Part shown: piece after piece, positions 1-34,627 of the stretch
How positions within the stretch are numbered: the stretch's first letter is position 1
Layout of the letters: each line of letters opens with the position of its first letter
Assembly (NCBI GenBank): GCA_021828055.1
Contig: JAKATH010000005.1
Span: 1 to 34,627, forward strand
DNA length: 34,627 nucleotides
Direction: 5' to 3'
Source: Actinomycetes bacterium
GTDB lineage: Bacteria; Actinomycetota; Acidimicrobiia; Acidimicrobiales; RAAP-2
Notes under the pieces: model-generated
What the model was told of the DNA's origin: nothing
What the model saw: only the letters and a program-made list of their open reading frames with translations
The model's database searches: none
Translations under genes and position numbers: made by a program

Positions 1-143
1 GCCAGAAGGCGCCGCTGACGCTCGTCGAGGAACGGAGAGGTCAGCGAGAAGAACCGAGACAGGCCCTCTTCGCCGAGCTCCACACCAACACGCTACATCG
101 CGCGCCCAATCATCGCGCGGACCCCAACCTGAGCCGGGAGCCG

Positions 144-497
144 GTGATCCATGCCATGAAGGGGAAGGCGCCGACCAAGCTCGAGGTGAGGAACCTGGTC
201 GTTGGGACCGGAGCGATCGTGAGGGGCTCGAGCACGGTCGAGGTGCTGTACGTGGGCGCGAACTACAGGACCGGGAAGGTCTTCACACAGGTGACCTGGA
301 CCGAGAGGCGGCCGACGACATTCCCGCTGAGCGGCGTGGTCCGCGGCTTCGCTGAGGGGCTCATCGGGATGAGGGTCGGGGGCCGGCGGGAAATCGTGAT
401 CCCGCCGAAGCTCGGCTACCGCAACGCAAGCTCGGGGCCGATCAAGCCCGACGAGACGCTTGTCTTCGTGGTGGACCTGAAGGGCGTGAAGGGCTAA
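144..497 (+). CDS. FKBP-type peptidyl-prolyl cis-trans isomerase (5' end uncertain)
   Basis: The product matches an FKBP domain: KAPTKLEVRNLVVGTG at the start, YVGANYRTGKVF in the middle, VGGRREIVIPPKLGY and a DETLVFVVDL ending. Such proteins catalyse proline isomerisation, and many actinobacterial ones are secreted foldases. A GTG at 144 is the first start in view, but the frame stays open to the left edge. The family's usual lead-in to KAPTKL begins just before this GTG, so the true start may lie outside the window. The visible upstream frame is Arg-rich and shows no signal peptide. Two active-site positions are altered: the Asp after the KxF motif is replaced (KVFTQV), and the VIPGW tryptophan is Phe (VVRGF), so activity may be weak. 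The TAA stop overlaps the convergent neighbour's stop by 3 bp. Confidence 0.85.
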   Translation: MIHAMKGKAPTKLEVRNLVVGTGAIVRGSSTVEVLYVGANYRTGKVFTQVTWTERRPTTFPLSGVVRGFAEGLIGMRVGGRREIVIPPKLGYRNASSGPIKPDETLVFVVDLKGVKG

Positions 498-1441
498 CCC
501 CCGCGAGCCTGCCGCTGGTCCCGGCTGACCCTCGCGGCCGCCGCGGGCGCGCGGCGGGCGGACGGCTGCGCGAGGCGGCGGCGGAGCTCGGCTTCGGCCT
601 CCCGGAGGCGGCGGCGCTCCCCTCCCAGCTCGCCCCTGACCCGGGCGAGGTCGCCCCTCGCCTCTTCGAAACGTGCGACGGCCTGCCGCGCCTGCTCCTC
701 CGCCCGAGCCGTCCGCACCTCGAGGTCGACGGCGAACGACGTGCGCTCGGCGAGGAGCTGCTCCGCCCGTCGAGCACGCTGCTCGGACTGGTCGGCGGCG
801 GCCAGCGCGGTCGCGAGGCGCTGGCGGAGCTCGGCGAGCTCGGCCGTCCCCTGCTCGATGTCGGCGGCGTGCGCGGCTCGTTGCGCCTGGAGCACCGCGT
901 CGGCACGCTCCACGTCGGCGTGGTGCCGGAGCAGCTCCTCCTCCAGCTCGGCGCGCGCGCCGTCGAGGGCGCCGGAGAGCTCCTCGAGGGCGCGCAGGTG
1001 CTCGGCGCGCTCCTGGCTCAGGACCTCGAGAACCGACTGCCACTCCCCCCGCTCGAGTGCGAGGCGTTCGTCTGCGGCTGCGGCCTCGCGCGCGGCGTCG
1101 GCCGCAGCCTGCTCTGCCCGGAGGATCGCGGCGGTCGCCTCCGCACGGATCGTGGCGACGAGGGCGCCGTCACGCGGCGCCCTCGCCCGCGCCCGCTCCA
1201 AGCGGGCGTTCGCCTCGAGCAGCAGGGCCCCAGCGGCCTCCAGGTCGCTGTCGTCAGCCGTGGTCGCAGCCCCGCTCGCAGGGGCTGGCCCGGCCGACTG
1301 GAGCCGCCGCCGGCGCGCCTCCGCTCGGTGGGCGTCCGAACAGTAGAGGCGGGGCCGGCCGCCCCCGGCCCGCCGCACGAGCGGGACCTCGCACCCCGCG
1401 AGGGCGCAGGTCCCGGACGCAGCTCCGGATTTTCGGACCAT
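494..1441 (-). CDS. coiled-coil protein with N-terminal zinc-binding-like motif
   Basis: Protein of 315 residues, unknown function. The start chosen is ATG at 1441 (MVRKSGAASG); the minus frame stays open further upstream only as a shadow of the opposite gene. Residues C12, C17, C34 and H38 sit in the pattern CALAGC...LYCSDAHR, like the small treble-clef or HNH-like heads seen in short CxxxxC/YCSxxCR proteins, and probably bind zinc. From about residue 60 to 290 the chain is almost pure Ala/Glu/Arg/Leu heptads (for example LEELSGALDGARAELEEELL), a long coiled coil. The layout of a DNA-binding head plus coiled coil resembles KfrA-like or SMC-like accessory proteins, but there is no sequence proof of that. 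It is divergent from the gene at 1655 across a 213-bp gap holding a short AT-rich patch (1471-1490), likely promoter DNA. Confidence 0.7.
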   Translation of the reverse strand: MVRKSGAASGTCALAGCEVPLVRRAGGGRPRLYCSDAHRAEARRRRLQSAGPAPASGAATTADDSDLEAAGALLLEANARLERARARAPRDGALVATIRAEATAAILRAEQAAADAAREAAAADERLALERGEWQSVLEVLSQERAEHLRALEELSGALDGARAELEEELLRHHADVERADAVLQAQRAAHAADIEQGTAELAELRQRLATALAAADQSEQRARRAEQLLAERTSFAVDLEVRTARAEEQARQAVARFEEARGDLARVRGELGGERRRLREAEAELRRRLAQPSARRAPAAAARVSRDQRQARGG

Positions 1442-1654
1442 TCCGAAACCATAGCGCGAAACGATAGCGATTTCCCGTATTGTTGTAAGGGGCGATCGCT
1501 CGGGTCGCTGTGCGGCACGGCCCCTGCCCCAGCGCGGGGTACGGCCTCCCCGGCACCGCCCCGGGCTCGACCCCGCCCGGCACGGTTGGGGGCCGTCGAT
1601 GTGCGAGGCGGTGCGTCGCATCGCTCGCACCCGAAGCGATAGCGTGACCGCCGC

Positions 1655-3088
1655 ATGCCCCGACGGATCGAGATCGAGCTGACGAGCCGTACCGGCGAGG
1701 GTGCGTTCACGTGGCGCGCGGCGGGTGCGAAGCAGCCGAGAGGAACGGTCTCGACGGACCTCCTGCCGAGCGGCGTCGGCGTGGGGGACGTCGTGCGGGC
1801 GGAGGTGGCATCGGGGCTCGACGGCGTGGAGATCGTCGCGGTGCTCCGGCCCCAGGAGAAGGTCGACGGGCGCCCGTCCAACCGAATCGAGCTCCTCGGC
1901 AACCCGCGGCGGGAGCCGGACGTCGTGGTCAGCTACGCATCGGGACGGCCCCGCCGTGACGACACAGAGGCCGGGGGCCGCCGCGGTCGGGAAACAACCG
2001 GACGCGGGCCGCGGGCGCGCCGCAGCCCGGGCGGCGCACCCACCGAGCTGCGGCCGAGCCGGGGGCGACGCGAGCGCGCCGACCGGGAGGTCGCGCTCTC
2101 CCGACCGCGTGGTGCCGACCGCGGCGCGCGCGGGGAGCGGAACGGGGCGCCACGCGAAGGTGCCGACCGCGGCGCGCGCGGGGAGCGGAACGGGGCGCCA
2201 CGCGAAGGTGCCGACCGCGGCGCACCGGACGACCACAGGCCGGCGCGCCCGGAGCGCGCGGCACGCCGCGAGCCCGGGCTCGTCCGCAGGGAGAGGCGGC
2301 CGACCATCTCGACGGCGCACCGCAACGCGGTGCTCGCGACCCTCGGCCCCCAGGAGCTGCCGATCGCCGAGCAGCTCCTACGCGGCGGGATCCCCGCGGT
2401 GCGCCAGGCGCTCGCCGAGCAGTACGGGGCGCACCCGGCTGACCCCGCGGCGCAGGCGAACCGCGACGCCGTGCTCGCCGTGGCCGAGACTCTCCTCCCC
2501 CGGGTGAACCTCGCGAGCTGGAAGGACCGCGCCGTGTCGGCACAGGCCGCGGGCAAGGAGCTCCGGCTTCGCGAGCTGCGAGCAGTCGTGACGTCGGCGC
2601 GCACGGTGACGCTCGACGACGAAGCGCGGACGATCTCTCGGGCGCTCCAAGAGCTGCTGGAGCAGCGGGTGCGCGCGCTGCGGGAGGAGTGGATCGGCCG
2701 GATGGAGAAGGCCCTCGAGGCTGGGCGTGTCGCCGATGCCGTGCGCGTCTCGGCGCGTGCGCCCGAGCCCGCCTCCCGGCTCCCCGCGGAGCTTGCCGTC
2801 CGACTGGCCGACGTGGCGGGCCGGGTCATGACCGCGCAGACGGCGGCGCCCGAGTGGATCGCGCTGCTCGGCGCCGTCGTGGAGTCGCCTGTGCGGCGGA
2901 ACGTGAGGCCGCAGGGGATCCCAGAGGACGAGCAGGCGAAGGACGCCGCACGTCACGCAGCCGGCCTGGTGCCCGAGCTCGCGAAGCTTCTTGGCCTGCG
3001 CATCCCCCCGCCTCCGCCGCGCCGACCGGTGACGAGAGGGCCCGGTGTCATGGCAGCCGGCGGTGCAAGACCAGCAGACGCGCGGTGA
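1655..3088 (+). CDS. conserved-looking hypothetical protein, three-part architecture
   Basis: Protein of 477 residues; I do not recognise a named family. Residues 1-75 (MPRRIEIELTSRTGEGAFTW...GDVVRAEVASGLDGVEIVAVL) read like a small beta-barrel resembling an OB or S1-type fold. Residues about 95-210 are a basic Arg/Gly-rich low-complexity linker containing a 16-residue tandem repeat. Residues about 215-450 are a predicted helical domain (RNAVLATLGPQELPIAEQLL..., SWKDRAVSAQAAGKELRLRE...), and the tail is proline-rich. A nucleic-acid-binding role is plausible from the OB-like head and basic linker, but this is inference. No convincing Shine-Dalgarno sequence precedes the ATG. The 3' end overlaps the convergent GNAT gene by 41 bp. 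Confidence 0.7.
   Translation: MPRRIEIELTSRTGEGAFTWRAAGAKQPRGTVSTDLLPSGVGVGDVVRAEVASGLDGVEIVAVLRPQEKVDGRPSNRIELLGNPRREPDVVVSYASGRPRRDDTEAGGRRGRETTGRGPRARRSPGGAPTELRPSRGRRERADREVALSRPRGADRGARGERNGAPREGADRGARGERNGAPREGADRGAPDDHRPARPERAARREPGLVRRERRPTISTAHRNAVLATLGPQELPIAEQLLRGGIPAVRQALAEQYGAHPADPAAQANRDAVLAVAETLLPRVNLASWKDRAVSAQAAGKELRLRELRAVVTSARTVTLDDEARTISRALQELLEQRVRALREEWIGRMEKALEAGRVADAVRVSARAPEPASRLPAELAVRLADVAGRVMTAQTAAPEWIALLGAVVESPVRRNVRPQGIPEDEQAKDAARHAAGLVPELAKLLGLRIPPPPPRRPVTRGPGVMAAGGARPADAR
2111..2223 (+). repeat. 48-bp in-frame tandem repeat inside the 1655-3088 gene
   Basis: Two exact 48-bp units (2111-2158, 2159-2206) are followed by a 17-bp partial copy. Each unit encodes GADRGARGERNGAPRE, so copy-number change keeps the reading frame. 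It lies in the basic linker between the two folded parts. Confidence 0.9.
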
Positions 3089-3524
3089 GCCCCTGGGACT
3101 CGAACAGCTGCTTCGCCCCGCGGTCGCCGGGTAGCGCAGCGGCGTCGACGGCGGCGCAGCCCTCCTCGGCGAACCGGCGGACGAGGGATTCTGCCAGGCT
3201 GCTGCCGACCCCGACACCCCGCGCGCCCTCCTCGACGTAGCAGCAGTCGATCGTGCCGACGCGTGCCTCGCCGCGCGCCGTCAGGCGTCCCGCGCCGAGC
3301 CCGACGACGACGCCGTCGATGGTGCCGACGAGGAGCACCCCCTGCGGGCCGGTCCAGCGGTCGGCCAACCACTGCTCGTCCACGGGCTCGGGCGGCAGCG
3401 GCAGGGAGCACGCTCCCAGGAGCTCCGGCCCCCCCCGCAGCTCGATCACGCGGTCCCGGGCTTCTTCGAGCAGCCGGGCGCACACGGGGAGGTCGCTTGG
3501 CAGCGCGGGGCGAGCGGCCTCCAC
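3048..3524 (-). CDS. GNAT-family N-acetyltransferase
   Basis: Protein of 158 residues. It has the GNAT core: an N-terminal MEAARPALPSDLPVCARLLEEAR helix, a VLLVGTIDGVVVGLGAG strand pair, and acetyl-CoA motif A in YVEEGARGVGVGSSLAESLVRRFAEEG (the RxxGxG pyrophosphate loop is RGVGVG). It should transfer an acetyl group from acetyl-CoA to an amine; the substrate cannot be told. The start is GTG at 3524, supported by GAGGAG about 9 nt upstream. It lies 12 nt after the IPDYD-motif gene and is probably the last gene of that operon. Its 3' end overlaps the convergent gene at 1655-3088. Confidence 0.85.
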   Translation of the reverse strand: MEAARPALPSDLPVCARLLEEARDRVIELRGGPELLGACSLPLPPEPVDEQWLADRWTGPQGVLLVGTIDGVVVGLGAGRLTARGEARVGTIDCCYVEEGARGVGVGSSLAESLVRRFAEEGCAAVDAAALPGDRGAKQLFESQGLTARLLVLHRRLP

Positions 3525-3536
3525 TGCGGCGTCTCC

Positions 3537-4331
3537 TCAGGTTGCGCGGGCGATGCCCGGCGACCCCGCGGCTTGCGGCGGCCCCGCGGGCTGTGGCGAC
3601 GTCGGGGGGGCTGGCGGCGTCGCGGGCTGCGGCGACCCCGCGGCCCCTGCGCCGGGTGCTTCGGACGCTCCCGGCCCGCCGGCCGTGCGGGTGTCGGGCC
3701 CGGCGCCGAGCAGCTGCTCCGCACGGTGCAGGATCGTGCGCCGGCCCCGGGTCGCGCGCTCGTGGCGGACGACGGCACGGAGCTCGTCGTGCCCGAGCCC
3801 ACCGAGCCGGCGGACGACCTGGGACGCGGCGAGGATGTCGTAATCGGGGATCGCGCGGTCGACGTCGGGGTCACGCGGGGCCGCCGCGGGCCCGCTCCTC
3901 GACTCGGGGCGCCGCTCCCCCGGCGCCGGCGCCGTGCGGCCGGTCCGGCGCGGCAGGGCGCCCCCGCCATGGCCTGGCGTGGGCGCACTCCCGGGCGCGG
4001 CCGCACTCCCGGGCGCGGCCGCACTCCCGGGCGCGGCCGCACTCCCGGGCGCGGCCGCGGTGCTCGGGGGGCTCTCGCCGGCAAGCGGCTGGAGCTCCGC
4101 CCTGATCCGGCGCAACCCGAGCTCGACGACGAGGCGCCCGACCAGCCTCGCGTTGCGCAGCTCCTGGTCGACGCGCGCCCTGCCCTTCGCGATCGTCTGG
4201 GGCACGTCCTCGGCCGCCACCACGAACGCGCCCGCCGGGAGGTGCACGAGCACGTCGAGCGCGCGCTCGGCCAACGACCTGGCGCCGTCGGTGCCCGGGC
4301 GCTCAGACGGAGCGGGCTCAGACGCAGTCAC
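3537..4331 (-). CDS. IPDYD-motif (DUF8129-like) protein with Ala/Pro repeats
   Basis: Protein of 264 residues starting at GTG 4331, overlapping the DUF4193 stop by 14 nt. The N-terminal part (residues 15-85, SLAERALDVLVHLPAGAFVVAAEDVP...) is a predicted helical segment with a hydrophobic stretch. It is followed by four AAPGS repeats and a basic linker. Residues about 155-205 contain IPDYDILAASQVVRRLGGL and ELRAVVRHERATRGRRTILHRAEQLL. This matches a short actinobacterial C-terminal module (IPDYDxLxASQVVxRLxGL ... HRGRRTIL) known from lipid-droplet-associated and related hypothetical proteins. The tail is Pro/Ala/Gly-rich and probably disordered. Molecular function is unknown; association with lipid or envelope is a guess from family members. 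Confidence 0.75.
   Translation of the reverse strand: MTASEPAPSERPGTDGARSLAERALDVLVHLPAGAFVVAAEDVPQTIAKGRARVDQELRNARLVGRLVVELGLRRIRAELQPLAGESPPSTAAAPGSAAAPGSAAAPGSAAAPGSAPTPGHGGGALPRRTGRTAPAPGERRPESRSGPAAAPRDPDVDRAIPDYDILAASQVVRRLGGLGHDELRAVVRHERATRGRRTILHRAEQLLGAGPDTRTAGGPGASEAPGAGAAGSPQPATPPAPPTSPQPAGPPQAAGSPGIARAT
3987..4058 (-). repeat. 18-bp x 4 tandem repeat (AAPGSA units)
   Basis: Four exact 18-bp units of actcccgggcgcggccgc at 3987, 4005, 4023 and 4041. They encode the repeated six-residue AAPGSA unit in the minus-strand protein. Unit length is a multiple of three. Confidence 0.95.
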
Positions 4332-4770
4332 GGCAGAGCATCTTGTCGTCGTCCGCGAGCTGGCTCGGGTGCTTCACGAGGAAGCAGGATCGGCACACGA
4401 ACTCGTCGGGCTGCTTCGGCAGCACCCGCTCCCCCATCTCCGTGCGGTCCTCGACGTCGGTCCCGTCCTCGTCGTCGGGCTCGTCGTCCACGACGACGAG
4501 CCGCTCCTTCAAGATGACGTCGAGGCTCGCCTCCACGTCTTCCTCGTCGATCTCGTCTTCGTCTTCGTCCTCGGCGTCCTCGGCGGGACGCTCCGCCGTG
4601 TCGACCGACCTTTCGTCGTGTGCTTGCTCGACGTCGTCGCCGTCCTCCAGGACGAGGTCCTCGTCGAGGTCCTCGTCGAGGTCGTCCGCATCGCCGTCGT
4701 CGACGTCGAGCTCGTCGTCGAGCTCGTCGAGGTCGTCAGGGATGGTGACGTCGTCCAGGTCGTCTGGCAT
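4318..4770 (-). CDS. DUF4193 family acidic zinc-ribbon protein
   Basis: Protein of 150 residues. Residues 1-95 are extremely rich in Asp and Glu (DDLDDVTIPDDLDELDDELD and onward). The C-terminus carries two Cys pairs, FVCRSCFLVKHPSQL and MLCRDC, a probable zinc ribbon typical of DUF4193, an actinobacterial family of unknown function. The ATG at 4770 is preceded by GAAAGGCGG at good spacing, so I take it over starts further upstream. First gene of a minus-strand operon with the IPDYD-motif gene and the GNAT. The strong acidity suggests it binds a basic partner or nucleic-acid-binding protein; this is inference. Confidence 0.88.
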   Translation of the reverse strand: MPDDLDDVTIPDDLDELDDELDVDDGDADDLDEDLDEDLVLEDGDDVEQAHDERSVDTAERPAEDAEDEDEDEIDEEDVEASLDVILKERLVVVDDEPDDEDGTDVEDRTEMGERVLPKQPDEFVCRSCFLVKHPSQLADDDKMLCRDCV

Positions 4771-5216
4771 GGCCGCCTTTCGCTGAAAATGTGCCGCGGG
4801 AGCATAGACGTTCACCTCGCGAGATCGAGCGGCGGCCAGCGGGCCGCGAGAGACATGGCCGGGCCGCACAGGCGGCCGGGTCCGGGAGTCTTTGGCGCCG
4901 TCTCGCCTCCGATGGGGTCGTGCCCCCCGGGGCGGGACGTTCTCTACTCGACTCCCAGGACCTCGCTCCGCCTCTCACAGCATCCCCCCCGCCGCGGCCC
5001 CGGCACCGAGCCGGGCCGCCCCGTCGGGGCGATTGGGACTGGGCAGTACCCTAGACAGTTCGCGGGGCGCGCTCAAGAGGCCTTCTCGCCGAGCGGCCCG
5101 GGAGCACCACCGGGAGCACCTGGAGCACCGGGAGCACCGGTGATCACCCCCGCCCGCCCCAGGCGGCGAGCGCGGAGGTCCTGGCGGTCAGGCGATCGCC
5201 GGAGACGCCGAGCGGC
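4771..5216. other. intergenic region between thyX-like and DUF4193 genes
   Basis: 446 bp with no convincing gene on either strand. It holds the upstream region of DUF4193, a GTACCCTAGAC patch near 5046 that could be a promoter but leads to no gene, and a cluster of GGGAGCACC-like 9-12-bp repeats at about 5100-5140, roughly 75 bp past the thyX-like stop. No tRNA or clear intrinsic terminator was seen. Confidence 0.6.
4794..4829 (-). promoter_or_regulatory. possible promoter of the DUF4193 operon
   Basis: On the minus strand TATGCT (4806-4801) is a good -10 hexamer about 30 nt before the ATG at 4770. The -35 position (CTCGAT, 4829-4824) matches poorly. This is the most A/T-rich stretch of the gap. 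Confidence 0.3.
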
Positions 5217-6875
5217 TCAGCCCTCGCCGGCGCGCGCGCGCCTGCGGGCTTCGGCGCGCCGCTCGGCGTCGAGCCGCTCGAGCGCTGCAGGCGTGTGGTC
5301 GACGTGCACCATCGCCGCCGCGATCTCGCGATGGCCCGCCTCCTGCGCGACGAGGCGGTGCATCTCCTGCGCGACGCGGCGGTACGCGGGATGGCCTTGG
5401 GGGCCTGACCGCAGCTCGATGAGATGCATCGCCTCTCGTGCGTTCATCTGCATCACGTAGCGCAACCGGAACGCGAGCGCGACCGCGTACTGCGCCTGCT
5501 CGGGGAACGTCTCTGCGAGCGCGTCGCGCAACGACGCGGAGCGCTCGATCACCTCGGTGAACGCAGGCGCCTCCCCCGCGTCGACCACGATCTCCGGGAG
5601 GTCGTAGCCGAGATCGGTCGACAGGGGTTGCCATTCGATCGTGAGGATCCGATGTCGTTGGAGGTCCCGGAACGCGCCGTAGTCGGTCACCAGCTCGAAG
5701 CGGTAGCCGGTGCGCTCGAAGGCGCGGCCGGGTCGGTGCCGGCGGTTCTTCCGCTCTCCCACGTAGGCGGCGAGCAGGGCGCGCCGCTCCTCGGCCGAGA
5801 GGGCGAGGACCCGGGCGAGCGCCTCGCGCTCGGAGACGTCGCCGTGGGGGAAGCAGATCGCGACGAGCACCTTCTCCTCGCCCTCGGGGTCGAAGTCGAG
5901 GAGCCGCACCTCGGGCCCGGCCGCGACGGGGACGCCCGCGTCCCGCTCGGCTCCTCCAGGCCCTCGCGCGACGGCGGCCGGCCACAACCTCTCGACCGCC
6001 CGAGCGGTGTCCTCCCGGGTGGCCGCGAGGTACGCCGACCACTCCCCGCCTCGCTCGGGAAGGTCGACCCGCTGGAGGAAGGAGGGGATGACCTTGCGGA
6101 GCTCGGCCAGCATCATCGCCCCGTACGCGCGCACCTCGGGGAGCTGATGGGCGGCCATCCGGAGCAGCAGCTGCTCGTAGGCCTGGCCGTCGCCGTAGAT
6201 GCCGACGTTCGAGAGCGACGCGGCGGGCAGGAGCCCGCGCGCCGCGTCGAGCGCCTTCGCCTTCACGGCCTGGCGGTGGACGAAGTCCGAGTCGCCGGGC
6301 TGGCGAGGGTAGCGGGTGCTCAGCCAGGCGACGAGGCGCTGCAAGAGCGCGCCGTAGCTGTCGAACATGCGGTCCATGTCGCCGACGTAGCGCGCGCCGA
6401 GCGCGGACTCGAGGATCTCCGCCGGCCGGTGGTAGCGGTAGTGGCCGCTCGGGAGGCGCTGGTCGTACGCGATGTAGCGCGTCGACTGCTCGAGGTACGA
6501 CATCAGCCTCCCGCGCTCGAGCACCTTGGTGAGGACGTTCGAGGCCTGCTCGCAGGCGAGGTGGACGCCGCCGAGCTGGGCGACGGAGTCGTCGCCGTAC
6601 TCGAGGAACACGCGTTCGTAGAGGTGCTCGGCGCGCCGGAGCCCGACGGTCGCGTCGATCGTCGTGTCGCCCGAGACGTCGAGCTCTCCCACGAACTCGT
6701 CGAGGAAGAGGCGCCGCAGGCTCTTCGCGGAGCGGGAGTAGCGGGCGAACAGGGCCCCCTTCACCACCTCGGGGAGGTTGACCAAGGCGAAGACCGGAAG
6801 GTCGAGGTTGGTCACGTAGCGGCGGAGCACGGCCCGCTCCTCTGGCGTGAACTCCTCGGGGACGTACGGCGCCAT
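5217..6875 (-). CDS. two-domain ThyX-like (FAD-dependent thymidylate synthase family) protein
   Basis: Protein of 552 residues, more than twice a normal ThyX (about 220-250). ThyX methylates dUMP using FAD, NADPH and methylene-tetrahydrofolate and is marked by RHRx7S. Here the N-terminal half has RGRLMSYLEQSTRYI (residues 121-135), a near match with His replaced by Gly. The C-terminal half has RHRILTIEWQPLSTDLGYDLPE (from residue 407), where the Ser is one residue further on. Long ThyX-like proteins of this shape occur in Actinobacteria and are annotated FAD-dependent thymidylate synthase, but with both motifs degenerate true dTMP synthesis is uncertain. The start is ATG at 6875 (MAPYVPEEFT). 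It lies 44 nt after the helicase and is probably the last gene of the long minus-strand operon. Confidence 0.85.
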   Translation of the reverse strand: MAPYVPEEFTPEERAVLRRYVTNLDLPVFALVNLPEVVKGALFARYSRSAKSLRRLFLDEFVGELDVSGDTTIDATVGLRRAEHLYERVFLEYGDDSVAQLGGVHLACEQASNVLTKVLERGRLMSYLEQSTRYIAYDQRLPSGHYRYHRPAEILESALGARYVGDMDRMFDSYGALLQRLVAWLSTRYPRQPGDSDFVHRQAVKAKALDAARGLLPAASLSNVGIYGDGQAYEQLLLRMAAHQLPEVRAYGAMMLAELRKVIPSFLQRVDLPERGGEWSAYLAATREDTARAVERLWPAAVARGPGGAERDAGVPVAAGPEVRLLDFDPEGEEKVLVAICFPHGDVSEREALARVLALSAEERRALLAAYVGERKNRRHRPGRAFERTGYRFELVTDYGAFRDLQRHRILTIEWQPLSTDLGYDLPEIVVDAGEAPAFTEVIERSASLRDALAETFPEQAQYAVALAFRLRYVMQMNAREAMHLIELRSGPQGHPAYRRVAQEMHRLVAQEAGHREIAAAMVHVDHTPAALERLDAERRAEARRRARAGEG

Positions 6876-6919
6876 GGCCCGGCCAAGGTTATGCCCCGTC
6901 CCTCCGGAGGTGGCGGACC

Positions 6920-9280
6920 TCAGTCCTCCAGGTCGGGTGCGCTTCCCGCGGCGACGACGTCGCGGCGCAACAGGCGCGTCGCAGCGCTGGCGGCGGCCGA
7001 GGTGGAGGGGTCGGCCGCGACGGCGGCGACCTGTCCGACCAGGTCCACCAGCTGCTTCACCGTCCGGACGAAGTCGCCGGGGGCGATCTCCCCGGCGTCT
7101 CTCGACGCGACCTCGAGCACGGTGCCGAAGGAGGCGCCGCGAGCCCAGGAGCCGACCGCGCCGGCGAGCCCGTGCTCCGGCCGGCGCGTGCGAGGGACGA
7201 GGTGGACCTCTTCCACCCCCCGGACGCGCTCGGCGAGGCGGTCGAGCGCGGCGAGCCGGGCGGCGATGTCCCGGCGCCGCCCCTCCCCCAGCCGGTCGCC
7301 GCCGCCCCTGCCCCGCTGCGGCCGGTGTGCGGGCTCTCGGGCACCCCTGCGCCGTCCGTGAGCCGGCGTGCCCGGCAGGCGCCGGACCCGACGCGGCTCG
7401 AACACGAGCGACGAGAGGACCCCGGCGAGCACGGCCGGCTCCGCGCCGGCCAGGACCTCCTCGGCGAGGGCCTCGGCGACGAGGAGGTCGCACTCGTGGT
7501 ACACGCGGGCGAGCCGGGCGCCGCGGGCCGTCAAGTTCCAGTCGTCCACGTAGCCGAGCTCCTCCAGGACCGCGAGGCGACGGCCGAGATGGTCGACCAG
7601 CACGTCGCGCCGCGCCGCCGAGTCGGCCTGCCACTGCGCGAACGAGCGCCGCAGCACCTGCAAGGCGGTGGGGCGGTCGAACCGAAGCACGAGATTGACG
7701 GCGAGGTTGTAGGTCGGCCGGAACGCCGAGCGGAGGTCCGGTGGCGGGGCGACCGCGATACGCGCCATCTCGGCGGCCGGCGTGTCGAAGGACCACAGCA
7801 CGACCGCATGGCCCACCTCGTCCAGCCCGCGCCGCCCCGCGCGCCCGGTGAGCTGCGCGTACTCTCCCGAGGTGAGGGGCGCGCGGCCTGCGCCTCCGTA
7901 CTTGTCGAACCGCTCGATGGCGACGGTGCGTGCGGGCATGTTGATGCCGAGCGACAGGGTCTCGGTCGCGAACACCACCTGCAGGAGGCCTGCGGCGAAG
8001 CACTCTTCCACCGTCTCCCGGAACGCGGGGACGAGCCCCGCGTGATGGGCCGCCACGCCCGACGTGAGCCCCTCGAGCCACTGCGGAAAGCCGAGGACGT
8101 CGAGCGCGTCGTCGCTCAAGTCCTTCACGTGCAGCTCTGCGATGCGGCGGATCTCGGAGCGCTGGTGATGGTCCGTGAGGCGCATCCCCTCACGGAGGCA
8201 CTGCCCGACGGCGTCGTCGCACGCAGCGCGGCTGAAGATGAACACGATCGCCGGGAGGAGGTCGCGGTCTTCCAGCACCTCCACGAGCTCGGTGCGCCGT
8301 GGCGCGCGGAACCCGAGGCGCGGGCCCCGCCGCTCGCCGCCGTGCCAGCGCGGCACGGGCTCGAAGCGCGCGGTCCGCCGGGCCGCCTGGTCGAGGCGGA
8401 GGGCTTCGCCCCCGGGCCTCCCCTCGGTCAGGAGGGGCAGGAGCTCGGTCCCGGGCGCCGCTCCCCTCTCCGAGTGCCGGTGGTGCACCGCCAGGTGGTG
8501 GCGGAGGACGACCGGGCGCCGCCGCTCCACGACGACGGCGGTCGGGCCGCGCACGGACGTGAGCCAGTCGCCGAGCTCGCGCGCGTTGGAGACGGTGGCC
8601 GACAGGCAGACGAAGGTCACCGTCGGCGGGCACAGCACCAGGACCTCTTCCCACACGCCGCCGCGATAGGGGTCCTGGAGGTAGTGGACCTCGTCGAGCA
8701 CCACGGTGCGGAGGCCGACGAGCAGGTCCGAGCCTGCGAGGAGCATGTTGCGGAGGACCTCGGTGGTCATGACCACGACCGGCGCCTCGGGCCGGAGCGA
8801 CGTGTCGCCCGTCAGGAGCCCGACGCGAGCGCTCCCGTGCGCGGCGGAGAGCTCCGCGTGCTTCTGGTTGGAGAGCGCCTTGAGCGGGGTCGTGTAGAAG
8901 GCCTTGCCGCCGCCTGCGAGCGCCTGGTCGACCGCGTACGCCGCGACGAGGGTCTTGCCGGACCCGGTCGGAGCCGAGACGAGGACGGAGCGTCCCTCGT
9001 CGAGCGCGCCGAACGCCTCGAGCTGGAACGGGTCCGGCTGGAAGCGGAGCCTGCGGAAGAAGCGGGCACGCCGGCGCTGGGCCGGGGACAGGGCGCCGGC
9101 CGGGATCGGCGCGCCGACCGGGCTCGCCTGGTCCGCCTGGGCCTCACCCGCCTGGTCCGCCTGCGCCTCGCCCGCCTGGTCCGCCTGCGCCTCACCCGCC
9201 TGGTCCGCCTGGGCCTCACCCGCCTGGTCCGCCTGCGCCCGGTCCGCCTGGGCCCGGGCCTCGTGGGCCGCCGGGGTCAC
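6920..9280 (-). CDS. helY: HelY/Mtr4-like DEAD/DEAH-box RNA helicase
   Basis: Protein of 786 residues from GTG 9280. Helicase motifs are in order: Walker A APTGSGKT (103-110), TPLKALSNQK, motif II DEVH (196-199), motif III SAT (227-229), FATETLSLGINMPARTV, and motif VI QLTGRAGRRGLD. The C-terminal third fits the DSHCT-type domain of Ski2/Mtr4 helicases. It probably unwinds RNA using ATP, as HelY-family proteins do. Residues 11-52 are AQADQAGE repeats ahead of the core. The start is uncertain: a TTG at 9316 overlaps the tatC stop (TTGA) in the same frame and would add 12 residues. tatC-helY order is conserved in mycobacteria. Confidence 0.92.
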   Translation of the reverse strand: MTPAAHEARAQADRAQADQAGEAQADQAGEAQADQAGEAQADQAGEAQADQASPVGAPIPAGALSPAQRRRARFFRRLRFQPDPFQLEAFGALDEGRSVLVSAPTGSGKTLVAAYAVDQALAGGGKAFYTTPLKALSNQKHAELSAAHGSARVGLLTGDTSLRPEAPVVVMTTEVLRNMLLAGSDLLVGLRTVVLDEVHYLQDPYRGGVWEEVLVLCPPTVTFVCLSATVSNARELGDWLTSVRGPTAVVVERRRPVVLRHHLAVHHRHSERGAAPGTELLPLLTEGRPGGEALRLDQAARRTARFEPVPRWHGGERRGPRLGFRAPRRTELVEVLEDRDLLPAIVFIFSRAACDDAVGQCLREGMRLTDHHQRSEIRRIAELHVKDLSDDALDVLGFPQWLEGLTSGVAAHHAGLVPAFRETVEECFAAGLLQVVFATETLSLGINMPARTVAIERFDKYGGAGRAPLTSGEYAQLTGRAGRRGLDEVGHAVVLWSFDTPAAEMARIAVAPPPDLRSAFRPTYNLAVNLVLRFDRPTALQVLRRSFAQWQADSAARRDVLVDHLGRRLAVLEELGYVDDWNLTARGARLARVYHECDLLVAEALAEEVLAGAEPAVLAGVLSSLVFEPRRVRRLPGTPAHGRRRGAREPAHRPQRGRGGGDRLGEGRRRDIAARLAALDRLAERVRGVEEVHLVPRTRRPEHGLAGAVGSWARGASFGTVLEVASRDAGEIAPGDFVRTVKQLVDLVGQVAAVAADPSTSAAASAATRLLRRDVVAAGSAPDLED
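9125..9244 (-). repeat. 24-bp x 5 tandem repeat (AQADQAGE units) in helY
   Basis: Five units of 24 bp starting at 9125, 9149, 9173, 9197 and 9221 (the last diverged), encoding the 8-residue AQADQAGE. Unit length is a multiple of three, so the helicase frame is kept. Confidence 0.93.
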
Positions 9281-9312
9281 CCGGTCTGCCGGTCCGTCCG
9301 AGGAGCGCGCGC

Positions 9313-10077
9313 TCAACGGCGGAGCAGCTTGCCCACGCCGGCGGACGCGAAATAGAAGAACGTGAGCGGGACGGCGAGCGCGATCATCGAGAAGGGGTCC
9401 GAGCTCGGCGTGAAGAAGGCGGAGGCGACGGTGATCCCGATCACCCACCAGCGCCAGTGCCGCAGCAGGGTCGCAGGGTCGAGCACGCGCGCCAGCTGCA
9501 GCGCGACGAGCAGCACCGGGAACTCGAAGGTGATCCCGAAGAGCACCATCAACAGCAGGACCAGCGTGAAGTATGTGTTCGGGTTCAGCAGGGGACGGAT
9601 CTTCGGGCCGCCCACGTGGACCAGCCATCCGAGCGTGTGCGGGAGCACCACGTAGACGACCGCGCAGCCGAACAAGAAGAGGAGGACCGACGCGATCACG
9701 AAGGGCACCGCGTACCGCTTCTCGGTCGGGCGGAGCCCCGGCGTGACGAACCGCCACAGCTCCCACAGCACGACCGGCGACGCGAGGACTGCGCCTCCGA
9801 ACGCTGCCAGCTTCACCCGCAGGCTGAGCGCGTCGAGGGGGGCGGTCACGTAGAAGCTGCAGCCGTGCGGCGCGACGATCTCGCAGTAGGGATGGCGCAG
9901 CAGCGAGAACTCCCAGTTGTAGAGGAAGACCGACACGCAGGTGAGGACCACGAAGGCGCCGACCGAGAAGAGGAGCCGGCGGCGCAGCTCCCCGAAGTGC
10001 TCCCCGATCGTCATCGCGTCGGGTCGCGCCCGCGTGCGTCGCCACGCCGACACTCGCTCCGAGAGCGGCATCGCCAT
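9313..10077 (-). CDS. tatC: Sec-independent protein translocase TatC
   Basis: Protein of 254 residues, normal for TatC, the inner-membrane receptor for twin-arginine signal peptides. The N-terminus has MTIGEHFGELRRRLL (the conserved ExxELRxRL), followed by six predicted membrane segments including FSVGAFVVLTCVSVFLY, VLASPVVLWELWRFVTPGL, FVIASVLLFLFGCAVVYVVLP, TLVLLLMVLFGITFEFPVLL and IALAVPLTFFYFA. The conserved periplasmic and membrane motifs (FVTPGL, FGITFEFPV, FTPSSDPFSM) are present. It starts at ATG 10077, 3 nt after the tatA stop, so the two are co-translated. With tatA and lepB it forms an export cluster inside the pupylation operon. Confidence 0.97.
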   Translation of the reverse strand: MAMPLSERVSAWRRTRARPDAMTIGEHFGELRRRLLFSVGAFVVLTCVSVFLYNWEFSLLRHPYCEIVAPHGCSFYVTAPLDALSLRVKLAAFGGAVLASPVVLWELWRFVTPGLRPTEKRYAVPFVIASVLLFLFGCAVVYVVLPHTLGWLVHVGGPKIRPLLNPNTYFTLVLLLMVLFGITFEFPVLLVALQLARVLDPATLLRHWRWWVIGITVASAFFTPSSDPFSMIALAVPLTFFYFASAGVGKLLRR

Positions 10078-10080
10078 CGG

Positions 10081-10554
10081 CTAGTTCAAGTTCGGGTCGT
10101 CGGCGCCGAGGCCTGCCGACGAACGGACCCCTGCGGCGCGGCTGTCCGCCTCCCTCGCGCCGCGGGGGCGTCCTGGCCCCCGAGGCCCGAGGAGTGGTCC
10201 CCCGGCCTCCGGCAAGGCGTCGAAGGAGGTGCCGCCCGCGGGGGGGTCGGCGCCCCAGCCTGCGTCCTGCAGCGCCGCGACCGCGTCGGCGTCCCCCGGC
10301 GGGGGCTCGCCAGAGCGGTCCGCCAGCTGGCCCAGGAGGCTGAGCGGCGAGCGCGCCATGCGGACGATCTCCTGGCTGCTCGGGAGGTCCGGCATCGTCT
10401 GGCGGAGCTCGCGGTCGATCTTGGTGTGGAGGTCGCGGAGCTTGCTCCAACCCGCGCCGAGCTGGCGGGCGACCTCGGGGATCCGCTTCGGACCGAGGAG
10501 GACCACCACGACGACGAGGACGATGACGAGCTTTGTCGGGCTGAGGTCCAGCAC
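10081..10554 (-). CDS. tatA: twin-arginine translocase subunit TatA/TatB
   Basis: Protein of 157 residues from GTG 10554. The N-terminus is a single membrane helix (LSPTKLVIVLVVVVVLLG) followed by the GPKRIPE hinge and an amphipathic helix (VARQLGAGWSKLRDLHTKI), the TatA/TatB signature. The remaining 100 residues are Gly/Pro-rich and likely disordered, longer than a minimal TatA (60-90). With only one such gene here I cannot say whether it acts as TatA, TatB or both. Directly followed by tatC; the lepB stop is 29 nt upstream. Confidence 0.93.
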   Translation of the reverse strand: MLDLSPTKLVIVLVVVVVLLGPKRIPEVARQLGAGWSKLRDLHTKIDRELRQTMPDLPSSQEIVRMARSPLSLLGQLADRSGEPPPGDADAVAALQDAGWGADPPAGGTSFDALPEAGGPLLGPRGPGRPRGAREADSRAAGVRSSAGLGADDPNLN

Positions 10555-10583
10555 GCGAGCCCGATTCTACAGGTGCCGCCTCG

Positions 10584-11312
10584 TCAGAAGAACCTGAGCT
10601 GCGAGGGCGGCCAGAGGATGAGGAACACCTTCCCGACGACGTAGGATGACTTCACCGGACCCCAAGTACGGCTGTCGCAGGAGTCGACGCGGTTGTCGCC
10701 CATGACGAAGTAGTCGCCCTGGGGCACCTTGACCGGGTGTGTCATCGTCGTGACCGTCTTTGTGGGGTCTGTTCTCGGCAGCCAGGGCTCCTTCTGGAGC
10801 TTGCCTGTGATGTAGACCTTGCCGCCGTGCGCCGAGACCGTCTGGCCGGGGAGGCCGATGACGCGCTTCACCAGGTCCGGGACCGGCGGGCCCCCGCAGT
10901 GCTCGGCGGGCGGGCGCTTGAACACGATGATGTCCCCCGGCTCGATCGCACCGTAGATCTTGCTCACGACGATCCGGTCGCCCGCCTTGAGCGTCGGCCA
11001 CATCGATGTCGAGGGGACGTAGTAGGTCTGCGCGACGAAGGTGCGCACCCCGAAGGCCACCCCGACCGCGACGAGGACGATGACGACCCACTCGACGATC
11101 CAGCGACGCGTGTTGCGGCGTCGTCGAGGCGGTGCGCCGTCTCCGACGTCGGGCCCCTCGCCGCCGGGCGGCCCGCCGTCGTGCGAAAAGGTGCCGGCCC
11201 CGTCGACCGAGGCGCGATCTGCCCCGTCGGCCGGGAAGACCGAGGGAGGCTCGGCGACGAGGTCCGGGGATCCGGGTGCGGGCACGGCGCGCGTCGGGGG
11301 TTCCTGGCTCAC
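10584..11312 (-). CDS. lepB: signal peptidase I
   Basis: Protein of 242 residues from GTG 11312. After a disordered 65-residue cytoplasmic part there is one membrane anchor (WIVEWVVIVLVAVGVAFGV, 71-89). The catalytic box is VPSTSMWPTL with Ser103, box D is KRVIGLPG with Lys149, and box E is GDNRVDSCDSR near residue 208. It cleaves signal peptides from Sec and Tat substrates on the outer face of the membrane. It lies between pafA and tatA, the place where mycobacteria carry pafB and pafC, so it is either an insertion or a lineage-specific arrangement. Confidence 0.97.
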   Translation of the reverse strand: MSQEPPTRAVPAPGSPDLVAEPPSVFPADGADRASVDGAGTFSHDGGPPGGEGPDVGDGAPPRRRRNTRRWIVEWVVIVLVAVGVAFGVRTFVAQTYYVPSTSMWPTLKAGDRIVVSKIYGAIEPGDIIVFKRPPAEHCGGPPVPDLVKRVIGLPGQTVSAHGGKVYITGKLQKEPWLPRTDPTKTVTTMTHPVKVPQGDYFVMGDNRVDSCDSRTWGPVKSSYVVGKVFLILWPPSQLRFF

Positions 11313-11428
11313 GGGCTACCGAGGCTACAGGCTGCCCCCTGAAGGGTGACGTCAGCCCCGTCGCGCAAGGCTCTGGCGCAGCCCGCGGCATCCCGGCGAT
11401 CGGTGCGCGCGGCGTCCAGCGCACGCGC

Positions 11429-12787
11429 TCACAGCGAGGCGATCAAGCGCTCCACCCGATCGTCGTGCGAGCGGAACGGATCCTTCAACAGCACCGTGCG
11501 CTGCGCCTGGTCGTTCAGCTTGAGATGGACCCAGTCGACGGTGAAGTCGCGCCGGCACTCCTTCGCACGGCGCACGAAGGCGCCCCGCAACCGCGCTCTC
11601 GTCGTCTGCGGAGGCTCGGTCATGGCCGCCGCGATGTCGGGGTCCGCGCAGGTGCGGTCCACCTGGTCGCGGGCCTGGAGCTTGTAGAAGAGCCCCCGGC
11701 TCCGGTCCACGTCGTGGTACATGAGGTCCACGAGCGCGGCCTTCGGGTGGGACAGCGGGAGGCCGTGCCGCCGGCGGACCTGGTCGATGAGGCGGAACTT
11801 CGCGACCCAGTCGCACTCCCGCCACAAGGAGAGCGGGTCGGACTCGAGGCCCTTCAGGCAGTGCTGCCACATCTCGAGGGCCCGCTCCTCTTCGGGGCCG
11901 AGCCCGTGGCGGTCCCGGAAGCGCAGCGCCCGCTCGAGGTACTCCATCTGGATGTCGAGCGCCCTCATCTCCCGGCCGTTGGCCAGCCGGACCCGGCGCT
12001 CGCAGGTGACGTCGTGGCTGATCTCACGGATGGCGCGGATCGGGTTCTCGAGGGTGAGGTCGCGCAGCACCGTGCCGGTGTCCTCCAGCATGGAGAGCAG
12101 GATGCTCGTCGTGCCGACCTTGAGGTACGTCGCGTACTCGCTCATGTTCGAGTCGCCGACGATGACGTGCAAGCGGCGGTAGCGCTCCGCGTCCGCGTGG
12201 GGCTCGTCGCGGGTGTTGATGATCGGGCGGCTGCGCGTGGTGGCGGACGACACTCCCTCCCAGATGTGCTCCGCCCGCTGGCTGATGCAGTAGACCGCGC
12301 CCCGCGCCGTCTGGAGGACCTTGCCCGCCCCCGCGTAGATCTGCCGGCTCACGAGGAAGGGGATGAGCACCTCGGTGTACCGGTTGAAGTCGTCGTTGCG
12401 CTCGGTGAGGTAGTTCTCGTGGCAGCCGTAGGAGTTGCCGGCGGAGTCGGTGTTGTTCTTGAAGAGGTAGACGTCGCCGCGGATCCCCTCTTCGCGGAGT
12501 CGGGCCTGCGCGCCCGCGACGAGCTGGGAGAGGATCCACTCCCCGGCCTTGTCGTGCACCACGAGGTCTCCGACGCGGTCGCACTCGGGCGTCGCGTACT
12601 CCGGGTGGCTGCCGACGTCCAGGTAGAGCCGCGCGCCGTTCTCCAAGAAGACGTTGGACGAGCGGCCCCAGCTGACCACGCGACGGAACAGGTAGCGGGC
12701 CACCTCGTCCGGGCTGAGCCGGCGCTGGCCGCGCAGGGTGAAGGTCACCCCGTACTCGTTCTCGAGCCCGAAGATCCGCCGTTCCAC
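11429..12787 (-). CDS. pafA: Pup-protein ligase PafA
   Basis: Protein of 452 residues, family length. It starts [16 protein letters not shown] with the catalytic glutamate-containing motif shared by the glutamine-synthetase-like PafA/Dop fold. It contains [54 protein letters not shown] and a C-terminal [10 protein letters not shown]. It joins the C-terminal glutamate of Pup to substrate lysines with ATP. The N-terminal FGLENEYG and shorter length separate it from Dop at 14875-16365. It follows prcA by 66 nt, and lepB follows after 116 nt. Confidence 0.97.
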
Positions 12788-12853
12788 GTAGCCACGGTAG
12801 TGCCGACCAACCCGGGCCGAGGCGCACGCGGCGGCGCGCCCCGCACGCGGGTG

Positions 12854-13663
12854 TCAGCCCGGCGGCGGCGCTGCGTCCCCGTCCTGGGCGGCGTCCCCAC
12901 CGACGCCGCCGCCCGCCGATCGGGTGGTGCGACCGCCCCGGGTCGACCGTGGCGTCTGGCCGGCGTCCGCCGGCGTGGCGGAGCCCCCGGAGAGGATCTC
13001 GGAGAGCTCGGCGTCGGTGACCCTGCGGAAGGTGCGCCGGCCGTTCGCCCGGCTGAGGATCGCCACCTCGAGGTCGCCTGATCCGAGGGTCCGGTCGGGG
13101 CCGGCGAGCGCCCGCACCGCCGCGCGGACGGCCTCGGCGCGGTCGCGGTCGCCGCGCCAGTCGGCGCCGACCCGCTCGGAGATGGTCTCCGCGTCGCCTC
13201 CCAGCACGGCATAGCGGTCCTCGTCGGTGATGGTGCCCTCGTAGGCGATGTGGTAGAGCTGGTCGGGCTTGCCGTTCGTCCCGAGCTCGGCGACGAGGAT
13301 CTCCACCTCGAGCGGCTTCATCTCGTGGGTGAAGACGTTCCCCAGGTACTGCGCGTACAGGTTGGCGAGGGAGCGCGCGTCGACGTCCTCGCGGCTGAAG
13401 GCGAAGCCTTTCGTGTCGGCGTGCCGCACGCCGGCGACGCGCAGCTGGTCGTACTCGTTGTACTTGCCGACGCCGGCGAACGCGATGCGGTCGTAGATCT
13501 CGCTGATCTTGTGGAGCGAGCGCGAAGGGTTCTCGGCCACGATGAGCACGCCCTCGGCGAAGACGGTGGCGATCAGCGAGCGTCCCCGGGCGATGCCCTT
13601 CTGGGCGTACTCGGCCCGGTCCTTCATCACCTGCTCCGGCGCGACGTAGAACGGCATCGTCAT
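12854..13663 (-). CDS. prcA: proteasome subunit alpha
   Basis: Protein of 269 residues. The N-terminus MTMPFYVAPEQVMKDRAEYAQKGIARGRSLIA is the actinobacterial alpha-subunit gate and H0 helix. The body follows the alpha fold (VGKYNEYDQLRVAGVRHADTKG, FSREDVDARSLANLYAQYLG). Residues 230-269 are a low-complexity Gly/Ala/Thr-rich tail. Alpha rings cap the 20S core and dock Mpa/ARC. The ATG at 13663 has a strong GGAGGTGA 7-8 nt upstream; a second in-frame ATG is at 13657. Its ATG overlaps the TGA of the last mini-ORF of the ladder between prcB and prcA. Confidence 0.97.
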   Translation of the reverse strand: MTMPFYVAPEQVMKDRAEYAQKGIARGRSLIATVFAEGVLIVAENPSRSLHKISEIYDRIAFAGVGKYNEYDQLRVAGVRHADTKGFAFSREDVDARSLANLYAQYLGNVFTHEMKPLEVEILVAELGTNGKPDQLYHIAYEGTITDEDRYAVLGGDAETISERVGADWRGDRDRAEAVRAAVRALAGPDRTLGSGDLEVAILSRANGRRTFRRVTDAELSEILSGGSATPADAGQTPRSTRGGRTTRSAGGGVGGDAAQDGDAAPPPG

Positions 13664-13684
13664 GCCGGCTCACCTCCGCCCGGC

Positions 13685-13814
13685 GCGCTCCTGGTCACGT
13701 CGCGCTCCTGGTCACGTCGCGCTCGGTCCGCTTCTGGTCACGTCGCGCTCCTGGTCACGTCGCGCTCCTGGTCACGTCGCGCTCCTGGTCACGTCGCGCT
13801 CGGTCCGCTTCCGG
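13685..13814 (-). repeat. 17-bp tandem array forming a GTGA ladder from prcB to prcA
   Basis: On the minus strand five 17-bp units GACGTGACCAGGAGCGC run from 13795 to 13685, with one 26-bp variant (13744-13719) between the third and fourth. The prcB stop (13774-13772) lies in the second unit and overlaps a GTG. From there GTG-to-TGA frames of 6, 6, 9, 6 and 12 codons follow, each TGA sharing bases with the next GTG, and the last TGA (13662-13660) overlapping the prcA ATG. Most units carry AGGAG 6 nt before the next GTG. The segments 13719-13737 and 13796-13814 are near-identical, giving a 77-bp super-period. Confidence 0.9.
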
Positions 13815-14578
13815 TCGATGAGGGCCTTGAAGCGGCCGGCGACCTCCTCCTCGGGCACCTCCGCGTACCCCTGCGCGGTCACGACCGCGACCGTCGGGTA
13901 GATGCCGCGGACGACGTCCGGGCCGCCGGTCCCCGAGTCCTCGTCCGCCGCCTCGTAGAGCGCCTGGATGGCGAGCTCGACGGCCTCGGCGCGCGACAGG
14001 CCCTCGCGGAACCCGAGCTTGAGCGTGGTGCGCGCGTCCCGGCCACCCGAGCCGGTCGCCTGGTAGTCCGCCTCCTCGTAGTGGCCGCCGGTCACGTCGT
14101 AGCTGAAGATGCGCCCCGCCCCCTTCCCTGTGTCGTAGCCGGCGAACAGAGGGACGACCGCGAGGCCCTGCATCGCGAGCGGGAGCTGCTGGCGCACCAT
14201 CTGGGCGAGCTGGTTCGCCTTCCCCTCGAGGCTGAGCGTGACGCCCTCGACCTTCTCGTAGTGCTCGAGCTGGGTCTGGAAGAGGCGGACCATCTCGACG
14301 GCGAACCCGGCGGCGCCGGCGATCGCGACCGCGGAGAGGCGGTCGGCCGGGAAGACCTTCTCCATGGCCCGGTGCGCGATGGTGTGGCCCTCCGTCGCGC
14401 GGCGGTCGCCGGCCATCACGATCCCGTCCGCGAAGCGCAGCGCGGCGACGGTGGTGGCGTGGCGCACCGACAGCGCGACGTCCGCCGCCGCCGGCACGGC
14501 GGGGAGGCCGCTGCCCCGCAGCAGGCTGGAGAAGTCCGGTCCGGGGTCTTCGGTCGGTGGGAAGAGCGGGAGCGCCAC
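13772..14578 (-). CDS. prcB: proteasome subunit beta
   Basis: Protein of 268 residues from GTG 14578. Residues 1-41 are the propeptide; the mature protein should begin at Thr42 in RHATTVAALRF, the N-terminal nucleophile threonine of beta subunits. The -1 residue is Ala, where actinobacterial beta subunits often have Gly. Downstream motifs DGIVMAGDRRATEGHTIA, AIAGAAGFAVEMVRL and GSGGRDARTTLKLGF are typical. It is the proteolytic subunit of the 20S core. It starts 6 nt after pup stops. The last codons (GACGTGACCAGGAGCGC...) belong to the tandem array that continues to prcA. Confidence 0.97.
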   Translation of the reverse strand: MALPLFPPTEDPGPDFSSLLRGSGLPAVPAAADVALSVRHATTVAALRFADGIVMAGDRRATEGHTIAHRAMEKVFPADRLSAVAIAGAAGFAVEMVRLFQTQLEHYEKVEGVTLSLEGKANQLAQMVRQQLPLAMQGLAVVPLFAGYDTGKGAGRIFSYDVTGGHYEEADYQATGSGGRDARTTLKLGFREGLSRAEAVELAIQALYEAADEDSGTGGPDVVRGIYPTVAVVTAQGYAEVPEEEVAGRFKALIDRKRTERDVTRSAT

Positions 14579-14584
14579 CGGGTG

Positions 14585-14782
14585 CTACTGCCCGCCCTTC
14601 TGGACGTAGTTGCGGACGAACTCCTCGGCGTTGTCCTCCAGGACCTCGTCGATCTCGTCCATCAGGTCGTCGAGCTCTGCCTTGATCTTCTCGCCGCGCT
14701 CGGACGCGGCCGGCGCCTCCTCGACCACCTCGGTCTCGGTGCGAGCCGGCGCGCTCTTGCGCTTCAACTCCCGCTCAGCCAT
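14585..14782 (-). CDS. pup: prokaryotic ubiquitin-like protein Pup
   Basis: Protein of 65 residues, the standard length. It ends VQKGGQ, so the C-terminal Gln must be deamidated by Dop before PafA can ligate it. The central ERGEKIKAELDDLMDEIDEVLEDNAEEFVRNYV region is the helix-forming part that binds the Mpa coiled coil. ATG 14782 has AGGGGA about 8 nt upstream. The 92-nt gap to dop contains GATAAGACAT, which could be a -10 region for a pup-prcBA transcript, and a 24-codon ORF (14878-14804) whose GTG overlaps the dop stop. Confidence 0.98.
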   Translation of the reverse strand: MAERELKRKSAPARTETEVVEEAPAASERGEKIKAELDDLMDEIDEVLEDNAEEFVRNYVQKGGQ

Positions 14783-14860
14783 CCAGTCGTCCCCTCGTGT
14801 ACCTCAATGTCTTATCTCGGCTGCCGACGCTCCGGGTGTCATTGCGCCGAAACGTCCTCT

Positions 14861-14880
14861 GGAGTCACGCGGAGTCACGC
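14861..14880 (-). repeat. 10-bp duplication containing the dop stop codon
   Basis: Two copies of ggagtcacgc (minus GCGTGACTCC) at 14861 and 14871. The dop TGA (14877-14875) lies in the upstream copy and overlaps a GTG. That GTG opens a 24-codon frame ending at 14804, 21 nt before pup; whether it is translated cannot be told. Confidence 0.85.
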
Positions 14881-16365
14881 GCTCAGCCGCTCCAGCAGCT
14901 CCGCGGGGCTCGCGCTCGCCTCCAGGAGCGCCGCGGTGTGGGCAGCCGTCCCCCTTAGGGGGTCCATCATAGGGACGCGCCGGAGCGGGTCGGTGCCCAG
15001 GTCGAACACGAGCGAGTCCCAGTTGGCGGTCACGACGGCCTCGGGCCACTTGGCGAGGCACTGACCACGGAACCACGCCCGCGTGTCGGCCGGCGGCGTT
15101 GTCACCGCGGCGGCGACGGCCTCGTCGTCGACCAGCCGCTCCATGTCCAGGCGGGCGAAGAGCGAGCGCGAGGGCCGCAGGTCGTGGTACTGGAGGTCCA
15201 GGGCGGCGAGCCGGCTGTCCCCCCACTCGCAGCCGTGGCGCTCGCGGTAGGCCTCGACGATCCGGCGCTTGGCCACCCAGTCGAGCTGCCGTGCCAGCGT
15301 GGAGGGGTCCTGCTCGAGCCCGTGGAGCACCGCCTCCCATCGCTGGAGGACCTGCTCCCCCACCTCGTCGTTGCCGAGCACCGCGAGCCCGTGGTGGTCG
15401 GCGTACTTGCGGGCAGCCGTGTACAGCTCCCATTGCACGGCGAGGGCGGTGGCCGTCGAGCCGTCCGCCATCGCGAGGGGTCGGGCGAGGGTGAGGTCCG
15501 TCGACACCTGGTGCAGGGACCTGACGGGGTCTGCGGGGGTGAGGTCGCGGGGCGGCGAGACGTCGTCTTCGACCATGGCGAGGAGGAGCGCCGTCGTGCC
15601 GACCTTGAGGAAGGTGGCCACCTCCGCGAGGTTGGCGTCGCCCACGATCACGTGGAGCCGGCGGAACCGCCGCGGGTCGGCGTGGGGCTCGTCGCGGGTG
15701 TTCACGATCGGCCGCTTGAGCGTGGTCTCGAGACCGATGACCTCTTCGAAGAACTCCGCCCGCTGGGAGATCTGGAAGGTGACCGCCGACCTGTCGAGCG
15801 CGGCGGTCTCCGCCCCGACCTTGCCCGCGCCGGTGAACACCTGCCGGGTGACGAAGTGCGGGACGATCGCGGCCGCGACCTTCGCGAAGGGGACGGCGCG
15901 GTCCATGAGGTAGTTCTCGTGGCAGCCGTAGGAGTTGCCCTTGCCGTCGGAGTTGTTCTTGTAGACGACGACCCCCGGCGCGCTCGGGAAGACGTGCGCG
16001 GCGGCGCGCATCGAGCGGCGGAGCACCTCCTCGCCGGCCTTGTCGTAGAGGACGCAGCTGAGTGGGTCGGCGCACTCGGGCGACGAGTACTCGGGGTGGG
16101 CGTGGTCGACGTAGTAGCGCGCCCCGTTCGTGAGGACGGTGTTGGCGAGATGGGTCTCGACGACCGGGGCGAGCGACCCTTCGCGCGTGAAGCCTCGCGC
16201 GTCGTGAGCCGGTGTCTCGTCCTCGAAGTCCCAGTCGGTGCGCCGCTCGGCCTCGGTCGCGTAGGCGTTCACGAGGACGGACGACGCAGTGATCGGGTTC
16301 CCGTCGCCGCCCGGCGCGTGGATGCCGTACTCGGTCTCGATCCCGCACACCTTGGGGATGGCCAC
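14875..16365 (-). CDS. dop: Pup deamidase/depupylase Dop
   Basis: Protein of 496 residues from GTG 16365. It is homologous to PafA but carries the Dop form of the N-terminal motif (CGIETEYGI) followed by the Dop-specific loop region HAPGGDGNPITASSVLVNAY. It also has [54 protein letters not shown] and DWDSL-like NWDSLVFDLG near the end. It converts Pup-Gln to Pup-Glu and removes Pup from substrates. An AGGTAGGG stretch lies about 9 nt before the GTG. It follows mpa across the 46-bp repeat array, and its own stop is duplicated. Confidence 0.97.
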   Translation of the reverse strand: MAIPKVCGIETEYGIHAPGGDGNPITASSVLVNAYATEAERRTDWDFEDETPAHDARGFTREGSLAPVVETHLANTVLTNGARYYVDHAHPEYSSPECADPLSCVLYDKAGEEVLRRSMRAAAHVFPSAPGVVVYKNNSDGKGNSYGCHENYLMDRAVPFAKVAAAIVPHFVTRQVFTGAGKVGAETAALDRSAVTFQISQRAEFFEEVIGLETTLKRPIVNTRDEPHADPRRFRRLHVIVGDANLAEVATFLKVGTTALLLAMVEDDVSPPRDLTPADPVRSLHQVSTDLTLARPLAMADGSTATALAVQWELYTAARKYADHHGLAVLGNDEVGEQVLQRWEAVLHGLEQDPSTLARQLDWVAKRRIVEAYRERHGCEWGDSRLAALDLQYHDLRPSRSLFARLDMERLVDDEAVAAAVTTPPADTRAWFRGQCLAKWPEAVVTANWDSLVFDLGTDPLRRVPMMDPLRGTAAHTAALLEASASPAELLERLSA

Positions 16366-16378
16366 GGTGGGACCCTAC

Positions 16379-16520
16379 CTGCTCGTCACCTCACCGGTAC
16401 CTGCCAGGTGCTGGCCGGTGCTGGCCGGTGCTGGCCGGTGCTGGCCTGCTCGTCACCTCACAGGTACTGGCCGGTGCTGGCCGGTGCTGGCCTGCTCGTC
16501 ACCTCACAGGTACTGGCCGG
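16379..16520 (-). repeat. 46-bp tandem array containing the mpa stop codon, GTGA ladder to dop
   Basis: Three copies of a unit beginning ctgctcgtcacctca at 16492 (the mpa 3' end), 16446 (46 bp) and 16379 (67 bp, expanded by extra ctggccggtg microrepeats). Each carries GTGAGGTGA on the minus strand. From the mpa stop (16506-16504) frames of 2, 14, 2, 21, 2 and 4 codons follow, each linked to the next by GTGA; the last ends with TAG at 16377-16375, 9 nt before the dop GTG. The 14-codon frame reads VTSRPAPASTGQYL, repeating the Mpa C-terminal GQYL. Confidence 0.9.
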
Positions 16521-18273
16521 TGCCCACCCGCTCGATCGCCCGGCCCCCCCTGCCGTCCCGGTCTTCGCTCATGAGGGTCCGGACGTAGACGATCCGCTCG
16601 CCCTTCTTCCCCGAGATCCGCGCCCAGTCGTCGGGGTTGGTCGTGTTCGGGAGGTCCTCGTTCTCCTTGTACTCCTGGCGGATGGACTCGACGAGGTCCG
16701 AGGTGCGGATGCCGGTCCCCTCGCCGGCGATCTCGCGCTTGATGGCCAGCTTCTTCGCCCGCCGGACGATGTTCTCGATCATCGCCCCGGAGGCGAAGTC
16801 GCGGTAGTAGAGGATCTCCTTGTCGCCGTTCTGGTAGGTGACCTCGAGGAAGCGGTTGGCGTCGTCGGCACGGTACATCTCGGCGACCGTCACCTCGATC
16901 ATCGACCTCGCAGCCTTCTCGGGGTCGCCGCCGCCGAGCCGCTCCACCTCTCCTGCGTCCAGCGGAAGGTCGGCACGGAGGTACCTGGCGAAGATCTGGG
17001 CGGCCGCCTCGGAGTCGGGCCGCTCGATCTTGATCTTCACGTCGAGGCGGCCGGGCCGGAGGATCGCGGGGTCGATCAGGTCCTCGCGGTTGGACGCGCC
17101 GATCACGATGACGTCGCGCAGAGCCTCGACGCCGTCGATCTCCGCGAGAAGCTGGGGGACGATCGTCGACTCCATGTCCGAGCTGATCCCGGTCCCCCGC
17201 GTGCGGAACAGGGAGTCCATCTCGTCGAAGAAGACGATGACCGGCACGCCCTCTTCGGCTTTCTCGCGCGCGCGCTGGAAGACGAGCCGGATCTGGCGCT
17301 CGGTCTCCCCGACGTACTTGTTGAGAAGCTCCGGACCCTTGATGTTGAGGAAGTAGCTGCGCACGTTGGCGTTGCCGGTCGCTTCGGCGACCTTCTTCGC
17401 GAGCGAGTTGGCGACGGCCTTGGCGATCAGGGTCTTGCCGCATCCCGGCGGCCCGTACAAGAGGATCCCCTTGGGCGCCGGCAGGCGGTACGCCCCGAAA
17501 AGCGAGCGGTGGAGGTAGGGAAGCTCGACTGCGTCGGTGATCGCCTCGATCTGGTCGTCGAGGCCGCCGACGTCCGCGTAGGTGATGTCCGGCACCTCTT
17601 CCAAGACGAGCTCCTCGACCTCGGGGCGCGGGAGCTTCTCGATGATGAGCTGGCTGCGCGAGTCCATGAGGAGGGCGTCGCCGGCACGGAGGCGGATGCC
17701 GGCCAACGCGTCCGAGAGCTCGACGACCCGCTCCTCGTCCGCACGGACGAACACCGCCACCCGGTGGCCGGGGTCGAGCACCTCCTTCAAGGTGACGACC
17801 TCCCCGGCCAGCTCACCGGGCCGCGCGAGCACCACGTTGAGCGACTCGTTCAGCACGACCTCGTCGCCCCTCGACAGGCTGTCCAGGTCGATGTCGGGGT
17901 GGACCGACACGCGCATCTTGCGGCCGCCCGAGAAGACGTCGACGGTGTCGTCGTCGTTCGTCCCGAGATAGGTGCCGTAGGCGGCGGGCGGCTGCGTGAG
18001 CTTTTCCACCTCCTCGCGCAGCGCGGCGAGCTGCTCCTTCGCCTGCTGGAGGGTGAAGGTCAGCTTCTCGTTCTGGGAGACCGCATGGGCGAGCTGGCCC
18101 TTGGACTCGAGCAGCCGCTCTTCGAGCGCCTGGACGCGCCCGGGGCTCTCCTGGAGGCGCCGCCTGAGGGCGCGCACCTCCTCGTTGGCCGTCTCGAGCC
18201 GGGCACGCAGCGCCTCGACCTCGACGCGGGGCTCGCCGGCTTCCTCGTGTGCTCGATCAGGCGTCGGAACCAC
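16504..18273 (-). CDS. mpa: proteasome-activating AAA+ ATPase Mpa/ARC
   Basis: Protein of 589 residues. Order of parts: coiled coil (about 17-92, the Pup-binding element), tandem OB folds (about 96-225, [24 protein letters not shown]...), then the AAA+ module with Walker A GPPGCGKT (274-281), Walker [11 protein letters not shown] and the arginine-finger region [11 protein letters not shown]. The C-terminus is GTGQYL, the conserved GQYL tail that docks into the alpha ring and opens the gate. It unfolds pupylated proteins. The start is GTG 18273, but GGGGAGG lies directly against it, so the start could be slightly off; no better in-frame codon is visible. Confidence 0.97.
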
Positions 18274-18603
18274 CTCCCCGATCCTGTCCCCACCACGTAG
18301 CGGGTCCGCCTCGGCTCACCATACCGGTGCCGCCGAGGCGCCGTGCAGCAGGATCTCGCACACCACGGGGACCCCCCGCGCCGGCGCCCTCGGCGCCGCG
18401 ACGACCAGGGACGAGGGCGCCTCGGGCTAGTCTGGTGGTCGGAGGCAGCCCACCTGCCGGGTGCGCGCGCCCTGCCCCCCGTGTGGCCGACGAGCGGCGG
18501 CGTGAGAGCCGCTCGGAAGCGGAGCGAGGAGCGCGGGGCCTGCGGAGCCGGACGAAGAGAGGGCAGGCCGGGAACTGCCGACGTCGACGGAGAAGGGTGA
18601 CGA
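18274..18603. other. divergent intergenic region between mpa and ferredoxin
   Basis: 330 bp without a convincing gene. Minus TATGGT (18323-18318) is a possible mpa -10 region about 45 nt upstream of its start, with no good -35. CTAGTCT at 18427-18433 could serve the ferredoxin on the plus strand. Both are weak. No RNA gene was recognised. Confidence 0.5.
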
Positions 18604-18840
18604 ATGAAGGTCTGGATCGACCAGGATCTGTGCACCGGCGATGGGCTCTGCGAGGAGATCGCGCCCGCGGTCTTCACCCTCTTGGACGACGGGCTCGCCT
18701 ACGTGAAGGAAGGCGACGACGTGAAGAACGAGCCGGGCGGCTCCGCGGGGATGGCGCTCGTCCCCGAGGAGCTCGAGGACGCCGTGGTCGAGGCGTCCGA
18801 GGAGTGCCCCGGGGAGTGCATCTTCATCGAGCGCGAGTAG
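18604..18840 (+). CDS. small single-cluster ferredoxin
   Basis: Protein of 78 residues with CTGDGLC near the N-terminus and SEECPGECIFIE at the C-terminus. The CxxDGxC...CP spacing, with Asp in the place of one cysteine, is typical of actinobacterial [3Fe-4S] or mixed 3Fe/4Fe ferredoxins that feed electrons to cytochromes P450 or other oxidoreductases; no partner is adjacent. A strong GGAGAAGGGTGA precedes the ATG. A ferredoxin between trmI and mpa is a recurring actinobacterial arrangement as far as I know. Its stop overlaps trmI by 17 bp, convergently. Confidence 0.93.
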   Translation: MKVWIDQDLCTGDGLCEEIAPAVFTLLDDGLAYVKEGDDVKNEPGGSAGMALVPEELEDAVVEASEECPGECIFIERE

Positions 18841-19648
18841 CACTCGGGGGAGGCTGGCCGTCGGCGCCCCCCGCGAGCCTCCGTGCCCAGGTCAAGAACC
18901 CGGTGTGCGCCACCATCCGGTGGTCCGGACGGACGGAGCGCGCCTCGACGTGCCAGGTCCGGTGGAGCACCTCCGAGGTGGCCGCGAGCGCGAAGGGGCC
19001 TTCGTCGAGCGCACGGCGAAGATCGGCGGTCTGGTTGATGGTGGGCAGATAGGCGAGGAGGATGCCCCCCGGCCGCAACGCGCGGCCCGCATGGGTGACG
19101 ACCCGCCACGGCTCGGGCATGTCGAGCACGACGCGGTCGAGGTCCTCCTCGTCGATCCCCTCGGTCACGTCCTTCAGCTCGACGCGGTAGTCCGCGTCCT
19201 GGCCGAGGAACGCGGCCACGTTGGCACGAGCCCGCGCCGCGAAGTCCTCCCGCAGCTCGTAGCCGATGACGGAGGCACCCGCCCGGAGAAGGGCCATCGA
19301 CAGCGCGCCGGAGCCCACCCCGGCCTCGAGCACGCGGTGGCCCGGTCCGATGTCCGCTGCGAGCAGGATCGCACCGAGGTCCTTCGGATAGATAACCTGG
19401 GCGCCACGGGGCATCTTCAAGACGACGTCGGCGAGCGTGGGTCGCACCATGACGTAGCGCCGACCCGTCGAGCCGGTGACCACCCCTCCTTCGTGCCGGC
19501 CGATGACGTCGTCGTGGGCGACGCCTCCTGCGTGGGTGTGGAACGTCGCTCCCGGCGTGAGCGTCAACAGGTAGCGCCGGTCCTTCGCATCGACGAGGAG
19601 CACCCGCTCGCCGGCGACGACGGCCCCCCGCGGTCCCGGCCCGGCCAC
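18824..19648 (-). CDS. trmI: tRNA (adenine-58-N1)-methyltransferase TrmI
   Basis: Protein of 274 residues from GTG 19648, close to the 280 of M. tuberculosis Rv2118c. It has the N-terminal beta domain (GERVLLVDAKDRRYLLTLTPGATFHTHAG), then IYPKDLGAILLAADIGPGHRVLEAGVGSGALSMAL (SAM-binding motif I), DRVVLDMPEPW (catalytic motif region) and LLAYLPTINQ. It methylates A58 in the T-loop of tRNA using S-adenosylmethionine. It starts 8 nt after the stop of the 95-residue gene, so it belongs to the same minus-strand operon. Some homologues are longer, so an earlier start cannot be fully excluded. Confidence 0.95.
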   Translation of the reverse strand: MAGPGPRGAVVAGERVLLVDAKDRRYLLTLTPGATFHTHAGGVAHDDVIGRHEGGVVTGSTGRRYVMVRPTLADVVLKMPRGAQVIYPKDLGAILLAADIGPGHRVLEAGVGSGALSMALLRAGASVIGYELREDFAARARANVAAFLGQDADYRVELKDVTEGIDEEDLDRVVLDMPEPWRVVTHAGRALRPGGILLAYLPTINQTADLRRALDEGPFALAATSEVLHRTWHVEARSVRPDHRMVAHTGFLTWARRLAGGADGQPPPSATRAR

Positions 19649-19656
19649 ACGCCGCC

Positions 19657-19944
19657 CTAGCCGGTCGTGGGGTGCGGCTGGCACGCGTCCTCCGCCCCTC
19701 CGGCCGCGACGTGCGTCCCCGCATGCCCTCCGAGCGCCCGTGCCCGCCGCCGCCCGCCTCCGGGCGTGAGCGTCACGAGGTAGCGATCTCCGCCGCGCAG
19801 GCGGATGCGCGCCGCGCGCTGGCTCGGGCGCCGCGCTCGCCTGAGCACGTAGGCCGCGCCGGCGAGCAGGAGCCATGCCCAGTGCTCCCCCGCGAGCCCG
19901 CGGCGGAACCCCGCCCGCGCGAGCCGGCGAAGCAACGCATCCAT
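19657..19944 (-). CDS. small hypothetical membrane-associated protein
   Basis: Protein of 95 residues, no family recognised. The N-terminus is a basic amphipathic segment (MDALLRRLARAGFRRGLAGE), followed by a hydrophobic stretch HWAWLLLAGAAYVLRRARR and a basic C-terminal half. The start is strongly supported by AGGAGG 6 nt before ATG 19944. It is 23 nt after the 72-residue gene and 8 nt before trmI, so co-transcription with trmI is likely. The segment RYLVTLTPGG echoes the TrmI N-terminus (RYLLTLTPGA), which may be coincidence or an old duplication. Confidence 0.7.
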   Translation of the reverse strand: MDALLRRLARAGFRRGLAGEHWAWLLLAGAAYVLRRARRPSQRAARIRLRGGDRYLVTLTPGGGRRRARALGGHAGTHVAAGGAEDACQPHPTTG

Positions 19945-19967
19945 GAGACCTCCTACGCGCCCGGCGC

Positions 19968-20186
19968 CTAGAGGCGGCGGATCTCGACGACCGAGGAGCG
20001 CTGTCGCCCGCGGCGCTTGCCCGCGAGGTACGCCAGCGCGAGCGCGCAGAGGGCGGCTGCGCCGGCGACGACGACCGCCGACGGGACCGCCGACCCCGCC
20101 GCCTTCTCGCCTTCGCCGACGACTCGCTGGAACGCCGCCTCGAGGTCGTCCCGGGTGATCGGCCTGCCGTTGGTGCGCATGCTCAT
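19968..20186 (-). CDS. small single-pass membrane protein
   Basis: Protein of 72 residues: a polar N-terminus with TRDDLEAAFQRVVGEGEKAA, one membrane helix (VPSAVVVAGAAALCALALAYLAG) and a basic tail KRRGRQRSSVVEIRRL. The ATG at 20186 has GGGGAGCAGAG just upstream and overlaps the stop of the 76-residue repeat protein (ATGA). Unknown function; the neighbouring holin-like protein suggests a shared membrane role, which is inference. Confidence 0.75.
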   Translation of the reverse strand: MSMRTNGRPITRDDLEAAFQRVVGEGEKAAGSAVPSAVVVAGAAALCALALAYLAGKRRGRQRSSVVEIRRL

Positions 20187-20413
20187 CTCTGCTCCCCGTC
20201 GTACCCGCGCTGCCCGCACTGCCCGTCGTACCCGCACTGCCCGTCGTACCCGCGCTGCCCGGGTCGCGCGCACTGCCCGGGTCGCGCGCGCTGCCCGCGC
20301 TGCCCGCGTCGCGCGGGTCGCCCGCACTGCCCGGGTCGCCCGCGCTGCCCGCACTCGCGGACCATGTTGTCGGTCAGGCCCTTGGTCAGGCCCTCGGTCA
20401 GGCCCCTTGTCAT
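20183..20413 (-). CDS. 76-residue Cys/Gly/Gln-rich repeat protein (putative)
   Basis: ORF from ATG 20413 to TGA 20183. Both ends overlap neighbours by four bases as ATGA: its ATG with the stop of the holin-like gene, its TGA with the ATG of the 72-residue gene. The protein begins with a 4-residue periodicity (TRGL, TEGL, TKGL, TDNM). Residues 21-76 are GQ[CR][GA][RY][PD]-type repeats such as RPGQCGRP and GYDGQCGYDGQC, with cysteines at 21, 30, 48, 60 and 66. No family is recognised. The double overlap argues for translation; the simple repeats argue for expansion of junk DNA. Metal binding by the cysteines is only a possibility. Confidence 0.5.
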   Translation of the reverse strand: MTRGLTEGLTKGLTDNMVRECGQRGRPGQCGRPARRGQRGQRARPGQCARPGQRGYDGQCGYDGQCGQRGYDGEQR

Positions 20414-20793
20414 CGCTTCGCCGCCTGGTCGCCGGACCGTCGGCGTCGCCGAGCCGGACCGCTCAGGATCCGCCACGCGGCCAGTCCCATCAGGATGACG
20501 GCGGCGCCTCCCACGATGACGTACGGCGCCCAGCTCATCGTGCCGCTGAAGAAGCCGCCCGTCTGCTCCTGGAGCGCCCTCAGCAACGCCACCAGCAGGA
20601 GCACGAGACCCGCGCACAAAAAGATCGAGCCGACGATCCCGAAGATGAGGTAGCGCCCGAGGCCCTTCAGCGGGCTGAGGGTCTCCTGCTTGACGTAGTC
20701 GAGGACGAGCTGGAGCGCGTCGGTGCCGCTCTGCCGCATGCCGCCGCCCGGCGTTGACGAGGACGACGACCGCCAGAATCGAAACCGTGCCAC
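20410..20793 (-). CDS. holin-X / DUF1469-like two-helix membrane protein
   Basis: Protein of 127 residues from GTG 20793, or 109 from ATG 20739 (MRQSGTDALQ); neither has a good ribosome site, so the start is open. The conserved part LVLDYVKQETLSPLKGLGRYLIFGIVGS is typical of actinobacterial phage-holin-superfamily III proteins. It is followed by membrane helices IVGSIFLCAGLVLLLVALL and YVIVGGAAVILMGLAAWRI and a basic tail. Function in the chromosome-encoded family is unclear; lysis is not implied. It heads the operon with three small genes and trmI. Confidence 0.8.
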   Translation of the reverse strand: MARFRFWRSSSSSTPGGGMRQSGTDALQLVLDYVKQETLSPLKGLGRYLIFGIVGSIFLCAGLVLLLVALLRALQEQTGGFFSGTMSWAPYVIVGGAAVILMGLAAWRILSGPARRRRRSGDQAAKR

Positions 20794-20952
20794 GCGCGCT
20801 CAGGCTCCTCTCTTGGTACCGGCCCCGGTGGTCTCCGTGAGGGCGCGTACGGCTGCCCCGACGCGCCTGCGGGCTAGATCCTCCACCGGCGCGCTCCTCC
20901 GTCGCAAGCGGAGGCCGCCTGGACGGTCGCTCCGAGGCCTCCGGGCACCGCC

Positions 20953-21040
20953 CAGGCCCGGCGCGGGAGACCCAGGCCCGGCGCGGGAGCCTCAGGCCCG
21001 GCGCGGGAGCCTCAGGTCCGGCGCGGGAGCCTCAGGTCCG
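20953..21040 (-). repeat. 20-bp tandem array containing the thioesterase stop codon
   Basis: Four 20-bp units caggcccggcgcgggagcct (with small changes) start at 20953, 20973, 20993 and 21013, followed by the coding end of the thioesterase at 21033. On the minus strand the stop lies in CCGGACCTGAGG, and the same CTGAGG recurs in the units past the stop. Confidence 0.9.
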
Positions 21041-21466
21041 GTCGGAGATGAGGTAGGTGGAGGTCGCCCGGGCCAGCGCGACCCCGTCCTCGCCGCGGAG
21101 CGTCGCCTCGACGAACGCGACGCGTGCGCCTCCCGAGACGACCTCGGCCTCGCAGGTGAGCCGTGCGCCGACCTGAACCGGGCGGAGGAAGCTCACCTTC
21201 ATCTCGACGTTCGACACGCTGACGGGGCGGCCGCGAGCGAACGTGACCGCGGACGCGCCCATCGCGGAGTCGCAGCAAGCGGCCACGAAGCCGCCCTGGA
21301 TCACCCCCGCGGGGTTGGCGAAGCGCTCGTGCGCCTGGATCCGCCACACCGTTCGCCCGGGCTCCGACTTGTCCGCGCAGACCATGCCCAGGGTCAGGTC
21401 GCAGTTCGGCGGCACCTGCAACGCCAACAACACCCGGCCGAGCGTACTGGGTATGTTGGGCCGCAT
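21032..21466 (-). CDS. PaaI-like hotdog-fold thioesterase
   Basis: Protein of 144 residues from ATG 21466, or 133 from GTG 21433. It has the hotdog central helix motif NPAGVIQGGFVAACCDSAMGAS, matching the PaaI pattern HGGxxxxLxDxAxG with the His replaced by Gln and the Asp kept, and SNVEMKVSFLRPVQVGARLTCEAEVV. Such enzymes hydrolyse acyl-CoA thioesters; the substrate is unknown. The ATG (21466-21464) shares bases with the plus-strand tkt ATG (21465-21467), which is unlikely if both starts are right, so one of the two genes probably starts further in. Confidence 0.87.
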   Translation of the reverse strand: MRPNIPSTLGRVLLALQVPPNCDLTLGMVCADKSEPGRTVWRIQAHERFANPAGVIQGGFVAACCDSAMGASAVTFARGRPVSVSNVEMKVSFLRPVQVGARLTCEAEVVSGGARVAFVEATLRGEDGVALARATSTYLISDRT

Positions 21467-23549
21467 GGCCCCTGACCCGCCGCCCCACGGCTCGACCGTC
21501 GCGCAGCACGTCCAGCAGCCCGACGCCGACCTCGAGCAGCTCGGCATCAACGTCGTCCGGGGGCTCGCGATGGACGCGCCAGCCCGCGCGCGCTCGGGTC
21601 ATTCGGGCACGGCGATGGCGCTCGCGCCGCTCGCGCACGTGCTCTACACGCGGGTCATGCGCCATGACCCGACCGATCCCGACTGGCCGGACCGGGACAG
21701 GTTCGTCCTGTCCAACGGGCACGCGTCGGTCCTCCTCTACTCGATGCTCTACCTGTGCGGGTACGGGCTCACGCTCGAGGACCTGAAGGCGTTTCGCCAA
21801 TGGGGCTCGCGGACGCCGGGCCATCCAGAGAAGCACCGCGTGCCGGGGGTCGAGGTCACCACCGGGCCGCTCGGGCAGGGCTTCGGGAACGGCGTCGGCA
21901 TGGGGGTCGCAGAGCGCGTCCTGCGCGCGCGCTTCGGGCCCGAGCTCGTCGACCACCACACCTTCGTCGTCTGCGGCGACGGCTGCCTCGAGGAAGGCGT
22001 CAGCCACGAGGCGGCTTCGCTCGCCGGCCACCTGGGACTCGGCCGGCTCGTCTACGTCTACGACAACAACCACATCTCGATCGACGGCCCGACGGAGCTC
22101 GCGTACAGCGACGACGTGGCCGAGAGGTTTCACGGCTACGGCTGGGACGTCGACGACGTCGGCGAGGTGGCCAACGACACGGAGGCCATCGAGCGCGCGC
22201 TGCGCCGGGCGATGGCGGTGGAGGACAAGCCCTCCCTCGTCATGCTGCGCAGTCACATCGGGTGGCCGTCTCCGCACCTGACCGACACCGCGAAGGCGCA
22301 CGGCGACCCGTTCGGCGAGGAGGAGATCAAAGAGACCAAGGCGATCCTCGGCCTCCCTCCGGAGGAGAGCTTCTGGGTGCCCGACGAGGTGCTCCAGCTC
22401 TACCGGCGCACCATCGCGCGCGGCCAGGAGCTGCGCTCGGCGTGGGAGGCGAGGCTCGAGCGGTGGAGCGGCGAGCGCGCCGCGTGGGACGCGGCGTGGG
22501 CAGGGCGCGGCCTCGCGGGCTGGGAGCAGAAGCTCCCCCGGTTCGCCCCGGGGACGATGGTCGCCACGCGCAAGGCCGTGAACGCGTGCCTCGACGCGAC
22601 CGCCGATCTGATCCCCGGCGTCGTCGCGGGCGCGGCCGACCTGACGGGGAACACCGGCATGAAGATCGACGGCGGGGAGCGGCAATCGCCCGAGCATCCC
22701 GGCGGCCGCCAGCTGTACTTCGGCATCCGCGAGCACGGGATGGCCGCCGCCATGACGGGGATGGCCCACCACAGAGGTGTGCTGCCGGTGGGCGGGACGT
22801 TCTTCTGCTTCAGTGACTACATGCGCCCGGCCGTCCGGCTCGCGGCGATGTCGCGCGCACACGTGATCTACTCGTGGACGCACGACTCGATCGGGCTCGG
22901 TGAGGACGGCCCCACCCACCAGCCGATCGAGCAACTGGCGTCGCTCCGCGCGATGCCCGGGCTCGTCGTGTGCCGGCCGGCCGACGCCAACGAGTGCGCG
23001 CAGGCGTGGCTCCTCGCCGTCGACGGCGAGGAGCCGGTCGGGCTGGTGCTGACCCGCCAGGAGGTCCCCGTGCTCGCGCAGACCGCCGATCGGGCGCCGG
23101 CCGGCGTCCGGCGCGGGGGCTACGTCCTCGTGGACGAGCCGGGAGGTGCCGGCGCGGGACCGCCGGACGTCGTGCTCGTCGGCACGGGCAGCGAGGTCCA
23201 CGTGTGCGTCGCGGCGGCCGAGCAGCTGGGGTCGACGGGAGTGCGGGCACGGGTGGTGTCCCTCCCGTGCTGGGAGTGGTTCGAGGCGCAGGAGCCGGCG
23301 TATCGAGCCGGCGTGCTGCCGCCGGGGGTCCCCGCGCTCGCCGTGGAGGCCGGCTCGTCGTTCGGGTGGGAACGGTACGCCGACGCGACCGTGTCGATCG
23401 GCACGTTCGGCGCGTCCGCTCCGGGGACACGCGTGATGGAGGAGCTCGGCTTCACCCCCGAGCACGTGGCCGAGCAGGCGCGCGCGCTGCTCGGGAGGTG
23501 GCGGGGGCCGGGCGGCGACGGCCGCCGGAGACGAGGAGGACCGAGATGA
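21465..23549 (+). CDS. tkt: transketolase
   Basis: Protein of 694 residues, typical length. The thiamine-diphosphate enzyme moves two-carbon ketol units in the pentose phosphate pathway. Visible motifs: GHSGTAMALAPLAHVLY, VLSNGHASVLLYSML (84-94), TGPLGQGFGNGVGMG, the TPP motif GDGCLEEGVSHEA...VYDNN, GIREHGMAAAMTGMA (with the catalytic Glu) and DSIGLGEDGPTHQPIEQL. Other possible starts are ATG 21453 or GTGs further in; none has a clear ribosome site. The TGA overlaps the tal ATG (ATGA), and AGGAGG lies in the tkt end for tal. Confidence 0.96.
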   Translation: MAPDPPPHGSTVAQHVQQPDADLEQLGINVVRGLAMDAPARARSGHSGTAMALAPLAHVLYTRVMRHDPTDPDWPDRDRFVLSNGHASVLLYSMLYLCGYGLTLEDLKAFRQWGSRTPGHPEKHRVPGVEVTTGPLGQGFGNGVGMGVAERVLRARFGPELVDHHTFVVCGDGCLEEGVSHEAASLAGHLGLGRLVYVYDNNHISIDGPTELAYSDDVAERFHGYGWDVDDVGEVANDTEAIERALRRAMAVEDKPSLVMLRSHIGWPSPHLTDTAKAHGDPFGEEEIKETKAILGLPPEESFWVPDEVLQLYRRTIARGQELRSAWEARLERWSGERAAWDAAWAGRGLAGWEQKLPRFAPGTMVATRKAVNACLDATADLIPGVVAGAADLTGNTGMKIDGGERQSPEHPGGRQLYFGIREHGMAAAMTGMAHHRGVLPVGGTFFCFSDYMRPAVRLAAMSRAHVIYSWTHDSIGLGEDGPTHQPIEQLASLRAMPGLVVCRPADANECAQAWLLAVDGEEPVGLVLTRQEVPVLAQTADRAPAGVRRGGYVLVDEPGGAGAGPPDVVLVGTGSEVHVCVAAAEQLGSTGVRARVVSLPCWEWFEAQEPAYRAGVLPPGVPALAVEAGSSFGWERYADATVSIGTFGASAPGTRVMEELGFTPEHVAEQARALLGRWRGPGGDGRRRRGGPR

Positions 23550-24667
23550 CCAAGCTGGGCGAGCTCTACGAGCGCGAAGGGCAGAGCCCGTGGATGGACG
23601 ACCTCCACCGGGAATGGCTCACCGGCGGCCATCTGCAGGACCTCGTCGGCCAGGGGGTGCGCGGCGTCACCTCCAACCCGACGATCTTCGCCAAGGCGAT
23701 CGAGGACAGCGACGTCTACGACGAGCAGTTCCGGTCGCTGATCCGCTCCAAGACCGTCGACGACGCGTACTGGGAGATGGCCATCGACGACATCGAGCAC
23801 GCCCTGGAGGTGCTCGACCCCGTCCACCGGTCGAGCGGCGGCGCGGACGGGTTCGTCTCGCTCGAGGTCGCACCCTCGCTCGCCGACGACACCGAGGGGA
23901 GCGTCGCCGCCGCCCGGTCGCTCCACGAGCGCATCGGTCGGCCCAACCTCCTTGTGAAGGTGCCGGGCACGCCGGCGGGGGTGCCGGCGATCAGGACCCT
24001 CTTTGCCGAGGGGCGAAGTGTGAACGTCACGTTGATCTTCAGTCTTGACCGATACGACCAGGTCATGGAGGCCTACCTCTCGGGCCTCGAGGCGTACGCG
24101 GCCGGCGGCGCGACCGACCTGTCGGGGGTGCACAGCGTGGCGTCGTTCTTCGTGAGCCGGGTCGACACGGAGGTGGACCGGCGCCTCGAGGCCCTCTCAG
24201 GGGGCGGCGACGGCGAGGGGGACCCCGAGGTGCTCGCGTTGCGCGGCAAGGCCGCGGTCGCCCAGGCGCAGATCGCCTACGAGCACTTCGCCAAGACCTT
24301 CCAAGGCCCGCGCTGGGACGCGCTCCGCGCGAGGGGCGCTCGGGTCCAGCGGCCGCTCTGGGCCTCCACGTCCACCAAGAACCCGCGCTACCCGGACCTC
24401 CTCTACGTCGAGACGCTCATCGGGCCGGACACGGTGAACACGATGCCGCAGACGACGCTCGACGCGCTCGTGGACCACGGGACGATCGCCCGCACCGTCG
24501 ACGCGGATCTGCACGGCGCGCACCGGGCGCTCGACGACCTCGCCAATGCCGGCATCGACATGGAGGAGGTGAGCGCGGTCTTGGAGGAACAGGGGGTGAG
24601 CGCCTTCGCCAAGTCCTTCGAAGAGCTCCTCCAGTCGCTCAGCGACAAGGCGAACGCGCTGTCCTAG
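23546..24667 (+). CDS. tal: transaldolase
   Basis: Protein of 373 residues. It has GVTSNPTIFAKAI near residue 39, the Schiff-base lysine in NLLVKVPGTPAG (Lys138), NVTLIFSLDRYDQV and LWASTSTKNPRYPDLLYVETLIGPDTVNTMP. It moves a three-carbon unit between sedoheptulose-7-phosphate and glyceraldehyde-3-phosphate. It is coupled to tkt by ATGA with AGGAGG upstream. The order tkt-tal-zwf is the standard actinobacterial pentose phosphate cluster. Its TAG stop lies in a 10-bp duplication. Confidence 0.97.
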   Translation: MTKLGELYEREGQSPWMDDLHREWLTGGHLQDLVGQGVRGVTSNPTIFAKAIEDSDVYDEQFRSLIRSKTVDDAYWEMAIDDIEHALEVLDPVHRSSGGADGFVSLEVAPSLADDTEGSVAAARSLHERIGRPNLLVKVPGTPAGVPAIRTLFAEGRSVNVTLIFSLDRYDQVMEAYLSGLEAYAAGGATDLSGVHSVASFFVSRVDTEVDRRLEALSGGGDGEGDPEVLALRGKAAVAQAQIAYEHFAKTFQGPRWDALRARGARVQRPLWASTSTKNPRYPDLLYVETLIGPDTVNTMPQTTLDALVDHGTIARTVDADLHGAHRALDDLANAGIDMEEVSAVLEEQGVSAFAKSFEELLQSLSDKANALS

Positions 24668-24678
24668 CCTGTCCTAGC
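24659..24678 (+). repeat. 10-bp duplication containing the tal stop codon
   Basis: Two exact copies of ctgtcctagc at 24659 and 24669. The first holds the tal TAG (24665-24667); the second follows directly and repeats the TAG. Confidence 0.85.
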
Positions 24679-24721
24679 CCTGGGAGGCCGCCTCGACCGC
24701 CGGCGGGGAGCGCGCGGACGG

Positions 24722-24830
24722 CCGACGCCCCGGGCCCCCTGACCCAGGCCCCCACCCCACGCCCGACGCCCCGGGCCCCCTGACCCAGGCCCGCTGACGC
24801 AGGCCCGCTGACGCAGGCCCGCTGACCTGG
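24722..24830. repeat. compound repeats in the tal-zwf gap
   Basis: A 30-bp segment (ccgacgccccgggccccctg...) occurs at 24722 and 24763. It is followed by three 14-bp units cccgctgacgcagg at 24790, 24804 and 24818 (the last diverged). No gene is visible in this 224-bp gap (24668-24891). Confidence 0.85.
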
Positions 24831-24891
24831 CCCGCGACGCTCGGCTCGGGCGGCGCGCGCTCCGGGTCGTCGGGTCCGCAAGAATGGAGAC

Positions 24892-26553
24892 GTGACCGTG
24901 ACCCCCCCGAACCCCTCCGCCGCGGCGGCGGAGCCGGCGGAGGCGACGGGGCCGGCGGGGCCGGCGGAGGCAACGGGGCCGGCGGGGCCGCGGGTAACGG
25001 GCCCATCAGGCGCCCGCCCGGGGCCCCCGCCGTCCAAGCGGCTGGTGGTCCCGGCGCCGCCCACGGCGCCGCAGGAGCGGACCCCGCCCCTCGTGCTCGT
25101 GCTCTTCGGGGCCTCGGGCGACCTCACGGCGAGGAAGATCCTCCCGGCCCTGGCCAACCTCGCCGACCGGGGGCGGCTCGCCGAGGAGTTCACGGTGATC
25201 GGCGTCGCCAGGACCCCCTGGAGCGACGAGGAGTTCCGGCGCGTCGCGATGAAAGGTGCCCAGTACGGCGGCGAGCGGTGGCGCAAGCTCGTCGAGCGGT
25301 TCCGCTACATCCCCGGCGAGTACGCGGCGACCGACACGTTCGACCGGCTGAAGGGCCTGCTCGCGGAGGCCGACGAGCGGTACGGGACCCACGGGAACCG
25401 CGTCTACTACCTCGCCACCGTCCCCTCGGTCTTCGCCATGGTCGCCGACGCGCTCGCCAAGGAGGGCTGCAACCTCCCCGGGGAGGGCGGCGAGTTCGCC
25501 CGGCTCGTCGTCGAGAAGCCCTACGGCCACGACCTGCAGAGCGCGCTCGAGCTCGACGCGGCGGTCCACCGCGCGTTCGGCGAGGACCAGATCTTCCGCA
25601 TCGACCACTACATGGGCAAGGAGACCGTGCAGAACGTGCTCGCGCTCCGGTTCGCCAACGCGATCTTCGAGCCGGTGTGGAACCGCCGCTACGTCGAGCA
25701 GGTCCAGATCACGGTCGCCGAGAGCATCGGGGTCGAACACCGCGGCGGCTTCTACGAGACGGCCGGGGCGCTGCGCGACATCGTCCAGAACCACGTGATG
25801 CAGGTGCTCTCCCTCACCCTGATGGAGCCGCCGACCGGCATGGACGCGACCCACATCCGCGACGAGAAGGTGAAGCTCCTGAAGGCGGTCGACATCCCGA
25901 CGCCAGACGAGGCGGTCGACAAGTCCGTCCGCGGCCAGTACACGCCGGGCGCCGTCGCCGGTGTCGCCGTCCCCGGCTACCGCGACGAGGAGGGCGTCGC
26001 CAAGGCCTCGGTGACCGAGACCTACGTGGCGCTCCGCCTGCGGGTGGAGAACTGGCGGTGGGCCGGGGTCCCCGTCTACGTCCGGACGGGCAAGCGCCTG
26101 CCGACGAGGGTGACCGAGGTGGCGCTCCAGTTCCACAACGTGCCCTTCCTCGCCTTCGACGGCGAGCTCGCCCGGCAGCTCCGTCCGAACACGCTCGTGC
26201 TCAGGATCCAGCCGAACGACGGCATCAGCCTCCACTTCGGCGCCAAGGTCCCCGGCGAGGAGTTCCGCGTGCAGTCCGTGGCGATGGACTTCCTCTACGA
26301 ACGCGCGTTCGGCGACGATCGGGGGACCGACGGCTATCCGCGGCTCCTCCACGACGCGATGTGCGGCGACGCGACGCTCTTCATCCGCACCGACGAGGTC
26401 GAGCAGGCCTGGCGGATCGTCGACCCGTACCTCGAGGCGTGGTCCGAGCCCGGCGGCGGCCTGCACTTCTACCGGGCCGGCACCTGGGGGCCGCACATCG
26501 CCGACCTGCTGCTCGAGCGTGCGGGAGACTCCTGGCGAAACCCCGAGCTGTGA
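24892..26553 (+). CDS. zwf: glucose-6-phosphate 1-dehydrogenase
   Basis: Protein of 553 residues. The cofactor motif GASGDLTARK is at 73-82, the catalytic RIDHYMGKE at 236-244, and VVEKPYGHDLQSA precedes it. It oxidises glucose-6-phosphate to 6-phosphogluconolactone with NAD(P)+. Residues 1-65 are an Ala/Pro/Gly extension not found in most homologues, with AEATGPAGP twice. The start is GTG 24892 with GGAG close upstream. A later start would remove the extension, but no good ribosome site is seen there. opcA and pgl, often next to zwf, are absent here. The stop connects to fbiC by a five-codon GTGA link. Confidence 0.95.
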   Translation: MTVTPPNPSAAAAEPAEATGPAGPAEATGPAGPRVTGPSGARPGPPPSKRLVVPAPPTAPQERTPPLVLVLFGASGDLTARKILPALANLADRGRLAEEFTVIGVARTPWSDEEFRRVAMKGAQYGGERWRKLVERFRYIPGEYAATDTFDRLKGLLAEADERYGTHGNRVYYLATVPSVFAMVADALAKEGCNLPGEGGEFARLVVEKPYGHDLQSALELDAAVHRAFGEDQIFRIDHYMGKETVQNVLALRFANAIFEPVWNRRYVEQVQITVAESIGVEHRGGFYETAGALRDIVQNHVMQVLSLTLMEPPTGMDATHIRDEKVKLLKAVDIPTPDEAVDKSVRGQYTPGAVAGVAVPGYRDEEGVAKASVTETYVALRLRVENWRWAGVPVYVRTGKRLPTRVTEVALQFHNVPFLAFDGELARQLRPNTLVLRIQPNDGISLHFGAKVPGEEFRVQSVAMDFLYERAFGDDRGTDGYPRLLHDAMCGDATLFIRTDEVEQAWRIVDPYLEAWSEPGGGLHFYRAGTWGPHIADLLLERAGDSWRNPEL

Positions 26554-26560
26554 GGTCCAT

Positions 26561-28987
26561 GTGAGATCCGATTCCCAGTCCAGCCGCCCCGACGCGGCGG
26601 CCCACGGCCGCGCCTGGACGCCTCCCGCCCACGCAGAGCTCCTCGCGGCCGACACCGCAGACCTCCTGGCCGCGGCCGACGCGGTGCGCGAGCGAGCGCA
26701 CGGCACGCGCGTGACGTACTCCCCCAAGGTGTTCATCCCACTCACGATGCTGTGCCGGGACCGGTGCGGCTACTGCACCTTCGCCAAGGTCCCCGCGCGC
26801 CTCGAGTCGCCGTACCTCTCGATCACAGAGGTGCTCGCCATCGCGCGACGTGGCCGTGACGCGGGCTGCCGGGAGGCGCTCTTCACGCTCGGCGAGGCGC
26901 CGGAGGACCGCTATCCCCTCGCCGCGCGCTGGCTGGCGGAGCGCGGGTACGCGTCGACCGTGGACTACCTGGTCGCGTGCTGCCGCGCGGTCGCAGACGA
27001 GACGGGGCTGCTCCCCCATGCGAACGCCGGCGCGCTGTCGCCGGACGAGCTCGCCGCGCTGAGGCCCGTCACCGCGAGCCAGGGGATGATGCTCGAGTCG
27101 CTCCGTCCGGACCTCGCGGCCCACCGCGGCGCGCCCGACAAGGACCCCGCACGACGGCTCGCCACGCTGGAAGCTGCCGGGCGCCTCGCCGTCCCGTTCA
27201 CCACGGGGATTCTCGTCGGGATCGGCGAGACGCGTGCCGACAGGCTGGTCGCCCTCTCGGCGATCGCCGAGTCGTACCTGCGCCACGGCCACGTCCAGGA
27301 GGTCATCGTCCAGAACTTCGTGCCGAAGCCCAATACGGCGATGGCGCACCACGACGCGTGCCCCGCAGAGGAGCTCCTCTGGACGATCGCGGCCGCCCGC
27401 CTCCTCGTGCCGCCCGCCGTCCACCTGCAGGCGCCGCCCAACCTGTCCGACGACCTCTCCCCGCTCCTCGGCGCCGGCATCGACGACTGGGGCGGGGTCT
27501 CACCGGTGACGCTCGACCACGTGAACCCCGAGCGGCCGTGGCCCGCGCTGGACGCGTTGCGGGCGGCGACCGAGGCGCAAGGGCGCGTGCTCGCGGCGCG
27601 GCTCACCATCTACCCGGAGCTCGCGGCGGAGCCGGAGCGGTGGCTCCACGAGGCGATGCGGTTCCCCGTCCTGGACGCCTCCGACGCAGAGGGGCTCGCC
27701 AGGGAGGACGAGTGGTGCCCCGGTGGCGAGGCGCGGCCGCCCACGCTCGTGGGACCGGGGGCCGCGGGCCTGGCGGCCGAGGGGCTGGGGGCCGTGGGGT
27801 CCGGCGCCGCAGGACCGGGGGTCGCAGCCGCCGGCCCGGCACGGCGCCACGTCCCGGCGAACGGCGCGATCGGCGAGGTGCTGGCCGGCGTCGCGATGGG
27901 CCAGGAGGTCGGCGAGGACGAGATCGTGACGCTGTTCTCGGCGCGGGGCCCCGAGGTGCGGGCCGTGGCCGCGCTCGCCGACCGCCTTCGCGAGGAGATC
28001 TGCGGCGACGAGGTCAGCTTCGTCCAGAACCGCAACATCAACTACACGAACATCTGCACCTTCAAGTGCCGCTTCTGCGCCTTCTCGAAGGGCCCGCTCT
28101 CGCTCAACCTGCGCGGGGCGCCCTACCTCCTCGAGCTGGACGAGGTCACCCGACGGGTCGCCGAGGCCGACGCGCTCGGCGCGACCGAGGTGTGCCTCCA
28201 GGGAGGCATCCACCCGTCCTTCGACGGCGACTACTACGTGGACGTCCTGGCCGCGGTGCGCGCCGGCTCCGAGCGCATCCACATCCACGCGTTCACCGCG
28301 CTCGAGGTGACCGAGGGCGCGAAGCGGCTCGGCGAGCCGCTCGAGGCCTACCTCCGGCGCCTGAAGGCGGCGGGCTTGAAGACGCTGCCGGGCACGGCGG
28401 CCGAGATCCTGGACGACGAGGTCCGCCGCGTCCTCTGCCCCGACAAGCTGACCACCACAGAGTGGCTCGAGACGCACCGCACCGCGCACCGCGTCGGGCT
28501 CCGCTCCAACGTCACGATCATGTTCGGCGCGGTCGAGCGGCCGCGGCACTGGGCGCGCCACCTCGTGCGCACCCGGACGCTCCAGAAGGAGACCGGCGGG
28601 TTCACCGAGTTCGTCCCCCTCCCCTTCGTCCACATGGCCGCCCCCATCTACCTCCAACGCCGCGCGCGCCGGGGGCCGACGTTCCGCGAGGCGCTCCTCG
28701 TGCACGCGGTGGGGCGGATCGCCTATCGCGGGGCGATCGACAACGTCCAGGTGTCGTGGGTGAAGATGGGCCCCGGGGGCGCGCGCCAGGTGCTCTGCGC
28801 GGGGGCGAACGACCTCGGCGGGACCCTGATGGACGAGAACATCTCGCGCGCGGCGGGCGGAGCCCACGGGCAGCGGATGGGCGTGGACGACCTCGAGGCG
28901 ATCGTCGAGCCGCTCGGGCGGCGCCTGGTGCAGCGGACCACCCTGTACGGCCGGGTGACCCCGGAGCCCGCCGGCGCGCCGGGGTGA
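26561..28987 (+). CDS. fbiC: FO synthase, CofG-CofH fusion (FbiC)
   Basis: Protein of 808 residues from GTG 26561. Two radical-SAM domains make 7,8-didemethyl-8-hydroxy-5-deazariboflavin, the chromophore of F420. The CofG half has its iron-sulfur motif CRDRCGYC (Cys 65, 69, 72), and the CofH half has CTFKCRFC (Cys 499, 503, 506). The halves are joined by a Gly/Ala-rich linker at about 385-435. Motifs such as QNFVPKPNT and SWVKMG are typical. Fused FbiC is the actinobacterial form. The GTG overlaps the TGA of a short frame that itself overlaps the zwf stop. The TGA overlaps the next gene (GTGA). Confidence 0.97.
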   Translation: MRSDSQSSRPDAAAHGRAWTPPAHAELLAADTADLLAAADAVRERAHGTRVTYSPKVFIPLTMLCRDRCGYCTFAKVPARLESPYLSITEVLAIARRGRDAGCREALFTLGEAPEDRYPLAARWLAERGYASTVDYLVACCRAVADETGLLPHANAGALSPDELAALRPVTASQGMMLESLRPDLAAHRGAPDKDPARRLATLEAAGRLAVPFTTGILVGIGETRADRLVALSAIAESYLRHGHVQEVIVQNFVPKPNTAMAHHDACPAEELLWTIAAARLLVPPAVHLQAPPNLSDDLSPLLGAGIDDWGGVSPVTLDHVNPERPWPALDALRAATEAQGRVLAARLTIYPELAAEPERWLHEAMRFPVLDASDAEGLAREDEWCPGGEARPPTLVGPGAAGLAAEGLGAVGSGAAGPGVAAAGPARRHVPANGAIGEVLAGVAMGQEVGEDEIVTLFSARGPEVRAVAALADRLREEICGDEVSFVQNRNINYTNICTFKCRFCAFSKGPLSLNLRGAPYLLELDEVTRRVAEADALGATEVCLQGGIHPSFDGDYYVDVLAAVRAGSERIHIHAFTALEVTEGAKRLGEPLEAYLRRLKAAGLKTLPGTAAEILDDEVRRVLCPDKLTTTEWLETHRTAHRVGLRSNVTIMFGAVERPRHWARHLVRTRTLQKETGGFTEFVPLPFVHMAAPIYLQRRARRGPTFREALLVHAVGRIAYRGAIDNVQVSWVKMGPGGARQVLCAGANDLGGTLMDENISRAAGGAHGQRMGVDDLEAIVEPLGRRLVQRTTLYGRVTPEPAGAPG

Positions 28988-30042
28988 CCGTCCCGCACGA
29001 GGCTTCGCCTGACGCCGCGGACCCCGCGCCCGAGCTGCTGGACGCGGCGTTGGCCGGCGTCGCCGCCGGCAGGGAGCTCGCTCCGGTCAGGCGCGACCTG
29101 CTCCGCTCGATGCTCGCCACCGTCTACGGGCTCGCGCACGAGGACACCGACGTGCTGGACCTGAAGATCGCCGACGCCGCCTTCGGCGAGATGGCCGACG
29201 CCTTCCGGGTTTTCCGCCCCTACCGCTCGGTGCGCAAGCTCACGATGTTCGGCTCCGCGCGCACGCTCCCGGCGGACCCCGTCTACCTCCTCGCGCGGGA
29301 TCTCGCCGCGCGCGTGGCCGGGGCGGGCTGGATGGTGGTGACCGGGGCGGGGCCGGGCATCATGGCGGCGGGCTCGGAGGGCGCCGGCCGCGCGCACGCC
29401 TTCGGGGTCAACATCCGGCTCCCCCACGAGGAGGGGGCGAACCCGTTCATCGCCCAGGACCCGAAGCTTGTCGAGATGCGATACTTCTTCACCCGCAAGC
29501 TCATGCTCATCAAGGAGTCCCACGCCTACGCGGTGCTGCCCGGCGGGTTCGGCACCTTGGACGAGGGCTACGAGCTCTTGACGCTGCTCCAGACCGGGAA
29601 GGCCGAGCCGGCCCCGGTGGTGCTCGTCGAGACCCCCGGGGGCACCTACTGGCACGGCTGGCGCCGCTTCATCGACGAGCAGGTCGTGCAGCCGGGGTAC
29701 GTCTCCCCGGACGACGTGTCGCTGTTCAAGGTGGCCAACAGCGTCGACGAGGCGGCCGAGGAGGTCCTCGGCTTCTACCGCAACTACCACTCCTGCCGGT
29801 GGGTCGGCGACCTCCTCGTGCTCCGGCTCCAGGTCCTCCCCTCGGCCGCCGAGCTCCGGGAGCTGAACCGGCGGTTCGCCGACATCGTGGTGTCAGGGTC
29901 GATCCGGCCCGTGTCGCCCTTCCCTCCCGAGCGCTCGGGCAACGACCACCTGGACCTCCCCCGGGTGGCGTTCCGCTTCGACAGGCACCACTTCGCGCGC
30001 CTTCGGGCCCTCCTCGACGCGCTGAACAAGTGCACCGGGTAG
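28984..30042 (+). CDS. LOG-family (TIGR00730-like) Rossmann protein
   Basis: Protein of 352 residues from GTG 28984, overlapping the fbiC stop (GTGA). It carries the LOG signature PGGFGTLDE (186-194), MFGSARTLPADPVY, VTGAGPGIMAAGSEGA and RYFFTRKLMLIKES. Small LOG proteins are cytokinin-nucleotide phosphoribohydrolases, but this longer type with extra N- and C-terminal regions is widespread in Actinobacteria and its substrate is not known. It may hydrolyse AMP-like nucleotides. The coupling to fbiC suggests shared expression, not necessarily shared pathway. Confidence 0.9.
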   Translation: MTVPHEASPDAADPAPELLDAALAGVAAGRELAPVRRDLLRSMLATVYGLAHEDTDVLDLKIADAAFGEMADAFRVFRPYRSVRKLTMFGSARTLPADPVYLLARDLAARVAGAGWMVVTGAGPGIMAAGSEGAGRAHAFGVNIRLPHEEGANPFIAQDPKLVEMRYFFTRKLMLIKESHAYAVLPGGFGTLDEGYELLTLLQTGKAEPAPVVLVETPGGTYWHGWRRFIDEQVVQPGYVSPDDVSLFKVANSVDEAAEEVLGFYRNYHSCRWVGDLLVLRLQVLPSAAELRELNRRFADIVVSGSIRPVSPFPPERSGNDHLDLPRVAFRFDRHHFARLRALLDALNKCTG

Positions 30043-30063
30043 CGCTCGGTATCCGGGGAGCGA

Positions 30064-30088
30064 CGGCCGGCCCGGTGGCCCGGCCGCC
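30064..30088. terminator. possible terminator hairpin between convergent genes
   Basis: A GC-rich near-palindrome around cggccggcccggtggcccgg lies 20-45 bp after the LOG-family stop. There is no T-run after it, so an intrinsic terminator is only possible. The gap 30043-30214 contains no gene. Confidence 0.3.
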
Positions 30089-30140
30089 CGGCTGTGGGGG
30101 AGCCCGGACGGCGGGTCACCGGGTGATCCTGGGGGGCGGG

Positions 30141-30220
30141 CCGCCGCCGGAGCCGCCGGACCGTCCCGGGTGGCTCAGCCCGCCGCCGGAGCCGCCGCGA
30201 CCGCCACGGGTGGCTCAGCC
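30141..30220 (-). repeat. 40-bp duplication containing the GYWEV-protein stop codon
   Basis: The segment ending in gggtggctcagcc occurs at 30141-30180 and 30181-30220, 40 bp apart with a few substitutions. The upper copy contains the stop codon (30217-30215, minus strand); the other lies past it. Confidence 0.85.
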
Positions 30221-32302
30221 CGCCGCGCCCGCCGCGACCGCCTGTGCCCACGTGTAGGAGAGCGGCGGCAGGTCGCCCGGGTCCTGGACCGCGACGAGCA
30301 GCTCGCTCATGCTCTGGAGCCCCGACGCCTGCTGGACGTCGCCCGCGCCCATCACGAGGGTGCCCCCGTAGCCGGAGGTGAGCTCGTTGTCGCGGTGGCC
30401 CCAGCACCCGCTCGCAGCCGGCGACGTGCAGTCGGCGTTGTAGCCGCCGTAGCCGTCGTCGTACATCCATGTGTAGTTGGCGTCGAGCGCGTTGAGCGCG
30501 CCGCTCACGACGTTGGACCCCCACCAGTTCGACGACGGGACGGCCGAGAAGCTGAACTGCGGGTCGGTGCCCGCCGCGGCGCCCGCCTGGGCGTAGCCGT
30601 CGAGGAGCGGCGAGAGCCCGACGACCGGCGACTCGCCGCGGCTCACGCGCTCGATGTCGGTCACGACGAAGAGCTGCTCCTCGGGGGTGAGCGAGGCGTA
30701 GTCGGAGGGCAGCCGGACCGGCCCGAGCCCCTCGGAGGCTCGGGCGTTGTCCGTCGCAGCGACCTCGGCAGCCACGCACGGCGCCCCGGCGACCGGGGTC
30801 CACGCGGACGACCCCATCCGCCAGCACGGGAGCGAGCTGGACGCGCCGTAGCTCACGCGAGCCTGGAAGGTGTACGCGGGGACCGGCGCGATGTCCGCCG
30901 GCGGGTTGGCCGGCGGCTGGTTGGCCGGCGGCGCTGGTGGCGGCGCCTTCGAGGTCGGCGGCTGCGCAGGGGTCGTGGGCGCGTTCGCGGCGGTCGGCTT
31001 CGCGGCGGTCGGCTTCGCGGCAGGTGGCTTCGCGGCAGGTGGCTTCGCGGCCGCCGGCTTCGCGGCGGGTGGCCTCGCGCTCGGAGGCGCGTCGGTCGTC
31101 GACGGTTTGTTCGTGATCGAGGGCCTCGCGCTCGGAGGCGCGTCGGTCGTCGACGGCCCGTTCGTGATCGAGGGCCTCGCGCTCGGCGGCGCGTGGGTCG
31201 TCGGGGGTCTCTTCGTGGTCGACGGCCTCGCGCTCGACGGCCTGACGGTGGGCGTCGACTCCCGGGCGTGCGTCGGAGACGTCGTCACCGCGACCCTCGC
31301 CGCGCCCGCGAACCGCGCGTGCCCGAACCGGTAGACGGCGCCGTCGGCGGCGACCTCCCAGTACCCCCTGCCCTTCGGTGTCGCGGCGATCCCCGTGATC
31401 GGCGAGTGGAGCCGCCTGCCGCCGAGCGACCCGTAGAAGGGGGCGCGGAAGGCGAAGACCCCTCCGTCCTTGGCCACCTCCCAGTACCCCCTCCCGTCCG
31501 GCGCCGGCGCCATCCCGACGATCGGCGCCCTGAGGAGGCGACCCCCCATGGAGCCGTAGTACCTGGCGTCGCCGAAGCGGAAGATCCGCCCGTCGGCGCC
31601 CACCTCCCAGTAGCCCCGCCCGTCCGGCGTCGGCGCCATCCCGACGATCGGCGCCCGGAGGCGGCGACCGCCCATGGAGCCGTAGTACCTGGCGTCGCCG
31701 AAGCGGAAGATCCGCCCGTCGGCGCCCACCTCCCAGTAGCCCCGCCCCTCCGGCGTCGGCGCCATCCCGACGATCGGCGCCCGGAGTCGGCGACCCCCCA
31801 TGGACCCGTAGTACCTGGCGTCGCCGAAGCGGAAGATCCCCCCGCCCGCAGTCACCTCCCAGTACCCGCCGGTCGCAGGGTCGCCGGCCACACCGACGAC
31901 GCGGGCTCTCTTCGACCTGATCTCCATCGAGCCGAAGTAGGCGGCGCTGCCCGCGGCGAAGAGGCCGCCGTTCGATGCCACCTCCCAGTAGCCCCCCCCG
32001 CCGTCCGCGGCGGCGACGCCGACGACCTTCGCCTCGAGGGTGGTCGGGGACCGTTCCCGCCGCGTCGCGGCCGTCGCGGCGTGCTCTGCGGCCTTGGCCT
32101 GGGACGCAGGTCTTCGGTGGCGCGCCGTTGCCACGGCCACGCGGGCGCCGGCCTCCCCCGGCAGCCCCTTCCCCATCGAGTTGCCCATTGCGAGCGCCAG
32201 CGGCGACGCTCCGGCGCCGGCCACGAGCGCGGCGGCCACGCCGAGCGCGGCGCGGCTAAGGCGCGCGCGCCCGGCACGCCTGCCAAAAGGCCCGATCCCC
32301 AT
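30215..32302 (-). CDS. secreted GYWEV-repeat (propeller-like) protein with CAP-like C-terminus
   Basis: Protein of 695 residues from ATG 32302. The signal peptide is about residues 1-38 (RLSRAALGVAAALVAGAGASPLALA). Residues 92-335 hold six repeats of about 42 residues of the form IVGMAPTPDGRGYWEV, GADGRIFRFGDARYYGSMGG, probably a six-bladed propeller; such repeats are common in Acidimicrobiia surface proteins. A Pro/Ala/Lys/Thr linker follows to about residue 455. The last 200 residues (DNARASEGLGPVRLP..., WWGSNVVSGALNALD..., WMYDDGYGGYNADC, CWGHRDNELTS) resemble a divergent CAP/SCP domain. Likely exported; role in adhesion or wall binding is inference. Confidence 0.85.
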   Translation of the reverse strand: MGIGPFGRRAGRARLSRAALGVAAALVAGAGASPLALAMGNSMGKGLPGEAGARVAVATARHRRPASQAKAAEHAATAATRRERSPTTLEAKVVGVAAADGGGGYWEVASNGGLFAAGSAAYFGSMEIRSKRARVVGVAGDPATGGYWEVTAGGGIFRFGDARYYGSMGGRRLRAPIVGMAPTPEGRGYWEVGADGRIFRFGDARYYGSMGGRRLRAPIVGMAPTPDGRGYWEVGADGRIFRFGDARYYGSMGGRLLRAPIVGMAPAPDGRGYWEVAKDGGVFAFRAPFYGSLGGRRLHSPITGIAATPKGRGYWEVAADGAVYRFGHARFAGAARVAVTTSPTHARESTPTVRPSSARPSTTKRPPTTHAPPSARPSITNGPSTTDAPPSARPSITNKPSTTDAPPSARPPAAKPAAAKPPAAKPPAAKPTAAKPTAANAPTTPAQPPTSKAPPPAPPANQPPANPPADIAPVPAYTFQARVSYGASSSLPCWRMGSSAWTPVAGAPCVAAEVAATDNARASEGLGPVRLPSDYASLTPEEQLFVVTDIERVSRGESPVVGLSPLLDGYAQAGAAAGTDPQFSFSAVPSSNWWGSNVVSGALNALDANYTWMYDDGYGGYNADCTSPAASGCWGHRDNELTSGYGGTLVMGAGDVQQASGLQSMSELLVAVQDPGDLPPLSYTWAQAVAAGAAG
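31073..31225 (-). repeat. 51-bp tandem repeat in the linker of the GYWEV protein
   Basis: Units of 51 bp starting at 31073, 31124 and 31175 (the last diverged), encoding the 17-residue PSITNKPSTTDAPPSAR. Shorter AAKP repeats follow on the C-terminal side. Unit length is a multiple of three. Confidence 0.9.
31485..31860 (-). repeat. 126-bp near-identical propeller-blade repeats
   Basis: Three blades are almost identical at DNA level with 126-bp spacing: the atgga(g/c)cc landmark recurs at 31548, 31674 and 31800. Flanking blades are more diverged. This looks like recent blade duplication or homogenisation. Confidence 0.9.
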
Positions 32303-32960
32303 CTCGGCCCATCCCCTTCGTCCCCACTCACATGAGAAACCGGGAGCCGCCGGGGAGGGTGCGCCGTGCACGTCGTCCGATTCGGCGGTCCGGCTGGCTC
32401 AGTGAGCCCCGTGACTTTGCGTCCCCGCCTCGCGGCGGGTTTGCCCTTTCGTCGGCGCCGCTGCTGCTCGCACCGATCGACTGAGAGACTACCAGGTCGT
32501 CCGTGACCGGCAAGGGGCAAAGGTCCCTGGAGGCCGGGCACGCGCCCGGGGAGACGCGGGTGACCGGGGCGACCGGCTCGGGTGTTGGCACGGCCTCGTG
32601 AACGTCAAGCATCGACGTCCAGTCGAGGTTCAGCACAGGCTGAAGCGCTCGTCCCCGCACGCAGGTCGTGACCACGGACGAGACGCCGGGTGAGGCCCAG
32701 CTGCCGGTGGGCGTCCTGGCTGGCTCCGGGGGCTCGGGCGTGCGCCTCGCACACCGTCGCCGGGTTGCACGCACGTCTCGAAACAGTTGTTGTCGAAGTC
32801 TTGATGTTCGGGTGACCGGAACTTGATCGGCCCTGGGAAGGATCTACCGCGATGGCGATGTTCGCCACGCGGCAAGCGCGCCGCCCGCCAGGGGCCACCG
32901 ATCCGGAGAGGTCCAGGTGGTGCGCGCGAACCGCCGACCTCGGGCGGAGGTATCTGCGGA
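32303..32960. other. divergent intergenic region upstream of two exported proteins
   Basis: 658 bp with no convincing gene on either strand. It contains a ccgggc-acgc-gcccgg hairpin at 32534-32549 without a T-run. At about 32770-32850 there is a less GC-rich stretch (acagttgttgtcgaagtcttg and after) that probably holds the promoter of the surface-protein gene, with TTGATC at 32823 as a candidate -35 but no matching -10. No riboswitch could be supported. Confidence 0.5.
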
Positions 32961-34627
32961 GTGACTGAGCGGTCGGAGTCTGCAACTGGTCGGCGAGGTG
33001 CGCTCGCGCAGGCGCTGCGCGTCCTGCTCGCGTCGTGGGTCGTCGCCGGGGGATCCATCGCGGCCGTCGTGGTGACCGGCGGCAGCGTCGCCAGTGCCGC
33101 GGCGGGCGTGACCGTCTACGCGCACACAGACGTCGCAGGCGCCACGCACACGTTCACAAAGACGCCGCTGGGAGCCTTCTCGAGCGCACCGGCCAACGGC
33201 GCGTTCGCGAAATGCGGAACGGGCAGCAAAGCCACCTGCACCCACTTCCCGAACAAGGATGCCGCGTGGCTGACACTGAACAAGGTCACACCCGGCACCT
33301 ACTTCTTCGAAGTGTTCTCCCCGGGAACGAAGAACACACTGAACGACGGCGAGCCAGGCAACCTCTCCTGGGGCTCTGGATATACGGCTGGCGGCACCTG
33401 GACACAGCGGGAGTTCACGAGGAAGTCGACAGGCACGGTCGAAAACGTCAACGGCGACATCCACGCCTTCGACCTGACGGCGAACTACATCCAGCTCGCT
33501 CCGTACGACACAACGACAAACTCCGGGACAGAGTACCAGGTCGCGGTCTGCCCGGTCCCGGCTCATCCCCGAATCTCAAGCGGGACGGGCGCTCCCGGCG
33601 TGACAAGCAAGACATGCGACAAGTCGAAGAACTTCAAAGTCTCACCGGCCGCGACGCCGACGCTGACCACCACAGCAGGCTCGCCGGTCGTGGTCGGCTC
33701 GCCGATCCACGACACCGCGACCCTGGGCGGCGGCAACGCGCCCACGGGGAAGCTGACCTTCACGCTCTACAAGACATCGTGCACGTCGATCGTCAAGACC
33801 TTCACGACAACCGGTGTCACAGTGACCGGCGACGGGATATACCGCTCCGCGTCCTTCACCCCCACAGCAGTCGGCACGTACCTCTGGGCGGCGAGCTACT
33901 CCGGGGACACAAACAACAACCCGGTGACAAGCCCCTGCGGCGCGGCGCACGAGTCCGTCAAGGTGACACCGACCACGCCGACGCTCACGACCAAGGCCAG
34001 CGCGACGGTGAGCACCGCTCCGGGCAAGGTCAAGGACACAGTGACGATCTCCGGCGGTGACTCGCCTGCCGGCTCCGTCGTCGTCGAGGTGTTCAAGAGC
34101 AACGCCACCTGCTCTGGGACCGCCTTCGCGTCGAAGAAGGTCTCGTTCAGCGGGGACGGCACGTTCTCGACCGGGACGATCACAGCGCCGACAGCTGGGA
34201 CCTACTCCTTCGAGGTCCTGTCCGCCACATCGACGGTCACAGCGAACAACAAGGCCACAACACTGAAGAGCGCCTGTGGAGCCGCGACAGAGTCCGTCAA
34301 GGTGACACCGACCACGCCGACACCCCAGTTTCGGTTCCCGAAGTTCACGGTGACGAAGTCCGACACGCCTGGGAGCGGCAAGCCCGTTTCGCCCGGAGCG
34401 ACGATCGTGTACAGGGTCGTCGTGAAGAACGTCGGCACGGCAACGGGCTCTGACACGGTCACCGACACCGTGCCGGCGAACGTCACGATGGCCGGCACGC
34501 CCACGTGCACGCCGACCACAGCGGGTGGCACGTGCACGGTCTCGGTCACAGGGTCGACGATCGTCATGAAGGTCACCCTGGCCGCCGGAGCCTCGGCGAC
34601 GATGACCTACGACGCCACGGTCAAGCC
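32961..34627 (+). CDS. large Thr-rich surface protein, Ig-like and DUF11 domains (3' end outside window)
   Basis: A frame opens at GTG 32961 with GGCGGAGG about 10 nt upstream and stays open to the right edge: 555 codons, no stop. Residues 1-48 form a signal peptide or anchor (VLLASWVVAGGSIAAVVVTGGSVASAAA). Residues 50-230 are a domain with GTYFFEVFSPG and GNLSWGSGYTAGGTWTQREF. Residues about 231-336 and 338-448 are two Ig-like domains, each with GTYLWAASYSGD or GTYSFEVLSAT and closing in a C-G-A-A...ESVKVTPTTPT linker. From 463 a DUF11-like domain follows (SPGATIVYRVVVKNVGTATGSDTVTDTVP). Paired cysteines recur. It is probably an exported adhesin or stalk. Threonine is often coded by ACA, unlike the neighbours. 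Confidence 0.88.
   Translation, partial: MTERSESATGRRGALAQALRVLLASWVVAGGSIAAVVVTGGSVASAAAGVTVYAHTDVAGATHTFTKTPLGAFSSAPANGAFAKCGTGSKATCTHFPNKDAAWLTLNKVTPGTYFFEVFSPGTKNTLNDGEPGNLSWGSGYTAGGTWTQREFTRKSTGTVENVNGDIHAFDLTANYIQLAPYDTTTNSGTEYQVAVCPVPAHPRISSGTGAPGVTSKTCDKSKNFKVSPAATPTLTTTAGSPVVVGSPIHDTATLGGGNAPTGKLTFTLYKTSCTSIVKTFTTTGVTVTGDGIYRSASFTPTAVGTYLWAASYSGDTNNNPVTSPCGAAHESVKVTPTTPTLTTKASATVSTAPGKVKDTVTISGGDSPAGSVVVEVFKSNATCSGTAFASKKVSFSGDGTFSTGTITAPTAGTYSFEVLSATSTVTANNKATTLKSACGAATESVKVTPTTPTPQFRFPKFTVTKSDTPGSGKPVSPGATIVYRVVVKNVGTATGSDTVTDTVPANVTMAGTPTCTPTTAGGTCTVSVTGSTIVMKVTLAAGASATMTYDATVK
33951..34321 (+). repeat. 32-bp identical direct repeat at Ig-domain junctions
   Basis: An identical 32-bp segment starting gagtccgtcaaggtgacacc occurs at 33951-33982 and 34290-34321, encoding the ESVKVTPTTPT linker after each Ig-like domain. 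It marks domain duplication, and more copies may exist beyond the right edge. Confidence 0.9.

Follow-up and report, generated by a model that had tools for sequence, protein, structure and literature searches.

Mycobacterial interspersed repetitive units (MIRUs) reportedly go back to Supply et al. 1997. According to excerpts of PMC4213456, they are dispersed elements of 53-77 bp, tandem copies of 77 and 53 bp stand between senX3 and regX3, and both of these lengths are, by arithmetic, 2 modulo 3; excerpts of PMC12548453 describe a MIRU ORF as coupling at -4 to the gene at the insertion site. Coupling of this kind is strongest when the stop and start codons lie at -4 to +3 nt and declines with distance, and in native E. 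coli pairs a separation of +14 nt costs 40-80% of re-initiation and one of +38 nt nearly all of it (excerpts of PMC10666635); some studies, in the excerpted text of PMC12548453, report a weaker distance dependence. Short overlaps are enriched among the subunits of heteromeric complexes, again in the excerpts of PMC10666635. Most of the debate over whether a terminating ribosome requires an overlap or can get across a long gap has drawn on reporter constructs. Here, we describe a proteasome operon in a 34,627-nucleotide stretch of DNA, the whole of which is called the window, where the two subunit genes prcB and prcA no longer touch and a ladder of mini-ORFs, termed rungs, fills the space between them.

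The prcB-prcA junction of the window and the origin of its array

The minus strand of the window carries the gene set mpa, dop, pup, prcB, prcA, and pafA. Mpa, Dop, PrcB, PrcA, and PafA pass the NCBIfam cut-offs, and pup was named by its position and its GGQ end, which we take to be a feature of Pup. The elements of the prcB-prcA junction are listed in Table 1.

Table 1. Elements of the prcB-prcA junction, in window coordinates
Feature	Position	Strand	Basis
prcB, proteasome beta subunit, shorter than in relatives	13772..14578	-	NCBIfam TIGR03690 above cut-off
prcA, proteasome alpha subunit	12854..13663	-	NCBIfam TIGR03691 above cut-off
Tandem array, six exact copies of a 17-bp unit; a 9-bp piece precedes copies 1 and 5	13684..13801	-	TRF and sequence reading
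Rung 1, 6 codons, GTG start overlapping the prcB stop	13755..13775	-	read from sequence
Rung 2, 6 codons	13738..13758	-	read from sequence
Rung 3, 9 codons, includes the 9-bp piece	13712..13741	-	read from sequence
Rung 4, 6 codons, GTG without AGGAG, weakest start signal (-3.2 kcal/mol)	13695..13715	-	sequence and pairing energy
Rung 5, 12 codons, codes the former prcB tail (...PGGGEPA), TGA overlaps the prcA ATG	13660..13698	-	sequence and relatives
GGAGGTGA, Shine-Dalgarno-like site of prcA, within rung 5	13670..13677	-	sequence reading

The spacer between the two genes measures 108 nt. By sequence reading, the prcB stop is the TGA at 13774-13772 on the minus strand, and GTGA sites start at 13792, 13775, 13758, 13741, 13715, and 13698 on the same strand, the first of them lying within prcB and in frame. 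The five frames of 6, 6, 9, 6, and 12 codons that an earlier note had traced from the prcB stop to prcA proved exact to the letter, and the overlaps that it described were read at all sites: each stop overlaps the next GTGA start, and the TGA of the last rung (13662-13660) overlaps the prcA ATG at 13663. The same note placed AGGAG six bases before most GTGs, and the motif does stand six bases 5' of the GTG at four of the six sites (13775, 13758, 13741, and 13698), being absent at 13792 and 13715. At each step of the ladder, the stop and start codons fall within about -4 to +3 nt of each other, the range given for coupling. The RNA fold of the array was not more stable than that of its shuffles (z -0.33), and an Rfam search of 12500-15000 returned nothing at gathering thresholds.

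Successive GTGA sites are spaced by 17, 17, 17, 26, and 17 bases, the 26 arising because the 9-base piece before the fifth copy adds to the 17-mer; the same 9-mer also precedes the first copy. The assertion that these spacings are always 2 modulo 3 is therefore true of both values, but it states one fact, a unit of 17, and not six. Because the unit carries GTGA and its length is 2 modulo 3, each copy in the array creates a mini-ORF that begins in overlap with the preceding stop, and since one such unit yields every rung at once, the ladder alone is weak evidence. A whole-genome search placed the six exact copies of the unit inside the array and, at up to two mismatches, returned three single matches in the rest of the genome, each with two mismatches; with the 17-mer confined to the array, a dispersed origin was ruled out. 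The genome is a draft (2.64 Mb, 154 contigs, 84% complete), and exact repeats are the weak point of short-read assemblies, which would favor an error in the length or even the existence of the array. However, the array spans only 118 bp and holds two unit types, its 17-mer is not repeated elsewhere, and repeat-free relays are present in other genomes, and we give such an artefact almost no credence.

Other tandem repeats lie in the window as well. A 20-bp repeat of 4.4 copies (20953-21041) extends over the end of a minus-strand ORF stopping at 21012, and this ORF, mpa, and prcB make three window genes that end with a tandem repeat at the stop. A 126-bp repeat of about three copies with 93% matches (31474-31864) has a unit that is a multiple of three and is possibly coding. 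At 16365-16506 (minus strand), 46 bp from the end of mpa are duplicated in tandem, which places GTGAGGTGA mini-frames before dop; the mpa-dop junction was considered as a second relay and rejected, the chain there running, by eye, into a TAG before dop.

The nearest relatives (L002, L003, and L031) have a PrcB that is 93% identical to that of the window, their prcB and prcA share a common ATGA, and their final PrcB residues resemble the product of rung 5 with its PGGGEPA end. Because of this resemblance, the array appears to have grown within the tail of prcB, shortening the gene and leaving the old tail as rung 5. The sample of the genus comprised 13 genomes, 9 of them with PrcA when the window's own is counted, and contained no second genome of the window's species. 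Direct overlap was found in seven of the eight genus relatives with a readable junction, and in the eighth (G006; L004 and L032) a 20-base duplication has produced a single rung of 7 codons; the five-rung ladder was absent from all eight. Judged against these relatives, the array is of recent and local origin, a tandem repeat whose growth broke an ancestral 4-base overlap between prcB and prcA.

Spacers in relatives, null models, and control junctions

Our survey covered 235 loci, 234 of which yielded a junction (L128, having no prcA, was dropped), and 182 of these junctions were distinct. They comprised 149 overlaps of 4 bases, 2 junctions scored as 1-base overlaps (for L197, 4 bases is more likely), 4 gaps of 0-2 nt, and 27 gaps of at least 10 nt. 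The ancestral arrangement is the overlap, with the stop of prcB and the start of prcA in a common ATGA or GTGA in most of the relatives read, where, by the mechanism described in the literature for overlapping genes, a ribosome ending PrcB could restart directly on PrcA. A further 69 loci from the genus and family, read with a script that favors a -4 or -1 start wherever one is present, gave 34 new distinct junctions, all at -4, together with 35 duplicates of known ones and no new spacer. The order sample of 30 + 100 loci represents part of the places in 381 order genomes with PrcB and therefore leans to PrcB like that of the window; 80 loci were chosen by similarity, their membership of the order being presumed, and some titles look mislabelled; the name of the order, Acidimicrobiales, is likewise deduced from those titles.

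A spacer was called bridged when mini-ORFs overlapped the prcB stop at one end and the prcA start at the other. By this definition, 23 of the 27 spacers of at least 10 nt were bridged, and one further spacer from the same order (L339) was bridged too, giving 24/28 in total. The spacers are mostly unrelated, sharing few 11-mers, with L072/L124 and, to a lesser degree, L198/L201 as exceptions. The four unbridged spacers were those of L084, L090, L097, and L224, and in L090 a 4-codon frame stops, by eye, one base short of the prcA start. Relatives had been proposed as a check on the rule of 2 modulo 3: the bridged spacers fit it, and 4 of the 27 do not. On a quick FastTree tree built from up to about 250 residues, the relay state takes at least 19 changes, against a minimum of 4 for the unbridged state. 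A GAGCGAGC-type motif stands directly after the stop in L101, L169, L198, L201, L232, and the unbridged L084, perhaps as a set of related small repeats.

Shuffled prcB-prcA spacers (dinucleotides kept, 0-2 bases trimmed) were expected to be bridged in 7.7 of 27 cases when length was free (p about 2e-10 against the 23 seen) and in 17.4 of 27 when lengths were kept (p about 6e-5). Where random tandem duplications simulated in canonical junctions left a spacer, the fraction with a ladder was 0.30, or 0.23 for the genus relatives alone; at a rate of 0.30, 19 bridged among 23 state changes has a p of about 3e-7, under the simplification that each change is one origin. Spacers at this junction are biased toward relays.

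The remaining junctions of the operon, where gaps reached at least 10 nt, were bridged in 8 of 280 cases (mpa-dop 0/65, dop-pup 4/91, pup-prcB 2/39, prcA-pafA 2/85). Among co-directional spacers of 10-200 nt genome-wide (400 kb from ten order genomes, read with a home-made gene caller and rough start sites), 2 of 90 were bridged and 2.0 were expected. In the same 90 spacers (L341-L360), the gap plus 4 was 2 modulo 3 in 44, above one third, which may stem from the rough starts. Outside the order, 57 prcB-prcA junctions included 14 gaps of at least 10 nt, only one of them bridged (L301), and L314 would join it if its prcA start lay a few codons further in; because relay-less spacers are normal there, proteasome operons at large can evidently work without a relay. 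The 30 loci read for trpB-trpA, another overlapping pair, comprised 21 with an in-frame start at -4 or -1, 4 with longer overlaps, 2 with short relays (gaps of 1 and 4 nt), and just three with gaps of at least 10 nt; none of these three is bridged at -4 or -1, although that of L373 seems, by eye, to end at -8. On these control counts, the bridging rule applies to junctions that usually overlap directly, and GC-rich spacers at large do not follow it. An ancestral overlap is absent from most of the control junctions, which therefore show that bridging is not generic but do not set prcB-prcA apart from other overlapping pairs.

The array could have arisen as a neutral by-product, with the repeat expanding, prcA being started de novo from its own Shine-Dalgarno site, and the ladder following idly from the 17-bp unit. 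Such a unit ladders automatically, simulated duplications do so at 0.30, the stretch upstream of the window's prcA has a strong pairing energy of its own (-10.8 kcal/mol), and the sister species differ, so that the array is recent. This account leaves unexplained, however, the 23 of 27 bridged and mostly unrelated spacers and the contrast with the control junctions, and we consider it unlikely, while noting that it could still hold for the window array alone. The excess over chance lies in the pattern across relatives and not in the window array by itself.

Rung numbers bear on the earlier proposal that copy number sets the beta:alpha ratio. They do vary between genomes, and some ribosomes may drop off at each step, which would let rung number act as a dial for PrcB:PrcA. 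However, 19 of the 23 bridged junctions have a single rung, L198 and L232 having 2 each, L101 3, and the window 5; the window's sister species are without rungs; the cases with several rungs (L001, L101, L198, and L232) look like repeat expansion; and the 20S core takes beta and alpha subunits 1:1. The proposal was not borne out, and such a dial is very unlikely.

Start signals and the proposed relay

The mean anti-Shine-Dalgarno pairing energy was -9.1 kcal/mol at canonical prcA starts and -8.3 kcal/mol at prcA starts behind a relay, with no difference between the two (p 0.25), whereas first relay starts, at -7.5 kcal/mol, were weaker than canonical prcA starts (p 0.002). The background mean of -3.3 kcal/mol was weaker than both first relay starts and post-relay prcA starts, and because both exceed it, the relays have plausible start sites at either end. 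Against the relay reading stand the 4 of 27 unbridged spacers, the weaker first starts, a fourth rung that is nearly signal-less, and the strong Shine-Dalgarno site of prcA.

A relay that keeps the translation of prcA coupled to that of prcB is probably the best explanation of these data. In the course that we propose, a 17-bp stretch of the prcB tail would have expanded in the manner of slippage, shortening that gene and putting the spacer between it and prcA, and the unbroken chain of 4-base overlaps would pass a ribosome down five rungs to prcA. We conclude from the sequence comparisons that relay ORFs would hold prcA in reach of ribosomes terminating on prcB, and we infer from them that the rungs are translated, that re-initiation takes place, and that relay-less spacers are selected against, the bias in relatives arising because relay-less variants seem to be lost or rare. 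The step-by-step re-initiation suggested in the earlier note thus gains support from comparison, that is, from the 23 of 27 spacers and L339 set against shuffles, simulations, controls, and other lineages.

Rungs could also serve to keep ribosomes on the spacer against Rho-type termination, with coupling as a secondary matter. Selection of that kind would likewise favor open, translated spacers, and several relays reach 25-58 codons; however, many have 5-20 codons and are too short to matter for Rho, an exact overlap with the prcA start would not be demanded, and long spacers elsewhere in the operon are unbridged, all of which makes the idea highly improbable.

For the order as a whole, we regard it as an evenly balanced proposition that selection on an unbroken stop-start chain holds the hand-over from beta to alpha, so that spacers persist almost only as relay ORFs, made repeatedly from unrelated DNA such as local repeats, dispersed MIRU-like cassettes, and other inserts, with the window as the longest cascade observed for this junction, at five re-initiations. 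Evolution has repeatedly parted prcB and prcA, mostly keeping an overlap chain in place of a plain spacer. If the rungs are indeed translated, these junctions would offer natural constructs, with 0 to 5 steps, from which the loss at each re-initiation could be measured, and mini-ORFs of this kind would deserve annotation as relays instead of being treated as noise.

Comparison with known systems

A search of the open-licence literature by title and the start of the abstract turned up papers on coupling and none on relay ORFs at prcB-prcA or between two genes, and no paper in that literature was found that brings together prcB, prcA, overlap, and translational coupling. Termination-reinitiation at 4-nt overlaps, as described in excerpts of PMC6728339 and PMC10666635, shares with the window the ATGA/GTGA overlap, a Shine-Dalgarno site inside the upstream ORF, and the subunits of a heteromeric complex. 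In those pairs, however, the genes touch, whereas prcB and prcA of the window do not, and the mini-ORF chain supplies the overlaps. Bicistronic designs and nfORFs (excerpts of PMC13255528 and PMC12548453) likewise rely on a short ORF that has no function of its own, contains a ribosome-binding site, and feeds the next gene, but these ORFs, often synthetic, are placed ahead of a target gene, whereas the mini-ORFs of the window link two structural genes. The array also resembles a minisatellite or VNTR in its head-to-tail 17-bp copies, a unit above 9 bp, and a likely origin by slippage, and differs from one in that only the window copies chain start and stop codons.

A second arrangement in the same order resembles the MIRUs in being dispersed. 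Genome G285 (L243-L270) carries a dispersed repeat of 59-60 bases at NTGA gene junctions, whose 18-base core has 35 matches at up to one mismatch against 1 for the reversed control, and which reaches four or five tandem copies, for example in L245, L251, and L266. Units of 59 bp give 20-codon rungs (MSERSERGPSGPAAGQERTA), while arrays of 60 bp merge to form a longer relay or to extend the frame. Of the 14 places read, which are part of the matches, 13 begin at an NTGA, and at 12 an open frame of 229 codons or more comes to its end there; rungs lead from 10 of the places into an open frame no shorter than 197 codons, 3 continue in frame into the open frame that follows, and L265 does neither. 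Two copies stand between prcB and prcA of this genome, and L251, elsewhere, also has five rungs. The repeat looks like an independent MIRU-like relay cassette outside the mycobacteria.

By its published description, the MIRU is a repeat between co-directional genes with an internal ORF that couples onward at -4, and the window array has the -4 overlap at both of its ends. MIRUs, however, are dispersed and 53-77 bp long, whereas the array has a 17-bp unit, is local, and comes from the tail of prcB, and most other prcB-prcA relays show no visible repeats at all. Thus the array, local and short, is not a MIRU, although it works in the same way. The feature in the window is real, and it would represent a relay form of overlap-based translational coupling.
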